From: Ginsengibacter hankyongi | Lineage (GTDB): Bacteria; Bacteroidota; Bacteroidia; Chitinophagales; Chitinophagaceae | Length of the DNA: 64,000 nucleotides | Reading direction: 5' to 3' | NCBI RefSeq assembly: GCF_008710285.1 | Contig: NZ_VYQF01000002.1 | Location: 124,001 to 188,000, forward strand | Shown here: positions 1-64,000 of the stretch, one piece after another | How the letters are laid out: the number at the start of each line of letters is the position of its first letter | Position numbering within the stretch: position 1 is the first letter of the stretch | Notes under the pieces: model-generated | The model's input: the letters and a program-made list of their open reading frames with translations, nothing else | Database searches by the model: none | Told to the model about the DNA's origin: nothing | Position numbers and translations under genes: made by a program

Positions 1-872
1 ATTCTCTTTTTTATAACTTTTTAGTATTTTTTGGAACCGTCGGGCTTTACAAAGTATTTATCAAAATATTTCCGACCTATAGATTTGTTTTAATTGGCTG
101 CATTTTTTTATTGCCGTCTGTTATTTTCTTCAGTAGCAGCATTCACCGTGATGGCCTGATGTACTTATCCTTGTCAATGGTTATCTATCATTTATTTTTT
201 ATGATGAAAAATAATAGCTATCCAGCTAAGAAAATTTTAACCACCTTATTTTTCTTATTACTCATTTTTCTTATAAGAAATTTTGTATTTATAATATTAG
301 TCCCCCCTATTTTGGCTTGGATCATATCAGAAAAAAGGCCAAAACATACATTTTTCATATTCGTAGGAATTTATTTACTAATAGGAATATTATTTTTCTC
401 TACCGTGTATTTGCCGCCGGCATATAATCTTCCGGCTCATGTTTCAAGTCGCCAAACCAATTTTATAGAGATCGCTAAAAATGGTGCTTCCGCTATAAAT
501 ATAAATCCACTTTATCCTAATTTAAGAAGCTTTCTAATTAATATACCACAGGCGCTCAATCATAGTTTTATGCGCCCTTATCTTTCGGAACATAGTAATT
601 TTTTATACATTCCATCATCAGTTGAAATATTTTTCTATGAGATATTGCTACTACTGTTCGTCTTTTTCAGGATAAAAAATGCAACAATTTACCCCTTGAT
701 TTACTTTTCGGTTTTTCTAACTGTCACAATGTTCCTGGTTATTGGTTACACCATTCCAATAATCGGTGCCATTGTAAGGTATAGAAGTATATATTTACCA
801 TTCCTAGTAATTCCGATAATTTGCTATACCGATTGGCGGAAATTTAAACGGACATTTCATATTAAAATATAA
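1..872 (+). CDS. Polytopic membrane protein, 5' end outside window
   Basis: The reading frame is open from the left edge (codons from position 3), so the N-terminus is missing. A TTG at 111 is only an internal codon. The visible 290 residues are very hydrophobic, with roughly seven to eight membrane spans separated by short loops. A conserved-looking segment SSSIHRDGLMYL lies near residue 50 of the visible part. Similar 'W/S-S-x-H-K/R-D-G' segments occur, as I recall, in Bacteroidota membrane proteins of surface-polysaccharide loci, so a polymerase-like or glycosyltransferase-C-like role is possible. That is inference, and no catalytic motif can be named. Base composition is more AT-rich than the following glnN, which would fit a polysaccharide locus to the left. 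Confidence 0.7.
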   Translation, partial: SLFYNFLVFFGTVGLYKVFIKIFPTYRFVLIGCIFLLPSVIFFSSSIHRDGLMYLSLSMVIYHLFFMMKNNSYPAKKILTTLFFLLLIFLIRNFVFIILVPPILAWIISEKRPKHTFFIFVGIYLLIGILFFSTVYLPPAYNLPAHVSSRQTNFIEIAKNGASAININPLYPNLRSFLINIPQALNHSFMRPYLSEHSNFLYIPSSVEIFFYEILLLLFVFFRIKNATIYPLIYFSVFLTVTMFLVIGYTIPIIGAIVRYRSIYLPFLVIPIICYTDWRKFKRTFHIKI

Positions 873-981
873 TTGTATGTTTATTTTTATCCACAGTTAG
901 CGAAATTTTAACCACATTTATAAAAAAATCTTTGTTTTTCTAACTTAGAACACTTTTTTTTGCTTTCTAAAATTGAAAAAA

Positions 982-3174
982 ATGCAATCTTTAAGACTAA
1001 ATGCTCTTTACAATTTAATTTCTGATTCTAAAAATCAACTTGCTCCACCGTCTAAAAAAATTACTGCAATTTTCGGAGAAAATGTTTTTTCCCTAAAAAA
1101 AGCAAGGGAATTTTTGAGTGATGATGCTTATAAAAGTTTGGTGTCTTCAATAAAAAGCCAAAGTAAAATTGACCGCAGAATGGGTGACCAAATTGCTTCA
1201 GGTTTAAAAGCCTGGGCAGAAACCAGGAAAGTAACCCACTATACACACTGGTTTCAACCGCTTACCGGGGCAACCGCCGAAAAGCACGATTCTTTTTTTA
1301 CGCTTAAAAGTGATGGCTCTGCACTTGAAGAATTTGATGGTGCTGCACTTATTCAGCAGGAGCCAGATGCTTCCTCTTTCCCAAGCGGTGGCTTAAGAGC
1401 AACTTTCGAAGCTCGTGGATATACTGCATGGGATCCTTCTTCTCCTCCATTTATAATGGAAATTGGCGAAGGAAGAACTTTATGTATTCCAACAATATTC
1501 GTGTCTTACACTGGTGAATCACTGGATGCCAAAACTCCTTTGCTGAAGGCTTTAGTTGCCCTGGATAAAGCTGCAATAGATGTATGCCAGTACTTTGATA
1601 AGAACATTACTTCCGTAACACCCACACTGGGTTGGGAGCAGGAATATTTTGTTATAGATGCAGGAATTGCCAATGCACGTCCGGATATCGTTATGACAGG
1701 CAGAACCGTATTTGGACATGCGCCTGCTAAGGGTCAGCAATTGGAAGATCATTATTTTGGCTCTATTCCCGAAAGAATTTACGCTTTCATGAGAGATTAT
1801 GAAACTGAAGCATATAGATTAGGTATTCCACTTCGCACAAGGCATAACGAGGTAGCACCATCGCAATTTGAATGTGCTCCTATTTTTGAAGAGGTAAATC
1901 TCGCTGTTGACCACAATACCCTTTTAATGGATGTGATGACACGTGTTGCAAAAAATCACAACCTGATGGTATTACTGCATGAAAAACCGTTTGCAGGAAT
2001 TAATGGAAGCGGTAAGCATAACAACTGGAGCATGGCGACCAATACCGGAGTTAACCTTTTGTCCCCTGGCAAAACGCCAAAGACCAATTTAATGTTCCTT
2101 ACGTTTTTTGTAAATACCATTAAAGCGGTTCACGATCATGCAGATCTTTTAAGAGCCTCTATTGCATCTGCAGGTAATGATCATAGGTTAGGTGCTAATG
2201 AAGCTCCTCCTGCTATCATTTCAATTTTCATTGGCAAATATTTAACCGATGTATTAAATCAAATTGAAAAAAGAGTTGGCGATAAATTCGATGAGCAGGA
2301 CGAAGCAATTTTGAAATTGGATATTCATAAAAGCATCCCTGAATTGATGCTTGATAATACCGATAGAAACCGGACTTCACCTTTTGCGTTTACCGGAAAT
2401 AAATTTGAATTCAGGGCCGTTGGTTCTGCTGCAAACTGTGCTTCTGCTATGACGGTTTTAAATACAATCATGGGAGAAACACTTGCTCAATTTAAAGTAG
2501 ATGTGGATGCATTAATTGATACGGGAGAAAAGAAAGAAGTGGCAATAATGCAAATAATCCAAAAATATATTGTTGATAGCAAATCTGTTTTATTTGAAGG
2601 AGATGGATACAGCGAAGAATGGGAAAAAGAAGCTAAAAGAAGAGGCTTACCGAATGTAAAAACAACTCCTCTCGCACTAGACGCTTTTGTAACTGATAAA
2701 GCAAAAAAATTATTTGCACACCATAATATTTATACCCACAGCGAACTTGAAGCAAGGCATGAGATAATGCTTGAAAATTATGTGAAAAAAGTGCAAATCG
2801 AGGCAAGGGTGATTGGAGATCTTGCTACAACCTACATACTTCCGGCGGCTATAAAATATCAGAACATTTTAATTCAAAATATACAAGGGCTCAAGGATAT
2901 CGGCATAGAAGAAAGTGGTTATGCCAATCAAAAGCATATCGCGACTAAAATTTCAGAACATATTGCTAATATCAGCACCAGCGTAGAATCAATGATTGAG
3001 GCCAGGAAAGCGGCTAACAAAGTTGAGGACAGCCGTGAAAAAGCCATTGCTTATTGCGATAATATAAAAGTTCATTTTGATAAAATAAGATACCACGTAG
3101 ATAAACTGGAACTTCTTGTGGACGATGAGTTCTGGGAATTACCAAAATACCGTGAGATGCTTTTTTTAAGATAA
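982..3174 (+). CDS. glnN: Glutamine synthetase type III
   Basis: Makes glutamine from glutamate, ammonia and ATP in the cytosol. The 730-residue length is that of GSIII, the large form typical of Bacteroidota and cyanobacteria, not the 450-residue GSI. Visible signatures are HNEVAPSQFE near residue 288, the ATP-binding segment NGSGKHNNWS near 340, and SPFAFTGNKFEFRAVGS near 465, followed by the C-terminal helical extension peculiar to GSIII. I chose the ATG at 982. A TTG nine bases upstream would add only three residues. The gene stands alone, with a strong terminator at 3194 and the convergent clpB beyond. No PII gene or amt is adjacent, so the usual nitrogen-control neighbours are not visible here. 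Confidence 0.97.
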   Translation: MQSLRLNALYNLISDSKNQLAPPSKKITAIFGENVFSLKKAREFLSDDAYKSLVSSIKSQSKIDRRMGDQIASGLKAWAETRKVTHYTHWFQPLTGATAEKHDSFFTLKSDGSALEEFDGAALIQQEPDASSFPSGGLRATFEARGYTAWDPSSPPFIMEIGEGRTLCIPTIFVSYTGESLDAKTPLLKALVALDKAAIDVCQYFDKNITSVTPTLGWEQEYFVIDAGIANARPDIVMTGRTVFGHAPAKGQQLEDHYFGSIPERIYAFMRDYETEAYRLGIPLRTRHNEVAPSQFECAPIFEEVNLAVDHNTLLMDVMTRVAKNHNLMVLLHEKPFAGINGSGKHNNWSMATNTGVNLLSPGKTPKTNLMFLTFFVNTIKAVHDHADLLRASIASAGNDHRLGANEAPPAIISIFIGKYLTDVLNQIEKRVGDKFDEQDEAILKLDIHKSIPELMLDNTDRNRTSPFAFTGNKFEFRAVGSAANCASAMTVLNTIMGETLAQFKVDVDALIDTGEKKEVAIMQIIQKYIVDSKSVLFEGDGYSEEWEKEAKRRGLPNVKTTPLALDAFVTDKAKKLFAHHNIYTHSELEARHEIMLENYVKKVQIEARVIGDLATTYILPAAIKYQNILIQNIQGLKDIGIEESGYANQKHIATKISEHIANISTSVESMIEARKAANKVEDSREKAIAYCDNIKVHFDKIRYHVDKLELLVDDEFWELPKYREMLFLR

Positions 3175-3193
3175 TTCGACTCTAAATTTATAT

Positions 3194-3218
3194 AAAACCC
3201 TGTTTCGAACAGGGTTTT
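3194..3218 (+). terminator. Terminator after glnN
   Basis: A perfect 11-bp stem (AAAACCCTGTT / AACAGGGTTTT) with a TCG loop starts 20 bases after the glnN stop and ends in TTTTAT. The A/T ends of the stem allow it to work in either direction. Confidence 0.8.
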
Positions 3219-3260
3219 ATATTATCTGACTTGTTAGGTCATAATAAAAAAAATCTTAAA

Positions 3261-3310
3261 GATCATAAAATAATAAACCCGGCCATGGCCGGGTTTATTA
3301 TTTTATGATC
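3261..3310 (-). terminator. Perfect 50-bp palindrome, clpB terminator
   Basis: The 50 bases are exactly self-complementary, with no loop base left over: 25 bp mirror around GGCCATGGCC. The palindrome ends four bases before the clpB stop codon. Read on the minus strand it is followed by a TTTAAGATTTTTTTT tract. It most likely terminates clpB and shields it from glnN read-through. In RNA the central bases form a small loop, leaving a stem of about 23 bp. Confidence 0.75.
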
Positions 3311-3314
3311 AAAC

Positions 3315-5936
3315 TTATGCTACAGTTTTTTCATGCATATTAACATCATTTCTAAAAACCACTACTCCATCAAATACATCTACCAATACAGGATGAGATT
3401 TATCAATAGTTCCGCTCAATAATTTTTTGCTTAATTGATTCACAATTTGTTTTTGAATCAATCTTTTTAAAGGTCTTGCACCAAACTGCGGATCAAATCC
3501 ATTTTCAGCAAGATAATCCAGCGCGTACTCGCTAAACTCCAAGACTACTCCATTTTTTTGTAATTGTTCTTTAAGGTCCTGAAGTTGTATTCTGATGATA
3601 TCTTTTATTTCACCCTTCATTAAAGGCTGGAACATAATTATTTCGTCAATACGATTTAAAAACTCAGGACGAATGGTTTGTCTTAATAATTCCAAAACTT
3701 CTCGCCTGGTTTCATCCACCACTTTAACTTTATTTTCTTCAGTAACATTATCAAAGTTTGCCTGTATAATATGGCTGCCCATATTGCTTGTCATTATGAT
3801 GATGGTATTTTTAAAATTCACTACTCTTCCTTTATTATCAGTAAGTCGCCCATCGTCCAAAACCTGCAATAAAATATTAAATACATCGGGATGCGCTTTT
3901 TCAATTTCATCCAGCAATATTACGCTGTATGGTTTGCGTCTAACCGCTTCAGTTAGCTGGCCACCTTCATCATAACCAACATATCCCGGAGGAGCACCCA
4001 CCAACCTGCTCACTGAATGTTTTTCCTGGTACTCACTCATGTCTATCCTTGTCATCATGCTGTCGTCATTAAACAAATATTCTGCAAGCGCTTTTGCCAA
4101 TTCAGTTTTACCTACGCCGGTTGTTCCAAGAAAAATAAAAGAACCTAATGGCTTTTTAGGATCGTGTAAACCTGCGCTGCTTCTGCGTATAGCATCTGCA
4201 ACAGCTTCAATAGCCTCATCTTGCCCTATCACACGCTTGTGCAACTCATCCTCAAGATTTAATAATTTATCCTTTTCACTTTGCATCATTTTGCTAACGG
4301 GAATTCCGGTTGCCTTTGCTACACTTTCTGCAATATCTTCAGCATCCACTTCTTCTTTCAATAATCTTTTTTCACTTATTTCATTAAGCTGAACAGTAAA
4401 ATCATTTATGATTTTTTCCTGGTCCTGTAACTTCCCATATCTTATTTCTGCGACCTTACCATAATCCCCTTCACGTTCTGCTTTTTCAGCAGCCATTTTT
4501 AGATTTTCAATTTCAGCTTTGGCATTTTGCACTTTTTCAACAATCTCTTTTTCCTGTTGCCATTTGGCTTTAAATGTATCCCGCTGAACAGATAAGTTGG
4601 AAATCTCTGTATTAAGTTCTTTTAATTTAGCGGCATCTTTTTCCCTTTTAATAGCCTCTCTTTCTATTTCAAGCTGCCTTATTGCTCTTTCAAGTTTATC
4701 CAGTTCTTCAGGCATTGAATTCATTTCAAGCCTTAATTTGGCAGCACTTTCATCAATAAGATCAATCGCTTTATCAGGTAAAAACCTGTCAGTAATATAA
4801 CGATGAGATAATTCAACGGCAGCAATAATGGCTTCATCTTTAATACGCACATGATGATGTGTTTCATACTTATCTTTTATACCTCTCAAAATTGAAATAG
4901 CATCTTCCACATTGGGTTCATCTACCATTACTTTTTGAAACCTTCTTTCAAGCGCTTTATCTTTTTCAAAGAATTTCTGATACTCATTTAAAGTGGTTGC
5001 TCCAATAGCACGAAGCTCACCACGAGCTAAAGCCGGTTTTAAAATATTAGCCGCATCCATAGCTCCTTCGCTGGCTCCGGCGCCCACCAAAGTATGTATC
5101 TCATCAATAAATAAAACAATCTCTCCATTGCTATCTCCTACTTCTTTAATTACTGATTTTAATCTTTCTTCAAATTCTCCTTTATACTTTGCTCCTGCAA
5201 TTAAAAGCCCCATATCCAGGGCAAAAATTATTTTAGATCTTAAATTTTCAGGAACATCCCCATTAACAATACGATGAGCCAAACCTTCTGCTATAGCCGT
5301 TTTACCAACACCAGGCTCACCAACCAGTATGGGATTATTTTTGGTTCTTCTTGATAAAATATGCAATGTTCTTCTTATTTCTTCATCACGGCCAATAACA
5401 GGGTCGAGTTTATTGCTTCTCGCCAATTCATTGAGATTTTTCGCATATTTATTTAAAGCATTAAACTGGGTTTCCGAAGTTTGGGAAGATACAGTAGAAC
5501 CTTTTTTTAATTCTTTAATGGCTGCTATTAAACTCTTTTCGGTAAGACCTGCATCTTTCAAAATTTTTGCCGCATTATCATTCCCCTGGACAATTGCAAG
5601 CAACAAATGCTCAACACTGATAAATTCATCTTTGAAAGTTTTTAATGTCGCTGTAGCCCTTAACAAAACATTGTTTAAGTCACGGCTTATAACTTGCGCC
5701 GGTTCACCCTCTCCCATTTTTGGGAGTTTCTGTAAACTCTCATCAACTTTACCTTCCACAAAATTTACATTGATATTATTTTTTTTAAGTAGATACTCTA
5801 CCGGGCTATCTTCATCTGCAAGCAATGCTTTCAGCAAATGCTCCGTTTCAATATTTGGATTTTTTTCATTGAAAGCTAATTGCTGAGCTTTCTGGAAAAT
5901 CTCCTGGGACTTTATCGTTAAATTATTAAGATTCAT
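3315..5936 (-). CDS. clpB: ATP-dependent disaggregase ClpB
   Basis: Hexameric AAA+ chaperone that pulls proteins out of aggregates together with DnaK in the cytosol. In order, the 873 residues show two Clp-N repeats (1-145), AAA domain 1 with Walker A GEPGVGKT near 204, the long coiled-coil M-domain (about 405-530, rich in E, K and A) that separates ClpB from ClpA and ClpC, AAA domain 2 with Walker A GTTGVGKT near 602, and a C-terminal D2-small domain. The ATG at 5936 gives MNLNNLTIKSQEI, the usual ClpB beginning. It is monocistronic, facing glnN and diverging from queG. The 260-base leader spacer holds hairpins (see 6016) but I could not identify a heat-shock operator such as CIRCE. Confidence 0.97.
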   Translation of the reverse strand: MNLNNLTIKSQEIFQKAQQLAFNEKNPNIETEHLLKALLADEDSPVEYLLKKNNINVNFVEGKVDESLQKLPKMGEGEPAQVISRDLNNVLLRATATLKTFKDEFISVEHLLLAIVQGNDNAAKILKDAGLTEKSLIAAIKELKKGSTVSSQTSETQFNALNKYAKNLNELARSNKLDPVIGRDEEIRRTLHILSRRTKNNPILVGEPGVGKTAIAEGLAHRIVNGDVPENLRSKIIFALDMGLLIAGAKYKGEFEERLKSVIKEVGDSNGEIVLFIDEIHTLVGAGASEGAMDAANILKPALARGELRAIGATTLNEYQKFFEKDKALERRFQKVMVDEPNVEDAISILRGIKDKYETHHHVRIKDEAIIAAVELSHRYITDRFLPDKAIDLIDESAAKLRLEMNSMPEELDKLERAIRQLEIEREAIKREKDAAKLKELNTEISNLSVQRDTFKAKWQQEKEIVEKVQNAKAEIENLKMAAEKAEREGDYGKVAEIRYGKLQDQEKIINDFTVQLNEISEKRLLKEEVDAEDIAESVAKATGIPVSKMMQSEKDKLLNLEDELHKRVIGQDEAIEAVADAIRRSSAGLHDPKKPLGSFIFLGTTGVGKTELAKALAEYLFNDDSMMTRIDMSEYQEKHSVSRLVGAPPGYVGYDEGGQLTEAVRRKPYSVILLDEIEKAHPDVFNILLQVLDDGRLTDNKGRVVNFKNTIIIMTSNMGSHIIQANFDNVTEENKVKVVDETRREVLELLRQTIRPEFLNRIDEIIMFQPLMKGEIKDIIRIQLQDLKEQLQKNGVVLEFSEYALDYLAENGFDPQFGARPLKRLIQKQIVNQLSKKLLSGTIDKSHPVLVDVFDGVVVFRNDVNMHEKTVA

Positions 5937-6015
5937 ATAGTAATTCTTTTATTCAAGTTTAAACTAAGGCCCACAAATATTAATCCAACAAAAATGCAAG
6001 ATATTCTGTCCTATA

Positions 6016-6075
6016 AGTCCTCGGCGGTCTGCCGCAAATGCAGTCTTACAGACCCTTTCCTGTTATTTTTACAGG
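6016..6075. other. GC-rich nested hairpins in clpB-queG spacer
   Basis: An island of higher GC in an otherwise AT-rich spacer. GGTCTG (6026-6031) can pair with CAGACC (6049-6054). Overlapping it, GCGG (6024-6027) can pair with CCGC (6032-6035), so the two stems exclude one another. A second hairpin CCTGT-N7-ACAGG covers 6059-6075. It lies about 80-140 bases upstream of clpB on its strand. It could be an RNA leader structure or a copy of an interspersed repeat. One copy in this window cannot decide. Confidence 0.35.
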
Positions 6076-6178
6076 TTTCATGCGGGTAAGCAAAATTTAA
6101 AAATGCCGATGAATGATTAGCTAAAGAAATAAATAATTGAAAAATCATTTACAAGTTTTAATCAGCAGAAAAGAAAAG

Positions 6179-6186
6179 TATTTTTG
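6179..6186 (+). promoter_or_regulatory. -7 promoter element of queG
   Basis: TATTTTTG matches the Bacteroidota housekeeping -7 consensus TAnnTTTG exactly and ends 12 bases before the queG ATG. A TTG inside the element would be an in-frame start, so the element argues for the downstream ATG. No clear -33 TTTG is visible. Confidence 0.55.
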
Positions 6187-6198
6187 CCAATTCATTTC

Positions 6199-7131
6199 AT
6201 GCTGATAAAAGAACAACATACTGAATTTATAAAATCTACTGCAAAATCCCTGGGCTTCGACTATTGCGGAATTGCCAAAGCTCAACAATTGGATGACGAT
6301 GCCCGCCGCCTTGAAAGCTGGTTAAATAAAGGGTTCCAGGGAAGTATGAATTACATGAACAATTATTTTGATCTTAGAATTGATCCTTCCAAATTAGTTC
6401 CGGGAGCAAAATCTGTTATCACTTTATTGCTGAATTATTATCCCGCTCAACAACAAAATGCCGAAGCGCCACAGGTTTCAAAATATGCTTATGGAAAAGA
6501 TTACCATGAAGTGATTAAAGAAAAACTAAAAACATTTTTGCATTTGATAAAAGATAATATTGGAGATGTACATGGCAGAGGATTTACAGATAGCGCACCC
6601 GTACTCGAAAGAAGCTGGGCGCAAAAAAGCGGGCTTGGATGGATTGGTAAAAACGGGAACCTCATAACAAAAAATGACGGCTCATTTTTCTTTATAGCAA
6701 CATTGATTACTGACCTGGATTTAGAAACAGATAATCCATTTATAAAAGATTATTGCGGCTCTTGTACAAAATGTATTGACAGTTGCCCTACTGATGCAAT
6801 ATTACCTGATAAAGTAATAGATGGAAGCAAATGCATTTCTTACTTCACCATAGAATTGAAAGATTTAATTATCCCCGGAAAGATGAAAGGAAAATTTGAA
6901 AACAAATTATTTGGCTGTGATGTTTGCCAGGATGTTTGTCCGTGGAACCGTTTTTCAAAGCCAATAACAGAAACTGCGTTTACTCCTTTGCGTGAGATAT
7001 TAAATTTTACTAAAAATGATTGGGAAGAACTTACAGAAGAATCTTTCAAAATTATTTTTAAAGACTCACCTTTAAAACGGCCGAAGTATTCGGGGATAAA
7101 AAGAAATTTAAAATTTATTTCATCTGAATAG
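6199..7131 (+). CDS. queG: Epoxyqueuosine reductase QueG
   Basis: Last step of queuosine synthesis: cobalamin-dependent reduction of epoxyqueuosine to queuosine in the tRNA anticodon. The 310 residues have an N-terminal domain with [10 protein letters not shown] near residue 130 (the conserved Asp region) and two ferredoxin-like 4Fe-4S motifs, [12 protein letters not shown] near 185 and [10 protein letters not shown] near 240. The C-terminus is short and lacks the HEAT-repeat extension of the longer QueG forms. The start is the ATG at 6199 rather than the TTG at 6184, which lies in the promoter element. The partner gene tgt, which inserts the queuosine precursor, lies 13 kb away, and a PduO cobalamin adenosyltransferase is also in the window. 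Confidence 0.95.
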
Positions 7132-7144
7132 ATAACAAACTTCA

Positions 7145-7705
7145 TCAAAAATCTACGCCGGCTTTTAGCACAACTCTTCCATTTCCATATTTATAACTAC
7201 TGTAATCAACAGGGCACGGGCCAACCAGGCAAGGATTAACTACGCCCACTTTATTATTTATTTCTTTATAAGAAAATCCAGGGCTAAGAGTTAAATATGA
7301 TTTTCTCAACTTAATCTTATATCCTATTCCAAAATCTGTATATACTCCTCCACTAAAATGATAAGAGTTATAATATATTTCTTTACCAGGTTTATTTTTT
7401 CCACTAATATTATACCCCAAATCACCATATACAAAAGCATTATTCCTTTTGCCAAAATATATTCTCTGGTCAAAAAATAAAGGGTACGAATTATAATTAT
7501 AATCATCTTTGGCAAAGCCAATTCCGGAATAAACATTTTTATACGCAAATCCATTTACTGACTGTACCATCATATCTGTACCGCTTTCACCAATTACAAA
7601 CCCGATTGAGTTTATTGAATGAAATTTTGCTTTTTTATTTTGAGCTTTCACATAAAAACTCATCAATAATACCGGCAGTAAAAATATAAGTGATTTATTT
7701 CGCAT
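7145..7705 (-). CDS. Small outer-membrane barrel protein
   Basis: A 186-residue secreted protein of unknown function. Residues 1-21 form a signal peptide ending VKAQ. The rest alternates polar and hydrophobic residues with many aromatic positions (Tyr, Phe) and Gly turns, and ends in ...KAGVDF, the terminal Phe typical of outer-membrane barrels. An eight-stranded barrel fits the size. It begins 11 bases after the lipoprotein frame at 7717 and reads the same way, so it is probably the last gene of the operon driven by the promoter at 9005. A disulfide-prone pair (NPCLVGPC near residue 160) would sit in a surface loop. No family name can be assigned from sequence alone. Confidence 0.72.
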   Translation of the reverse strand: MRNKSLIFLLPVLLMSFYVKAQNKKAKFHSINSIGFVIGESGTDMMVQSVNGFAYKNVYSGIGFAKDDYNYNSYPLFFDQRIYFGKRNNAFVYGDLGYNISGKNKPGKEIYYNSYHFSGGVYTDFGIGYKIKLRKSYLTLSPGFSYKEINNKVGVVNPCLVGPCPVDYSSYKYGNGRVVLKAGVDF

Positions 7706-7716
7706 AAGCCTGTCAG

Positions 7717-8986
7717 TTAGTTTACAATATTTAGTTTACTTACCAGGTGAATATTATTTACATTGGAATAATCATACTGGTATAAGCCATCCTTTGCCAC
7801 CACCAGCGCTATTTTGTTCCATGCTATAACATCATAAGTTTCCAGCCCGGGAAATTGTTTCAGTAATTGCAAGTTTAGTATGTTGGAAACATCGTAAATT
7901 TTGAGTCCATCTGTTCCATCACATATAAATAAAAGATTTCCATCTTTTGACAAACCAAGCGGGCTGGTTAAATTGTAGGTTTTTACCAATTCAGCATTGG
8001 TAAGATTATTCAATTTTACAACATCAAGTTCATTATTATAACCAAGGCATGTAGTTCCCGAATGTAAGGTAACATAAGCGTAGTTATCATCTGTAATTAC
8101 AGGATCGCAGGAACGTGAATGGGTAAATTCTCCGACTTTTACCGGGTTTGAAGGTGAAGAATTGATATCATAAATAAACATTCCATTATTAGAGCCAACG
8201 AATAAATTATTTTTAAAAGGATAAATGGTTTCCACATGCCAGTCAACCTGCATTTGATTTGAAAATAGAGGATTGTTACCATTAGTAATATTGAAAACAC
8301 TTAAATCCTGGTCGCCTACGGTGTATAGGTAATTACCTACCAATGCAAATCTGGCCATTGAGCCACCCTGGCCGATCGCAGGAGACGGGCTACTCTTAAA
8401 AGCTTGAGATGCATCATTGGCCAGTGCGATTCCGGGTGTATAATATAGTATGCCGTAAGAAGCACAATCCTGTGTAACAGTTGTATCTCTTTTTGTCCAA
8501 TCAACAATTATTTTAGTGGAATCTGCGTAAAAGCCATTGCTATAAACTCTATACGGAAAAACTCCTTCGTTATATTTTTTTACAACGACGTGTAAGGGGT
8601 CCGTTATATCCAGAGTGACAAGGTCGGTATACAAATCTGCATAAAGTGTATTACCCTTTACAGCTATGTCTTCATTTCCGGGAATATCAATAAAAGCAAT
8701 ATTTTTAGGAGAAGAAGGATTACTGTTATCAATTATGTGTATTCCTTTATCCACTTCGTTTAAAAAAATATAGTTACCAAGCAAAAACAATTTTTCCTGG
8801 TTCCTGTATTTCTTTATCAGGATTACTTTTAATATTCGCTCTCACCTCGGCAGTTGTTTTATAAACCGGCAAATAGAGTGTATAGGAAAAAGCGTGTTTG
8901 CAGGTATCTTTCACACAACCGCTAAAAAAAATTATCGCCAGCAAAAAAATAACTAACCTGCTAATAATAAATAAATATTTTCTCAT
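7717..8986 (-). pseudogene. LVIVD-repeat lipoprotein, split by a 1-base frameshift
   Basis: Two consecutive frames encode one recognisable surface lipoprotein. The first (from ATG 8986) has a signal peptide with lipobox FSGC near residue 20 and the segment LPVYKTTAEVRANIKS. It then runs into a stop at 8774. The second frame, open from about 8790 to 7717, begins FLLGNYIFLNEVDKGIHIID and continues as LVIVD-type beta-propeller repeats. Removing one base from the five-base homopolymer at 8791-8795 joins them smoothly as EPGKLFLLGNYIF, the order I know from intact Bacteroidota relatives. It may be a real mutation, a phase-variable tract or a sequencing error. The TTG at 9013 is not the start because it lies in the promoter. 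Total length if repaired is about 422 residues. Confidence 0.8.
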
Positions 8987-9004
8987 GATGATGATTTTTT
9001 GAAT

Positions 9005-9036
9005 TGTTGACAACAGCCTTTTACAAAGCGTTGCAT
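9005..9036 (-). promoter_or_regulatory. ECF-type promoter of the LVIVD lipoprotein operon
   Basis: On the minus strand: ATGCAACG, 14 bases, GTTGTCAACA, then 18 bases to the ATG at 8986. The same two blocks with the same 14-base spacer stand upstream of the ECF sigma gene (10964-10995). The spacers differ in sequence, so the blocks look selected. By analogy with ECF promoters, TGCAAC would be the -35 and the TGTCAAC block the -10. Confidence 0.7.
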
Positions 9037-9045
9037 TTAATAATA

Positions 9046-10401
9046 TTATTTACTGAAATTTATTTCTGTATGCAACCCGGTAAATACGAAACGTTTTTTA
9101 TTGTACAATCCCTCATTGGCAATTTTAGATGCATCATAATAAAAATACGGGCCAATTAAAATTGAAGTTTTCTGTCTTGAATACAAAGACATAAGTATTG
9201 CTGTATTAAGCCCTACCTGGGTTTTATTTAATAATGAATTATCCTTGTAATAATAACCCGTAGTTGGACTAAATTGTAATGCATTGCTGTATATTAATTC
9301 CGAAAGTACCAACCCTCCTTGCAAGAACAACGGTATATTTTTCTCTTTCCCAATCTGTATTTTTATTGAGAACGGAACCTCAACAAAACTAAGATGATCA
9401 ATGAATTTATTTGTTGTCAATCTTGCACTATATCTACCGCTTGAATCATATAGTTTATTAGAAATATTGAAGGATTTAAAATTTATTCCTGAAACCAATT
9501 TTGCTTTTTTCGAGATATTTTTTTCGGCAAATACGCCAGCAATAAAACCAAAGCCGGATTTTGTTATTGACGATGAAAATGCGGATTGAGATCCTCCTGA
9601 ATTTAATGAACCGGGGCTGGAATAAACGGGTGGATTATTAAGCGCTAAAAAATCCTTTCCTACTCCTGATATCCCGCCTGAAAATAATATCCCAAACTTC
9701 CATTTATTTTTCTTTGATTGCTTTACAGTTGCAGTGTTAGCTTTTTTGTTCTTTAATGTATCGCTATCCTTTGTTGCAGCGTTCACAGCAACTGGCTTTG
9801 ACGAAGTAACACCGTTGATTTTTTCATGAACAGAATCTTTGAACTCGTTTTTCATCTTGTTTTCAACTTGTACATCAGAAGATTGTCCGGATATTATTCC
9901 AGATTCAATTTTCTCTTTAATCTTCGTTGCCACCTTCTTCTGTTTAAAGAATGCGATAGCAGTTTTTTCTTTTGAATTTCTTTTTGCATTTGCTTTCGAA
10001 TTCTTTAAAACTTTATAATAGTGTGTATTATTTTTATCGTTATCATTTTTTCCGGCAAGGTCTGCTGTCTGATTTTCTTTTTGATTAACAGGTCCGGGTA
10101 CAGAATTATTTTCTGGTTGAGCTTTTTCATTTTCCTTTCCTGAGGCTTGAGTAGTATTTTTTAAAGAAGCAGATGTAATAGACGTATGATTCCCCGAAAG
10201 CCTTTGCTGCATTGTATTCCAAAGCCAATAACCTCCGGATAAAACAAGGCCTGTAAATAAAAATAAAATGATCAACCCCCATTTACGATCTTTCTTTTTT
10301 TCAATTCGTACTTCAATTTTTTTCCAAACAGATTCGGACGGCTGAATTTTTAATTCATCCATTTTTTGTTGAACCTGTTTTTCAAATTTATTTTCTTCCA
10401 T
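9046..10401 (-). CDS. Predicted anti-sigma protein with C-terminal outer-membrane barrel domain
   Basis: A 451-residue protein whose start overlaps the sigma gene end by 14 bases, so the two are translationally linked. Residues 1-40 are charged and cytoplasmic by the positive-inside rule (KKKDRK just before the span), with a motif PSESVWKKIE. Residues 41-61 form one membrane span. Residues 62-231 are a Lys/Asn/Ser-rich low-complexity linker. From about 232 the sequence turns into alternating beta strands (KWKFGILFSGGISG onward), resembling the OMP_b-brl group. The sigma-binding role is inferred from position and topology. It lacks the zinc motif of ZAS anti-sigma factors. The linker is long enough to cross the periplasm, so one chain could touch both membranes. 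Confidence 0.75.
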   Translation of the reverse strand: MEENKFEKQVQQKMDELKIQPSESVWKKIEVRIEKKKDRKWGLIILFLFTGLVLSGGYWLWNTMQQRLSGNHTSITSASLKNTTQASGKENEKAQPENNSVPGPVNQKENQTADLAGKNDNDKNNTHYYKVLKNSKANAKRNSKEKTAIAFFKQKKVATKIKEKIESGIISGQSSDVQVENKMKNEFKDSVHEKINGVTSSKPVAVNAATKDSDTLKNKKANTATVKQSKKNKWKFGILFSGGISGVGKDFLALNNPPVYSSPGSLNSGGSQSAFSSSITKSGFGFIAGVFAEKNISKKAKLVSGINFKSFNISNKLYDSSGRYSARLTTNKFIDHLSFVEVPFSIKIQIGKEKNIPLFLQGGLVLSELIYSNALQFSPTTGYYYKDNSLLNKTQVGLNTAILMSLYSRQKTSILIGPYFYYDASKIANEGLYNKKRFVFTGLHTEINFSK

Positions 10402-10948
10402 ATCGCTCTTGTTGTTCTTTTAATGAAAATTTTTCAATCCATCCGATAAGTAAAGCCCGGGCACGTGCATATTGCGATCTTGATGTTCCGTCACTAATAC
10501 CAAGCATAGACGCAATTTCAACATGAGTATACCCTTCTACTGCATGAAGATTAAAAATTGTTTGAAAGCCCGTCGGCAATTGACGTATCAATTCTGATAA
10601 CTCTTTGGTTTGAAGCTGTATTACCGGATCGTTTACAGATACAGGATGCAAAGGCATTTCGCTAAACGAAAGATCATATTGATATTTCTTATTCGTCTTT
10701 AAAAAATTTAAAGCCGTATTTACCATAATTTTCCTGATCCATCCTCCTAATTCACCTTCAAATTTATAGCTGGATAAATGCTTAAACACTTTTACAAAAC
10801 CATCCTGCAAAACGTCTTCAGCATCAGCAATACTTTTTGTATAACGAAAACAAACGCCCAGCATCGCGGGTGCAAAATGCTCATACAATTGCCTCTGTGC
10901 ATCCGGAATGCCTTTAATACAATCTGTTACCAGCTTTCTATAATCCAT
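10388..10948 (-). CDS. ECF-family RNA polymerase sigma factor
   Basis: A 186-residue sigma-70 factor of the extracytoplasmic-function type. Region 2 includes the segment EDVLQDGFVKVF (about residues 45-57) and the promoter-melting part GGWIRKIMVNTALNFL. Region 4 has the helix-turn-helix HVEIASMLGISDGTSRSQ (about 145-162). Regions 1 and 3 are absent, as in all ECF factors. I take the ATG at 10948. The TTG at 10972 lies inside a promoter motif that is repeated upstream of the lipoprotein gene 2 kb downstream, which points to autoregulation. The next gene is its presumed regulator. The whole set resembles sigma-plus-barrel loci common in Chitinophagaceae. Confidence 0.92.
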   Translation of the reverse strand: MDYRKLVTDCIKGIPDAQRQLYEHFAPAMLGVCFRYTKSIADAEDVLQDGFVKVFKHLSSYKFEGELGGWIRKIMVNTALNFLKTNKKYQYDLSFSEMPLHPVSVNDPVIQLQTKELSELIRQLPTGFQTIFNLHAVEGYTHVEIASMLGISDGTSRSQYARARALLIGWIEKFSLKEQQERYGRK

Positions 10949-10963
10949 ATCTATATTACAGTT

Positions 10964-10995
10964 TGTTGACAACCCGTATTTGAATATCGTTGCAT
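10964..10995 (-). promoter_or_regulatory. ECF-type promoter of the sigma factor gene
   Basis: On the minus strand: ATGCAACG, 14 bases, GTTGTCAACA, then 15 bases to the ATG at 10948. It matches the element at 9005-9036 at every base of both blocks and in spacing. It supports autoregulation and rules out the TTG at 10972 as the start codon. Confidence 0.7.
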
Positions 10996-11036
10996 ACAGT
11001 AATTATTTTATTCAAAAGAAGAAATTACCGATTAAC

Positions 11037-11044
11037 TAACTTTG
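11037..11044 (+). promoter_or_regulatory. -7 promoter element of bioA
   Basis: TAACTTTG is an exact TAnnTTTG match and ends 22 bases upstream of the bioA ATG. Confidence 0.5.
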
Positions 11045-11066
11045 AAGCAATCCTAAAACAATTAAG

Positions 11067-12356
11067 ATGAGTTTGATTGAAAAAGATTTTGAATTTATAT
11101 GGCATCCTTATACGCATCAAAAAAATCGTTCTCCTTCTATCCCAATAGTAAAAGGGGAAAAGACGATTTTATATGATGAAAACGGGAATCAATACATAGA
11201 TGCAATAAGCAGTTGGTGGGTTACCATCCATGGACATGGCAACAAATACATTGCAAAAAAATTATACAAGCAGGCCAAGAAGCTGGAGCAGGTAATATTT
11301 GCAGGATTTACTCACGAACCCGCAGTTAAGCTTGCCGAAAAATTATTAAAAATTTTACCCGGCAATTTTTCAAAAATATTTTATAGCGATAATGGATCAA
11401 CGGCGACTGAAGTAGCGATAAAAATGTCGCTTCAATATTGGATGAATAAAGGCGAAGGAAACAGGAATAAAATCCTTGCATTCAATCATTCATATCACGG
11501 CGACACATTTGGAGCTATGAGCGTTAGTGAAAGAGGCACTTTTACTTTGGCGTTCAGGGATAAATTGTTTGAAGTAATTTTTATTGAAACACCCGACGGC
11601 AAGAACATTCCGCAACTGCAGCAGCAAATTGAAAAATATAAAAATGAAATCGCTTGTTTTATTTATGAACCTTTATTGCAGGGCGCAGGTGGAATGAGAA
11701 TGTATGATCCAAACAATCTGGATTCTCTTTTAACCATAATGAAAAAAGAAAACGTTATTTGTATTGCTGACGAAGTGCTTACGGGGTTTTACCGTACCGG
11801 AAGTTTTTTTGCAGGAGATTATCTAACACAAAAGGCAGATATCATTTGCCTCAGCAAAGCCCTCACCGGGGGAACAATGGCAATGGGGGTAACGGCCTGC
11901 ACCCAAGATGTGTATGACGCTTTTGTGAGTGATGACAAAATGAAAACTTTTTTTCACGGGCATTCTTTTACCGCCAACCCATTAGCTTGTACGGCGGCCC
12001 TTGCCAGTCTTACTCTGCTTCAAAAGAAAAAATGCATAGAAAGAATTGAGGAAATTGTAATCCAACAAAAGAATTTTTTAAATACGATACAATTATTTAA
12101 AGAAAAAAATATCGTTAAAAATTTACGTCACGTGGGAACCATCTGCGCCTTCGAGGTTCAAACAAATGAAAATGATAACTACCTGCATAATATCGGCTCC
12201 TTCTTTACTGATTATTGTTTACAAAATGGCGTTTACCTGCGGGCGTTAGGAAATACAATTTATATAATGCCCCCCTATTGTATTACAAAAAAAGAATTAA
12301 AAAAAGTGCACAGCGTGATAACAGGTTTCCTGGAATCCATAATTAAAAAAGATTAA
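11067..12356 (+). CDS. bioA: Adenosylmethionine-8-amino-7-oxononanoate aminotransferase
   Basis: Biotin synthesis enzyme: moves the amino group of S-adenosylmethionine to KAPA, giving DAPA, with PLP. The 429 residues show the BioA-specific start FIWHPYTH and SSWWVTIHGH, the substrate segment SYHGDTFGAMS, the Asp that binds the PLP ring in CIADEVLTGFYRTG, and the PLP lysine in LSKALTGG (Lys264). FHGHSFTANPLAC follows, as in the family. No other bio genes are next to it. The stop codon TAA shares the bases TTAA with the stop of the convergent gene at 12353, leaving no spacer between them. Confidence 0.95.
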   Translation: MSLIEKDFEFIWHPYTHQKNRSPSIPIVKGEKTILYDENGNQYIDAISSWWVTIHGHGNKYIAKKLYKQAKKLEQVIFAGFTHEPAVKLAEKLLKILPGNFSKIFYSDNGSTATEVAIKMSLQYWMNKGEGNRNKILAFNHSYHGDTFGAMSVSERGTFTLAFRDKLFEVIFIETPDGKNIPQLQQQIEKYKNEIACFIYEPLLQGAGGMRMYDPNNLDSLLTIMKKENVICIADEVLTGFYRTGSFFAGDYLTQKADIICLSKALTGGTMAMGVTACTQDVYDAFVSDDKMKTFFHGHSFTANPLACTAALASLTLLQKKKCIERIEEIVIQQKNFLNTIQLFKEKNIVKNLRHVGTICAFEVQTNENDNYLHNIGSFFTDYCLQNGVYLRALGNTIYIMPPYCITKKELKKVHSVITGFLESIIKKD

Positions 12357-12901
12357 GGAACATTTTTCTCCGCGGCTATTTTTAAATTCTGCAAAGCTGC
12401 TTCATATTTCGGCCCGGTGACTTTATCAAGAAAAATGCCGGCAAATTTTCGCCACGGATACCAACCCAATTGCATATTTACATTCCAGGTAAGTTGCGTT
12501 TGCCCTGTGCCGTTAGGTAACAAAACAAATTGGTATGTTTTTGTATTCCCCTTTTCTTCAGCCACAAGAACAATAATATTTTCAGGCGAAGATTTCAATA
12601 AAGACAACGATATTTCTTTTTTATTTTCATTAGTAAGTATAGCGACAGGTTTATTATCCTGTTCCGATATATTTACTGTTATCTCTTTGTTTTGAAAAGC
12701 CGGATACCAGTTTTTCCAGTTATTAAAATCATTTATCTGTGTTGCTACTGCATTATCATTTGCGTTAATAGTAACCCATTTTGAAATGGTGATCTGAGAA
12801 GGAAGGAAAACTGTAATCAAACATAAAAACCCTATCAAAATTAAAACAGCAATAAAAAATAATTTAGCTCGGCGCATACTTGTACGATAATTTATTCCCA
12901 T
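12353..12901 (-). CDS. Membrane-anchored SRPBCC-like protein
   Basis: A 182-residue protein with a short basic N-terminus, one membrane span at about residues 13-33, and an SRPBCC/polyketide-cyclase-like remainder. Seen features are the early NDFNNWKNWYPAF segment, the central antiparallel strands, and a late VNMQLGWYPWRKFAGIF segment, in the arrangement of START-like lipid or small-ligand cavities. Its ATG overlaps the end of the ABC-2 permease gene by ten bases, so the two are probably co-translated. The ligand is not known. An alternative start at Met9 would remove only the cytoplasmic tail. Confidence 0.7.
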   Translation of the reverse strand: MGINYRTSMRRAKLFFIAVLILIGFLCLITVFLPSQITISKWVTINANDNAVATQINDFNNWKNWYPAFQNKEITVNISEQDNKPVAILTNENKKEISLSLLKSSPENIIVLVAEEKGNTKTYQFVLLPNGTGQTQLTWNVNMQLGWYPWRKFAGIFLDKVTGPKYEAALQNLKIAAEKNVP

Positions 12902-14004
12902 TTAAAAACCTTTACTGCTACTGCATATACAATAACCCCCCAAAGTAATAAAATGCCAATTTCTATTTTAACATCCCAAAGGCTTTTTCCTTCAAAGGCC
13001 ACATCCCGAAGCGCTTCATTAAGATGAGTAAGCGGCATTATTTTAGCAATCCATTGCAGCCACACGGGGAAAACGCTCACTGAAAAAAACGTTCCGCCAA
13101 TTAAAAATTGCGGAAGTGTTATAAGATTGGCAAACGGAGGAATTGTGTTATCGCTTGTTGCTAGTCCGCTTACTATAAAACCAAATCCCATAAATACAAT
13201 CAGGCCAATAAAACTCAAAACAAGCATGTTAAAAAATGTATTAAACCCGTGTATTAAAGTAAAGCCAAAGAAAAAATGTCCCAACAGAATTATTACTATT
13301 GCGGTAAGTATTTGGAATAAGACACGGCTTAACATTTCGCCTAAAATAATATGCGTTCTGCTTATGGGTGTGGCAAAAAATCTCTTTAATACCAGGGTAT
13401 TTCGAAGATTAAAAAACATAAACGCCACGCCAAATACGCCTGAGGCCAGCAAAGAAAATCCAAGCTGGCCGGGAAGAATAAAGTCAATGCTTTTGTATTG
13501 TCTTATTTCAAAAATATCTCTTTTAGGATCAAAATCGAAACTGGCATAAGCCGGGCGATCTCTATAAAATTGATTACTTAATTGATTAATTACACTTTCA
13601 ACCAAAGTTTTAAATTGAGGCCATTTATCATTACTGGAATTGGTACTTTTTAATGTAAAATTATAGGGAGGATTCCCGGATACATTTTTTTGAATATTTA
13701 TAATCCCAGCCAGTTTTCCTTTTTCCATATCATCCGTCAATGAATCCTTATCCTTATACCTTATTATAGAAACCCCCTGCGTATTTACTAATGCTTTGTA
13801 CAATGCATTAGCGGTGTCTGCATTTTCTTCAATGGCAACTTTATAAGTTTGTGTTCTGCCATTTCCGCCGATAAAACCAAATACAAGAATAAAAATTAGT
13901 GGAAAAGCAAATCCAAAGATTACCGCAGACGGGCTCCTGAAAATTGCACGGAAACTGGCCTTTGTTATTGCTAACATTGCCCTTAGCTGGCTATATGGCT
14001 TCAT
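12892..14004 (-). CDS. ABC-2 type transporter permease
   Basis: The 370 residues follow the ABC-2 plan: one N-terminal span (about 22-45) ending FVFGFIGG, a periplasmic domain of about 130 residues, then five C-terminal spans with the typical LPGQLGFSLLASGVFGVAF and FPVWLQWIAKIMPLTHLNEA segments. Such permeases export drugs, lipids or polysaccharide and need a separate ATPase. None lies beside it, unlike most family members, so the partner must be encoded elsewhere. The following SRPBCC gene overlaps it and may act with it. The substrate cannot be inferred. Confidence 0.88.
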   Translation of the reverse strand: MKPYSQLRAMLAITKASFRAIFRSPSAVIFGFAFPLIFILVFGFIGGNGRTQTYKVAIEENADTANALYKALVNTQGVSIIRYKDKDSLTDDMEKGKLAGIINIQKNVSGNPPYNFTLKSTNSSNDKWPQFKTLVESVINQLSNQFYRDRPAYASFDFDPKRDIFEIRQYKSIDFILPGQLGFSLLASGVFGVAFMFFNLRNTLVLKRFFATPISRTHIILGEMLSRVLFQILTAIVIILLGHFFFGFTLIHGFNTFFNMLVLSFIGLIVFMGFGFIVSGLATSDNTIPPFANLITLPQFLIGGTFFSVSVFPVWLQWIAKIMPLTHLNEALRDVAFEGKSLWDVKIEIGILLLWGVIVYAVAVKVFKWE

Positions 14005-14222
14005 GAGTAGGTTAATTGAAAAAAAGCAAATCTATTGGAGAAATAATAAAAGTAAAAAAATTGTTTATTGTGGAAGATTCCCCGGTATTAAAATTCGCCT
14101 TACAAGGTCACCAAATTTTGCAGCCAGTCGAAATTCATTTCGCATATTTAATTTTTCAGTTGTTATTTTTGATTTTTAAAATATTTTCAAATCATTTGTA
14201 AAAGGAGTCCATAAACATCTCT

Positions 14223-14230
14223 CATTTTTG
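14223..14230 (+). promoter_or_regulatory. Probable -7 element of the deoxynucleoside kinase gene
   Basis: CATTTTTG differs from TAnnTTTG only in its first base and ends 17 bases before the ATG at 14248. The 240-base spacer to its left shows nothing else I can name. An AUG-led ORF there (14016-14201) does not look coding. Confidence 0.35.
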
Positions 14231-14247
14231 CACCTGGTTAATCACCC

Positions 14248-14880
14248 ATGAAATATAATTTCATTACCATTGAGGGAAACATTGGAGCTGGCAAAACAAC
14301 GTTGGCACATTTGCTCAGCAAGCGCCTGAATGCGAGATTAATATTAGAAGAATTTGCAGACAATCCGTTTCTTCCAAAGTTTTATGAAAACCAGCAACAG
14401 TATGCCTTTCCGCTGGAACTTTTTTTTATGGCTGAAAGATATAAGCAGTTGAAAGATCTTTTGCAAACGAAGGATATGTTTCAGCATGTAACTATTTCAG
14501 ATTATTTATTTACAAAATGTCTTTTGTTTGCCAAAGTAAATTTACCGGAAGAAGAATTTTTATTGTATCAGAAATTATTTGACATTATTAATCCGCAACT
14601 TGTTCAGCCTGACCTATTGATATATTTACATGCACCGGTAACCAAATTAAAAGAAAACATCAGGAAACGTAATCGTTTCTACGAACAAGGTATAGCCACA
14701 GAATATCTTTTTTCATTGCAGGAAACCTATACACAATATATAAAACAGCATAATATTAAAACTTTATTTATCGATGCATCAGAAGCAGATTTTTTAGGAA
14801 ATGAAAAACATTTAAATACCGTATTAGAAGCGCTTAACAATGATTACGACCAGGGCCAGCATTACCTGCAACTCCCCTAA
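14248..14880 (+). CDS. Deoxynucleoside kinase
   Basis: Phosphorylates deoxynucleosides for DNA precursor salvage. The P-loop GNIGAGKT is at residues 10-17, followed by EEFADNPFLPKFYE, the substrate-binding Glu region of the dCK/dGK family, and a lid RKRNRFYEQG near 145. The DRS-type motif reads SDYLF, as in deoxyguanosine/deoxyadenosine kinase-like members rather than the thymidine kinases. Length (210 residues) is normal. A second, distinct family member is encoded at 31546, so the two probably split purine and pyrimidine substrates. The MFS gene follows after eight bases and is probably in the same transcript. Confidence 0.88.
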   Translation: MKYNFITIEGNIGAGKTTLAHLLSKRLNARLILEEFADNPFLPKFYENQQQYAFPLELFFMAERYKQLKDLLQTKDMFQHVTISDYLFTKCLLFAKVNLPEEEFLLYQKLFDIINPQLVQPDLLIYLHAPVTKLKENIRKRNRFYEQGIATEYLFSLQETYTQYIKQHNIKTLFIDASEADFLGNEKHLNTVLEALNNDYDQGQHYLQLP

Positions 14881-14888
14881 ATGAAACT

Positions 14889-16133
14889 ATGAATTCAGTC
14901 TTAAAAAATAGTCCTTTTGCGTCTGTAAAAATAACAGAGTTCCGTAACCTGTTGTTGGGAAGATTTGTTTTTATCATGGGGCTTAGGATGATGGCGACTC
15001 TTGTAGGATGGTGGATTTATCTTCTAACCAATGATCCTTTTGCAATTGGATTAATTGGCTTATCTGAAGTGGTTCCTGCTGTTTCATTAGCGCTATATGC
15101 CGGCCATGTTATTGATCAGAGTGAGAAGAAAAAATTGCTCCTTAGAGGTATTATTCTTTATATTATAGCGGCTATTATTTTAGTTTTTATATCGGGCAAA
15201 TTCACTGCAAGCCACTTAAGCAATCACTGGATCGCTATTTGCATCTATACTGTAATATTTGGTACTGGAATTATACGAGCCTTTACAGGGCCCGTTTTCA
15301 GCGCAATGATCGCATATATGGTTCCCAGGGTTCATCTTCAAAATGCAACAACATGGAGCCAGGGAACGTGGCTTTCTGCTTCTGTAACAGGTCATGCTGT
15401 TGGTGGATTTTTAATAGCCGGTGCAGGAATTACCGGCACTTTAATCACCGTATGCTGCCTAATAACTACTGCATTTTTTTTCTTAATAAAAATTAAAAAG
15501 AAACCGGCTGGTAATATTAAAGGGGTTGTTCGTACATGGGAAAGTGTAAACGAAGGTTTACGATTTGTATTTAAAACAAAAGAGTTATTGGGCGCTATTT
15601 CTTTGGATCTTTTTGCTGTTTTATTTGGGGGTGCTGTTGCATTAATACCAATTTATGCCAGAGATATTTTAAAGGTTGGGCCGCAAGGTTTTGGATTTCT
15701 CAATGGTGCAGCAGACCTCGGTTCTATATTTATAGTTGTCATACTTACTTTGTTTCCTTTGCAGAAAAAACAGGGCAAAAAATTATTATTGGCGGTAGCA
15801 GGTTTCGGAATATGTATTATCATATTCGGCATTTCAAAAATTTTCGTCCTTTCATTTGTTGCATTACTTATTTCCGGAATGCTTGATGGAATAAGTGTCG
15901 TGATAAGAGGAACAATTACTCAATTAAAAACACCGGACAACATGCGTGGACGAGTAATGAGCGTAACATCTATGTTTGTAAACTCGAGTAATGAACTCGG
16001 GCAGTTTGAAAGCGGTGTAATGGCTAAACTAATGGGGACAGTTCCCTCTGTAATATTTGGCGGCTCTATGACCTTACTGGTAGTTATTGCTACATGGTTT
16101 AAAGCGCCCACCTTACGAAAAATGGAATATTAA
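14889..16133 (+). CDS. MFS transporter
   Basis: A 414-residue major facilitator with about 12 membrane spans split by a central loop of basic residues (IKIKKKPAGNIKG near 200). The layout and segments such as GLIGLSEVVPAVSLALYAGHVIDQ and GALSL-like repeats resemble the MFS_3/EntS group of exporters, in which the loop between spans 2 and 3 carries an acidic then basic stretch (here DQSEKKKLLLRG). It lies eight bases after the deoxynucleoside kinase, but nothing shows that it handles nucleosides. The substrate is unknown. Confidence 0.85.
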   Translation: MNSVLKNSPFASVKITEFRNLLLGRFVFIMGLRMMATLVGWWIYLLTNDPFAIGLIGLSEVVPAVSLALYAGHVIDQSEKKKLLLRGIILYIIAAIILVFISGKFTASHLSNHWIAICIYTVIFGTGIIRAFTGPVFSAMIAYMVPRVHLQNATTWSQGTWLSASVTGHAVGGFLIAGAGITGTLITVCCLITTAFFFLIKIKKKPAGNIKGVVRTWESVNEGLRFVFKTKELLGAISLDLFAVLFGGAVALIPIYARDILKVGPQGFGFLNGAADLGSIFIVVILTLFPLQKKQGKKLLLAVAGFGICIIIFGISKIFVLSFVALLISGMLDGISVVIRGTITQLKTPDNMRGRVMSVTSMFVNSSNELGQFESGVMAKLMGTVPSVIFGGSMTLLVVIATWFKAPTLRKMEY

Positions 16134-16181
16134 TTCCTTTTTCCGCTTAGTAAAACGTTTAGCCCCGCACGTTAGATTCAC

Positions 16182-16613
16182 TTATTCAGAAATTTCTACC
16201 AGTTCAATATCAAAAACTAATTCCTTACCTGCAAGTTCATGGTTGGCATCAAGAATTACAACTTCATCTTTTACTTCAGTAACAATTACGGGTATCGGAT
16301 GACCTGCTTCGTTACGCAATTGTAACTTCATGCCAGGCTCCAGTTTCATATCGGGCGGAATGCTTGATTTGGGAAACTCTATAATCGCTTCCTCATTTTT
16401 ATTACCATATGCATTTTCAGGTGCTATAACGATTGTTTTCTTCTCACCAACAACCATTCCCGGAATGGCCGCATCAAAACCCGCTATCATTTGGCCTGCA
16501 CCTACTGTAAACTCAAGCGGTTCACGTCCCTCACTAGAATCAAACTGCTCGCCTGAATTTAATTTTCCCTTGTAATGCACTTTTACAACATCACCTTTTT
16601 TCGCTTTACTCAT
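16182..16613 (-). CDS. FKBP-type peptidyl-prolyl isomerase, SlyD-like
   Basis: A 143-residue cytosolic FKBP fold that turns prolyl bonds and acts as a folding helper. It starts GDVVKVHYKGKLNSGEQFDSS with the family's YKG and FDS positions, then PLEFTVGAGQMIAGFD, followed by an inserted domain (about residues 72-125) as in SlyD. The metal-binding His-rich tail of E. coli SlyD is missing. The protein stops after LVFDIELVEISE. It stands alone, converging with the MFS gene. Confidence 0.92.
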   Translation of the reverse strand: MSKAKKGDVVKVHYKGKLNSGEQFDSSEGREPLEFTVGAGQMIAGFDAAIPGMVVGEKKTIVIAPENAYGNKNEEAIIEFPKSSIPPDMKLEPGMKLQLRNEAGHPIPVIVTEVKDEVVILDANHELAGKELVFDIELVEISE

Positions 16614-16814
16614 ATTGTTATGTTTGTAAATTTAAGATTGAAGTTTTTTTAGTTAAATTATTCTGCGATTTCAACAAAGAAACTAATAAATGTTTGTCTC
16701 GTCAAACCCAAGGACATTGTTATATGTAATTTATAAAAAAATTATAACCTATAAAGCGATTTTCATAATATATTTAAGCGGACCGTATAACCATTTTTTA
16801 ATGAAATTTGGATA

Positions 16815-18038
16815 ATGAAAAAGAAAATAATACTCACAACCTGTTTTTTTATTCTATTAAGTCAGGTATTTTCTCAAAAAAGAATTATTCCCGGCGCAGA
16901 AAGGATGAACGTATATCTGCCCTTTCTAAAGGGCAAATCTGTTGCTGTTTTTGCCAATCAAACATCATTAGTGCATCACACAAATCTTGTTGATACTTTA
17001 TTAAAAAGAGGAATAAAAGTGATTAGGATTTTTAGCCCGGAACACGGCTTCCGAGGGGTTGCTGATGCCGGTGAAAAAGTTGACAATGACATAGATAAAA
17101 AAACGGGTGTAAAAATTATAAGCTTATTTGGCAAACATAATAAACCAACACCGGAAGATTTACAAGACGTAGATGTAATGATTTTCGACATACAGGATGT
17201 AGGTACCAGGTTTTATACTTTTATTTCTTCCATGCAATATTATATGGAAGCGGCATTGGAAAACTCAAAGCCGTTGTTGATACTTGACAGGCCTAATCCT
17301 AATGGTTTTTATGTAGACGGGCCAGTGCTCGATCCAAAATTTAAAAGCTTTGTAGGAATGAACCCAATCCCCATCGTGTATGGTATGACGATAGGTGAGT
17401 ATGCTTTTATGGTCTCGGGTGAAAAATGGCTATCGGATGCTGCTAATAAGAAATATGAGTATTATTTACATGCAAAAAATTCTGCCGATACACCGTTTCA
17501 TTTTTTAGTAATAAAATGTTTAAATTATGATCATAAAAGCAAATATATTTTACCGGTAAAACCATCACCCAATTTGCCTTCTATACAATCTGTTTACTGT
17601 TATCCCACTACATGTCTGTTTGAAGGAACTACATTAAGTGAAGGCCGGGGAACTTATAAACCATTTCAAATTTTTGGTGCGCCATCCTTACCAAAAAATC
17701 TTTATTCATTTACGCCACATCCCACAGAAGGCGCAAAAAGCAACAAGCATTATGGTGAAGTTTGTTATGGATGGAATCTTTCAGGAACTCCGCAAGAGAT
17801 CCTAAAAAAGATAGATAATAAAATTCAGTTGAAATGGATTATACAGGCCTATAAATTATTTCCTGACAAAGAAAATTTCTTTTTACAAGGATTCAACCGG
17901 CTTGCAGGAAATGATGTGTTGATGCAACAAATTAAAGATGGTGTTTCAGAAAATGAGATAAGAAAAAGCTGGAAACCAGGTTTGGATAATTTTAAAAAAA
18001 TAAGAAAGAAATACTTGTTGTACAAGGATTTTGAATGA
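16815..18038 (+). CDS. namZ: NamZ-like exo-beta-N-acetylmuramidase (DUF1343, GH171)
   Basis: A 407-residue exported protein with a signal peptide at 1-20 (MKKKIILTTCFFILLSQVFS). The DUF1343 signature is clear: VAVFANQTSLV, then IFSPEHGFRG near residue 75, DIQDVGTRFYTFISSM near 120, LILDRPNPNG, and a C-terminal domain with EGTTLSEGRGT. Proteins of this family were shown in Bacillus and Tannerella to release MurNAc from the non-reducing end of peptidoglycan fragments, so a cell-wall recycling role in the periplasm is likely. fmt follows after 32 bases, and a LysM protein is encoded just beyond it on the other strand. Confidence 0.9.
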   Translation: MKKKIILTTCFFILLSQVFSQKRIIPGAERMNVYLPFLKGKSVAVFANQTSLVHHTNLVDTLLKRGIKVIRIFSPEHGFRGVADAGEKVDNDIDKKTGVKIISLFGKHNKPTPEDLQDVDVMIFDIQDVGTRFYTFISSMQYYMEAALENSKPLLILDRPNPNGFYVDGPVLDPKFKSFVGMNPIPIVYGMTIGEYAFMVSGEKWLSDAANKKYEYYLHAKNSADTPFHFLVIKCLNYDHKSKYILPVKPSPNLPSIQSVYCYPTTCLFEGTTLSEGRGTYKPFQIFGAPSLPKNLYSFTPHPTEGAKSNKHYGEVCYGWNLSGTPQEILKKIDNKIQLKWIIQAYKLFPDKENFFLQGFNRLAGNDVLMQQIKDGVSENEIRKSWKPGLDNFKKIRKKYLLYKDFE

Positions 18039-18070
18039 AAAATTAAATGATTGGCTGAATAGATAAATCA

Positions 18071-19003
18071 ATGAAAAAACTCCGCATTATTTTTATGGGG
18101 ACCCCTGAATTTGCAGTTCCTTCCTTAGAAAGACTTGTTGACGCAGGTTATAACATCGTAGCAGTAGTTACTGCGCCTGATAAACCATCAGGACGGGGAC
18201 TACAAATGAATGAAAGCGCTGTAAAAAAATATGCATTATCAAAAGGTTTAAAAATTCTTCAACCGGAAAAATTAAAGAACCCCGCTTTTATTAATGAATT
18301 AAAAGAACTGAACGCAGACTTGCATGTTGTTGTTGCGTTCCGCATGTTGCCCGAAGTAGTCTGGAACATGCCACCAATGGGCACTATAAATCTTCATGGC
18401 TCTCTGTTACCACAGTATCGGGGAGCTGCTCCAATTAATTGGGCAATTATTAACGGAGAGAAAGAAACTGGTGTAACTACATTTAAACTTCAACAGGAAA
18501 TTGATACCGGTAATATTTTATTGCAACAAAAAATCACAATAGGGGATGAAGAAAATGCCGGTGAATTACATGACCGGATGAAGGAGATTGGGGCTGATTT
18601 GCTTTTACAAACTATAAATGAGTTGGTAAATAAAAATCTTAAAGAAACAGAGCAAACTCAAACATCATCCCTCAACAGTCATTCTTTGCGTCATGCTCCA
18701 AAAATATTTACAGAAACGTGTGAAATAAAATGGGAAAAAAGTGTTGATGAAGTTTATAATCTCATTCGTGGACTATCACCATATCCAACAGCCTTTACTT
18801 TTTTAAAAGGAAAAAAATTAAAAATATTTAATGTACAAAAAGAAATAACTAACATAAAAGAAAATCCGGGTGAACTAATTACGGATAGTAAAACCTATTT
18901 AAAATTTTCCTGTAATAATGGCTACATTTCCCTAAAAGAATTACAGTTGGAAGGAAAGAAAAAAATGTATGTTGAAGATTTTTTAAGAGGCTGGAGAATG
19001 TAA
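18071..19003 (+). CDS. fmt: Methionyl-tRNA formyltransferase
   Basis: Formylates initiator Met-tRNA using 10-formyl-THF. The N-terminal Rossmann domain begins RIIFMGTPEFAVPSLERL. The catalytic segment HGSLLPQYRGAAPINWA (about residues 109-125) contains the Asn/His/Asp triad region with the upstream INLHG. The C-terminal OB-like domain, with EIKWEKSVDEVYNLIRGLSPYP, recognises the tRNA. The 310-residue length is normal. def is not adjacent. It probably shares a transcript with namZ. Confidence 0.96.
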   Translation: MKKLRIIFMGTPEFAVPSLERLVDAGYNIVAVVTAPDKPSGRGLQMNESAVKKYALSKGLKILQPEKLKNPAFINELKELNADLHVVVAFRMLPEVVWNMPPMGTINLHGSLLPQYRGAAPINWAIINGEKETGVTTFKLQQEIDTGNILLQQKITIGDEENAGELHDRMKEIGADLLLQTINELVNKNLKETEQTQTSSLNSHSLRHAPKIFTETCEIKWEKSVDEVYNLIRGLSPYPTAFTFLKGKKLKIFNVQKEITNIKENPGELITDSKTYLKFSCNNGYISLKELQLEGKKKMYVEDFLRGWRM

Positions 19004-19011
19004 ATGGCTAA

Positions 19012-20076
19012 TTACTTCACATAGCTCAAAGCACAATCAAATTTATCTCCAGAACCTAATTCTTCTGCAGCAGCATTGCTGATAATAATTGTAAGCCCTG
19101 CATTTTGTTTTATATCAGGTATAGCATCTAACACTTTAGCATAAACGCTTTTATTGGTTGCATTATCGGTTACCTTAATAACTGAACCGGGAGGAGCATC
19201 ATTACTAAAGCAATAATATTTTCCATCCTGCCAGCCACTGGTAGATTTAAAAGTACTCCCGGTGCCGTTGGCACTTACAGGAGATTTTTTTTCTGACTGG
19301 TCATCATACAATTTTTTAAAAAATCCTCCGGAAAAATTAATATTACTCTTCGTGTTTTCAATTGTTACCGTAACTTTAGGCTCGTCTGTTTCTGGAGTTG
19401 TAATATCCTTTTTTTCCTGTTTATCTGCATCGGGGACTTTTACAGGTGGGAGCCTTTCAGGATTTATAGCAGGCTTAATCGGCTCTGGTTTTGGTTCAGC
19501 ATTTTCATTCATAACATCGCCATTGGGCTTTATTGCTTTACCTGCCAAAGCTGATTCATTTTTATTTACTTTAAGGTAACCGACAATCAAAGGTGTACCA
19601 GCACTTACAGCATCCGACTGCATATGATTCCATTTTTTTATAGTTGTAAGTGGAACTTTATTGTACTTAATACTAATTCTGTATAATCCTTCCTTTGGCT
19701 GAACTGGATGATAAACAGGTATGAGTGCTTCACCACTACCTGCGGAGCCTGATTGTAAAAAATTATTTTCAGTCAGCGGGATTTTAATAGACTCTCCCAC
19801 GCTTAAACCATTTTCAAATTGCAGGTTATTATAAGAGGCTAAGCCCTTTGCAGTAACATTATATAATCTCCCGATACTATAAAAGTTTTCTTTAGGTACT
19901 ACTTTGTGAATGAGATACAAATTAGGTGTAGTTCCTTCTATTATAAGGCCATTTTTTTGGGCAAAAGAAATATTGCTAACAAAAAAAAGGGCCATAAAAA
20001 TACTTACCCATTTCACCATAACTAAAGGTTTTACTGATATTAGAAAACAAGTATTTGATATTTTATAATTTCTCAT
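19012..20076 (-). CDS. Secreted LysM protein with RlpA-like C-terminus
   Basis: A 354-residue exported protein. The signal peptide is best seen from an internal Met20 (MVKWVSIFMALFFVSNISFA), so the true start could be 20019 rather than 20076. Two LysM modules follow: YLIHKVVPKENFYSIGRLYN near 53 and YHPVQPKEGLYRISIKYNK near 125. A Pro/Glu/Lys-rich linker covers about 190-245. The last 90 residues (GWQDGKYYCFSND...) look like a double-psi barrel of the RlpA kind. It probably binds peptidoglycan in the periplasm. It lacks an obvious catalytic residue, so it may only bind or organise glycan strands. Confidence 0.8.
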   Translation of the reverse strand: MRNYKISNTCFLISVKPLVMVKWVSIFMALFFVSNISFAQKNGLIIEGTTPNLYLIHKVVPKENFYSIGRLYNVTAKGLASYNNLQFENGLSVGESIKIPLTENNFLQSGSAGSGEALIPVYHPVQPKEGLYRISIKYNKVPLTTIKKWNHMQSDAVSAGTPLIVGYLKVNKNESALAGKAIKPNGDVMNENAEPKPEPIKPAINPERLPPVKVPDADKQEKKDITTPETDEPKVTVTIENTKSNINFSGGFFKKLYDDQSEKKSPVSANGTGSTFKSTSGWQDGKYYCFSNDAPPGSVIKVTDNATNKSVYAKVLDAIPDIKQNAGLTIIISNAAAEELGSGDKFDCALSYVK

Positions 20077-20207
20077 ACCGTTGTTTACAAAGATGGGATA
20101 AAAAAATTTATAATAAAATCACCACTAGAACCTTTTCGTTAAAATTTTATAAACAATACTTAATTCAAATATACTTTCAGATGTTAAATTAAAAGTTAAA
20201 ATAAATT

Positions 20208-21347
20208 TTATAATCGTTGTTGCCATCTAACGCTCATTTCATTTTTCCATTGTACAAAATCTCCATCACTTATATGTTTTCTTGCTTTTGTAACAATATC
20301 CAGATAAAATGCAAGATTATGAATACTTGCAATCTGCAATCCCAATATTTCTTTTGATTTAATTAAATGCCTCAAATAAGCTTTGCTATAGTAATTACTT
20401 ATTTCACAAACAATTCCTTCATCAATGGCAGAGAAATCTTTTTCCCATTTTTTATTATCAATATTGATTACGCCATTGCTTGTAAAAAGCATAGCGTTTC
20501 TCCCATTTCGCGTGGGCATAACACAATCAAACATATCAACTCCTAAAGCTATACATTCCAGTATATTCCAGGGAGTGCCTACTCCCATTAAATAACGCGG
20601 CCTGTTAACAGGAAGATTATTGCAACAAAACTCACATATTTCGTACATTTTTTCAGTAGGTTCACCAACACTCAGTCCCCCAATGGCATTTCCTGTCGCT
20701 CCCATGGAGGAAACATATTCGCATGATATCTTTCGTAATTCATGATGTGTACCTCCCTGCACAATCGGGAACAAATTCTGCGTGTAACCGTATTTGTTAT
20801 CCGTAGTATTAAACCGGTTAAAACACCTGTCAAGCCAGCGATGCGTTAATTCCATTGAAATTTTGGCATAATCATATTCACTTCCGCCTGGAGGGCATTC
20901 ATCAAAAGCCATAATAATGTCACCGCCAATTATCCGTTGAATATCTATTACCTTTTCCGGAGAAAATAAATGTTTACTACCATCAATGTGGCTTTGAAAT
21001 ATCGCTCCTTCTTCAGTTAACTTACGGGTACCAGTAAGCGAAAATACCTGGTAACCGCCACTGTCGGTAAGGATTGGTTTCTGCCAATTCATGAATTTAT
21101 GTAATCCACCAGCAGCCTCTAATACTTCCAGTCCCGGGCGCAAATACAAGTGATATGTATTTCCTAAAATAATTTGAGCTTTTACATCATCTGCCAATTG
21201 TTGCTGGGTTACAGCTTTCACACTTCCGACAGTACCAACAGGCATAAAAATGGGCGTACTAATTTCACCATGATCAGTAATAATTTTCCCGGCTCTTGCC
21301 TTCGATTGGCTATCATTATGTTGAAGCTGAAATTGTAATGCAGCCAT
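20208..21347 (-). CDS. tgt: tRNA-guanine transglycosylase
   Basis: Swaps guanine 34 of Asp/Asn/His/Tyr tRNAs for preQ1 on the queuosine pathway. The 379 residues carry the substrate-binding ILTDSGGYQVFS (about 90-101), the MAFDECPPG segment, the nucleophile region GVDMFDCVMPTRNGRN (about 262-277) and IASIHNLAFY near 335. The usual zinc cluster CxCxxC-x25-H is not intact: where E. coli has three Cys, this protein has IVCEIS, keeping one Cys and the His. The start is the ATG at 21347. The TTG at 21380 is inside the promoter element. queG is in the same window. Confidence 0.95.
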   Translation of the reverse strand: MAALQFQLQHNDSQSKARAGKIITDHGEISTPIFMPVGTVGSVKAVTQQQLADDVKAQIILGNTYHLYLRPGLEVLEAAGGLHKFMNWQKPILTDSGGYQVFSLTGTRKLTEEGAIFQSHIDGSKHLFSPEKVIDIQRIIGGDIIMAFDECPPGGSEYDYAKISMELTHRWLDRCFNRFNTTDNKYGYTQNLFPIVQGGTHHELRKISCEYVSSMGATGNAIGGLSVGEPTEKMYEICEFCCNNLPVNRPRYLMGVGTPWNILECIALGVDMFDCVMPTRNGRNAMLFTSNGVINIDNKKWEKDFSAIDEGIVCEISNYYSKAYLRHLIKSKEILGLQIASIHNLAFYLDIVTKARKHISDGDFVQWKNEMSVRWQQRL

Positions 21348-21377
21348 AAACTTTATTTCTTTTAATACAAGAGAACG

Positions 21378-21385
21378 CAAATATA
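21378..21385 (-). promoter_or_regulatory. -7 promoter element of tgt
   Basis: On the minus strand TATATTTG, an exact TAnnTTTG match, ends 30 bases before the ATG at 21347. It overlaps an in-frame TTG and so fixes the start at the ATG. Confidence 0.55.
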
Positions 21386-21435
21386 GTTTCGAAAAAATAA
21401 GTAACAGATTAAGCTCATTAAATGACGCCAGATAT

Positions 21436-21465
21436 TTTGTGTATAGAAAGAAGTAGTTATGTTTG
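21436..21465 (+). promoter_or_regulatory. Promoter of the glycosyltransferase gene
   Basis: TTTG at 21436, 18 bases, then TATGTTTG at 21458-21465. This fits the Bacteroidota TTTG-N19-TAnnTTTG promoter within one base of spacing. Only six bases separate it from the ATG at 21472, so the mRNA probably has almost no leader. Confidence 0.6.
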
Positions 21466-21471
21466 CATTCG

Positions 21472-22605
21472 ATGAAACTGACTGAATATGTGCATCATTG
21501 GGAAAATATTCTTTTCCTGGTGTTTTGTTTAATTACGCTTATACAGGTATTTTATTACCTGTTTTTCTTTGCCCGGCTGGCTTTTTATAAATCAAAGTCA
21601 AAATTAATTTCACAAACGCATCCTGTTTCTGTTATAATTTGCTCACGCGACGAAGCGGGCAATCTCGTAAAAAATTTACCGGGTGTATTAATTCAACAAT
21701 ACCGGACTACCCACGAAGTTATTGTTGTTAATGATAACTCATTTGATGAAAGCAAATATATACTTGAAGAATACCAGCGAACATACAAACAATTACATCT
21801 AATTGAATTAACGCAGGAAGCAAGATTTATTCCCGGAAAAAAATTTCCTTTAAGCATAGGCATTAAAACTGCCAAACACGAAATTGTTTTGCTTACGGAT
21901 GCAGATTGTGTTCCTGCAAGTGAGTTCTGGATTGAAAAAATGCAGGAAGGTTTTACTAATGGAACTGAAATTGTTTTAGGCTATGGCGCATTGCATAAAA
22001 AGAAAGGATTTTTTAATAAGCTGGTAAGATGGGAAACGTTGCATACAGCCTTGCAATATCTTTCGTATGCCAAAGCAGGCCTTACGTACATGGGCGTAGG
22101 AAGAAATCTTAGTTATAAAAAAAGTGTCTTTTTCAGGCATAAAGGCTTCTCATCTCATAACCATGTTCCGGGTGGCGATGACGACCTTTTTATTAATAAA
22201 GCTGCCACAAAAAAGAATACAGCCATTGTAATTGATAAAGATGCATTTACTCTATCTGAACCACCAAAAACATGGAAACAATGGATTCGACAAAAGAACA
22301 GGCATTATTCAACGAGCAAATATTATAAGGCAATTCATAAATTCTTATTGGGCTTATATGCTTTTTCTCATTTTCTTTTTTATCCATTATTTATTCTGTC
22401 AATATTATTTTATGATTGGGAACAGGCGCTGATTATTTTTGGAATTCGTTTTTTTATACAGGGAATTATTTTATTTAAAGTAACCAGAAAGCTGGATGAG
22501 AGAGATTTATTTCCCTGGTATTTACTCCTGGATATTTGGATGTTTTTTTATTACCTGTTATTTTCAACGGCTATTTTTAAAAAGCCTAAAGGCACGTGGA
22601 AATAG
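21472..22605 (+). CDS. Membrane glycosyltransferase, family 2
   Basis: A 377-residue GT2 enzyme. One N-terminal span (about 14-38) precedes a GT-A domain with VSVIICSRDEAGNL, VIVVNDNSFDES and the metal-binding LLTDADCVPAS near residue 145. GGDDDLFINK near 238 marks the acceptor/base region and KQWIRQKNRHYST near 272 the QxxRW-like motif of processive GT2 enzymes. Three C-terminal spans close the protein. The donor and product are unknown. It resembles polysaccharide or lipid-glycosylating GT2s of Bacteroidota. The start is the ATG at 21472, just after the promoter. rsmG follows within 25 bases. Confidence 0.87.
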   Translation: MKLTEYVHHWENILFLVFCLITLIQVFYYLFFFARLAFYKSKSKLISQTHPVSVIICSRDEAGNLVKNLPGVLIQQYRTTHEVIVVNDNSFDESKYILEEYQRTYKQLHLIELTQEARFIPGKKFPLSIGIKTAKHEIVLLTDADCVPASEFWIEKMQEGFTNGTEIVLGYGALHKKKGFFNKLVRWETLHTALQYLSYAKAGLTYMGVGRNLSYKKSVFFRHKGFSSHNHVPGGDDDLFINKAATKKNTAIVIDKDAFTLSEPPKTWKQWIRQKNRHYSTSKYYKAIHKFLLGLYAFSHFLFYPLFILSILFYDWEQALIIFGIRFFIQGIILFKVTRKLDERDLFPWYLLLDIWMFFYYLLFSTAIFKKPKGTWK

Positions 22606-22630
22606 AGCTAGCCATTAATTAGTGAACTTC

Positions 22631-23269
22631 ATGACAATGGAAATCCTAACAAAATATTTTACTGATTTTACAGAGAAGCAGATAAACCAATTTGCAGCAC
22701 TAAAAGATTTATATGCTGAATGGAATCAAAAAATAAATGTTATTTCAAGAAAAGACCTTGATAATTTTTATGAGCACCATGTGTTACATTCATTAAGCAT
22801 AGCAACTCAATTTAATTTTCCAGATAGTTATGATATTATGGATCTTGGCACCGGCGGCGGTTTTCCCGGGATTCCATTAGCTATATTTTTTCCTAAAGTA
22901 CGTTTTCACTTAGCAGATAGCATTAATAAAAAATTAAAAGTTGTAGAAGCAGTTACTGCTGCAATAGATTTAAAGAATGTAACAGTGCAGCATACACGGG
23001 CTGAAGATATTCATAATAAAAAATTTGATGTGGTTGTATCAAGGGCTGTAGCGCCATTAAAAGATCTTTGGTACTGGAGTAAGCCATTATTAAAAAAGAA
23101 ACCCGTTGATCAGCCTAAAAAAATAACCGGTCTTATTTGCTTAAAAGGTGGCGACCTGAATAATGAAATAGCTGAAAGTGGCTGCCGCCCCAGGATATGG
23201 GAGATAGAAAAAATATTTGAAGAAGAGTTTTTTAAAAAGAAATATATATTGCAGGTTAGTTCTCCTTAA
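22631..23269 (+). CDS. rsmG: 16S rRNA (guanine527-N7)-methyltransferase RsmG
   Basis: Methylates G527 of 16S rRNA with SAM. The Rossmann SAM-binding motif MDLGTGGGFPGIPLA lies near residue 72. It is preceded by LYAEWNQKINVISRKD and LHSLSIA and followed by ADSINKKLKVVE and VVSRAVAPL, all typical of RsmG. It has about 212 residues. The start could be ATG 22631 or 22637, and the GTG at 22622 is less likely. The last 14 bases overlap the convergent GNAT gene. Confidence 0.95.
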   Translation: MTMEILTKYFTDFTEKQINQFAALKDLYAEWNQKINVISRKDLDNFYEHHVLHSLSIATQFNFPDSYDIMDLGTGGGFPGIPLAIFFPKVRFHLADSINKKLKVVEAVTAAIDLKNVTVQHTRAEDIHNKKFDVVVSRAVAPLKDLWYWSKPLLKKKPVDQPKKITGLICLKGGDLNNEIAESGCRPRIWEIEKIFEEEFFKKKYILQVSSP

Positions 23270-23795
23270 TAAACCGGTATAACCATACATCAGTCTGCGG
23301 TGTATTTCCTATCGGAAAAGGATGTGTAACTCCCGAATTTATAAACCCAAACTTATTGTAAAAAGACTTTGCTCTTTCATTGTGTTCCCAAACACCCAGC
23401 CAGATTAATTCATAATTTTTTTCAGCAGCAAAATCCAAAGCAAAGTTCATTAATGCAGCACCAATTTTTTTAGAATGGTATTCTTTTAAAACATAAATTC
23501 TTTTTAATTCAATTGCTTTATGCCGGTTAATAATTTTAACATCGCTTATTTCTTCTTTCATTCTTATATATCCTGCAATATTTCCATTTACAAATGCAAT
23601 AAAGTAAAAGTCATCTGCATTACTTAATTCTTCAAAAACCTTTTTCTCATTAAAATACCCGGCAATAAACCCCTGCATATCCTCGTCAGTACAAGTTCCA
23701 TTAAAAGTATCAAAAAATGTTACTGCGCTTAATTCAGCAATTAATTTAGCTTCATCTGCAACCGCTCTTCGAATATGCAAGGCTTCTTTTACCAA
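23256..23795 (-). CDS. GNAT-family N-acetyltransferase
   Basis: A 179-residue acetyltransferase with the GNAT core: LHIRRAVADEAKLIAEL at the start, KRIYVLKEYHSKKIGAALM near 93-111 (acetyl-CoA-binding R/Q-x-x-G/A region, with KKIGAA), and LGVWEHNERAKSFYNKFGF near 132. The substrate is not evident, and similar proteins acetylate amino acids or small amines. There is no ATG near the N-terminus. The start seems to be the TTG at 23795, which overlaps the stop of the M1 peptidase gene upstream (TTGGTAA), suggesting coupled translation. Confidence 0.85.
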   Translation of the reverse strand: MVKEALHIRRAVADEAKLIAELSAVTFFDTFNGTCTDEDMQGFIAGYFNEKKVFEELSNADDFYFIAFVNGNIAGYIRMKEEISDVKIINRHKAIELKRIYVLKEYHSKKIGAALMNFALDFAAEKNYELIWLGVWEHNERAKSFYNKFGFINSGVTHPFPIGNTPQTDVWLYRFIKEN

Positions 23796-25660
23796 TTCAG
23801 TTTAAGTGTATTATTTTTTTGGTCAACATCCGCCATTCTTTTTGTTGGGTCAATTTCAACAAGCACCAAATCAGTAAGCGGATGTTTAAATTCAACAACA
23901 TAGGTCGGGTTAGTCCAGTTCCATTCGCTATGAGCAATAAATGGTCCTTTCCCTTCTGCGGGTTTATCTCCAAACATAAGGTCCAATGGAATATAATGGA
24001 TTTCCCTACTACTATCTTTAAAAGTAAGCTGAAGATCAATAGGCATAGGCATTTGACCTATTCTTCTCAATCGTATTTTAGAAATTCCATTTTCGCCCCA
24101 AAGACTATCAATCGCATAATCAATGCTCTTGGTAGTGGAGATCCAATATTCTTTATAACAGTCAAGTTGTACTCCGCTCACATCCTGTGCTACTTTCATA
24201 AAATCGGATGCATTGGGATGCTTAAATCTCCATAGCTTATAATATTCCAATAAAATTTTATCTCTTACCGAATCACTAACGATATAGCCTAGCTGCTCCA
24301 GAAACATTTCTCCTTTTGAGTAGGCGTTTATTTCATAAGCTAAGTTGGTATTGTAATGATCCGAATGCGTCGTTAGGGGTTCTTCCAGCTTTTGTTTCAT
24401 TAAAAAATAATAACCATTATAAGCACCCGCATGATTCAAAGGAAGAGCCTTTTGTCTTTCACTGGGTTCAATGTTCATTGCCTTATCATAATAAGCTGTT
24501 ACCTCTGCTTCTGCATAACTCGTAAAGCCCTCATCCATCCAGGGATAGAGGCTTTCATTAGTGCCCAGCATCATCTGGTACCAGCTGTGCATCCATTCGT
24601 GAAAAACACCCCCCAGTCCGGGGCCCCTTAACAAGGTGGCCATCGGGTATTCCATGCCGCCATCACCACCTTGTATAAATGAATATTGCGGATAAGGGTA
24701 TTTTCCAAAACGCTTTTCCATATAAGGCAAAACAGTAACCGCAGCATCAGCAACGGTTTGCCATTTCTTTTCAAGTGAGTCAACTTTTTTGTAAACAACG
24801 TTTAAAATAACTCCATCCTGTTTTCTTACAATATGTTCATAATTGGGGTCTGCAGCCCAAACAAAATCGTGTACATTATTGCCGATAAAATGCCATGTAC
24901 GTTTTGCGGAAGAAATATCTTTTAAAGGAGTTCCCGGCTTATCATAACCCCAACCAATAGACGCAGCGTTTTGCAATATCCCTGTTCCGGCGAGCTTATA
25001 CGCTTTATCAATTTTTATTGTAACATCATAATCTCCCCAAACACCGTAAAACTCCCGCGCTACATATGGTGTAGGATGCCATCCCTCATAATCATACTCA
25101 CACATCTTGGGATACCATTGGCTTATACTATATCTTATACCTTCAGCATTATCGCGACCGCTTCTTCTTATCTGCAGCGGGACCCGCGCTTCAAAAACTA
25201 GTTGAAAGTTTACTTTTGTTTTTGGCAAAATTGGTTTAGTAAGATCAACTTCCAAAATGGTACCATGCACCTTCATGGGTTGCTCCACTCCATTTAGTGT
25301 TAAAGATTTTATCTTTTGATAACCTATTTCTTCGGGCGTCAGTTTTGAAATACGGTCTCTTACACGTGAGTCCCAGTCTGGTCTACCATTAATTAATATT
25401 TTACCCAACTCCCGACTTCTCACATCCATTTCACTCCCCGGCTGAAATGCGTTCCAGTATAAATGGAAAAAAACACGATTCAACTTATCGGGAGAATTGT
25501 TAGTGTATTCTAATTTTTGTACGCCAGTAAAACGATTGGTATTCACATCAACATCTACATTCATATTATATTTCACGTGTTGCTGCCAACGATTGGGTTG
25601 AGAGGAAACAAATACGACAAATGCCAAATTAAAAATAATAACCAGACTAATTCTTTTCAT
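23789..25660 (-). CDS. M1-family zinc metallopeptidase
   Basis: A 623-residue exported aminopeptidase-like protein with a signal peptide at 1-20. An N-terminal beta domain (NTNRFTGVQKLEYTNNS) precedes the gluzincin catalytic site: His354-Glu355-Trp-Met-His358, then Glu377 in WMDEGFTSYAE, exactly the HExxH-x18-E of clan MA. The usual GxMEN anchor appears as GGMEYP about 20 residues before the HExxH. A C-terminal beta domain follows. It probably trims peptides in the periplasm or at the surface. A GNAT gene overlaps its stop codon. Confidence 0.92.
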   Translation of the reverse strand: MKRISLVIIFNLAFVVFVSSQPNRWQQHVKYNMNVDVDVNTNRFTGVQKLEYTNNSPDKLNRVFFHLYWNAFQPGSEMDVRSRELGKILINGRPDWDSRVRDRISKLTPEEIGYQKIKSLTLNGVEQPMKVHGTILEVDLTKPILPKTKVNFQLVFEARVPLQIRRSGRDNAEGIRYSISQWYPKMCEYDYEGWHPTPYVAREFYGVWGDYDVTIKIDKAYKLAGTGILQNAASIGWGYDKPGTPLKDISSAKRTWHFIGNNVHDFVWAADPNYEHIVRKQDGVILNVVYKKVDSLEKKWQTVADAAVTVLPYMEKRFGKYPYPQYSFIQGGDGGMEYPMATLLRGPGLGGVFHEWMHSWYQMMLGTNESLYPWMDEGFTSYAEAEVTAYYDKAMNIEPSERQKALPLNHAGAYNGYYFLMKQKLEEPLTTHSDHYNTNLAYEINAYSKGEMFLEQLGYIVSDSVRDKILLEYYKLWRFKHPNASDFMKVAQDVSGVQLDCYKEYWISTTKSIDYAIDSLWGENGISKIRLRRIGQMPMPIDLQLTFKDSSREIHYIPLDLMFGDKPAEGKGPFIAHSEWNWTNPTYVVEFKHPLTDLVLVEIDPTKRMADVDQKNNTLKLNW

Positions 25661-25764
25661 GCAATTAAAATATTAAAAATGCGAGGGCAAACTTCGTAAA
25701 ATAGAAGTTATAAAAAAAACAAAACTCATGGAGAATTGAAGTTAAATTCTTTGAATGACTAAAC

Positions 25765-26430
25765 TTAATTTTTCCCTTCCACCACAATCACAATCTCACC
25801 TTTTACATTTTTTTCATTAAAGTAACCATGTACTTCCCGCAATGTTCCCCTTTTATTTTCCTCAAAAACTTTTGTTAGTTCTCGGCTCACACAACATTGC
25901 CGTTCTTCGCCAAAATAATCTATAAAATCTTTTAAAGTTTTTACCAATCGCATCGGGCTCTCATAAAATATCATGGTTCGCTCTTCTTCAGCCATTTTTT
26001 TTAAAAAAGTTTGCCTTCCTTTTTTTAAAGGCAAAAAACCTTCAAAACAAAAGCTATTCATGGGTAACCCGCTATTTACCAATGCAGGTACAAAAGCAGT
26101 TGCGCCGGGAAGACACTCAACTTTAATATCATTTTTGATACACTCACGGACCAGTAAAAATGCGGGATCGCTTATTCCCGGCGTACCGGCATCTGTAATT
26201 AATGCCATCGTTTTGCCTGCACTTAACTGATCAATTAAATGATTATAAATTTTATGCTCGTTGTGCTGGTGATAAGGGGTTGTAGGTTTTTCAATATTAT
26301 AATAACGTAGAAGCTTAGCCGAAGTTCTTGTATCTTCCGCCAGGATCAAATCAACTGCCTTTAGTATTTCAATTGCCCTGAATGTAATATCAGCAAGATT
26401 ACCAATGGGCGATGGAACGATGTAGAGCAT
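25765..26430 (-). CDS. rsmI: 16S rRNA (cytidine1402-2'-O)-methyltransferase RsmI
   Basis: Methylates the ribose of C1402 in the decoding centre of 16S rRNA. The tetrapyrrole-methylase fold is plain: LYIVPSPIGNLADITFRA at the start, LAEDTRTSAKLL near 31, TDAGTPGISDPA near 81 and CLPGATAFVPALVNSGLP near 110, with the family's FEGFLP and ERTMIFYESPMR segments. At 221 residues it has a short C-terminus compared with E. coli RsmI (286). The ATG is preceded directly by a degenerate heptamer array (26441-26468). purS lies 49 bases upstream on the same strand. Confidence 0.95.
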   Translation of the reverse strand: MLYIVPSPIGNLADITFRAIEILKAVDLILAEDTRTSAKLLRYYNIEKPTTPYHQHNEHKIYNHLIDQLSAGKTMALITDAGTPGISDPAFLLVRECIKNDIKVECLPGATAFVPALVNSGLPMNSFCFEGFLPLKKGRQTFLKKMAEEERTMIFYESPMRLVKTLKDFIDYFGEERQCCVSRELTKVFEENKRGTLREVHGYFNEKNVKGEIVIVVEGKN

Positions 26431-26440
26431 TAAGTAATGT

Positions 26441-26468
26441 ACGATTTACGATGTATGATATATGATGC
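26441..26468. repeat. Degenerate heptamer array before rsmI
   Basis: Four heptamers in tandem: ACGATTT, ACGATGT, ATGATAT, ATGATGC. The array fills the 49-base gap between rsmI and purS. Similar 7-8 bp degenerate arrays with other units occur at 33340, 36567 and 37418 and after the lipoprotein at 31382. Confidence 0.55.
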
Positions 26469-26479
26469 AAAAAACCATA

Positions 26480-26725
26480 TCACGTAATTTGTATTGTATA
26501 CTCTTCCATAACCTGGTTTGCCAGTAGTTTTTTCGAAGCCTCTTCTGCAATTTGTTTCGCTTCCACGGCATTATCAGCTTCTATACTTAACTGGATGTGT
26601 TTTCCAATTCTTACATCTTCAATGTTTTTTAAACCAAGATTAGAAAGCCCGCCCATAACGGCCTTGCCTTGCGGATCTAACAATTCTTTTAGCGGCATTA
26701 TTTTTATTTCAGCAAGAAAATTCAT
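26480..26725 (-). CDS. purS: Phosphoribosylformylglycinamidine synthase, PurS subunit
   Basis: An 81-residue subunit that bridges PurL and PurQ and channels ammonia in step 4 of purine synthesis. The sequence FLAEIKIMPLKELLDPQGKA and the central GLSNLGLKNIEDVRIGK are characteristic of PurS. Its ATG overlaps the pssA stop by four bases (ATGA). purL and purQ are not next to it, so the subunit gene is separated from its partners here. Confidence 0.93.
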   Translation of the reverse strand: MNFLAEIKIMPLKELLDPQGKAVMGGLSNLGLKNIEDVRIGKHIQLSIEADNAVEAKQIAEEASKKLLANQVMEEYTIQIT

Positions 26726-27492
26726 TCGCTTTTCGTTTTAATTGTTGAAAGAGATAATATTATATAGAATATAAAAACAACCGGTACTGCAATCCATTGT
26801 AAAAAAATGGCAGTAATAATTGCAATAATTAATAATGTAATTTTTGGAAAATTATTTTTAAAAGTAAAATCAGAAAATTTTAAAGACATTATCCTCAAAT
26901 TAGAAACCATAAGATAACTTAATACTAAAATCAACCCGTATAAAACCCATTTATTAATAAGCAGGTTATTAAAAGAAGTAATAGTATTAAAATGAAGAAT
27001 AAGTGGAAAAGAGGCAACTAATAACCCTACCGCAGGTACAGGAACACCTTTGAAAATTATGCCTTGCGATTCGTCTAAGTTGAACTTAGCCAGTCTGTAC
27101 GCGGCAGCACAACTTAATATGAATGCAGGTACCAGCCACGCTATTGAAACATTCAGGCCGTTTTCTTCTCTTGCAAAACTAAATCTCAGCAACTGGTAAA
27201 TAATCACTGCCGGGGCAACACCAAAGCTAACAACATCACTTAACGAATCTAACTGTTTACCCATCGACGAAGTAGCTTTTAGCAGGCGTGCAACGAACCC
27301 ATCTAAAAAATCTATAACTGCCGCAATGATAATGCAAATCGCTGCCCAGGTAAGTTTTTCAGGAATATTAAAACTGCTGTTAAATTCATCATTTAAATAA
27401 ATTATTACAGAATCAGTTTGCAGCGCAAACACAATTGCCATGCAGCCGAAAAAGAGATTAAGCAGTGTAAAAATGTTTGGAATTTGTTTCAT
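26722..27492 (-). CDS. pssA: CDP-diacylglycerol-serine O-phosphatidyltransferase
   Basis: Makes phosphatidylserine, the precursor of phosphatidylethanolamine, in the inner membrane. The CDP-alcohol phosphotransferase signature DG-x2-AR-x8-G-x3-D-x3-D is complete: LDGFVARLLKATSSMGKQLD followed by SLSD, near residues 63-87. About six to seven membrane spans follow. The 256 residues match the PssA of the Bacillus/Bacteroidota type. It sits between pepP and purS with four-base overlaps on both sides, so the three form one translationally coupled operon. psd is not adjacent. Confidence 0.93.
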   Translation of the reverse strand: MKQIPNIFTLLNLFFGCMAIVFALQTDSVIIYLNDEFNSSFNIPEKLTWAAICIIIAAVIDFLDGFVARLLKATSSMGKQLDSLSDVVSFGVAPAVIIYQLLRFSFAREENGLNVSIAWLVPAFILSCAAAYRLAKFNLDESQGIIFKGVPVPAVGLLVASFPLILHFNTITSFNNLLINKWVLYGLILVLSYLMVSNLRIMSLKFSDFTFKNNFPKITLLIIAIITAIFLQWIAVPVVFIFYIILSLSTIKTKSE

Positions 27493-28787
27493 GAATTGGA
27501 TTGTTTCATCAACGTTTCAATTTCTTCAACAGTAATCGGAATATTTTTCATCAGGTCTGTATTTCCATTTTTTGTTATCCAGAAATTATTTTCAATACGC
27601 ACGCCCATCTTTTCTTCTTCAATATAAATCCCGGGTTCTATTGTAAAAACCATTCCCGGCTTAATAGGTTCATTCTTTGTTCCGAGATCATGAACATCGA
27701 TTCCCAAATGATGAGAAATACCATGATACAAATACTTTCTGTAAGCCCTGTTTGCCGGATCTTCATTTTTAATATCCGATTTTTTCAACAGCCCTATTTT
27801 TTGGAAAATGACGGTAGCTTCATCTCCAATTTTCTCAGTATAATCATTAATGCTGATGCCCGGTTTTAAAATAGATGCAGCATAGTGATGCAAGTGAAGA
27901 CATGCATTATAAACTGTTTTTTGCCTTCTTCCAAACCTACCATTTACAGGTATTGTTCGCGTGAGATCGGCATTATAATTACCATAGCTTGCGCCAAAAT
28001 CCATCAAGATTAGATCCCCGTCTTTGCATTGCTGGTTGTTATCAACATAATGCAATATCCTCGCATTGTCCCCGCTGGCAAGGATACTTCCGTAAGCCGG
28101 TCCTGTAGCCCTTTGTGATAAAAATGAATGCCATATTTCAGCATCTATTTCATATTCCATTACGCCGGGTTTTATAAACTTCAGCAGCCGCCTGAAAGTG
28201 CTATCAGTAATGTCAATTGCTTTTTGAATCACTTCTACTTCCAATGAAGTTTTAATTGCCCTTAATTGTTTTAAAATTTTTGCACTACGCTTATAATTAT
28301 GTAACGGGTAACGGCTACGCATATCCGTTGCAAAGCGATAATCTCTTACCTGAACCAAATTTGCTTTCCGGTCGTTTTCGTTTGTATTTAAATAAATAGT
28401 ATCAGCGAGGTGAATCCATGGCTGAAGCATTCCGTCTAATGCATCAAGCCAAATAATGGTTTGCACCCCTGAAATACGCTGGCCTTCGTTTATACGTAAC
28501 TGGTGGCCATTCCATTTTTCCTTTAATTCATCAGGCCTTACTAATACTAATACTTCACGATATTTCGGATCAGGATTATCGGGAAATAAAATTACCATTG
28601 AATTTTCCTGTGTAATACCCGAAAGCCAAAACAGATCGGCATTTTGAACAAACGGATATAAAGCATCGCCATTAGTTGGCAACTCATCGTTACTATTAAA
28701 AATGGCGATAGAATTTTTCTCCATTTTAGCGGTAAATCTTTTCCTGTTCTGGATAAATATCTCAGGATTAAGAGGAAGATATTTCAT
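27489..28787 (-). CDS. pepP: Xaa-Pro aminopeptidase (M24B)
   Basis: Cytosolic di-metal peptidase that removes N-terminal residues before proline. The 432 residues have an N-terminal AMP_N domain (FIQNRKRFTAKM ... ALYPFVQNADLFWLSG) and a pita-bread domain with the metal ligands in DFGASYGNYNADLTRT, HHLGIDVHD, TIEPGIYIEE and the last Glu in GVRIENNF. I chose the ATG at 28787 (MKYLPLNPEIF) over the TTG at 28811. It is the first gene of the pepP-pssA-purS operon, with a four-base overlap to pssA. Confidence 0.94.
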   Translation of the reverse strand: MKYLPLNPEIFIQNRKRFTAKMEKNSIAIFNSNDELPTNGDALYPFVQNADLFWLSGITQENSMVILFPDNPDPKYREVLVLVRPDELKEKWNGHQLRINEGQRISGVQTIIWLDALDGMLQPWIHLADTIYLNTNENDRKANLVQVRDYRFATDMRSRYPLHNYKRSAKILKQLRAIKTSLEVEVIQKAIDITDSTFRRLLKFIKPGVMEYEIDAEIWHSFLSQRATGPAYGSILASGDNARILHYVDNNQQCKDGDLILMDFGASYGNYNADLTRTIPVNGRFGRRQKTVYNACLHLHHYAASILKPGISINDYTEKIGDEATVIFQKIGLLKKSDIKNEDPANRAYRKYLYHGISHHLGIDVHDLGTKNEPIKPGMVFTIEPGIYIEEEKMGVRIENNFWITKNGNTDLMKNIPITVEEIETLMKQSNS

Positions 28788-28838
28788 GAAATGAAAATTT
28801 ATGGATTGCAATATACATGATAAAAAGATTTTCGTTTC

Positions 28839-28863
28839 AAACCATACATTGCATGTATGGTTT
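28839..28863. promoter_or_regulatory. Perfect inverted repeat between pepP and pckA
   Basis: AAACCATACAT, TGC, ATGTATGGTTT: eleven base pairs with a three-base centre. No gene ends here, so it is probably not a terminator. It lies in the divergent spacer, 52 bases before pepP and about 170 bases before the pckA promoter. It could be an operator. The small ORFs that cross this spacer look non-coding. Confidence 0.4.
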
Positions 28864-29033
28864 ACACATTAAAAAAATAATATTTTTATTCTTTTTAAGA
28901 ATTTTTATTTCTTCCCTGATTTTATTTAATGGTTTTGAAAGGTCCTTGGAGATAAATAAACATTTCATCGAATTAGTAAAATTAAACCACTTTAAAAGGC
29001 TCTGTTTTAAAGTAGCTGGAAAAACTGAATAGT

Positions 29034-29041
29034 TATTTTTG
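29034..29041 (+). promoter_or_regulatory. -7 promoter element of pckA
   Basis: TATTTTTG is an exact TAnnTTTG match and ends 25 bases before the pckA ATG at 29067. Confidence 0.5.
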
Positions 29042-29066
29042 CCCCTAATCAAACAGTAAAGTGTTC

Positions 29067-30671
29067 ATGTCTGTTCCAACGAGGCTTGCTATTCCAAAAA
29101 AATTGCTATTTAACCTGGGATTAAAATCTGCTGAAAATATATTTTACCAATTACCGCCCGAAGAACTCATTGGCCAGGCTGTTGCAAAAGGTGAAGGTAT
29201 GCTAAGTGATACCGGTGCATTGGTTATTGATACCGGAGAATTCACCGGCAGAAGCCCTAAAGACAGGTTTATTGTAAGAGACGCATTAACTGCCGGTTCA
29301 ATTAATTGGAATGAATTCAATATTCCTATTGATGAAACATATTTTGAATTATTGTATCGAAAAATAATGGATTTTTTAAGTGATAAAAAGTTGTGGATTA
29401 GAGATTGTTATGCATGCGCTGACCAGGATTACCGGTTAAATATCAGGGTAATTAATACCAACCCGTGTTGTAATCTTTTTGTGTACAACATGTTTTTACG
29501 CGTTGAAGAAAAAGAACTGGAAGAAATTGAAATTGACTGGCATTTAATTCAGGTTCCTCATTTTTATGCGGATCCAAAAACGGATGGAGTACCCCATAAA
29601 AATTTTGTAATTGTAAATTTTACGAAAAAAATAATTCTAATCGGCGGCACACAATATACCGGCGAAATGAAGAAGGCAATATTTAGTATTCTAAATTATA
29701 TTTTGCCCCACGATAAAAATGTTTTGAGCATGCATTGCTCAGCTAATGTTGGAGAAAAAGGAGATACTGCAATATTTTTTGGATTGAGCGGAACGGGTAA
29801 AACCACATTAAGCGCCGACCCCAAACGAATGTTGATAGGAGATGATGAACATGGATGGAACAATGGTTCTGTATTCAATTTTGAGGGCGGATGCTATGCA
29901 AAAACAATTGACCTTAGTAAAGAAAGAGAACCCGATATTTATAATGCTATCAAGTACGGAGCAGTAGTTGAAAATGTAACCTTTATTGAAGGTACCAACA
30001 CAATTGATTACTCCAGTAAGAAAATTACAGAGAACACCAGGGTGAGTTATCCGTTATATTTTATCAATAATGTGTTGGAAACATCTATTGGTAAAACGCC
30101 CAAAAATATTTTCTTTCTTACCGCCGATGCTTATGGTATTTTACCGCCGATAAGTAAGCTAACCCCGGGCCAGGCCATGTACCAGTTTATAAGTGGCTAC
30201 ACAGCAAAGGTTGCAGGCACTGAGGCAGGAGTTATTGAACCTAAACCAACATTCAGCGCATGTTTTGGCGCTCCATTTTTGCCACTGCATCCCGGCGTGT
30301 ATGCGGCAATGTTAGGTAAAAAAATAAAAGATAATAACGTCAGCGTGTGGATGATAAATACCGGTTGGACAGGCGGTGGCTATGGTGTGGGCAGCAGAAT
30401 GAAACTTGAATATACAAGAGCCATGATTACTGCAGCGTTGGAAGGAAAGCTTGATAATGTAAAATATACTCCGCACTCAATTTTTGGAATGATGATACCG
30501 GAAGAATGTCCCGGTGTTTCGTCAGAAATATTAAACACAGAATCTACCTGGAAAGATAAAGACGCATATACTAAAACTGCAAACAGGCTTGCCCGTTATT
30601 TCATTCAGAATTTTGAGAAATATAAAGACAGCGTTAGTGACGAAATACTGGCTGCAGTGCCTAAAATTTAG
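29067..30671 (+). CDS. pckA: Phosphoenolpyruvate carboxykinase (ATP)
   Basis: Converts oxaloacetate and ATP to phosphoenolpyruvate, the entry to gluconeogenesis, and in some Bacteroidota runs in the carboxylating direction. The 534 residues show TGRSPKDRFIV near 57, the P-loop GLSGTGKTTLSAD from about 239, the metal-binding IGDDEHGW near 257 and NTGWTGGGYGVG near 430. I prefer the ATG at 29067 to the GTG at 29061. Its last 17 codons and the following bases are duplicated 202 bases downstream (30821-30892). maeB and gltA, also in this window, act on the same metabolites. Confidence 0.96.
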   Translation: MSVPTRLAIPKKLLFNLGLKSAENIFYQLPPEELIGQAVAKGEGMLSDTGALVIDTGEFTGRSPKDRFIVRDALTAGSINWNEFNIPIDETYFELLYRKIMDFLSDKKLWIRDCYACADQDYRLNIRVINTNPCCNLFVYNMFLRVEEKELEEIEIDWHLIQVPHFYADPKTDGVPHKNFVIVNFTKKIILIGGTQYTGEMKKAIFSILNYILPHDKNVLSMHCSANVGEKGDTAIFFGLSGTGKTTLSADPKRMLIGDDEHGWNNGSVFNFEGGCYAKTIDLSKEREPDIYNAIKYGAVVENVTFIEGTNTIDYSSKKITENTRVSYPLYFINNVLETSIGKTPKNIFFLTADAYGILPPISKLTPGQAMYQFISGYTAKVAGTEAGVIEPKPTFSACFGAPFLPLHPGVYAAMLGKKIKDNNVSVWMINTGWTGGGYGVGSRMKLEYTRAMITAALEGKLDNVKYTPHSIFGMMIPEECPGVSSEILNTESTWKDKDAYTKTANRLARYFIQNFEKYKDSVSDEILAAVPKI

Positions 30672-30686
30672 ATGTGTTTTTAAAAG

Positions 30687-30722
30687 GCATGTACAGTAAG
30701 AAATTAAAACTGTGCATGCTTT
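30687..30722 (+). terminator. Probable pckA terminator
   Basis: GCATGTACAGT pairs with ACTGTGCATGC (one G-T pair) around an 11-base loop and is followed by TTTAATTATTG. In the duplicated copy the right arm is missing. Confidence 0.5.
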
Positions 30723-30751
30723 AATTATTGTTATAACTCATAAGACGCTCA

Positions 30752-30816
30752 AACTTTTGGAAAGTTTTTTGGAGGCTATAATTTTTATAAAGCATCTACT
30801 TAACTTTCCAAAAGTT
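30752..30816. repeat. 15-bp inverted repeat in pckA-lipoprotein spacer
   Basis: AACTTTTGGAAAGTT (30752-30766) and its exact reverse complement AACTTTCCAAAAGTT (30802-30816) flank 35 bases. A near copy of the right arm, AACTTCCAAAAGTTATATA, recurs at 31423 beyond the lipoprotein gene, followed as here by pckA-spacer-like ACTGTGCAT. Confidence 0.7.
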
Positions 30817-30971
30817 ATATAATATAAAGACAGCGTTAGTGACGAAATACTGGCTGCAACGCCTAAAATTTAGATGTGTTTTTAAAAGGCATAGCAGCGA
30901 ATGCCATAAAATTTTTGTCTTAGTATTACCAATTGCAAATTAACCTCTAAATTATTAAGACCACTACTACC

Positions 30972-31385
30972 ATGAAAAACAGATTCCTTAATTTGTTTAT
31001 TTTAATTTTAGTTGTCTTTTATTCTACTTTTTCATCCTGCAACACTAAACAACCGTTTAAGCCCGATTACTCCAATATAGCCGGTTACGTAATTGGGAAA
31101 GAAACCTGCGATACAAATGAGACCAATGATTATTGGTTGTTGGATTTCAATGTTTATCCAAATACTCCTCATGTAGGAGATACGCTTGTATTAAATGGAA
31201 TTAGCTATACCAATGTTTTAAAAGTAAAAGGGCTTGACCCTCGTTTAAAGCAAGTAGGAATGAGAGTATCCATTGATTATAAAAAAATAAGTAGCGGAGA
31301 ATTAACCACAGGATGTACTGTAGCATCACCTGTAGTGTATTTTTTAAAAGAAATTTTTATAATTAATCAAGGTGAGATTCGCTAA
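30972..31385 (+). CDS. Small lipoprotein of unknown function
   Basis: A 137-residue protein with a signal peptide and lipobox FSSC at about residues 20-23, so it is probably lipid-anchored in the periplasm or outer membrane. The mature part is mainly beta by appearance, with two Cys (ETCDTNET and TTGCTVAS) that could form a disulfide. The ATG at 30972 has a good signal peptide directly after it. It stands alone, and both flanking spacers contain copies of pckA-tail and AACTTTCCAAAAGTT sequence, which suggests the gene was inserted into or carried with duplicated DNA. I do not recognise a family. Confidence 0.72.
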   Translation: MKNRFLNLFILILVVFYSTFSSCNTKQPFKPDYSNIAGYVIGKETCDTNETNDYWLLDFNVYPNTPHVGDTLVLNGISYTNVLKVKGLDPRLKQVGMRVSIDYKKISSGELTTGCTVASPVVYFLKEIFIINQGEIR

Positions 31386-31435
31386 GCTTCTAAAATAACT
31401 AAACCTCTAAACCAAATCACTAAACTTCCAAAAGT
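31382..31435. repeat. Degenerate octamer array after the small lipoprotein gene
   Basis: CTAAGCTT, CTAAAATA, CTAAACCT, CTAAACCA, CTAAACTT and CCAAAAGT follow one another with one- and five-base interruptions. The array starts at the stop codon of the lipoprotein gene. The 110 bases beyond it, up to the kinase gene, show nothing further. Confidence 0.5.
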
Positions 31436-31545
31436 TATATACTGTGCATAGCTTTAGCTTAATCTTAAATTGCGTCCAACTGGTTACATAATTAAACGCT
31501 GAAAGGTTGACGGTTTAAAATTAGATGTAAATAAATGATGATTCC

Positions 31546-32181
31546 TTAAAACAACCCAAATAATTGCGAGTCGATTTTATTGATAATGATTCCAAGGTCT
31601 TCTTCTTTTTCAGCAAACTTATTAGTGTCTGCATCAATTATTAACAATGGACCTTCGTTGTAACTGCTAATCCATTTGTTATAAAATTCATTCAGCTTTT
31701 TAAGATAATCCAAGCGAATATTTTCTTCATATTCACGGCCTCTTTTCTGTATTTGAGCTACCAATGTAGGAACTGAGGCATTCAGGTAAATTAAAAGGTC
31801 CGGCGGCTTCACCATCGATTTAAGTGTTTCAAAAAAAGTATAATAATTGCTAAAATCTCTTTTGGTCATCAGTCCCATATCATGAAGGTTGGGAGCGAAA
31901 ATATTAGCATCTTCGTAAATAGTCCTGTCCTGTATAACGGTCTCGGTACCACGCTGAATTTCGAGAAGTTGGTTGAGCCTGCTGTTTAAAAAAAATACCT
32001 GCAGGTTAAAGCTCCACCGCGGCATGTCTTCATAAAAATCGTTCAGGTAGGGATTATGATCTACGTCTTCAAATTGTGGAATCCACTTGTAGTGCTTACT
32101 CAATAATTCAGTCAGCGTCGTTTTCCCTGCACCGATGTTTCCGGCAACTGCAATATGTTTTGGTTTTTTTGTTTTTGCCAT
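31546..32181 (-). CDS. Deoxynucleoside kinase, second paralogue
   Basis: A 211-residue salvage kinase. The P-loop GNIGAGKT is at residues 14-21. QFEDVDHNPYLNDFYED supplies the substrate-binding acid, IQDRTIYEDANIFA the DRS-like catalytic motif, and QKRGREYEENIRLDYL the lid. The motifs differ from the kinase at 14248 (DRT against SDY), so the two are not recent duplicates. It stands alone, convergent with the region after the lipoprotein and following trpS by 88 bases. Confidence 0.9.
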   Translation of the reverse strand: MAKTKKPKHIAVAGNIGAGKTTLTELLSKHYKWIPQFEDVDHNPYLNDFYEDMPRWSFNLQVFFLNSRLNQLLEIQRGTETVIQDRTIYEDANIFAPNLHDMGLMTKRDFSNYYTFFETLKSMVKPPDLLIYLNASVPTLVAQIQKRGREYEENIRLDYLKKLNEFYNKWISSYNEGPLLIIDADTNKFAEKEEDLGIIINKIDSQLFGLF

Positions 32182-32269
32182 TTCCCTGTTCAGATTTAAG
32201 ATTTTTTACCTTCGGATTGCGGGCTGATTTTTTTGACTGGTTTACGAATTGTTTAAAAGTAATATAAAT

Positions 32270-33295
32270 TTAATAATAATTAAGGCCCATAGCATTTCTT
32301 ACCAATTTCATTGTTGTTTCCGCGTTGGCAATTGCTTTTTCCGCGCCCTGCTTCATTATTTTTTGTAAATATTTTTCATCCTGCAGAATGCTGTTTATTT
32401 TTTTCTGGATGGGCGAAATAAAATTTACCATATCTTCTGCCAATTGTTTTTTCATATCGCCATAGCGGATGGAACAATCATTATATTTTTCTTCGAAATG
32501 CTTTACGGTTTCTTCATTGCTCACTAATTTCATCAGTAAAAATAAATTTTCAATGTAATCAGGCTTTGGAGAATTTGGTTGGGTAGGACCGCTATCTGTC
32601 TTGGCTTTCATTACTTTTTTCCGGATGTCGTCATCTTCATCGGAAAGGTATAATGTTGCCAGTTTATTTTCACTCTTGCTCATTTTGCCGCCTCCATCCA
32701 ATGAAGGCACTTTTACTAATTTATCATTAAAATTATAAGCAACCGGTTCAGGAAAAACTTCTCCATAGCGGTGATTAAACCGGTTTACATAGGTTCTCGC
32801 AATTTCCAAATGTTGCTCCTGGTCTTTGCCAACCGGCACGTACCTGGCGCGATGAATTAAAATATCTGCAGCCATCAATACGGGGTAAGTAAGCAATCCG
32901 GCATTAATATTATCAGGATGTTGGCGGACTTTATCTTTAAACGTGGCCGTTTTTTCCAACTCTCCTTTATAAGCAAGCATATTTAAATAAAGATATAATT
33001 CCCCGGTTTGATAAACATGGCTCTGGCAATATAAGGCAACTTTTTCAGGATCGAGGCCACAGGCAATATTTTCGGCCAAAACCCTATGTACATTGCTTTT
33101 TAATCCCTTTGTATCAGGGTGCGTAGTTAAAGAATGAAGATCGGCGACCATGAAATAACACTCAAAATTATCCTGCATTTTTACATAATTGCGGATGGCT
33201 CCAAAATAATTTCCGAGGTGCAAAAAGCCGGTAGGCCTTATTCCGCTCATAACAATCTGCCTGCCTGCAGACAAGTTTTCTTTCTTCTTTTCCAT
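32270..33295 (-). CDS. trpS: Tryptophanyl-tRNA synthetase
   Basis: Class I synthetase that charges tRNA-Trp. The HIGH-equivalent is GFLHLGNYFGA near residue 25 and the KMSKS loop is GGGKMSKSENK near 205. VMSGIRPTG before the first motif is typical of TrpRS. I start it at the ATG at 33295, giving 341 residues (MEKKKENLSAGRQIVMSG). The longer ORF from 33358 would begin in the repeat array upstream. A promoter-like TATCTTCG stands just before this ATG on its strand. It diverges from gatC. Confidence 0.96.
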   Translation of the reverse strand: MEKKKENLSAGRQIVMSGIRPTGFLHLGNYFGAIRNYVKMQDNFECYFMVADLHSLTTHPDTKGLKSNVHRVLAENIACGLDPEKVALYCQSHVYQTGELYLYLNMLAYKGELEKTATFKDKVRQHPDNINAGLLTYPVLMAADILIHRARYVPVGKDQEQHLEIARTYVNRFNHRYGEVFPEPVAYNFNDKLVKVPSLDGGGKMSKSENKLATLYLSDEDDDIRKKVMKAKTDSGPTQPNSPKPDYIENLFLLMKLVSNEETVKHFEEKYNDCSIRYGDMKKQLAEDMVNFISPIQKKINSILQDEKYLQKIMKQGAEKAIANAETTMKLVRNAMGLNYY

Positions 33296-33339
33296 AAGAC
33301 GGCGAAGATAAGAAAGTTGAATTCTATTATAACCGCTTT

Positions 33340-33381
33340 GCCAGTTGTCAATTATCAATCATCAATTATTAATTGATAATT
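33340..33381. repeat. Degenerate heptamer array in trpS-gatC spacer
   Basis: Six heptamers in tandem: GCCAGTT, GTCAATT, ATCAATC, ATCAATT, ATTAATT, GATAATT. It contains the inverted repeat AATTATCAAT (33350) / ATTGATAATT (33372) and abuts the gatC promoter. Confidence 0.55.
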
Positions 33382-33388
33382 ATATTTG
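33381..33388 (+). promoter_or_regulatory. -7 promoter element of gatC
   Basis: TATATTTG is an exact TAnnTTTG match. Only four bases separate it from the ATG at 33393, so transcription should begin at or next to the start codon (leaderless). Confidence 0.55.
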
Positions 33389-33392
33389 CCTG

Positions 33393-33686
33393 ATGAATGT
33401 AAATGACGAACTGGTTGATAAATTGGCCAACCTGGCCCGGCTCGAATTTAATGAGCAGGAAAAAGAAGATATAAAAAAAGATCTGCAGCAAATGATTGGC
33501 TTTATTGATAAACTGAATGAGCTGGATACCACCGGCGTAGAACCTTTGCTGCACATGAGTGAGAATATAAATATTTTAAGGGAAGATGAAGTAAGCGGAA
33601 TGATAAGCAGGGAAGATGCTTTTAAAAATGCGCCTTTGCACGATGAGCAATTTTTTAAAGTTCCCAAAGTAATAAAGAATAATTAG
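33393..33686 (+). CDS. gatC: Asp/Glu-tRNA amidotransferase subunit C
   Basis: A 97-residue subunit that clamps GatA to GatB in the complex that amidates Glu-tRNA(Gln) or Asp-tRNA(Asn). The sequence has the GatC pattern: LVDKLANLARLEFNEQEKE, LQQMIGFIDKLNELDT, GVEPLLHMSE and the C-terminal LREDEV and PKVIKN. The start is the ATG at 33393. Sixteen codons upstream in frame are repeat and promoter sequence. gatA and gatB are not adjacent, which is common in this phylum. Confidence 0.93.
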   Translation: MNVNDELVDKLANLARLEFNEQEKEDIKKDLQQMIGFIDKLNELDTTGVEPLLHMSENINILREDEVSGMISREDAFKNAPLHDEQFFKVPKVIKNN

Positions 33687-33779
33687 CCAATAAGCCCATG
33701 TAATAATTAACTGATATGCAAATTGAAATTGCTATATTGTTATAAATTAAGCTAACAAAATCTTGTACAAACAGATACG

Positions 33780-34484
33780 ATGAATTCAATTATAGAACTG
33801 GACAACATACAAAAAAGCTACTTCATGGGTAAGATGGAGCTAAAAGTGTTGAAAGGAATTTCACTGGAAATATTTAAAAATGAATATGTGGCTTTAATGG
33901 GTCCCAGCGGAAGTGGAAAATCTACCTTAATGAATTTGCTGGGCTGCCTGGATTCACCTACGGCCGGTCGTTATATTCTTAATGGCAAAGATGTAAGCAA
34001 AATGCCTGATGATGATCTTGCCGAAGTTCGTAATAAAGAAATTGGTTTTGTATTTCAACAATTTAATTTATTGCCAAGACTTACTGCGGCAGAAAATGTT
34101 GCCTTGCCTTTGGTATACAACGGTTCGTCTAAAAAAGCCAGGACGGAACTTTCACTTGAAATGCTTAATAGGGTTGGCTTAAGCGACCGAAGCCATCATA
34201 AACCCAATGAATTGTCGGGTGGCCAGAACCAACGCGTTGCTATTGCAAGAGCATTGGTAAATAATCCTTCTATAATATTGGCAGATGAACCAACAGGAAA
34301 TCTTGACTCAAAAACTTCAGTTGAAATTATGAATATTTTTAGCAAGATTCAATCTGAAGGAAATACGGTGATACTCGTAACGCACGAGGAAGATATTGCC
34401 AAGTTTGCTCATCGCATAATAAGATTAAAAGATGGACTTATTGAAAGCGATAATCTTCATATAGAGTCAATGGCAACGCTCTAA
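33780..34484 (+). CDS. ABC transporter ATPase, MacB/LolD type
   Basis: A 234-residue nucleotide-binding subunit: Walker [10 protein letters not shown] near residue 41, Q-loop [13 protein letters not shown] near 91, signature [15 protein letters not shown] near 143, Walker [12 protein letters not shown] near 164 and the switch His in VTHEED. The sequence type ([10 protein letters not shown]) belongs to the MacB/LolD/FtsE group that drives mechanotransmission permeases rather than solute import. No permease gene is next to it. The PduO gene starts 25 bases later on the same strand. Confidence 0.9.
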
Positions 34485-34508
34485 CTCTTCCCTATTCAAT
34501 GAAATTTT

Positions 34509-35087
34509 ATGTCTCAAAAAATATACACAAAAACCGGGGATAAAGGAAAGACAAGCCTTATCGGAGGCACAAAAATTTTAAAAAGCGATCTGCGCATAGA
34601 AACGTATGGCACAATAGATGAATTGAATTCATGGATAGGCTATATCAGTGATGCCATAAATGATTTTAGCGCCAATCATATTTTAAAAGAAATACAGGAC
34701 AGGCTTTTCACTATCGGTTCGTCATTGGCTTGTGATCCGCAAAAAGAAACCAAATTAATCATCCCGGATTTGCACGAGACAGACATTACCTTACTCGAAA
34801 AAGAAATCGACACCATGAATGAAACACTTCCGGAAATGAAACATTTTATTTTACCGGGAGGACATTCTTCAGCGTCTATCACTCACATTGCCAGATCTGT
34901 TTGCCGCCGGGCCGAAAGATATTGTGTGAACTTAGCGACACATGATGGCCATGTAGATCCTTTAATAATAAAATATCTAAACAGGTTAAGCGACTATCTT
35001 TTTGTGCTGGCAAGATATGTTTGCCATTTACATAATGTGCCTGAAATTGTGTGGAAACCACGCATTAGCACTGCGAAAAAAAAATAG
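34509..35087 (+). CDS. Cob(I)alamin adenosyltransferase, PduO type
   Basis: Makes adenosylcobalamin from cob(I)alamin and ATP. The 192 residues begin IYTKTGDKGKTSLIGG, the ATP-binding motif of the PduO/MMAB family, with YGTIDELNSWIGY near 34. SSASITHIARSVCRRAERYCV near 120 carries the conserved Arg residues and the helix end LNRLSDYLFVLARY follows. It forms trimers. It may serve B12-dependent enzymes elsewhere. QueG, in this window, uses cobalamin but not the adenosyl form. It converges with the LolD-like gene. Confidence 0.94.
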   Translation: MSQKIYTKTGDKGKTSLIGGTKILKSDLRIETYGTIDELNSWIGYISDAINDFSANHILKEIQDRLFTIGSSLACDPQKETKLIIPDLHETDITLLEKEIDTMNETLPEMKHFILPGGHSSASITHIARSVCRRAERYCVNLATHDGHVDPLIIKYLNRLSDYLFVLARYVCHLHNVPEIVWKPRISTAKKK

Positions 35088-35108
35088 AATCTTTACCGGT
35101 GCTCTGCC

Positions 35109-35759
35109 TCAAAACATCTTTCCATCTTTCATATGCAATATACGGTCACTCATTTGCGCCAGTTCTTCATTATGAGTAACAATTAAAAAAGTCTGCTGAA
35201 ATCGGTTACGCAAATCAATGAATAAATTATGTAACTCTTTTGCATTAGCAGAATCCAGATTGCCCGTTGGCTCATCTGCCATTACAATAGAAGGATTATT
35301 AATGAGCGCCCTGGCAACCGCTACTCTCTGTTGCTCCCCGCCCGAAAGCTCGCCGGGCTTATGTTCTGAACGATCTTTCAAACCCAACAATTCTAAAAGT
35401 GGTAGGGCCTTTTCCTGCACCTCTTTGGTTTTTCGCCCGGCAATCCATCCCGGAATACACACGTTTTCGAGTGCAGTAAATTCTGGCAATAAATGGTGAA
35501 ATTGAAAAACAAAACCAATATGCTTATTGCGGAAGGCCGCTAATTTTTTACCGTTTAATTTGAAAACGGGCGTATTGTCAAGGTAAATTTCACCTTTATC
35601 AGCTACATCAAGTGTACCCAATATATGTAGCAAAGTACTTTTCCCTGCTCCGGAAGATCCTGCAATGCTCACGATTTCTCCTTTCGAAATTTCAATATCC
35701 ACTCCCTTTAATACTTGTAATGAGCCGTAATTTTTAAATATTCCAGTAGCTTTTAGCAT
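35109..35759 (-). CDS. ABC transporter ATPase, LolD-like
   Basis: A 216-residue ATPase of the lipoprotein-release group: Walker [10 protein letters not shown] near residue 37, Q-loop [15 protein letters not shown], signature [15 protein letters not shown] near 138 and Walker [14 protein letters not shown] near 159. By family it would drive LolCE extraction of lipoproteins from the inner membrane. The [14 protein letters not shown] segment is typical of LolD. No lolC or lolE is adjacent. The start is the ATG at 35759 ([12 protein letters not shown]). The longer ORF from 35819 adds 20 residues unlike the family. Confidence 0.88.
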
Positions 35760-35875
35760 ATTTAAATGTATAGGTTTAAATAGAATTTGAGAAGCGTAAA
35801 AATAATTAAAAGCATCCATGCATCCCTTTGAGAAAATTATTCATCCATTAGTAACAACAATTTAAAAAAACAATA

Positions 35876-35906
35876 TTTGGTAATCCCGATATAACTTTTA
35901 CTTTTG
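35876..35906 (+). promoter_or_regulatory. Promoter of the DUF2795 gene
   Basis: TTTG at 35876, exactly 19 bases, then TACTTTTG at 35899. This is the full Bacteroidota housekeeping promoter TTTG-N19-TAnnTTTG and the best match in the window. The leader to the ATG at 35957 is about 45 bases. Confidence 0.7.
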
Positions 35907-35956
35907 CGGAAAATTGATATCCCCGAATTATTAATTTATTAGATAAAAAGAAAAAT

Positions 35957-36181
35957 ATGTTTTGGACTTTAGAACTTGCCTCCCATCTTGAAGACGCGCC
36001 GTGGCCCGCAACAAAAGACGAATTGATTGATTATTCTATCCGTAGTGGCGCTCCGATTGAAGTAGTTGAAAACCTGCAGGAGTTGGAAGATGAAGGTGGG
36101 GAAATTTATGAAGGCCTCGAAGACATTTGGCCCGATTATCCCAGCCAGGAAGATTTCTTTTTTAATGAAGATGAATATTGA
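35957..36181 (+). CDS. DUF2795 family small acidic protein
   Basis: A 74-residue, strongly acidic protein (TLELASHLEDAPWPATKDEL, then DYSIRSGAPIEVVENLQ, ending DFFFNEDEY). It matches a short protein I know from many Bacteroidota that carries the DUF2795 fold. Conservation of nearly the whole chain across the phylum suggests a basic cellular role, but the function is not known. It is a single-gene unit with its own strong promoter (35876) and terminator (36216). Confidence 0.9.
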   Translation: MFWTLELASHLEDAPWPATKDELIDYSIRSGAPIEVVENLQELEDEGGEIYEGLEDIWPDYPSQEDFFFNEDEY

Positions 36182-36215
36182 TAATTTACGTTAACGTATT
36201 TTTCAGATAGAAGAG

Positions 36216-36242
36216 CCGTTCGGAAAACCGAACGGTTTTTTA
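36216..36242 (+). terminator. Terminator after the DUF2795 gene
   Basis: CCGTTCGG, AAAA, CCGAACGG, then TTTTTTA: an eight-base-pair GC-rich stem with a U tract, 35 bases after the stop. Confidence 0.9.
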
Positions 36243-36307
36243 TTTTAGGAATGCCTTACTTGCTTGTAACCAATAAAATGGTAAATTGAGGTAACAAATT
36301 AAAAGCG

Positions 36308-36583
36308 GTGGAATGGATAATTATTTTAACATCAATTGTATTAATCTTTTTGATTTCTCAATACCTGAAAAAATTAATTGGACCTAAACTCAAACCTACC
36401 ACTAAACTTTTTCTATCTTTTACCTGGTTTATTTGCTTTATAACTTTGATAATTACCACCGATTTGAGAAAAAATAATTTTACTCAACCCGAGTTATTTG
36501 TACTGATTACTTTTTCAATAGGATATTTAATTTATTTTTATTTTAGGTATAAAAAATTGAAAGGTTCAACAAACGACAATTGA
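36308..36583 (+). CDS. Possible small three-span membrane protein
   Basis: A 91-residue ORF with a GTG start and three hydrophobic segments (about 3-20, 32-49 and 62-77) separated by basic loops (KKLIGPKLKP, YKKLKG). Its codon use resembles the neighbours. No ATG is available and no family is recognised. The last codons run into a degenerate repeat (36567). It could be a true small membrane protein or a chance ORF in an AT-rich spacer. Confidence 0.45.
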   Translation: MEWIIILTSIVLIFLISQYLKKLIGPKLKPTTKLFLSFTWFICFITLIITTDLRKNNFTQPELFVLITFSIGYLIYFYFRYKKLKGSTNDN

Positions 36584-36601
36584 ACAATAAACAATTAATC
36601 T
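36567..36601. repeat. Degenerate heptamer array before the fabI 3' end
   Basis: CAACAAA, CGACAAT, TGAACAA, TAAACAA, TTAATCT in tandem, ending at the fabI stop. It resembles the other heptamer arrays in position and period. Confidence 0.4.
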
Positions 36602-36602
36602 A

Positions 36603-37415
36603 TCATTTCTCCATTTGCTCAATTACACTTTGAGTAACGCCGGTAAATGAAAATCCTCCATCGTGAAAAAGATTTTGCATGGTGACATATTTAGTAAGAT
36701 CGCTAAAAAGTGTAACTATATAATTAGCACAATCATCCGCTGTAGCATTTCCTAACGGGCTCATTTTCTCAGCATAATTTATAAATCCGTCAAAACCTTT
36801 TACGCCACTTCCGGCAGTTGTCCGAGTTGGAGATTGGGAAACTGTATTTACTCTTACATGTTTTTTTAATGCATAATGATAACCAAAACTGCGGGTAATG
36901 CTTTCCAATAATGCTTTGGCATCAGCCATTTCACTATAGTCGGGAAATACTCTTTGAGCAGCGATATACGTGAGCGCAACAACACTTCCCCACTCATTTA
37001 TAGCATCCTCTTTCATAGCAGTTGCCAGTAGACGATGCAAACTTGTTGCCGATATATCCAATGTTTTTTGATTGAATCCATAATCAATTTCGGTATAAGA
37101 CTTACCTTTTCTCATATTCAAACTCATACCCACCGAATGCAAAATAAAATCCATTCCACCGCCGAAGTGTTCTTTTGATTTAGTAATTAGGTTAAGCATA
37201 TCATCATTACTAGTAACGTCGCACGGAATTACAATTGCGTTGATAGCTTCGGCAAGCTTATTAATTTCTCCCAGTCTCATGGCAACAGGCGCATTCGTTA
37301 ATATGATTTCTGCTCCTTCTTCATGACAACGAATTGCAGTTTTCCACGCTAGTGATTTTTCATCGAGTGCTCCGAAAATAATTCCCTTCTTTCCTTTGAG
37401 TAAATTGTATGACAT
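36603..37415 (-). CDS. fabI: Enoyl-[acyl-carrier-protein] reductase FabI
   Basis: NADH-dependent last reduction of the type II fatty-acid cycle. The 270 residues have the FabI cofactor site GIIFGALDEKSLAW near 11, DFILHSVGMS near 88, and the catalytic Tyr-x6-Lys in DYSEMADAK near 158-166, as FabI uses rather than the Tyr-x3-Lys of ordinary SDR proteins. The ADAKALLES helix follows. FabI is the target of triclosan in other bacteria. A degenerate octamer array precedes its ATG. Confidence 0.94.
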   Translation of the reverse strand: MSYNLLKGKKGIIFGALDEKSLAWKTAIRCHEEGAEIILTNAPVAMRLGEINKLAEAINAIVIPCDVTSNDDMLNLITKSKEHFGGGMDFILHSVGMSLNMRKGKSYTEIDYGFNQKTLDISATSLHRLLATAMKEDAINEWGSVVALTYIAAQRVFPDYSEMADAKALLESITRSFGYHYALKKHVRVNTVSQSPTRTTAGSGVKGFDGFINYAEKMSPLGNATADDCANYIVTLFSDLTKYVTMQNLFHDGGFSFTGVTQSVIEQMEK

Positions 37416-37417
37416 GT

Positions 37418-37457
37418 TTAATTGGTTAATTGGTTTATCAGTTTATTCGTGTGATTA
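37418..37457. repeat. Degenerate octamer array before fabI
   Basis: TTAATTGG, TTAATTGG, TTTATCAG, TTTATTCG, TGTGATTA in tandem, directly upstream of the fabI ATG. Confidence 0.5.
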
Positions 37458-37478
37458 GTGCAGGTAAAAATAAGATAC

Positions 37479-37697
37479 TTAATGTTTAAAGAAAAAATTT
37501 CTGCACTCGCTAAAAAAAAATCCAAGAAATAAAATAATGAGAAATACCGATGCAAAAGATAAAAGCAAAAGCAATAAAAATGCGCCCATGTTTCTATGCA
37601 CTTTAATTTTTGATTTTAAAAAGTTTACCACAAAATAAGCAAGATACATTGCAGCAATAACAATTAATAAAACCAATATTTTTTTGAAGAAGATCAT
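37479..37697 (-). CDS. Small two-span membrane protein
   Basis: A 72-residue hydrophobic protein with spans at about 5-26 and 38-63 separated by KSKIKVHRN. It begins nine bases after the recN stop on the same strand, which suggests co-transcription. No family is recognised, and the function is unknown. Confidence 0.55.
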   Translation of the reverse strand: MIFFKKILVLLIVIAAMYLAYFVVNFLKSKIKVHRNMGAFLLLLLLSFASVFLIILFLGFFFSECRNFFFKH

Positions 37698-37706
37698 TCA
37701 ATTGAA

Positions 37707-39383
37707 TTAATTGCCAATCATTTCCCGGGCATTCTCAAATGCAGCGGCAGTAGGCTTTTCACCGCTTAACATTTTTGCAATGGTGGTTATTCTTTCATCC
37801 CCATTTAACTGGCGGATGGACGTAATTATCTTATCCTTCACAATTTCTTTATACACAAAAAAATGAGTTTCTGCTTTAGCAGCAATTTGTGGTTGATGCG
37901 TGATTGAAATTACCTGGTGCGCATCTGAAAGTTCTTTCATAATAATACCAACCTGCCTTGCCGCTTCGCCACTGATTCCGCTATCTATTTCATCAAAAAT
38001 TAAAACAGGTAATTGAACACTTTTTGCAACCAACGATTTTATACTAAGCATCAGCCGGCTTAATTCGCCCCCGCTTGCCACTTTGCGTAAAGGTTCAAAT
38101 CTTTGATTATTATTTTCAATACCCGAAGGCATATTTGCATTAAATAAAAATTCGATGTTATTGATTCCAAAAAGATTTAGGTTATTAGCATTTTGAATAT
38201 CTACTTTCAATTTTGCATTGGGCATACCTACCTGCTTAAGAAGTTGATTTACTTTTTCCTCAAATGGCTTTAATTGCTTCTGTCTTTTTAAAGAAATTTT
38301 TTCAGCAATTTTCAGGGCTTCATTATAAAGTTCTGCTGATTGTTTTTCTCTTTGTAAAATATCATCTTTCAGATTAGTTACCTTATCAAGCTGTGCTTCA
38401 AGTTCATTTTTTATATCAAGTAATTGCGCCGTGGTTGTTACCCCATGTTTTTTTAAAAGCTTGTAACCCGCTGCCATACGCTCATTCAAAAGACTTATTT
38501 TTTCAACATCATAAATTACTGATTCGTTGATACTGCTGACTTCAGACGCTATATCCTGCATTTCAATTTGCACTGACTGTAATCTTTTAGTTAATGGTTC
38601 TATATTATGGTGATAACTTTCGAGGCCTTGTAATTTATGGCTGATAGCTTTTATGTTTTGGACAATTGGCTGTTCACTTTCTTCCAGTTCAAAATATATT
38701 GATGAAAGAATTTCTTTAATATTTTCAGCATTACTGATCAGCTTAATTTCTGCATCAATATCTTCAATTTCATTTTCTGAAAAATTTGCTTCTTCCAGTT
38801 CATCAAATAAAAATTTATTATAATCAAATTCTTTGTTGGCAGCAGCCTGTTCGTTCTTAAGTGTTTCAAGTTCTTTTAAAACATTCCGGTAGTTTTTATA
38901 AACAGATTGATATTGTTCAATATCTTTCGTATTTCCTGCAAGTGCATCAATTACTTCTCTTTGAAAATCATTGTTACCCAAATCCTGCGTATCAAATTGC
39001 TGATGCAGGTCAACAAGCAATGAAGACAATTGCTTCAGTTCGTTCAATGTTACGGGCGTGTCATTAATAAAAGCCCGGGATTTACCATTAACCGCCAATT
39101 CACGACGTATTACCAATTCCTCATCACAATCCAATTCGTTATTCAGCAAAAATTCTTTAACGGGTGCATGATTGGTTTTAAATATGCCTTCTATAAAACA
39201 TTTTTTTTCTTTATCGGCCAACACTAATGTATCGGCCCTTTCTCCTAAAATAAGATTCAAAGCGCCCATTAAAATGCTTTTACCCGCGCCTGTTTCACCC
39301 GTAATAATATTAAGATGAGAAGAAAAATTAATTTCGATCGAATCGATTATTGCGTAATTCTGTATGTGTAATTGCTGAAGCAT
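37707..39383 (-). CDS. recN: DNA repair protein RecN
   Basis: SMC-like ATPase that helps join double-strand breaks. The 558 residues begin LQQLHIQNYAIIDSIEI with Walker A GETGAGKSI near 29, then DLHQQFDTQDL near 119, two coiled-coil arms (about 160-390), and the C-terminal half-site with signature GGELSRLMLS near 440, Walker B VLIFDEIDSGISG near 464 and the D/H-loop VISITHQPQIA. Length and order are typical. A small membrane protein follows in the same direction. No SOS box was recognised. Confidence 0.96.
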   Translation of the reverse strand: MLQQLHIQNYAIIDSIEINFSSHLNIITGETGAGKSILMGALNLILGERADTLVLADKEKKCFIEGIFKTNHAPVKEFLLNNELDCDEELVIRRELAVNGKSRAFINDTPVTLNELKQLSSLLVDLHQQFDTQDLGNNDFQREVIDALAGNTKDIEQYQSVYKNYRNVLKELETLKNEQAAANKEFDYNKFLFDELEEANFSENEIEDIDAEIKLISNAENIKEILSSIYFELEESEQPIVQNIKAISHKLQGLESYHHNIEPLTKRLQSVQIEMQDIASEVSSINESVIYDVEKISLLNERMAAGYKLLKKHGVTTTAQLLDIKNELEAQLDKVTNLKDDILQREKQSAELYNEALKIAEKISLKRQKQLKPFEEKVNQLLKQVGMPNAKLKVDIQNANNLNLFGINNIEFLFNANMPSGIENNNQRFEPLRKVASGGELSRLMLSIKSLVAKSVQLPVLIFDEIDSGISGEAARQVGIIMKELSDAHQVISITHQPQIAAKAETHFFVYKEIVKDKIITSIRQLNGDERITTIAKMLSGEKPTAAAFENAREMIGN

Positions 39384-39480
39384 TTTGAAAAGGGAAATTA
39401 CATTAATAATAATTTACTGTAGCAATCTTAATATTACAGCTTAATCATAAAATTTTACCAACCCAAAAATATAGGAAATA

Positions 39481-39502
39481 AAAAAGGGCGCAAAAGCGCC
39501 CT
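39481..39502 (-). terminator. Terminator after the zinc-ribbon gene
   Basis: On the minus strand AGGGCGC, TTTT, GCGCCCT, then TTTTTATTTCC, 27 bases after the stop at 39529. Confidence 0.88.
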
Positions 39503-39528
39503 CCAGGTTTTTTATATCAACCAATGAT

Positions 39529-40284
39529 TTATTTTATTTCTACTGCATCGTTCAATTCATCATCAACGAGAATTCTTCCACAGTTTTCACAAACGATAAT
39601 TTTCTTTCTTTGCTTAATATCGCTTTGCTTTTGTGGAGGAATAGCATTAAAACATCCACCGCAGGAATCCCTTTCAACGGGCACTACAGCCAGGCCGTTG
39701 CGATAATTTTTACGTATCCTGTCGTAGCTTGCCAATAATCTTTCATCCACATGTTCTCTTGCTGCAGCAGCCTGCTTGTTATAATTTTTTTCTTCCTTAT
39801 CAGTTTCAGCAATAATCTTTTCCAGTTCGCCTTTTTTCCCTTTCAGGTTGGTTTCTTTAGTAGCAACTGCTTTTTTAGCAAGTTCGAGTTGCTTGGCTTT
39901 TTCTGCTATATCTTCTGTTGCATCTTTAATATGCTTTTCTGCAAGTTTTACTTCCAGCGTTTGCATTTCTATTTCCTTATTAACGGCCTCAAATTCACGG
40001 TTATTTTTTACGTTATCGCTTTGCTTCTCATACTTTTTAATGAGTTCCTGCGCATCTTTAATAAGTGTTTTTTTATCTTCAATAAACTGCTGAATGCCAT
40101 TCATTTCTTCTTCAATCCGGTTTTGCCTTGCATTGAGGCCCGCAATTTCGTCTTCAAGATCACTAACCTCAATCGGTAATTCTCCTTTTAGAATCTGGAT
40201 TCCGTCAAGTTTACTATCAATCTTTTGCAGTTTTACAAGAGAGGATAATTTTTCTTCTACAGAATAATCTTTTACTTGTGACAT
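39529..40284 (-). CDS. C4-type zinc-ribbon coiled-coil protein
   Basis: A 251-residue protein. About residues 15-180 are an almost unbroken coiled coil rich in Glu, Lys and Ala. The C-terminal 60 residues hold a zinc ribbon with Cys pairs DSCGGCFNAI and VCENCGRILVDD. This is the CT398/CdsZ-like family (formerly DUF164), conserved in Bacteroidota and Chlamydia. The Chlamydia member has been linked to secretion and flagellar proteins, but the general role is unclear. It follows the Nif3-like gene by 47 bases in the same direction, a pairing I recall from other Bacteroidota, and ends at a strong terminator. Confidence 0.92.
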   Translation of the reverse strand: MSQVKDYSVEEKLSSLVKLQKIDSKLDGIQILKGELPIEVSDLEDEIAGLNARQNRIEEEMNGIQQFIEDKKTLIKDAQELIKKYEKQSDNVKNNREFEAVNKEIEMQTLEVKLAEKHIKDATEDIAEKAKQLELAKKAVATKETNLKGKKGELEKIIAETDKEEKNYNKQAAAAREHVDERLLASYDRIRKNYRNGLAVVPVERDSCGGCFNAIPPQKQSDIKQRKKIIVCENCGRILVDDELNDAVEIK

Positions 40285-40331
40285 ATATTTTAAATGATTT
40301 TTATTATTTAAGAAGCTAAAACAATTGTCCT

Positions 40332-41429
40332 TTAAAAGAAATAATGTACAGGATTTGTCTTAGTTTCTGTTTTTAGGACGGCAAAGTTAGGGAATTTTTG
40401 CCGTATAATGTCAGCTAAAAGGTCAATTGTGAACTGCTCGCTTTCATAATGCCCTATATCAGCCAATAAAATAGTACTATCAGCGTCAAAAAATTCATGA
40501 TATTTTACATCAGAAGTGATGTAAACATCCACTCCCGCTGCTTTTGCTGCGGGAATCAAAAAACTGCCTGCGCCACCACAGACCGCAACTTTTGTAATTT
40601 TTTTGCCGGGTAATGTAGTATGGCGAACTACAGAAAGCCCGAACCTCGTTTTTAAAAGAGAAAGTAAATCCTGCCCGGAAACTGGTTCCTTGAAATTGCC
40701 CACCAGGCCGCTACCTACGTCATTTCGATGATTGCTTAACGGGTAAATATCAAAAGCAACCTCTTCGTAAGGATGAGATTTCTTTAAAGACTGAATTATT
40801 TGTTCCTGAAGGTAAGAGGGAAAAATAACCTCGATTCTTGTTTCATTTTCACTATGCCTTCTACCAATGTCCCCTACATAAGGCTCAGCCTCGTCCCCGG
40901 CTTTAAAGGTTCCCATTCCCTCAATATTATAACTACATTCACTGTACTTGCCAATCGTTCCTGCACCTGCAGTAAACAATGCATTTCTTATTTCTTCGGC
41001 ATTTGCATTTGGAGAAAATGTAACCAGCTTTTTTAGCGTATTTTCTTTGGGTGAAAGAACTTCAACATTTTGAAGATTTAATTTTTGAGCGATCGTATAA
41101 TTCACTCCATTTATAACATTATCGAGATTTGTATGAATAGCATAAATACCAATATTATTTTTTATAGCAGCGATAACTGAACGCTCCACATAATTTTTTC
41201 CGTTAAGCTTCTTTAATCCTTTAAAAATTATCGGGTGATGAGCCACGATGAGGTTGCATTTTTTTGATACGGCTTCCGCAATTACCTCTTCAGTTACATC
41301 TAGCGTTGTAATAATACCTTCGCAATCATCATTCGCACTTCCAATAATAAGTCCGGCATTATCATAACCTTCCTGCAAGCTAACCGGTGCTAAGTCCTCA
41401 AGGCATTTAATTACTTCAGCTATTTTCAT
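40332..41429 (-). CDS. Nif3-like dinuclear metal centre protein
   Basis: A 365-residue protein of the YbgI/Nif3 family, hexameric with two metal ions per chain. Metal-ligand segments are VAHHPIIFKGLKK near 66, AIHTNLDN near 98 and the C-terminal ADIGHYESEQ near 329. A central inserted PII-like domain (about 130-235) gives the long form seen in Bacteroidota and Gram-positives. The activity is debated (hydrolase or GTP cyclohydrolase-like). I start it at ATG 41429 (MKIAEVIKCLEDLAP). An exact promoter element ends 12 bases before. Confidence 0.93.
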   Translation of the reverse strand: MKIAEVIKCLEDLAPVSLQEGYDNAGLIIGSANDDCEGIITTLDVTEEVIAEAVSKKCNLIVAHHPIIFKGLKKLNGKNYVERSVIAAIKNNIGIYAIHTNLDNVINGVNYTIAQKLNLQNVEVLSPKENTLKKLVTFSPNANAEEIRNALFTAGAGTIGKYSECSYNIEGMGTFKAGDEAEPYVGDIGRRHSENETRIEVIFPSYLQEQIIQSLKKSHPYEEVAFDIYPLSNHRNDVGSGLVGNFKEPVSGQDLLSLLKTRFGLSVVRHTTLPGKKITKVAVCGGAGSFLIPAAKAAGVDVYITSDVKYHEFFDADSTILLADIGHYESEQFTIDLLADIIRQKFPNFAVLKTETKTNPVHYFF

Positions 41430-41441
41430 TAAATTTTTTTG

Positions 41442-41449
41442 CAAAGATA
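41442..41449 (-). promoter_or_regulatory. -7 promoter element of the Nif3-like gene
   Basis: On the minus strand TATCTTTG, an exact TAnnTTTG match, ends 12 bases before the ATG at 41429. It rules out the longer ORF start at 41468. Confidence 0.55.
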
Positions 41450-41523
41450 TAAAACTGCTTTGGCACAATGCCGGCTTTGGCTAGAGTGATAAACACTATT
41501 ACAAAATGAGCAGAAACTAAATA

Positions 41524-41961
41524 CTACTGCCTGTACATATTTAAAGCCACCGGAGCGCTTGAGCCCCAGGGAGCGAGTTTCATCGTGGGAAGATTTTTAC
41601 TGGTGAAGCGCCATTTCCTGGTTAAAAAAACAAATTCCGATGGGGGATTAGGCAAAGTAATTACCAACTGGCTGTAATCGCTGTTACAGCTCCAGGACCC
41701 GGTGTAAACAACACCTCCTTTAGTCGCTTGTAAAGGCCCGTGGTATAAGTCGGTTTTTAAGAGTACAAAGACATCGCCGCTATAAGTTGATGTGATATCG
41801 TTACTACTATCTTTTGCAAGGCTCACCACAAAATTCCTGTTAAGTACATTAGTTTCGAAATATTGTTCTAACAGCGGATTATTGGATGCATCAGTAAATT
41901 TTTTGCAGGAAATGCCAAGCAACATAAAACATAGGATAAAAAAAGAAAAATATTTTCCCAT
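41524..41961 (-). CDS. Small lipoprotein of unknown function
   Basis: A 145-residue protein with a signal peptide and lipobox LGISC near residue 19, then KKFTDAS. The mature part is beta-rich with segments SGDVFVLLKTDLY and YTGSWSCNSDYSQLVITLP. The latter resembles a lipocalin-like or META-like strand pattern found in many Bacteroidota lipoproteins, but I cannot assign a family. The ATG at 41961 is preferred to the TTG at 41967. It diverges from the 940-residue metallopeptidase-barrel gene. Confidence 0.72.
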   Translation of the reverse strand: MGKYFSFFILCFMLLGISCKKFTDASNNPLLEQYFETNVLNRNFVVSLAKDSSNDITSTYSGDVFVLLKTDLYHGPLQATKGGVVYTGSWSCNSDYSQLVITLPNPPSEFVFLTRKWRFTSKNLPTMKLAPWGSSAPVALNMYRQ

Positions 41962-42132
41962 AATCAAAGTTTTTAAGGTTTTCTTTCTTTATAACTACAA
42001 TATAAGAATTTAATTAGTGTTATATAATTTTAAAAACGAAAATCAACAATAAATAGTATTAAGAAACATTTTAAATAAGCGGGCGATCACGTTACATTTC
42101 AATTTTCATATCTTCATCGCTACGAAAATTAT

Positions 42133-44955
42133 ATGATTTTTTATCGAAAATATTTCATCTTCATTTTATTGCTCGTGTTTTCTTCAAAAAGCTTTGCACA
42201 GGTTTTTGGAGGAAGTCCGGCTTCAATTAAATGGAAACAAATAAACTCTTCAACTGCAAGAATCATTTTTCCCGAAGGGCTTGATACTACCGCCGAAAGA
42301 ATTAGTAATACGATTTCCTTCATAAATGGCCCGATGCAAAATACCATTGGTAAGAAATCAAAAAAAATTAACCTGGTCCTTCAAAATCAAACAACAATTT
42401 CTAATGCTTATGTGGGCCTTGCTCCTTTCCGTAGCGAATTTTTTCTTACTCCGTTACAAAATAGTTTCGAATTAGGAAGCCTTCCATGGGCCGACCAACT
42501 TACGATTCACGAATACAGGCATGTTCAGCAATACAATAATTTTAATGTAGGTCTTTCAAAAGTTATGTACGATATTTTTGGAGAAGAAGGCCAGGCACTG
42601 GCGAACAACGCAACGATACCTAACTGGTTTTTTGAAGGTGATGCTGTTTATAATGAAACAAATGTAAGCAGGCAGGGACGTGGAAGTCTGCCCTTTTTCT
42701 ACAATGGTTACAGAGCTTTATGGCATGAAGGAAAAAATTATAGCTGGATGAAATTAAGGAATGGATCCTTCAAAGATTTTGTTCCCAATCATTATCCACT
42801 TGGGTTTTTATTGGTTGCTTATGGAAGGCAAAAATATGGTGATAAATTTTGGGAAAATGTAACACATGATGCTGCATCTCTCAAAGGTCTTTTTTATCCT
42901 TTTCAAAAAGCAATAAAAAAATATTCAGGAGTTAATTATGTTACTTTTAGAAATGATGCGCTTAATTTTTTTAGAAAACAATTTAACCTTGAAAATATAA
43001 ATCCGGTAAGAAGCACCCGCAGGGAACCTTATAAAGATGAAGAATACCCGGCATACATTGGAAACGATTCTTTAATTTATGTAAAAAGCAGTTACAATCA
43101 AGTACCCGAATTTATAATCCGCACCGCAGGTAAAGAACACAAGGTAAAGATTAGAGATTATTCAATCGATAACCATTTCAGTTACAGGAATGGAAAAATT
43201 ATTTTTGCAACTTACCGGCCGGATATTAGATGGGGATACAGGGATTACAGCGATTTACGGATTATTGATGTAACTAGCGGGAAAGAACAAACGCTTACGA
43301 ACCGCACAAAATATTTTTCTCCCGATATTAGTGAAGATGGAAAAAAAGTAATTGCTGTGGACGAATCTTCCGATACAAAATGCACTTTGAAATTATTAGA
43401 TGCTGCAACCGGAAAAGTTACCCAATCCATCGCTAACCCTGATCAACTCTTTTATACTTACCCAAAATTTTATACGGATAAAAAAATTATTTCGGCCGTA
43501 AGAAATCCGGAAGGTAAAATGTCGATTGCCGTTATCGATATTGATGATGGGGAATCCAGCTACCTTACTCCTTTTTCCTATAACGTTATAGGCTTTCCAT
43601 ATTTATTTAACGACACGCTTTATTTTTCTTATTCTTATCAAAAAAATGATGAACTGTTTGCCTACACATTTTCGGATAATAAATTATGGAAGATAAAGCA
43701 TGAACAGGATACCGGATTTGGGAAATATGAACCTTCCGTAAACGCTGAAAATATAATATGGACCGCCTTTACCGCAGAAGGATACCGGTTAAAAGAAGTT
43801 TCAAAAAAAAATCTGGAATTTAAAGAAATGAAACCCGGTTACCTGGATAAAAATACTTCCAGCTTTGGTATAACCACATTACAAAAAACCAATTCCAATT
43901 TATTATATAGCGTCCCTAACGATACATTTTCATTTACAAAATATCCTAAAGCATTTAAGCTTTTTAATTTTCACAGTATTGAGCCTTCTGCAAACGATCC
44001 TGTTTATTCCTTAAATCTGTTAAGCGAAAATATTCTCAACACCTTACAATCACAATTTTCATTCACTTATGATCGAGCCGAAAAATACAAAGAAATAGGT
44101 TTTAGCGGAACCTATGGCGGCTTTTTCCCTTTTCTATCCGCCGGTATAAATTATAGTTTTGAGCGACGCACATTCTATCATGGAAACGCTGTTACCTTCA
44201 ATGAACTCGAGCCGTTTGCAGGATTCAACATTCCTTTAAATTTCAGTAAAGGACGCTCATTCACCTTTCTAAATTTTGGGTCGCAATACGTTTTTAATCA
44301 AACCAATTATAGAGACGCCTATAAAGATACACTGGGTAAAATTTCTTATGGCTACAGTAGTAATTTTATATCCTTTTCTCACCAAATTCAACAGGCGGTC
44401 CAACAGATCTATCCACGTTTTGCTCAAACACTAAATATTAATTACAAAGCACCCGTATCAAAATACAAAGGTTATCAATTTATGGCCAATGGCAATTTGT
44501 ACTTTCCGGGCTTTTTAAAAACACATAGTATTTTGTTGAACGGAGCTTATCTTAAAAAAGATTCGATCGGTGAAATAAGTTTCTCCAGCGGATTTCCATT
44601 TTCACGTGGATACAGCTCAATAAATTTATATGAAATGTATAAATGGGGAGCTAATTATAGTTTCCCATTACTTTATCCGGATGCGGGATTTGCAAATATT
44701 ATTTACCTGCTTCGGGTACGGTCCAATTTGTTTTTTGATGATACCGAGGTGCACGATTTCTATAACAATGGCAATAAGTTTTCTGCAAGTTTCAGATCGG
44801 CCGGTGCTGAAATTTATTTTGACACCAAATGGTGGGATGAAGCATCAATAACTATCGGTTTAAGATATAGCAGGCTACTCGATAATGATTTATTTGGCGG
44901 AGGTGGAAGAAACCGCTTTGAAGTAATCTTGCCTGTTAATATTTTCAACCAGTAA
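42133..44955 (+). CDS. HExxH metallopeptidase-like / TolB-propeller / outer-membrane barrel protein
   Basis: A 940-residue exported protein (signal peptide 1-22, ending SFAQ). Residues about 60-285 form a gluzincin-like domain with His126-Glu-Tyr-Arg-His130 and, 37 residues later, Glu168 in NWFFEGDA, the two motifs of peptidase MA-like enzymes. About 290-620 looks like a TolB-type beta-propeller (YFSPDISEDGKKVIAV, YPKFYTDKKIISAVRNPEG). The last 300 residues are aromatic, Gly-rich beta strands with a KGRSFTF...QYVF pattern and end in VNIFNQ, as in surface-antigen barrels. The arrangement suggests a barrel in the outer membrane carrying a protease-like head. Substrate and which face it occupies are unknown. 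Confidence 0.85.
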   Translation: MIFYRKYFIFILLLVFSSKSFAQVFGGSPASIKWKQINSSTARIIFPEGLDTTAERISNTISFINGPMQNTIGKKSKKINLVLQNQTTISNAYVGLAPFRSEFFLTPLQNSFELGSLPWADQLTIHEYRHVQQYNNFNVGLSKVMYDIFGEEGQALANNATIPNWFFEGDAVYNETNVSRQGRGSLPFFYNGYRALWHEGKNYSWMKLRNGSFKDFVPNHYPLGFLLVAYGRQKYGDKFWENVTHDAASLKGLFYPFQKAIKKYSGVNYVTFRNDALNFFRKQFNLENINPVRSTRREPYKDEEYPAYIGNDSLIYVKSSYNQVPEFIIRTAGKEHKVKIRDYSIDNHFSYRNGKIIFATYRPDIRWGYRDYSDLRIIDVTSGKEQTLTNRTKYFSPDISEDGKKVIAVDESSDTKCTLKLLDAATGKVTQSIANPDQLFYTYPKFYTDKKIISAVRNPEGKMSIAVIDIDDGESSYLTPFSYNVIGFPYLFNDTLYFSYSYQKNDELFAYTFSDNKLWKIKHEQDTGFGKYEPSVNAENIIWTAFTAEGYRLKEVSKKNLEFKEMKPGYLDKNTSSFGITTLQKTNSNLLYSVPNDTFSFTKYPKAFKLFNFHSIEPSANDPVYSLNLLSENILNTLQSQFSFTYDRAEKYKEIGFSGTYGGFFPFLSAGINYSFERRTFYHGNAVTFNELEPFAGFNIPLNFSKGRSFTFLNFGSQYVFNQTNYRDAYKDTLGKISYGYSSNFISFSHQIQQAVQQIYPRFAQTLNINYKAPVSKYKGYQFMANGNLYFPGFLKTHSILLNGAYLKKDSIGEISFSSGFPFSRGYSSINLYEMYKWGANYSFPLLYPDAGFANIIYLLRVRSNLFFDDTEVHDFYNNGNKFSASFRSAGAEIYFDTKWWDEASITIGLRYSRLLDNDLFGGGGRNRFEVILPVNIFNQ

Positions 44956-45038
44956 CCTGTTTAACGTTCAAAATCATTTTTCTTATGGCACGATTTTTAT
45001 TAATTTACAGCCTTGTTATTTATTGAAAAGTATTTGTT

Positions 45039-45200
45039 ATGGGCAATTCATGTCATTCTAAAAAAGAAAGAAAAAAAGGTAAGAGCGCTTTTTATTTTTT
45101 TGCCGTGGCTGCAATTACCGCTGCAGCATGTGTAATTATTATAATGGAAGGAAAGCGTATAAAAATTGAAAACGAATTGCTTGCTTACGAAGTATGGTAA
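45039..45200 (+). CDS. Small single-span membrane protein (53 aa)
   Basis: A complete ATG-to-TAA frame of 54 codons in an otherwise gene-free 380-base spacer. It encodes a basic N-terminus (SKKERKKGKS), one hydrophobic span (about 17-36, FYFFAVAAITAAACVIII) and a charged tail ending LLAYEVW. A TATTTG element lies directly upstream, but it is only a partial promoter match. The topology is what a real small membrane protein would have. No family is recognised. The rest of the spacer (44956-45038 and 45201-45338) shows nothing I can name. Confidence 0.5.
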   Translation: MGNSCHSKKERKKGKSAFYFFAVAAITAAACVIIIMEGKRIKIENELLAYEVW

Positions 45201-45338
45201 GTGTTTCGGAGGCGTTTGCTTTATCCATTTTATAAGGTTTATTAATTTTTGATTATAAATCTCTCGTAGCACCAGATATTTTTCTGGCCGCAATTAATTC
45301 CTTAAAAATTTATGTTTTTGACCATTTAATTTAACCAG

Positions 45339-45809
45339 ATGAAAATTGAAATCGGCTCAATTGCCCCTGATTTTTCCCTGTATAGTTCAGAAAAACAACT
45401 TGTATCATTAGAAAATTACAGAGGCAAAAATGTAGTCTTATTATTTTTTCCTTTAGCCTTTACCGGAGTTTGCACAAAAGAGCTTTGTAATGTGAGAGAT
45501 AACATCAGCCTTTATGATAACAGCAATGCAAATGTATTGGCTATATCTGTCGATTCGCCTCAAACATTGGCGAAGTTTAAAGAGGATCAGAAACTTAATT
45601 TCCCGCTGCTCAGCGATTTTAATAAAGTTGTTTCGGAAAAGTACGGATGTCTTTATGATACTTTTACCATGGGTATGAAAGGAGTAAGTAAACGAAGTGC
45701 CTTTGTAATTGATACGAAAGGTGAAATACAATATGCTGAAGTGCTCGAAAATGCTGGAGAAGAACCAAATTACCGCGCAGTAACAGATTGCCTGTCTAAA
45801 CTTAAGTAG
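45339..45809 (+). CDS. Peroxiredoxin (AhpC/TSA family)
   Basis: A 156-residue thiol peroxidase. The fold start APDFSLYSSEKQLVSLENYRG is typical, and the peroxidatic centre FTGVCTKELC places Cys45 after the conserved Thr, with a second Cys50. FVIDTKGEIQYAEV near 122 and the C-terminal segment complete the domain. The spacing resembles the AhpE/1-Cys-like group. Cys50 or Cys105 could resolve. It reduces hydroperoxides in the cytosol. There is no linked reductase. Confidence 0.93.
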   Translation: MKIEIGSIAPDFSLYSSEKQLVSLENYRGKNVVLLFFPLAFTGVCTKELCNVRDNISLYDNSNANVLAISVDSPQTLAKFKEDQKLNFPLLSDFNKVVSEKYGCLYDTFTMGMKGVSKRSAFVIDTKGEIQYAEVLENAGEEPNYRAVTDCLSKLK

Positions 45810-45983
45810 CTGTTTTTCAACTGCTAAAAAGAATATTTCATATAATTTTTTGAGCGATTACAATTTAGGCTCCAATCTTACGTTTTACTTTGACAAAACA
45901 TCCATTAGTTTGTTATAATTGAAAAGGGTGTTTTGATCCTATAATAAAAGTTGTAACTTTAATCCAAATATCAAATTAAGTAT

Positions 45984-46325
45984 TTGAAAAGAATTTTTTA
46001 CATATTTATTTTTATTGCGGGTTTTCACTTCAGCAGCACTGCGCAGGTTAAATCAACCTTCATTAATGATGATGGCGTACAGACAGTTAAATTTTATCCA
46101 AACCCCGCAGCAAGCTTCATAAACTTTGAATTTAAAAAGGATTACGATAAGTCTTATACCCTGGCTATTTACAACTTTATAGGTAAGAAGATGACCGAGT
46201 TGAAACCCTCAGAACAAAAAATTACAGTTCCTCTCACTGAATATTACCGTGGTGTTTATATTTTCCAGGTACGTGATGTGAAGGGAAATATTGTAGAATC
46301 CGGGAAGTTCCAGGTTGTAAAATAA
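45984..46325 (+). CDS. T9SS type A sorting-domain protein, nearly without cargo
   Basis: A 113-residue exported protein. The signal peptide (1-20, ending SSTAQ) is followed by only about 17 residues before the type IX secretion C-terminal domain begins (VKFYPNPAASFINFEF), and the rest is the sorting domain ending ESGKFQVVK. Type A domains direct proteins through the outer membrane by PorU-dependent cleavage. Here there is almost nothing to export. The frame has no ATG, and the start appears to be the TTG at 45984. It may be a decoy, a small surface factor, or a remnant of a longer protein. Confidence 0.85.
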   Translation: MKRIFYIFIFIAGFHFSSTAQVKSTFINDDGVQTVKFYPNPAASFINFEFKKDYDKSYTLAIYNFIGKKMTELKPSEQKITVPLTEYYRGVYIFQVRDVKGNIVESGKFQVVK

Positions 46326-46337
46326 TTTTTCTCTCTT

Positions 46338-47066
46338 TTACAATTTCAATTTTACAAAGTTTTCAATATCAAAAATTGCAGGATTAATTTCCACGTTCGC
46401 TTTTAAATCATGATACTTTTCAACCTGTATTAATTTATTATTGATATAAAAATATACGAGTGTTTCAGTAAAGCCGCTATCTAATTTTACATGGTTTTCA
46501 AACAGCGCTTCTTCTTTTGTATTGTTTACATATTTAAGCAATCTAACGGGGTTTAAATTTTCCTTCTCAATCCATATTTGATTTACTGAATCCTGGTTTT
46601 TATCTGCGCCAATAACATATACAGCCACTCCTTTCCATATATTCTCATGAAATTTATTAAGGTCATATCCAAAGGAGTTCATTTTTGCCAATACACTATC
46701 AAACGGATAAAAATACATTCCGCCTAATAAAAATAAAAGATCATCATCATTGGGTCGAACACTTGTTCTTTCTGAATTTCTAAATAAATAAGATGAATCA
46801 TTTTTAAAAATTACGGCATTACCACTGCCAGGATTTCCAAAATCAATCCGGAAATCATTAGGAAATTTTATATTCTCATACCACGTTTCTGTCCGCTTCA
46901 GGCTATCGTTGTGGTAGATTTCAGTTGTTTGATTGAATGAGAAAGTTTTGTACCATTTCCCTGCATACTTATCGTGCATTTTTTTTAAAACTTCCCGGCT
47001 ACCTTGAGGATAATTAAATGATGTTGCAATAAATATTATTACAATTAAAGTAAATAGTTTTTTCAC
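46338..47066 (-). CDS. Exported LolA-like protein
   Basis: A 242-residue protein with a signal peptide (MKKLFTLIVIIFIATSFNYPQ) followed by a beta-rich body without cysteine. The pattern FSFNQTTEIYHNDSLKRTETWYENIKFPNDFRIDFG and KGVAVYVIGADKNQDSVNQIWIEKENLNPVRL resembles the LolA/outer-membrane lipoprotein-sorting fold, in which strands wrap a lipid-binding cavity. The similarity is of pattern only. I prefer the GTG at 47066 over the TTG at 47087. It is convergent with the T9SS mini-protein and follows mlaF. Confidence 0.68.
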   Translation of the reverse strand: MKKLFTLIVIIFIATSFNYPQGSREVLKKMHDKYAGKWYKTFSFNQTTEIYHNDSLKRTETWYENIKFPNDFRIDFGNPGSGNAVIFKNDSSYLFRNSERTSVRPNDDDLLFLLGGMYFYPFDSVLAKMNSFGYDLNKFHENIWKGVAVYVIGADKNQDSVNQIWIEKENLNPVRLLKYVNNTKEEALFENHVKLDSGFTETLVYFYINNKLIQVEKYHDLKANVEINPAIFDIENFVKLKL

Positions 47067-47173
47067 AAAAGCAATTTTTGTAAACAAAAGTTAGATAAAA
47101 ATAATAACAAAAATTGCTGTCTTAAATAAAGGGTATAGTATTTATATAAATGGCTGTAATAAATCTTTTCGTC

Positions 47174-48037
47174 TCATTTATCGGGATTACCTTTATCGCC
47201 TTCATCAACTACAAGGCTGGCGCCGCCGTCACGAAGAATTTGCTCCATATTCCGGTCGTTATCTATTATGCCTTTCGCTTCAAGCATTCTCATATCTTTA
47301 GCGTCCCTCAAAAATTCGGAAGCAAAAATGAATTCATTTAATTTTTCATGTTTACTGAAAATGATATCTTTCTTAGTGCCCTCCCACTCTTTTTTTCCTT
47401 CGTATAGATATAGAATATTTTCACCTATTTCCATTACGCTATTCATGTCGTGCGTATTAATAACTGTTGTAATATTATTTTCTTTGGTTATTTCATGAAT
47501 CAATTTATCAATAACCATCGAAGTTTGAGGATCGAGGCCGGAATTGGGTTCATCACAAAATAAATATTTTGGTTTCAATACAATAGCCCGTGCAATCCCT
47601 ACTCTTTTTTTCATACCGCCGCTTATTTCAGCAGGGAATTTGTTATTGGTATCTTTCAGGTTTACCCTGTCCAGTACATCATTCACTCTTTCCATTTTTT
47701 TTGCGTGGCTCCAGTTAGTAAACATATCCAACGGGAATTTTACATTTCGTTGAACAGTCATACTATCAAAAAGAGCTGAGCCCTGGAAGAGCATTCCAAT
47801 CTGCTGCCGTAATTCTTTTCGCTCCTCTTCCTGCATGTTCGTTAAGCTTTTACCATCAAAAATTATTTCACCTTTGTCTACTTCAAAAAGACCCACCATA
47901 CATTTTTGCAAAACAGTTTTACCACTTCCGCTGGTTCCTATAATAAGATTAGTTTTACCCGTTTCCATTACTGCACTCACATTAGTGAGAATTTCTTTTT
48001 CACCAAACCCTTTACTCACATTTTTAATTTCTATCAT
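47174..48037 (-). CDS. mlaF: MlaF-like phospholipid ABC ATPase
   Basis: A 287-residue ATPase of the MCE/Mla lipid-transport complex on the inner membrane face. Walker A is GTSGSGKTVLQKC near residue 34, the Q-loop is MLFQGSALFDSMTV near 84, the signature is ISGGMKKRVGIARAI near 138 and Walker B is CDEPNSGLDPQTS near 159. The SALFDSM and EISGGMKKR segments are specific to MlaF. mlaE lies just upstream with a 124-base gap. An mlaD-like (MCE) gene is not in this window. Confidence 0.93.
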   Translation of the reverse strand: MIEIKNVSKGFGEKEILTNVSAVMETGKTNLIIGTSGSGKTVLQKCMVGLFEVDKGEIIFDGKSLTNMQEEERKELRQQIGMLFQGSALFDSMTVQRNVKFPLDMFTNWSHAKKMERVNDVLDRVNLKDTNNKFPAEISGGMKKRVGIARAIVLKPKYLFCDEPNSGLDPQTSMVIDKLIHEITKENNITTVINTHDMNSVMEIGENILYLYEGKKEWEGTKKDIIFSKHEKLNEFIFASEFLRDAKDMRMLEAKGIIDNDRNMEQILRDGGASLVVDEGDKGNPDK

Positions 48038-48161
48038 AATTAAAGTAAAAGCATTTATTTATTTTATAACATTGAATATTTTAATATTTAATCCTAACGA
48101 TAAAGCGTACCTGACAATTTTTTATCAACTGCAGTGCAACCAGGTTTCTTCAAATGATTCC

Positions 48162-48899
48162 TTATAATAAGAAAAAAGCAAGTATATAATCTGCAAATAA
48201 AATAAGAATACAGCTTGTAATTACCGCCGTCGTACTGGCTCGCCCAATTTCCAAAGCACCGCCTTTTACATGATAACCGTAAAACGAAGAAACGCTGCTG
48301 ATTATAAACGCAAAAGTATACGCCTTACTAAGGCCGAACCACACATTTTTAGAAACGAAATTTTGAATCAGTCCCCTGTCATAAATATCTGTTGAAAGAA
48401 TTCCTCCAAGGCTACCGGCCAATCTTCCCCCGTAAATTCCTAATACCATTGCGAGTATTACCAATAAAGGAATAGTAATAAGTGCAGCAAGAATTTTTGG
48501 CAAGACCAGGTACGATTTGGTATTAATGCCCATTATTTCAAGAGCATCAATTTGTTCGCTTACTCTCATGTTTCCTAGCTCACCGGCAATTTTACTACCT
48601 ATAACTCCCGCGAGCACAATACATACCAACGTCGGGGCAAATTCAAGTATAACTGTATCACGAACAATATAAGCAATCGTTTCTTTTGGAAGTATAGGAC
48701 TGGTAAGCTGGTAGGAAGTTTGAACGGCACTTACAGCACCCATAAAAACAGAAATAACCGCAACTATACCCAGTGAACCCATGCCAATTTCTACAGACTG
48801 ATGCATGAGCTCTTTCCAGTACATTTTCAAATTTTCGGGCTTTGTAAACATCCCTTTAATCATTAAAATATAGCCCCCGATCGTGGAAAAAAAAGTCAT
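48162..48899 (-). CDS. mlaE: MlaE-like permease
   Basis: A 245-residue inner-membrane permease for phospholipid transport between the membranes. It has about five spans and the MlaE motifs FMGAVSAVQTSYQLTSP, APTLVCIVLAGVIGSKIAGELGNMRVSEQIDALE (read in parts) and GASTTAV near the C-terminus. Family members work with MlaF and an MCE-domain protein. The order mlaE then mlaF on the minus strand makes an operon, with a longer than usual 124-base gap. Confidence 0.94.
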   Translation of the reverse strand: MTFFSTIGGYILMIKGMFTKPENLKMYWKELMHQSVEIGMGSLGIVAVISVFMGAVSAVQTSYQLTSPILPKETIAYIVRDTVILEFAPTLVCIVLAGVIGSKIAGELGNMRVSEQIDALEIMGINTKSYLVLPKILAALITIPLLVILAMVLGIYGGRLAGSLGGILSTDIYDRGLIQNFVSKNVWFGLSKAYTFAFIISSVSSFYGYHVKGGALEIGRASTTAVITSCILILFADYILAFFLL

Positions 48900-48952
48900 C
48901 TTATTTTTAAAATATTTTTAATGAACGTGTTTGAATTCGAACTAAAGTTTTT

Positions 48953-51298
48953 TTACACTCCGGGTGTTACCTTTTTAAACTTTCTCCATCGCCTTGGTGA
49001 TGATTCTTCTGCCCCGATTTTATTTTCGCATTTCATTTGTGCATCTACCACGGCAATCAAAACCATATTGAATATACTGCGCACCTGGCTGCCTAATTGA
49101 AGGATATGCACCGGCTTACTCAATCCCAATAATACCGGCCCTATGGCATCAAAGCCGCCCACTTCCTGCAAAAGATTATAGGCCACATTACCCGACGCGA
49201 GATTGGGGAATATAAGCACATTCACATCGTTATTTACCAGCTCGCTAAACGGATAATTGTCTTTTATTACCTCTTTATTAAATGCAACATTGGCCTGTAC
49301 TTCTCCATCCACTATAAGTGCCGGATCTTTTTGTTTAACTATTTCTCTTGCCTGCGCTACTAATTTAGCTTCCGGGGAATTGCTGCTACCAAAGTTGGAA
49401 TAACTTAACATTGCAATTACCGGTGTAATACCAAAGTTTCTTATTTCTTTGGCTACCATCATTGTTATATCGGCTAGTTCTTCAGCCGTCGGATTGAAAT
49501 TTACGGTAGTATCTGCAAGAAATAGAGGGCCTTTTTTGGTCATGATGATATACATACCGGCCACTTTTTTTGAGCCTTCTTCAAGGCCAATAATTTGTAG
49601 AGCCGGCCGGATTGTATCAGGGTAATTTTTTGAAAGGCCGGATATCATCGCGTCTGCTTCACCCGTTTCAACCATCATGCAACCAAAATATAAACGATCC
49701 CGCATTATTTTTTTTGACTCATAATAATTAAATCCTTTGCGTTGGCGTTTTGCAAAAAATATTTCCGCGTATTCCGCTCTTTGATCCTCTGCCTCGTCAC
49801 CCTTGGGGTCTATTATAGGAATGCCGTCGAGGTCAATACCGTTTTCCAGGGCGATGGCGGCTATGTTTTTAGGATCACCTAACAGTATAGGGTATGCGAA
49901 ACCTTCATCCTGAACAAGCTGTGCTGTTTTTAATATTTTTTGATTTTCTGCTTCTGCAAATACAACCCTCTTCGGGTTTTTTCTTGCTTTATTTCCGATA
50001 ATTCTCAATAACTGGTTATCTATACCTAACCTTTCATTTAATTTATTTGCGTATTCATTCCAGTCGGTTATCGGTAACCGGGCAATGCCGCTGTCCATAG
50101 CAGCTTTAGCAACTGCGGGCGCAACTGTTGAAAGGAGACGGTTATCAAGTGGTTTAGGAATAATATAATTGGGGCCAAAAACTATACTTTTTTCATTGTA
50201 GGCAAGAATTACTATATCAGGAACCACAGATTTTGTCAAATCTGCCAAAGCTTTCACAGCTGCAAGTTTCATTGCTTCATTAATCTGCGTGGCTCTAACG
50301 TCAAGGGCACCACGAAAAATATAGGGAAAACCCAAAACATTATTAACCTGGTTAGGATAATCACTTCTGCCTGTAGCCATAATAAGATCTTTTCTTACAG
50401 CTGTTGCTTTTTCATAAGCAATTTCAGGATCGGGATTAGCCAAAGCGAAAACAATAGGATTCTTAGCCATGCTTTTAACCATTTCAGGAGTTATAACATT
50501 TCCTACGCTCAGCCCAATAAATACATCGGCATCTTTCATTGCATCAGCAAGCGTCTGGCTGGAATTGGTTGTTTGAGCAAATCTTTTTTTAGGTTCCTCG
50601 AGTCCAGGCCTACCGGCATGTATAACTCCCTTCCTGTCGAACATTACAAAATTAGAAGCCTTAGCTCCCAACGCTTCATAAAGTTGTATGCAAGCCATAG
50701 CAGCAGCCCCCGCTCCATTTACCACAAACTTCACCTTATCTATTTTTTTACGCTGAATTTCCAACGCATTCAATAAGGCCGCAGAACTTATAATTGCTGT
50801 ACCATGTTGGTCGTCGTGCATTACCGGAATCTTCAGCCTTTCCTTTAATTTTTGTTCGATATAAAAACATTCAGGAGCTTTTATATCTTCCAGGTTAATA
50901 CCGCCAAAAGTTGGTTCTAATGCAGCAACTATTTCTACAAATTTCTCCGGATCTTTTTCATTAATCTCGATATCAAATACATCAATATCTGCAAATATTT
51001 TAAATAACACACCCTTACCTTCCATAACAGGTTTTCCTGCTTCGGGCCCTATATCACCTAGTCCCAGAACCGCAGTGCCATTACTTATAACTCCCACTAA
51101 ATTTCCTTTTGCTGTGTATTGATAAACACTTTCAGGATCATCCTTTATTTCAAGACAGGGAATGGCTACGCCGGGAGAATAAGCAAGAGAAAGATCTCTT
51201 TGGGTTTTGGTTGCTTTGGTAGGAATCACTTCTATTTTACCCGGCCTTCCTTTTGAATGATAATCAAGCGCTTCCTGTTTTCGAAATTGTTTTTGCAT
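48953..51298 (-). CDS. maeB: NADP-dependent malic enzyme with phosphotransacetylase-like domain
   Basis: A 781-residue fusion. Residues 1 to about 430 are malic enzyme: [19 protein letters not shown], the catalytic Lys/Asp region and [14 protein letters not shown] near 166, then the NAD(P) Rossmann segment [18 protein letters not shown]. From about 440 a phosphate-acetyl/butaryl-transferase domain follows ([17 protein letters not shown] ... [16 protein letters not shown]). It oxidatively decarboxylates malate to pyruvate in the cytosol. The C-terminal domain is regulatory in E. coli MaeB, where acetyl-CoA inhibits. With pckA and gltA it links the TCA cycle to the PEP-pyruvate node. Confidence 0.96.
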
Positions 51299-51373
51299 AC
51301 TTAATGTTAAAGTGCAGCGATTATACGCCCACTGTTCCTTTTAGTGAAAGTAAAGATACTTAATGTAGTTTAT

Positions 51374-52558
51374 TTAAGTAATTGAAGCTGATGCAGCCAG
51401 CCATGCCATAATTCCAATGCCATTCTCAATGGCGGCCTCATCAATATTAAAGGTAGGGGTATGAACACCGGATGTTATTTTCTTTTCAATATTACCAACA
51501 CCAAGCCTGAAAAAACAGGCCGGTATTTTGTGGGAATAAAAAGCAAAATCTTCTGCGCCCATCCGCATTTCGGTTTCTTCTACATTTTCAATTCCGGCAA
51601 AAGCTATCGCATTGCGTTTAGCCGTCATTGTTAGTTGCTCATTATTAATTACAAAAGGATAACCGACATCGATATGCACATCAATTTCTGCGCCGCCCAT
51701 TTCAGCGGTATTTTTACAGATATTTTTTATAAGTTCATGCGCTTTAAATCGCCATTCTTCATTCATTGCCCTGAACGTTCCAATGAGCTTAACTTCGGCA
51801 GGGATAACATTGGTAGTGTTACCGCCTTGTATAGAAGTTATTGATAATACACATGGATTAAAAGGATCATTCTTTCTGCTTACAACCTGTTGAAGATTTA
51901 CAACGAGCTGAGAAGCCACAAGAATTGTATCAGCCGTTAAATGCGGCGCTGCAGCATGACCACCTTTTCCTTTTATGGTTATATAAATTTCATCGGCGCT
52001 CGCCATCACCATTCCGCTGCGAAAGCTTAATTTTCCAACCGGTAATGAAGGATTAACATGTAAGGCAAAAATCGCCTGTGGAGCAGGATTTTCCAAAACA
52101 CCTTCTTTTATTAAAATGCTGGCTCCGCCCGGATTTTTTTCTTCGCCTGGCTGAAAAATTAATTTAATTGTACCCGACCATTCTTCGTTTAACTCATTTA
52201 AAATTTTTGCTGCTCCCAAAAGGCAAGTTGTATGAACATCGTGGCCACATGCGTGCATTACTCCAATTTTTTTGGAGCGGTATTCAACATCATTTAATTC
52301 TTTAATAGGTAAAGCATCCATATCCGCTCGCAACGCGATAACTTTTTCATTGGGATTTTTTCCTTTGATGATTCCAACGACTCCGGTAGTTGCCATTACC
52401 TTATATTCTATACCCCAGCTTTTTAATTTTTCCTGTACAAATTCAGACGTTTCAAATTCGCTGAAACTCAATTCCGGATGAGCATGCAGGTAATGACGAA
52501 CATCAATAAATTCATTTGCATATTTTGAAGCCAGTTGTTTTATTTTATCTTGTATCAT
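51374..52558 (-). CDS. M20-family amidohydrolase
   Basis: A 394-residue zinc hydrolase of the N-acyl-amino-acid amidohydrolase group. HAHPELSFSEFETSEF near 26, ALRADMDALPIKE near 76, the metal-binding HACGHDVHTTCLL near 102, FQPGEEKNPGGAS near 137 with the catalytic Glu, and MGAEDFAFYS near 350 are all present. It probably cleaves hippurate-like, indole-acetyl-amino-acid-like or acetyl-amino-acid substrates in the cytosol; the exact one cannot be read from sequence. A terminator for the gene upstream separates the two. Confidence 0.93.
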   Translation of the reverse strand: MIQDKIKQLASKYANEFIDVRHYLHAHPELSFSEFETSEFVQEKLKSWGIEYKVMATTGVVGIIKGKNPNEKVIALRADMDALPIKELNDVEYRSKKIGVMHACGHDVHTTCLLGAAKILNELNEEWSGTIKLIFQPGEEKNPGGASILIKEGVLENPAPQAIFALHVNPSLPVGKLSFRSGMVMASADEIYITIKGKGGHAAAPHLTADTILVASQLVVNLQQVVSRKNDPFNPCVLSITSIQGGNTTNVIPAEVKLIGTFRAMNEEWRFKAHELIKNICKNTAEMGGAEIDVHIDVGYPFVINNEQLTMTAKRNAIAFAGIENVEETEMRMGAEDFAFYSHKIPACFFRLGVGNIEKKITSGVHTPTFNIDEAAIENGIGIMAWLAASASIT

Positions 52559-52601
52559 TCTACATTTTTAAGTTGCACGCATCTTTTATTTCTCCAAAAA
52601 T

Positions 52602-52630
52602 AAAAGAGTTTCTGTAATCGAAACTCTTTT
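52602..52630 (-). terminator. Terminator after the SPOR-like gene
   Basis: On the minus strand AAAAGAGTTTC, GATTACA loop, GAAACTCTTTT, then ATTTTTGG: an 11-bp stem 24 bases after the stop at 52654. Confidence 0.75.
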
Positions 52631-52653
52631 TAATAATTTGAACCAGGCGGTGC

Positions 52654-53109
52654 TTATTGCATATTATCCGGATCAAAGTCTTTATCAGGCTTTACTTCAA
52701 TTGTTTCAGGAAGATAATAAATGGTAGCCCCGTTCAGCATTTTGCTGATTGCTTTTCTATATGGTTCAGCTTCGTCCTGCGTCCTAAAATTTCCAAATTT
52801 TATTTTTATATATGGATTTGCAAACCACATATAAGTTTTCTGCTCAGGATACTTTTGCAGCAATTCTCCTCTTATTTTCATGGCATATACACGATCATTT
52901 GTATTTAATACCATAAGCCGGTAACCTTTTGCAATTCTTGACTGAGCTTTTAAAATGGCTGTATTTATATCAGCTTCTTTTCTTGCCAAAATCTCCATTC
53001 TATAATCCTGGTGAACCAGCACTTTATTACCCAACGAAGAATCTGTTAATTGAGCGAATGAATAATAACTTAAAAGGGAAAGAAAAAGAAATACGAATGA
53101 TTGTTTCAT
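52654..53109 (-). CDS. Exported SPOR-like small protein
   Basis: A 151-residue protein with a signal peptide (MKQSFVFLFLSLLSYYSFAQ). The mature part shows the ferredoxin-like order of a SPOR domain: GYRLMVLNTNDRVYAMKIRGELLQKYPEQ, then YIKIKFGNFRTQDEAEPYRKAI, as in peptidoglycan-binding division proteins. A single SPOR domain without a membrane anchor is common in this phylum. I start at ATG 53109, with 53121 as an alternative. It has its own terminator (52602). Confidence 0.82.
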   Translation of the reverse strand: MKQSFVFLFLSLLSYYSFAQLTDSSLGNKVLVHQDYRMEILARKEADINTAILKAQSRIAKGYRLMVLNTNDRVYAMKIRGELLQKYPEQKTYMWFANPYIKIKFGNFRTQDEAEPYRKAISKMLNGATIYYLPETIEVKPDKDFDPDNMQ

Positions 53110-53220
53110 AAATTTATGCATAGCATTAGGCAAAAAAGATACTATTTAAATTGGTAAGTACAAATCCCAGACAGAAATTTTCACAATTTGGTTGTAACTA
53201 AAATAATTTTTAACGGTTGG

Positions 53221-53877
53221 CTAATTCTGCGCTTCTTTAACTATCTGAACACTGCTGCTACATCCGAGCCGGTCAGCCCCGGCATCTATCAATTCTTTTG
53301 CGAAAGCATAAGTTTTAATCCCGCCGCTGGCTTTAATTTTTACAGAATCAGCAAGATGGGCTCTTATTAGTTTTACGGCGTGAACGCTTGCGCCCTTTTC
53401 AGCATAACCGGTAGATGTTTTTACATAATCAACTCCGGCCAAGCCATAAATACCGCAGCATTTTATAATTTCATCATCAGTTAAAATGCCGCTTTCGATA
53501 ATCACTTTTATAATTTTATTTCTACTTTTTACAATTGGAATAATAGTATTTATTTCATTGGCAATAAAATTCCAGTCATTATTTTTTATGGCTGAAATAT
53601 TAATTACCATATCCAGTTCATCAGCGCCATCAACCATTGCTAAAACAATTTCTGCAACCTTAGCTTCGATAGCGCTGTAGCCAAATGGAAAGCCAATAAC
53701 TGTAGCCACTTTCACTTCCAAATCCTTCACTAAATCTTTTGCTTTTGTTACAAATAATGGCGGGATGCAAACCGCTGCAAAGCTATATTGTATTGCTTCA
53801 GAACATATTTTTTCAACCTCTGCTAATGTGGTAGTTGGCTTAAGTATAGTATGATCGATATACGAGTTGATGTTCAA
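53221..53877 (-). CDS. deoC: Deoxyribose-phosphate aldolase
   Basis: Splits deoxyribose-5-phosphate into glyceraldehyde-3-phosphate and acetaldehyde in deoxynucleoside catabolism. The 218 residues show SYIDHTILKPTTT at the start, ATVIGFPFGY near 79, the Schiff-base lysine in VDYVKTSTGYAEKG near 150 and IKASGGIKTYA near 182 with the second Lys. The start codon is the TTG at 53877. An in-frame stop lies 24 bases upstream and no ATG precedes the conserved N-terminus. The two deoxynucleoside kinases elsewhere in the window serve the opposite, salvage direction. Confidence 0.95.
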   Translation of the reverse strand: MNINSYIDHTILKPTTTLAEVEKICSEAIQYSFAAVCIPPLFVTKAKDLVKDLEVKVATVIGFPFGYSAIEAKVAEIVLAMVDGADELDMVINISAIKNNDWNFIANEINTIIPIVKSRNKIIKVIIESGILTDDEIIKCCGIYGLAGVDYVKTSTGYAEKGASVHAVKLIRAHLADSVKIKASGGIKTYAFAKELIDAGADRLGCSSSVQIVKEAQN

Positions 53878-54040
53878 ATCCTGTTGTTTTTTTGGGCTCT
53901 AAAAGTAAATTTTAATTTTTAGATAACGGGTTTTAAAAAGTTATCTTTTGAATTATTAGATACTGGTTGACGATTGACAGTGGGATTCTTTTCAATTTGA
54001 AACAATGAAAATATTTGCTTCAATCACCTTTCTCTTTTAT

Positions 54041-54048
54041 TAGCTTTG
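54041..54048 (+). promoter_or_regulatory. -7 promoter element of the GH9 gene
   Basis: TAGCTTTG is an exact TAnnTTTG match and ends 44 bases before the ATG at 54093. It supports that ATG rather than the upstream TTG at 54015. Confidence 0.5.
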
Positions 54049-54092
54049 GAACAAATCCATGCTGGACTCATTTTAGAAAATTTATATTATTA

Positions 54093-56633
54093 ATGAAACA
54101 ATCTCCTACCATAATAAAAAATAGTAAACGGCTTACAATTGTTTCGATTATTCTTCTAATTATTTTTTCGTTTAAATATAACCAGGATAAGAATTCGTGG
54201 ATAAGAATTAATCAATTGGGATATACTCCCGGTGGAATAAAAGTAGCGGTATGGGTAAGTAAGAACGCTGAGTTGCCAGGCGATTTTCAATTAATAGATG
54301 CTACCAATTCTAAAGTTGTTTTTTCCGCTTCCACGGGCAAATCTTTTGGAAGCTACGGTCCTTTTACGCAATCATTCAGGTTAAATTTTTCACCATATAA
54401 AAATCTTGGGAATTATTACCTACAATGCGGTTCAGCCGTTTCACCAAAATTTAAAATTGATAAAAATATTTATGATGGCGCAGCGGATTTTATGTTGCAA
54501 TACATGCGGCAGCAACGAAGCGGATTCAATCCTTTTTTAAAAGATAGTTGCCATACACATGATGGCTATACCATGTATGGGCCAATGCCGGATAGCACGC
54601 ACATTGACGTAGTAGGCGGCTGGCATGATGCCTCTGATTATTTGCAATACTCCACTACTTCGGCAAATGCTACCTGGCATTTGCTTGCAGCCTATCGCGA
54701 TTTCCCTGGTGTGTTTACTGATAAAAAAATAGCCAGCGGCCTGGATGGGAAAAATGGTATTGCAGATGTTTTAGATGAAGCTAAATGGGGCTTGGATTGG
54801 TTATTGAAAATGCATCCAAAGCCCGATTGGATGTTTAACCAAATTGCTGATGACCGCGATCATGAAGGAATGCGGATCCCTAAAGAAGATTCGTTTTATG
54901 GCAAAGGATATGAGCGCCCTGTTTACTTTATAAATGGCCTGCCACAGCAGCGGGGAAAATTTATGAATCAAACTACGGGCACAAGCTCTACGGCGGCAAA
55001 ATTTGCAGCTTCCTTTTCATTGGGCGCAATTTTATTTGATAAAACCAATCCGGGTTATGCAAAAAAATTAATAACGCATGCTTACACCTCTATTAATTAT
55101 GCATTGATAAAACCAGGTGTAACACAAACGGTTTCTGTAAAATCTCCTTACATTTATGCAGAAGATAACTGGACGGATGACATGGAATTAGGGTTTGCAT
55201 CTTTGGCAAATTCGCAACATTATTTTAAAAATTCAAATCTAAAAAAACTCCTTGATTCTTCTTTTAAATATTCGCAAGGAGAAAAGATAACTCCATGGCT
55301 TTATCGCGATACCGCGAATCACTATCAATATTATCCTTTTATAAATCTTGGCCACTACGAGCTTGCCAAACAATTGAGCGGCAGTAAAAAAGATTCACTT
55401 ATCAGTTATTATAAACAGGGCATAGAAGATGTATGGAGTAAGGCAAAAGAAAATGTTTTTTACAGAGGCGTACCTTTTATCTGGTGCAGTAATAATCTCA
55501 CTACATCCTTTGTCATCCAATGTTTGTGGTATCGCCTTTTAACGAGGGATAACAGATTTGCTGAATTGGAGCAAGCAAATATTGACTGGCTTTTTGGTTG
55601 TAATCCCTGGGGAACAAGCATGGTTTACGGCTTGCCTTCATGGGGCGATACACCTACCGATCCTCATTCTGCATTTACACATTTAAAAAATTATCCGATA
55701 AACGGTGGGCTGGTAGATGGGCCGGTCTATACTACGATTTATAAAAATCTAATTGGAATTACGTTACATAACGCTGACGCCTATTCGCAATTTCAAAGTG
55801 ACCTTGCCGTTTATCATGATGACTTTGGAGACTATAGTACTAATGAACCCACCATGGATGGAACAGCTTCATTAATTTATTTGATGGCAGCAAAAGAAGA
55901 GGAAGCTAAAGACAAATCCGCAAAGGATAATAGAATAATTTCTCATAATGGAATAATCCGCGGAGATACAACTTCAAAAAAAATTGCACTGGTTTTTACC
56001 GGCGATGAATTTGCCGATGGCGGAAATTTTATTGCAAAAGCTTTGCTGCAACAACATATCAATGGATCTTTTTTTCTAACCGGAAATTTTTATAGAAATC
56101 CGAAATTAAAATCGATCGTAAAAAAATTAAAGGACAATGGTAATTATCTTGGTTCTCATTCTGATAAACATTTATTGTATTGCGATTGGATAAAAAGAGA
56201 CAGCCTGTTGGTGACTCACTTACAATTTACAGAAGATTTGCAAAACGCTTATCATGAATTAAACCAATGGAATATTGATAAAAAAAATGCACATTACTTT
56301 TTACCCCCTTACGAATGGTATAACGATTCCATTGCAATATGGGCAAAACAAATGGGTTTGCAATTAGTAGACTTTTCCCCTGAAACCCGCAGCAACGCTG
56401 ATTATACCTATCCTGAAATGGGCGATAAATATGTAAGCAGCGATGTAATAATGAATTCTATTTTACAATACGAACTTAAATCAACCAACGGTTTAAATGG
56501 ATTTATTCTACTGGTGCATATCGGCACCGATCCGCGGCGCACCGATAAATTTTATTATCGGTTGCCTGCATTAATACAAGAATTAAAAAAACGTGGATAC
56601 GATTTTGTGAAAATAAATCAACTGCTTAATTAA
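54093..56633 (+). CDS. GH9 cellulase fused to a NodB-like deacetylase domain
   Basis: An 846-residue exported protein. A membrane or signal segment at about 13-27 is followed by a CelD-type Ig-like domain (WIRINQLGYTPGG) and a GH9 (alpha/alpha)6 barrel: GGWHDASDYLQY puts catalytic-base candidates at Asp179 and Asp182, LFGCNPWGTSMVYGLP matches the GNNP motif and STNEPTMDGTAS the acid Glu585. From about 628 a CE4/NodB-like domain follows with FTGDEFADGG in place of TFDDG and His689-Ser-Asp-Lys-His693 as the metal pair, then LPPYEWY. It probably cuts beta-glucan and may deacetylate linked sugars. The signal peptide type is uncertain. It is a single-gene unit. Confidence 0.86.
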   Translation: MKQSPTIIKNSKRLTIVSIILLIIFSFKYNQDKNSWIRINQLGYTPGGIKVAVWVSKNAELPGDFQLIDATNSKVVFSASTGKSFGSYGPFTQSFRLNFSPYKNLGNYYLQCGSAVSPKFKIDKNIYDGAADFMLQYMRQQRSGFNPFLKDSCHTHDGYTMYGPMPDSTHIDVVGGWHDASDYLQYSTTSANATWHLLAAYRDFPGVFTDKKIASGLDGKNGIADVLDEAKWGLDWLLKMHPKPDWMFNQIADDRDHEGMRIPKEDSFYGKGYERPVYFINGLPQQRGKFMNQTTGTSSTAAKFAASFSLGAILFDKTNPGYAKKLITHAYTSINYALIKPGVTQTVSVKSPYIYAEDNWTDDMELGFASLANSQHYFKNSNLKKLLDSSFKYSQGEKITPWLYRDTANHYQYYPFINLGHYELAKQLSGSKKDSLISYYKQGIEDVWSKAKENVFYRGVPFIWCSNNLTTSFVIQCLWYRLLTRDNRFAELEQANIDWLFGCNPWGTSMVYGLPSWGDTPTDPHSAFTHLKNYPINGGLVDGPVYTTIYKNLIGITLHNADAYSQFQSDLAVYHDDFGDYSTNEPTMDGTASLIYLMAAKEEEAKDKSAKDNRIISHNGIIRGDTTSKKIALVFTGDEFADGGNFIAKALLQQHINGSFFLTGNFYRNPKLKSIVKKLKDNGNYLGSHSDKHLLYCDWIKRDSLLVTHLQFTEDLQNAYHELNQWNIDKKNAHYFLPPYEWYNDSIAIWAKQMGLQLVDFSPETRSNADYTYPEMGDKYVSSDVIMNSILQYELKSTNGLNGFILLVHIGTDPRRTDKFYYRLPALIQELKKRGYDFVKINQLLN

Positions 56634-56646
56634 AAAAACTGTTTAA

Positions 56647-59600
56647 TTACGCATCCCTTCCATGACACTGTTTATATTTCTTGCCACTGCCACATGGACA
56701 AGGATCATTTCTGCCAATTTTAGGGCCAACCTTAACAGGCTCTTGTTTTATATTTTCTGAAGGATCGTTATACTCATTTTCCTGGGAAAGATATTCGGGT
56801 CCGTCACCGGCGCCAGCAAACTCTTCTTTGCGTTGGCGTAATTTGCTCATGTCCGTTTTTCTTCTCCTTTCTTCATGTATTCTTCCACTTTGATTTTGCT
56901 CTACCGGTATGCTGCAATGTGCCAGGAAACTTACAATGTCTTTATTTACTTTATCATTTAATTGCTTAAATGCATTGAATGCTTCAATCTTATAAATTAC
57001 CAGCGGATCTTTTTGTTCATAACCTGCAGTTGATTGTACACTGTGTCTCAGGTCATCCATTGCACGAAGATGTTCTTTCCATGCATCGTCAATCAAGGCC
57101 AGCGTAATATTGCGTTCCAGCGCATTGGTAAGCTCTGCTCCATTAGTTGCAATTGTCTTGTCAAGATTGGCAACAGCCTGCATTGCTTTCTTTCCGTCAG
57201 TAAAAGGAACCGCTACATTTTCTATATGAGAGCCTTGCTCTTTGCGAATATTTTTTATAACAGGCAATGTTTGTTCATTCATCGCCTTGTTCTTTTGATT
57301 ATAATGTTCTTTTGCTTCTTCGTACAAGCGGTTAACAAGTGAATTGAGATCTTCTTTATCCAATTCTTCGGCAGTTATAGAAGTATCAATCGCCATGTTC
57401 ATGATTACCCCCAACTTAAATTCTTCGTGATCGTTAATTTCTTTGCCGGAAATTATTAACCCTTCTGCAACGGAATAAAATGCGTTATCCAAATCGAGTG
57501 CAAGACGTTCTCCAAACAAAGCATGGTTGCGCCTTCCGTAAATGACAGTACGCTGCTTGTTCATTACATCATCATACTCGAGCAATCTTTTTCTTATGCC
57601 GAAATTGTTTTCTTCAACCTTTTTCTGTGCACGCTCAATACTTTTGGAAATCATGCTATGCTGTATCACCTCACCTTCTTTGTAGCCCATTCTATCCATT
57701 AAAGAAGCTATTCTTTCACTGCCAAACATGCGCATCAAATCATCTTCTAGAGAAACAAAAAATTGAGATGTACCGGGATCGCCTTGCCTTCCTGATCGTC
57801 CGCGTAATTGCCTGTCCACACGACGGCTTTCATGTCTTTCAGTACCTAAAATTGCCAACCCGCCTGCTTCCTTTACGCCGGGGCCAAGTTTAATATCCGT
57901 ACCGCGGCCAGCCATATTAGTTGCGATAGTAACAGCCCCTGAAAGTCCTGCTTCTGCTACCACCTGCGCCTCTTTAGCATGCTGTTTTGCATTCAATACA
58001 TTGTGAGGAACACCTTTTTGTTTCATCATCCTGCTCAACAATTCACTTACTTCCACTGAGGTTGTACCTACAAGTATTGGCCTTCCTGCGGCACGCATTT
58101 TTTCTACTTCATCAATAACTGCTTTTAATTTTTCACGCTTTGTTTTATAAACAAGATCTTGTGTATCATTCCGAATAACCGGCACGTTAGTAGGAATAGA
58201 AACTACATCCAGTTTATAAATATCCCAGAATTCCGCAGCTTCCGTTTCTGCGGTCCCCGTCATGCCGGCAAGCTTATGGTACATCCTGAAGTAATTCTGT
58301 AATGTAATAGTGGCATAGGTTTGCGTAGCGCTTTCAATCTTCACATTTTCCTTTGCTTCAATGGCCTGGTGCAATCCATCAGAGTATCTCCTGCCTTCCA
58401 TTATACGACCCGTTTGCTCATCTACAATTTTTACCTGGCCGTCAATCACTACATATTCCACGTCATTTTCAAAAAGTGTATAAGCCTTAAGTAATTGCTG
58501 AACGGTATGAATTCGATCAGCTTTTATCGAATAATCATTTAATAAAACTTCCTTCTGCTGTAATTTTTCCTCAGGAGAAACATTACTTTTTTCAATTTCT
58601 GAAAGCTTTACGCCAATGTCGGGCATAATGAAAAATTCAGGATCTTCACCAGATTTGGTTATTAATGCAATTCCTTTATCGGTAAGTTCTACCTGGTTAT
58701 TTTTTTCATCAATATGAAAATAAAGTTCCTCATCAACCGTGGGCATATTTTTTTGCTGATCGGAGAGGTAATAGTTTTCAGTTTTTTGAAGCTTAACCCG
58801 CATACCCGGCTCACTTAAATATTTAATAAGCGCACTGTTTTTGGGAAGTCCTCTATGCGCCCTGAACAATGCCAGGCCACCATCTTTCGGATCATCGTTT
58901 CCTTCAGCAATTTTTTTCTTTGCTTCAATTAAGAATCCATTTGTAATTTTTTTCTGGGCTTCTACAATTTTTTCAACACGGGGCTTCATCTGGTCAAACT
59001 CCTGTTGATCTCCACGCGGAACAGGACCTGAGATGATCAATGGCGTTCTTGCATCATCAATCAATACACTATCCACTTCATCCACCATCGCAAAATGATG
59101 TTTTCCCTGTACCATTTCGTCGGGCGTATGCACCATATTATCACGCAGATAATCAAAACCAAATTCATTATTAGTGCCATAAATAATATCGCTGTTATAG
59201 GCTTTACGGCGCTCATCGCTATTGGGTTCATGCTTATCGATGCAATCAACCGTAAGCCCCAGCCATTCAAATAAAGTTCCGTTCCATTCGCTATCACGAC
59301 GTGCGAGGTAATCGTTTACCGTTACAATATGAACACCCATTCCTGCAAGGGCATTAAGGTAGGCAGGCAATGTGGAAACAAGCGTTTTCCCTTCACCGGT
59401 AGCCATCTCCGCAATTTTCCCCTGGTGTAAAACAATACCTCCAATAAGTTGCACATCATAATGCACCATATTCCAGGTTATCTGGCTACCTCCTGCTGTC
59501 CATGAATTTTTATAAATAGCCTTATCGCCGTCTATGGTGATGTATTTTTTTGTAACACTAAAAGTTTTATCAAGTTCTGTTGCCGTAGATACCAGTTCAG

Positions 59601-59979
59601 TATTTTCTTTAAAACGGCGTGCTGTTTCCTTTACAACTGCAAAAGCCTCTGGCAAAATTTTAAGCAGTATCTCCTCAATTTTTTTATCTCTTTCTTTACC
59701 CATCGCATCCACTTGCTGGTAAATATGGTCACGGCCCGCAATGTCTATGGATTCAAGTTGTTCAGCCTCTTCTTTTTTACGGTTGATTTCATCATCCGTT
59801 TCAGTAAGATATTCTTTAATACGTTGTTTAAATTCGGCTGTTTTATTACGCAATTCATCATTGGATAGCGAGTGGTATTGTTCAAAAAAAGCGTTGATTT
59901 TACCAACATAGGGCGTAATTACCTTTACATCCTTTTCACTTTTGTTACCGCCAAATAGTTTTGAGAGAAGCCCGGACAT
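56647..59979 (-). CDS. secA: Preprotein translocase ATPase SecA
   Basis: Drives proteins through SecYEG at the inner membrane. The 1110 residues show helicase motif [13 protein letters not shown] near 193, [15 protein letters not shown] near 272, the [16 protein letters not shown] segment near 300, [13 protein letters not shown] near 700, [21 protein letters not shown] (in part) near 730, and the zinc-binding C-terminus [19 protein letters not shown]. It is longer than E. coli SecA (901) because of an N-terminal extension and inserts, as usual for Bacteroidota. It ends 13 bases from the GH9 gene, convergent. Confidence 0.97.
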
Positions 59980-60154
59980 ATATTAGATCTGTTAAATGAA
60001 AAATTTTTATTGTCAAATTTGGTGCTGAAAATTTTTATAGCCAAAATGACATAAAGGCGAAGTTACTAAATAGAAATAGTAACTCAGATGAATAGAAGAA
60101 TTTTAAGAATTTATCTGAATATGTAAAAATTGTAAAACGACAAGCAGCCCGAAA

Positions 60155-60162
60155 TACATTTG
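60155..60162 (+). promoter_or_regulatory. -7 promoter element of the carboxypeptidase gene
   Basis: TACATTTG is an exact TAnnTTTG match and ends 17 bases before the ATG at 60180. A TTG stands 22 bases upstream of it. Confidence 0.45.
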
Positions 60163-60179
60163 TTTGTAATTTGTACCCC

Positions 60180-61487
60180 ATGAAAATGATATTAAAGCTG
60201 AGTACTGTTCTTATATCAATTACAATGTTTGCATGCACCGCATCCTATAAAATTAAAAAAGCCGCAAAGAAAGATATTCTTCAGAATAAAACATTTACTT
60301 CAGCCCACACCGGTATTAGCATTTACGAACCTGCTACAGGTAAATATTGGTATAACTACCAGGGCAATAAATATTTTGTGCCTGCCAGTAATACAAAATT
60401 GTTTACCTGCTATGCGGCCATTAAATATTTAGGCGACAGTATTACGGGACTTAAGTACAAGGAAACAGATGATACCTTATTTATTATGCCGGTTGGTGAT
60501 CCAACTTTCCTGGGTTCCGATTTTGTTAATCAACCGGTCTATGATTTTTTGAAAAACACCAATAAAGTAATTGTATTAAATACATCGTTATGGAAAGAAA
60601 ACAGGTGGGGAAACGGCTGGGCCTGGAACGATTATAATGATGATTATGCCGCAGAAAGAAGTGTAATGCCGGTTTATGAAAACTTAGCGACATTTAGCAA
60701 TGATTCAAAAGGCATAACGGTTTCTCCATCATATTTTTCAAATAAAATAATTTATCAAACAAATACCTGGGAAAACTGGTCAACTTCCGTTGAGCGGGAT
60801 ATTGCTTCCAATACTTTTTTAGTATCAAAAAACGGAAATTTACGAAAGCCGTTAGTAGTACCATTTTATACCGGCGCCGATTCGACTCTCATTGATATTT
60901 TAAAAGACACATTGCATAAAAATGTTTACATGAATTATACAACTGACAACAATGTAAATAACTGGCAGGAATTAAAGAGCCAAGCTACGGATTCTCTTTT
61001 AAAAATAACCATGCACAGAAGTGACAATTTTTTTGCAGAGCAAAGTTTATTAATGATTAGTGCAAAATTATTAAATGAGATGAATGATGAAAAAATTATT
61101 GATACTTTATTGAAAACCGATTATAAAGATTTGCCACAAAAGCCGCACTGGGTAGATGGTTCAGGGCTTAGCCATTATAATTTATTTTCTCCGAAGGATT
61201 TTGTTACACTCCTCAATAAAATGAAAAATGATTTTGGAATGGATCGAATAAAAAAGATTTTACCTACAGGAGGTACGGGAACTATTTCAAATTATTACAG
61301 GCAAGACAGTGGATTTATTTTTGCAAAAACGGGGTCACTTTCGGGAGTCATAGCTCTTAGTGGGTTTTTATATACAAAGAAAAATAAATTAGTAATATTT
61401 TCTGTTCTTGTAAATAATTACCATGCCAACGGTAATGTAAGAAAAGCAATTGAAAAATTTATTGAAGAGGTAAGAAATAAGAATTAA
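60180..61487 (+). CDS. dacB: D-alanyl-D-alanine carboxypeptidase, PBP4/DacB family
   Basis: A 435-residue penicillin-binding protein of family S13 that trims or cuts peptidoglycan crosslinks in the periplasm. All three active-site motifs are present: SxxK as Ser70-Asn-Thr-Lys73 (PASNTKLFT), SxN as Ser-Asp-Asn in HRSDNFFAE near 280, and KTG as Lys383-Thr-Gly-Ser. The N-terminus has lipobox-like FACTAS near residue 18, so it is probably lipid-anchored. The ATG at 60180 is preferred to the TTG at 60171. namZ and the LysM protein are other wall genes in the window, but not neighbours. Confidence 0.93.
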   Translation: MKMILKLSTVLISITMFACTASYKIKKAAKKDILQNKTFTSAHTGISIYEPATGKYWYNYQGNKYFVPASNTKLFTCYAAIKYLGDSITGLKYKETDDTLFIMPVGDPTFLGSDFVNQPVYDFLKNTNKVIVLNTSLWKENRWGNGWAWNDYNDDYAAERSVMPVYENLATFSNDSKGITVSPSYFSNKIIYQTNTWENWSTSVERDIASNTFLVSKNGNLRKPLVVPFYTGADSTLIDILKDTLHKNVYMNYTTDNNVNNWQELKSQATDSLLKITMHRSDNFFAEQSLLMISAKLLNEMNDEKIIDTLLKTDYKDLPQKPHWVDGSGLSHYNLFSPKDFVTLLNKMKNDFGMDRIKKILPTGGTGTISNYYRQDSGFIFAKTGSLSGVIALSGFLYTKKNKLVIFSVLVNNYHANGNVRKAIEKFIEEVRNKN

Positions 61488-61512
61488 AAAAGTTTGAGTA
61501 TCCTAAAAAAGA

Positions 61513-61545
61513 AAGACGAAAAACTCTTTTTGAATTTTTCGTCTT
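61513..61545 (-). terminator. Terminator after tRNA-Ala
   Basis: AAGACGAAAAA and TTTTTCGTCTT form an 11-bp stem around an 11-base loop. On the minus strand the stem is followed by CTTTCTTTTTTAGG. It lies five bases past the tRNA and between it and the convergent dacB. Confidence 0.78.
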
Positions 61546-61549
61546 AACG

Positions 61550-61623
<74 letters not shown>

Positions 61624-61677
61624 CATTAAATAATTGCGCAAATATAGAATTGAAAATCGTTGATAAAAAAACAATTA

Positions 61678-63003
61678 TCAATCTCCCCAAATTTCTCCTT
61701 TGCCTTCGAGCCAAAGTTTTACCAGCCTGTTGGAAACTGATTTTGGTCTTTCCAGCGGGAAGCCCAAAGCCCTGTCCCAGCAAAGGCTTGCTAAAACTCC
61801 CAATGATCTTGATACGCCAAAAAGCACCGTATAAAATTCATATTCCACCATTCCGTAGTGAACCAATAAAGCACCGCTATGTGCATCTACATTAGGCCAT
61901 GGGTTTTTAATTTTCGCTATTGATTGTAAAATCGGGGGCACCGCTTCATAAATATTCCAAACTGTTTGAACTAATGGATCATCCGGCATATGTTTTTTAC
62001 CAAAATCCATTTGCGCCTCAAAACGAGGATCAGTTTTTCGTAAAACAGCATGTCCATAACCCGGAACAACTTTGCCTTCAGCCAGGGTTTTCCTCACATA
62101 CTCCCCAATCTGTTCTTTAGTAGGCAGATCGGTTTCGAGTTCTTCCTGCATTTCGAAAATCCATTTTATTACTTCCTGGTTAGCGAGGCCATGTAACGGT
62201 CCGGCAAGGCCATTCATACCTGCTGCAAAGGAAAGATAAGGATCGCTTAATGCTGAGCCAACAAGGTGTGTTGCGTGTGCAGAAACATTTCCACCTTCAT
62301 GATCGCAATGTATGGTCATATACAAACGCATTAACTCCCTGAAACTTTGGTCTTCAAAACCCAGCATGTGGGCAAAATTACCCGCCCAATCGAGCAAGCC
62401 ATTGGGTTGAATATGATTACCAAGCTTATACTTACGGCGATAGATATACGCAGCTATGCGTGGCAACCTCGCAATAAGGTCCATCGTGTCGTCAAACACC
62501 GCAGCCCAATAGTCTTTTTTACTCATCCCCGCCGCATATTGCTTTGCAAAATGACTTTCGGTTTGTAAAGCCATAATACCCACCACAAACTGCGTCATTG
62601 GATGTGAACTTAAAGGAAGTGCATCAATTGTATGAAATACATGCCCGGGAACATGACTGCGTCTTTGCCATACGTTAGTTACATGCTGAGCATCTTCCTC
62701 TGTGGGTAATTCCCCGACAAGCATTAAATAAAATAAACCTTCCGGCAAGGGCTCACTTCCACCATCTGCTTTAGGTAATTTTTCTCTTAACTCAGGGATA
62801 GAATACCCGCGAAACCTGATACCATCCTGCGAATCAAGTAAAGAAGTTTCTGTTACAAGCCCGGTAATGCCACGCATTCCCTGGTAAATTTGAGAAAGCT
62901 TTACTTCTCCAATAACTTTTTCTCCATGCTGTTTTAAGATATCTTTTACCTCTGCAGAAAGACCATCAGCCTTTTCCTTAAACTTGTCTTTAATTACGCC
63001 CAT
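61678..63003 (-). CDS. gltA: Citrate synthase
   Basis: Condenses acetyl-CoA and oxaloacetate. The 441 residues are of the longer form resembling mitochondrial synthases: RFRGYSIPELREKLPKADGG near 69, the catalytic His in NGLAGPLHGLANQEV near 266, the second His in VVPGYGHAVLRKTDPR near 317, and the Asp in ANVDAHSGALL-like NVDAHSGALLVHYG near 371. It is unlike the E. coli type II enzyme, lacking its N-terminal NADH-binding domain. I prefer the ATG at 63003 to the TTG at 63009. The tRNA gene follows it. Confidence 0.96.
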   Translation of the reverse strand: MGVIKDKFKEKADGLSAEVKDILKQHGEKVIGEVKLSQIYQGMRGITGLVTETSLLDSQDGIRFRGYSIPELREKLPKADGGSEPLPEGLFYLMLVGELPTEEDAQHVTNVWQRRSHVPGHVFHTIDALPLSSHPMTQFVVGIMALQTESHFAKQYAAGMSKKDYWAAVFDDTMDLIARLPRIAAYIYRRKYKLGNHIQPNGLLDWAGNFAHMLGFEDQSFRELMRLYMTIHCDHEGGNVSAHATHLVGSALSDPYLSFAAGMNGLAGPLHGLANQEVIKWIFEMQEELETDLPTKEQIGEYVRKTLAEGKVVPGYGHAVLRKTDPRFEAQMDFGKKHMPDDPLVQTVWNIYEAVPPILQSIAKIKNPWPNVDAHSGALLVHYGMVEYEFYTVLFGVSRSLGVLASLCWDRALGFPLERPKSVSNRLVKLWLEGKGEIWGD

Positions 63004-63134
63004 AATCAAAAAAAATTAAAATTGTGATTGCTTTTTCAAACTTAATGAACAGCCCTAAAGTTAAGATGCGAGTGACTGTTAAACAAATGAAATATTAGCA
63101 TTAAAATATTGATAATGCAAAAATAAAGTCTGCT

Positions 63135-64000
63135 TTACTTTGAATTACGACGGTACAAATACCAGGCAAGTCCGCCAAAAACCACGTTAGGCAACCATGC
63201 AGCTATGAATGGATTAAAATTTCCTTTCATTGAAAATACAGATGAAAACCGCCCAACTAAAATATATAAAACACATATCATAACTCCTATAGCCAAATGA
63301 AACCCGCTTCCACCACGGATCTTACGCGAAGCAACAGAAGCACCGATAACAGTTAAAATTAAAACGGAAACCGGGTTTGCGTTCCTGTTATTTTTTTCCA
63401 GCAATAAAGTATTTACATCTTCAGCTCCGCGTAATTTCTCCAGCTGAATAAATTCATTCAATTCCGGGGTTGAAAGTTTATCCTTCATATACTCATCTAT
63501 CTGCAGGTCGCGGGGTTTAAAATTGAAATTCATTTGCATCTCAGGAATTTGTTTCACCTCCTGGTGCAAACCATTTATTTTGCGCTCAACAATATTGTTG
63601 AGTTTCCATTTTCGGGTAGCCGTATCCCAAGCGAAAGACTGGGCTCTTAAATTATAAACAAGTTTTGTGTTATTAAATCTTTGTATAAAAAAATTACCGC
63701 CCGTACGGTTTATCGTATCATAATATCTTACACCGGCATAAGAAAATGAATCGAGCTTAAAATATTTATTACTTATTGTCGACGTATTTTGATAACCGCC
63801 ATAATTAAAATCTATATATTTTGAGTTAAACGTTGCCCATTTTTGATTTGCCGGAGGAAGAACATATTGATTGCACCACCACAAAAAAATGGTAAACAAT
63901 AATCCTCCAAAAATATATGGTCTCAAAAAACGACTAAAGCTGACACCACTGCTGAGAACGGCAATAATTTCTGAACGGTTGGCCATTATTGAAGTAAAAA
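63135..64000 (-). CDS. LptF/LptG-family permease, 5' end outside window
   Basis: Inner-membrane half of the LptB2FG machine that lifts lipopolysaccharide out of the membrane. The frame is open to the right edge: upstream of the internal Met at 63986 it reads FTSI, matching the F(F)TSKM-x-RSEI order of family members, so about 70 N-terminal residues with the first spans are missing. Seen are MANRSEIIAVLSSGVSFSRFLRPY, a periplasmic jellyroll (about 50-190 of the visible part) and three C-terminal spans with GASVASRKIRGGSGFHLAIG. Which of lptF or lptG it is cannot be told here. Confidence 0.9.
   Translation of the reverse strand, partial: FTSIMANRSEIIAVLSSGVSFSRFLRPYIFGGLLFTIFLWWCNQYVLPPANQKWATFNSKYIDFNYGGYQNTSTISNKYFKLDSFSYAGVRYYDTINRTGGNFFIQRFNNTKLVYNLRAQSFAWDTATRKWKLNNIVERKINGLHQEVKQIPEMQMNFNFKPRDLQIDEYMKDKLSTPELNEFIQLEKLRGAEDVNTLLLEKNNRNANPVSVLILTVIGASVASRKIRGGSGFHLAIGVMICVLYILVGRFSSVFSMKGNFNPFIAAWLPNVVFGGLAWYLYRRNSK

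Follow-up and report, generated by a model that had tools for sequence, protein, structure and literature searches.

Cell-surface signalling of the FecI–FecR–FecA type relies on a TonB-dependent receptor that acts with a separate anti-sigma protein. An anti-sigma architecture of the Dma/Reo kind has already been published for Bacteroides and Phocaeicola (PMC13088901, PMC9308784, PMC13114119), and we refer here to the accessible parts of these three papers. The Dma pairs of Bacteroides thetaiotaomicron, Dma1/Das1 and Dma2/Das2, combine an N-terminal sigma-binding domain, a transmembrane helix, a disordered tether and a C-terminal barrel in one protein, next to which lies an ECF sigma gene (PMC13088901). 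For EcfO–Reo of Phocaeicola vulgatus and B. fragilis, the anti-sigma is said to reach from the cytoplasm to the surface, outer-membrane stress sensing was proposed, and the regulon includes NigD lipoprotein-type genes and a glycosyltransferase (PMC9308784, PMC13114119). The published members control their sigma factor and lipoprotein-type genes (PMC13088901, PMC9308784, PMC13114119). An earlier note on the DNA analysed here knew of no study of the mechanism of such proteins, yet the architecture is in print as Dma and Reo.

We analysed 64,000 nucleotides of the Ginsengibacter hankyongi genome (the window), which carry a candidate locus of this kind. The range considered in the earlier note takes in the last two genes below, while the cassette and the promoter went undescribed there. 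The features, from upstream to downstream, are:

10967..10994, minus strand: putative promoter P1, TGCAACG-N15-TTGTCA, exact, 18 nt upstream of the sigma ATG
10388..10948, minus strand: ECF sigma factor, 186 aa (Pfam Sigma70_r2 and Sigma70_r4_2; identity to relatives)
9046..10401, minus strand: Dma-type dual-membrane-spanning anti-sigma candidate, 451 aa (PF13568, AlphaFold2, Foldseek, conserved head), with head 1–40, membrane span about 42–62, tether about 67–233 and eight-strand barrel 234–451
9008..9035, minus strand: putative promoter P2, TGCAACG-N15-TTGTCA, exact, 21 nt upstream of the LVIVD ATG
7717..8986, minus strand: LVIVD-repeat lipoprotein gene, frame broken near 8790 (PF08309; N-terminal piece)
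7145..7705, minus strand: small protein, 186 aa, predicted eight-stranded outer-membrane barrel (AlphaFold2, Foldseek)

We placed the start of the sigma gene at the ATG at 10948, instead of the TTG at 10972 given in the list of open reading frames. The 186-residue product matched Sigma70_r2 (4.6e-14) and Sigma70_r4_2 (4.2e-14), and among the NCBIfam matches listed the sigma70-ECF superfamily model alone passed its cut-off. It shares 56–78% identity with 15 relatives, each of which adjoins a Dma-type gene. The sigma gene and the 451-residue gene overlap by 14 nt (10388–10401), as the earlier note had stated, and with the start taken as the methionine closest to the conserved head, the overlap is 14 nt in 67 of 79 relatives, 11 nt in six, 20 nt in five and 17 nt in one.

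Predicted anatomy and conservation of the 451-residue chain

Hydropathy revealed a single hydrophobic span starting at residue 42, preceded by a head of about 40 residues. The tether that follows (about 167 residues, 67–233) is rich in K, N, S, A and T with a net charge of +16, and the C-terminal part after it comprises 218 residues. Pfam PF13568 (outer membrane protein beta-barrel) scored just above its cut-off (29.5 versus 27 bits). In the AlphaFold2 model (mean pLDDT 71, pTM 0.55), helices 4–16 and 23–69 form a two-helix head continuous with one membrane helix, residues 71–230 have low confidence (mean pLDDT 45–56 per ten residues), and eight long strands between 235 and 449 form a barrel with block means of 81–98, except in two loops (about 251–280 and 321–330) and the last residues. 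Foldseek retrieved OmpA (1.0e-6), NspA (5.0e-5) and OmpW (6.2e-5), with TM-scores by target of 0.46–0.64 at about 10% identity, and all 23 solved matches at E ≤ 0.001 were outer-membrane barrels. A soluble C-terminal domain, one outcome by which the earlier note proposed its reading could fail, was rejected because of the confident eight-strand barrel and these matches. Together, the predictions support a chain consisting of a head, one membrane span, a disordered tether and an outer-membrane-type barrel, so the anatomy put forward in the earlier note, including barrel and head in one chain, holds at the level of prediction. The protein matches every Dma feature that could be checked, and binding of the sigma factor is predicted by this likeness.

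In predicted architecture, in the adjoining ECF sigma gene and in its phylum, Bacteroidota, the locus is like Dma as described in the accessible parts of that paper; it differs in its operon partners, which are BT_1555–BT_1557 there (PMC13088901), whereas here an LVIVD lipoprotein gene is followed by one for a small barrel. With EcfO–Reo it would share a cytoplasm-to-surface anti-sigma, in a different operon (PMC9308784, PMC13114119). Neither Pfam nor NCBIfam matched the head convincingly, which would also suit a protein acting as an activator or co-factor, its head recruiting or presenting the sigma factor and its barrel being a mere membrane anchor. We regard this as very improbable, since genetic evidence shows repression of the sigma factor by published proteins with this architecture: the dma2 deletion phenotype requires das2, and genes are switched on when the anti-sigma of P. 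vulgatus is interrupted, as far as the accessible parts of those papers report. With FecI–FecR–FecA signalling, the Dma-type arrangement would share an ECF sigma governed from the outer membrane, and it differs in using one chain with an eight-strand barrel.

The pairing is constant among relatives. A search with the sigma factor yielded 80 relatives, and a Dma-type partner adjoins the sigma gene in 79 of the 79 with enough readable DNA; conversely, a search with the Dma-type protein found an adjoining sigma gene in all 27 distinct loci, the window's own among them. Homologues mostly lacking an adjacent sigma gene, another outcome by which the earlier note's reading could fail, were not observed, and occasional adjacency was rejected on these counts. 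Chitinophagaceae with such a pair include the named isolates Niastella, Parafilimonas terrae and Puia dinghuensis. A search across the phylum was positive in at least 82 of 395 genomes, a lower bound because at most three candidates were scored per genome. In several matches from the class's other families, the open frame is just some 240–270 residues long, which would hold the head and membrane span with no room for a barrel, so that similarity of the head alone does not identify a Dma-type protein.

The long unstructured tether could easily be cut, and another locus of the same genome (L144) has separate genes for a sigma factor, a protein resembling an anti-sigma and one resembling an outer-membrane protein (OMP). 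Both observations would fit a chain that is cut after export, giving an ordinary small OMP and a separate inner-membrane anti-sigma, linked by their synthesis and not by signalling. We think this improbable, because all 77 complete Dma-type relatives retain a long chain of 445–587 residues, and in 67 aligned sequences, window included, the tether spans 146–249 residues, never fewer, with 217–287 residues beyond it, which fits the need for bridging.

The downstream cassette and its putative promoter motif

The C-terminal piece of the window LVIVD gene matched PF08309 (2.8e-15), and a signal peptide is present in the N-terminal piece, with FSGC, which we take to be a lipobox-like motif; unlike the window copy, the frame is open in relatives. 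The small protein behind it, with a signal-peptide-like start, was modelled as a barrel with a mean pLDDT of 89 and retrieved OmpW and OmpA in Foldseek, and Pfam gave no match at E ≤ 1. The order sigma, Dma, LVIVD-repeat lipoprotein and small eight-strand barrel recurs in 48 of 67 readable loci (also given as 50 of 70). A small-barrel homologue is present in 53 of 67 cassette loci, and in 14 of 67 neither LVIVD nor OMP lies downstream.

At the P1 position, 75 of 79 relatives have TGCAAC..GTC, and the other four have AGCAACG..TTGTCAAC. Beyond the search pattern, G follows AAC in 87% of these 75, T precedes GTC in 100% and A follows GTC in 99%. The strict form TGCAAC-N16-TTGTC occurs 87 times on both strands of the 79 loci (883,399 bases): 67 copies lie upstream of the sigma gene and 20 just past the Dma stop, 18 before LVIVD and two before OMP, and none was found elsewhere in these loci. 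Five letter-shuffles gave zero or one copy. We conclude that TGCAACG-N15-TTGTCA is a putative ECF-type promoter, linked to the sigma factor by its position and co-occurrence, and we infer that P1 and P2 are used by the window sigma.

Of the 53 relatives in which LVIVD or OMP follows, 27 have the P2 pattern (TGCAAC-N18-GTC after Dma); its strict form occurs in 18 of 53 LVIVD loci, and none of the 14 relatives lacking both genes has the pattern. Its presence in just 27 of 53 cassettes, together with same-family LVIVD–OMP loci in which the motif was not found (L187–L189), would also be expected if the two genes were neighbours by descent and not targets of the window sigma, P2 being a relic. We give this little credence, given its absence from the 14 loci without the genes, the copies of the motif that elsewhere precede LVIVD-type genes and genes of unrelated lipoproteins, and the LVIVD, sigma and Dma cluster in changed order in three other families, in two of them with OMP.

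Motif copies across genomes

The genome of G. hankyongi contains four exact TGCAACG-N15-TTGTCA sites (none in a reversed-pattern control), two at the sigma–Dma locus and two upstream of small genes that look like lipoprotein genes. When the G following TGCAAC was left out of the pattern, there were five exact sites versus one in the control. Sites with up to one mismatch numbered 12 versus 10, which is background, so exact sites only were used; one mismatch site (L202) also lies upstream of a lipoprotein-like gene. Over 79 genomes, own included, 61 exact sites were found (control, 4), of which 47 fall in the 22 genomes with a cassette-type sigma. Three of those 22 have no exact motif, and among the 57 genomes without such a sigma, 12 hold 14 sites.

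Sorted by eye, 16 sites precede sigma, seven cassette LVIVD genes, two LVIVD-type genes elsewhere, 17 other lipoprotein-like genes, two other secreted-protein genes and three glycosyl- or sugar-transferase-like genes; one lies in an OMP/LVIVD intergenic region, and for the remaining 13, the next 100 nt hold either no gene at all or none that is envelope-like. Non-sigma frames downstream of sites were lipoprotein-like in 21 of 29 cases (a count including L249, the OMP of its locus and no lipoprotein) versus 109 of 815 in a background that counts the cassettes' own LVIVD genes, under a simple rule made for this analysis. Pfam assigned the two target lipoproteins of the own genome to DUF6970 and to no family, respectively, so neither is NigD; among the other predicted targets, the scan covered an intact LVIVD and, at L210, a fragment. 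The predicted targets are diverse lipoproteins, unlike nigD1 or PULs for Dma and the NigD targets of EcfO–Reo, as given in the accessible parts of those papers (PMC13088901, PMC9308784, PMC13114119).

The motif also occurs at LVIVD-type genes without a nearby sigma–Dma pair (L206/L191 and L239/L253, the gene at L239 being split over two frames) and in one OMP/LVIVD intergenic region of another family (L176/L249). Among the rearranged and paralogous loci, L145 (the window's own), L176 and L191 alone held strict copies; L190 has a loose copy, AGCAAC, directly upstream of LVIVD, and L177 another loose one within the LVIVD frame. The motif was not found in L140–L142, in four rearranged sigma–Dma loci of other families (L178, L180, L184 and L186) or in the same-family cassette L192.

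A probable Dma-type switch in Chitinophagaceae

We consider it probable that the locus encodes an outer-membrane switch of the Dma type, which turns on its own genes and those of a group of lipoproteins. By analogy with published members, the head would hold the ECF sigma factor at the inner membrane, and the chain would cross the periplasm as a disordered tether, with its predicted barrel placed in the outer membrane. If the outer membrane is disturbed or the barrel fails to assemble, the chain may transmit this, perhaps through proteolysis or a pulling force, and free the sigma factor. The freed factor would initiate at TGCAACG-N15-TTGTCA, a motif observed at its own operon, giving positive autoregulation, and would also drive the LVIVD lipoprotein and small barrel genes as well as mostly small lipoproteins elsewhere. 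The role is likely an outer-membrane repair or remodelling response, with an output unlike the NigD regulon of Bacteroidales. A further, unlikely extension is that both the LVIVD lipoprotein and its small barrel neighbour act as sensory partners besides being outputs, sharing the outer membrane with the Dma barrel, so that their arrival or non-arrival would report lipoprotein and barrel export to Dma. The cassette would then gauge outer-membrane assembly in a closed feedback loop and adjust the supply of lipoproteins by driving it.

The open-licence literature, with most subscription papers outside it, yielded nothing on LVIVD with a sigma factor or on Chitinophagaceae with anti-sigma and outer membrane, and no report of the TGCAACG-N15-TTGTCA motif. 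The protein architecture is already known, and the probable target genes and probable DNA signal of the window pair look new. How Bacteroidota sense outer-membrane damage is a live question, for which the Dma and Reo papers, in their accessible parts, covered gut Bacteroidales only. Proteins of this kind now appear in Chitinophagaceae, in association with a putative promoter motif that is sharply defined. The motif provides a testable target list (the switch itself, LVIVD–OMP and small lipoproteins) and thereby a means of reporting the signal to which Dma-type proteins respond.

The sigma-Dma gene pair and the architecture of Dma

The cassette comprises an ECF sigma gene, the gene for Dma (a candidate dual-membrane anti-sigma protein), a gene for an LVIVD-repeat lipoprotein (LVIVD) and one for a small predicted barrel (OMP).

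Genes of the cassette in the window
10388-10948, minus strand: ECF sigma gene, domains Sigma70_r2 and r4_2
9046-10401, minus strand: Dma gene, 451 codons, overlapping the sigma gene by 14 nt
7717-8986, minus strand: LVIVD-repeat lipoprotein gene, frame-broken, downstream of Dma
7145-7705, minus strand: OMP, 186 aa, a predicted second 8-strand barrel

The earlier note had described a 14-base overlap between the sigma gene and a 451-residue ORF, which was confirmed at 10388-10401, and its remark that similar ORFs commonly adjoin sigma genes in Chitinophagaceae was borne out at 27 of 27 distinct loci and 79 of the best 80 sigma relatives. With the protein as query, Dma was found in 23 of 79 related genomes (own genome counted), and a sigma gene lay immediately upstream on the same strand at 30/30 returned loci (27 distinct, own included), a count that leaves out two weak match rows without a locus. 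A sigma-alignment scan of named genomes, from which the best 80 of 299 relatives were kept, revealed the partner ORF in 79; the 80th has just 86 bases of available sequence 3' of sigma. Complete partners (n = 77) are 445-587 aa long, and a contig end truncates two more. At 67 of 79 loci Dma starts exactly 14 nt within the sigma gene, a conserved overlap that suggests translational coupling. Because the best 80 of 299 loci bear the names of Chitinophagaceae genera or of Chitinophagales or broader (Sphingobacteriales, Bacteroidetes) MAGs, the locus fractions describe one clade.

Dma runs from a short polar head through a single hydrophobic span and a K/N/S-rich low-complexity stretch (the tether) to a C-terminal domain, assigned by Pfam to the outer-membrane beta-barrel family PF13568 (29.5 bits, cut-off 27). 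An AlphaFold2 model, with 66 of the 77 complete relatives as input, placed helices at 4-16 and 23-69, disorder at about 71-230 and, with high confidence, eight long strands at 235-449. All 23 Foldseek matches to solved structures with E of 0.001 or better were outer-membrane barrels, including OmpA, OpcA, NspA and OmpW, the likeness being one of fold (about 10% identity, target TM-scores about 0.3-0.64) and uninformative on function. The predicted strands and the fold matches support the barrel-like C-terminal domain proposed from the sequence. Among 67 aligned Dma proteins, the five invariant columns (M1, F6, E7, P21 and W26) all fall within the head, and the tether varies from 146 to 249 residues.

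Downstream genes and a putative promoter motif

The signal-peptide and propeller pieces of the window LVIVD lie in separate frames near 8790 (window 8700-8986), which may reflect a sequencing error or a real, recent loss; many loci have intact relatives. At least 2.6 kb follow Dma in 67 loci; LVIVD and OMP are both present in 48 of these, OMP in 53 and neither gene in 14. An intact LVIVD query found relatives in 34 of 79 genomes. When 17 wider LVIVD regions were re-read for neighbouring genes, sigma-Dma adjoined LVIVD in five: OMP is divergent from LVIVD-sigma-Dma in L178, L180 and L184 (two other families), L186 (a third) has LVIVD-sigma-Dma with OMP absent, and L192 is the fifth; eight of the remaining 12 have OMP and four have LVIVD alone. 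Because the same genes cluster in two different orders, their arrangement argues for a working link among LVIVD, OMP, sigma and Dma-like genes, the distant Dma being known by sequence.

The exact motif TGCAACG-N15-TTGTCAACAA occurs twice in the window, its final A lying 18 nt upstream of the sigma ATG and 21 nt upstream of the LVIVD ATG. ECF promoters typically carry AAC near -35 and GTC near -10, and the motif looks like such a promoter. Across 883,399 bases from 79 loci, the strict form TGCAAC-N16-TTGTC has 87 copies, 67 before sigma and 20 directly after the Dma stop, and none elsewhere; five letter-shuffles gave 0-1 copies. A looser form precedes sigma in 75/79 loci, and the other four read AGCAACG..TTGTCAAC. 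Where LVIVD or OMP is present, 27 of 53 loci have the second copy (TGCAAC-N18-GTC after Dma), as against 0 of the 14 loci that lack both genes. LVIVD and OMP could instead be neighbours by descent rather than sigma targets, leaving the second copy a relic; LVIVD loci without the motif lend this reading some weight, and we regard it as improbable. Since the motif was not found at the own genome's three other sigma-Dma-like pairs (L140-L142) or in L178, L180, L184 and L186, the four loci from other families in which the gene order is altered, it seems to go with the window-type sigma clade.

Predicted regulon and proposed mechanism

The own genome holds four exact TGCAACG-N15-TTGTCA sites (reversed-pattern control, 0), two at the cassette and one before each of two small lipoprotein-like genes, of which one is DUF6970 and the other without a Pfam family. 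The 79 genomes together gave 61 exact sites versus 4 in reversed controls. Cassette-type sigma (at least 269 bits; next paralogue 211) is present in 22 of them. Of the 61 sites, 47 fall in these 22 genomes and 14 in the 57 that lack it. Lipoprotein-like products account for 21 of 29 non-sigma ORFs after the motif and 109 of 815 background ORFs, and 10 of the 47 sites examined for following ORFs had none within 100 nt. From these statistics we infer that the cassette sigma uses the motif.

Genes after the motif at L209, L246 and L247 are, judged from sequence, glycosyl- or sugar-transferase-like. Those of L209 and L247, from two genomes, are similar, both starting ...FDCERMKYA.TGLYH..., and are a possible second conserved target. 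The motif is also carried by two LVIVD-type genes with no sigma-Dma gene in the available surrounding sequence: one is L206/L191, the other L239/L253, whose contig is 4.3 kb long.

A Dma-type outer-membrane switch driving its own operon and lipoproteins is, in our judgement, the probable explanation of the whole, its direct basis being gene order, predicted architecture and motif placement. The Dma head would hold sigma, an outer-membrane disturbance would be relayed down the tether, and freed sigma would transcribe its operon and outer-membrane lipoproteins. At 0.35 nm per residue, the 167-residue tether would have a contour length of about 58 nm, ample to cross the periplasm. Because barrels require the BAM machine, the state of the barrel itself would be the most economical signal.

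Related loci and published Dma/Reo systems

Three other own-genome sigma genes, at L140 (C12:422500-426500), L141 (C23:219000-222300) and L142 (C1:1440500-1444300), each adjoin a frame of 453-531 codons in which a head, a membrane span, a low-complexity stretch and a C-terminal domain again follow one another; several sigma-Dma-like channels may operate in this organism. At L144 (C1:1777000-1781000) the sigma gene precedes a frame of 377 codons in which a head-like segment is repeated, and an OMP-like gene stands on its own after that frame; this locus may be the Dma scheme in unfused form. L045, L055 and similar matches in other families of the class are frames of about 240-270 aa that share head and membrane span with Dma and are too short for a barrel.

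The name Dma was reportedly introduced in a 2024 PNAS paper. The earlier note knew of no mechanistic study, a view that has to be revised: the same architecture is already published, in the Dma proteins of Bacteroides thetaiotaomicron (PMC13088901) and in an anti-sigma of P. vulgatus, which is reported as predicted to span the periplasm and end in a C-terminal outer-membrane barrel (PMC9308784) and, under the name Reo, is said to reach across all five compartments (PMC13114119). P. vulgatus responds to two toxins, BcpT and Bd-A, by inducing the equivalent genes (PMC9308784, PMC13114119). By architecture, set beside those descriptions, the window protein is an example of an already published kind. 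The operon partners, the motif and the predicted targets differ from those in the Dma/Reo descriptions compared here, and these three are, on that comparison, what is new in the Ginsengibacter cassette.
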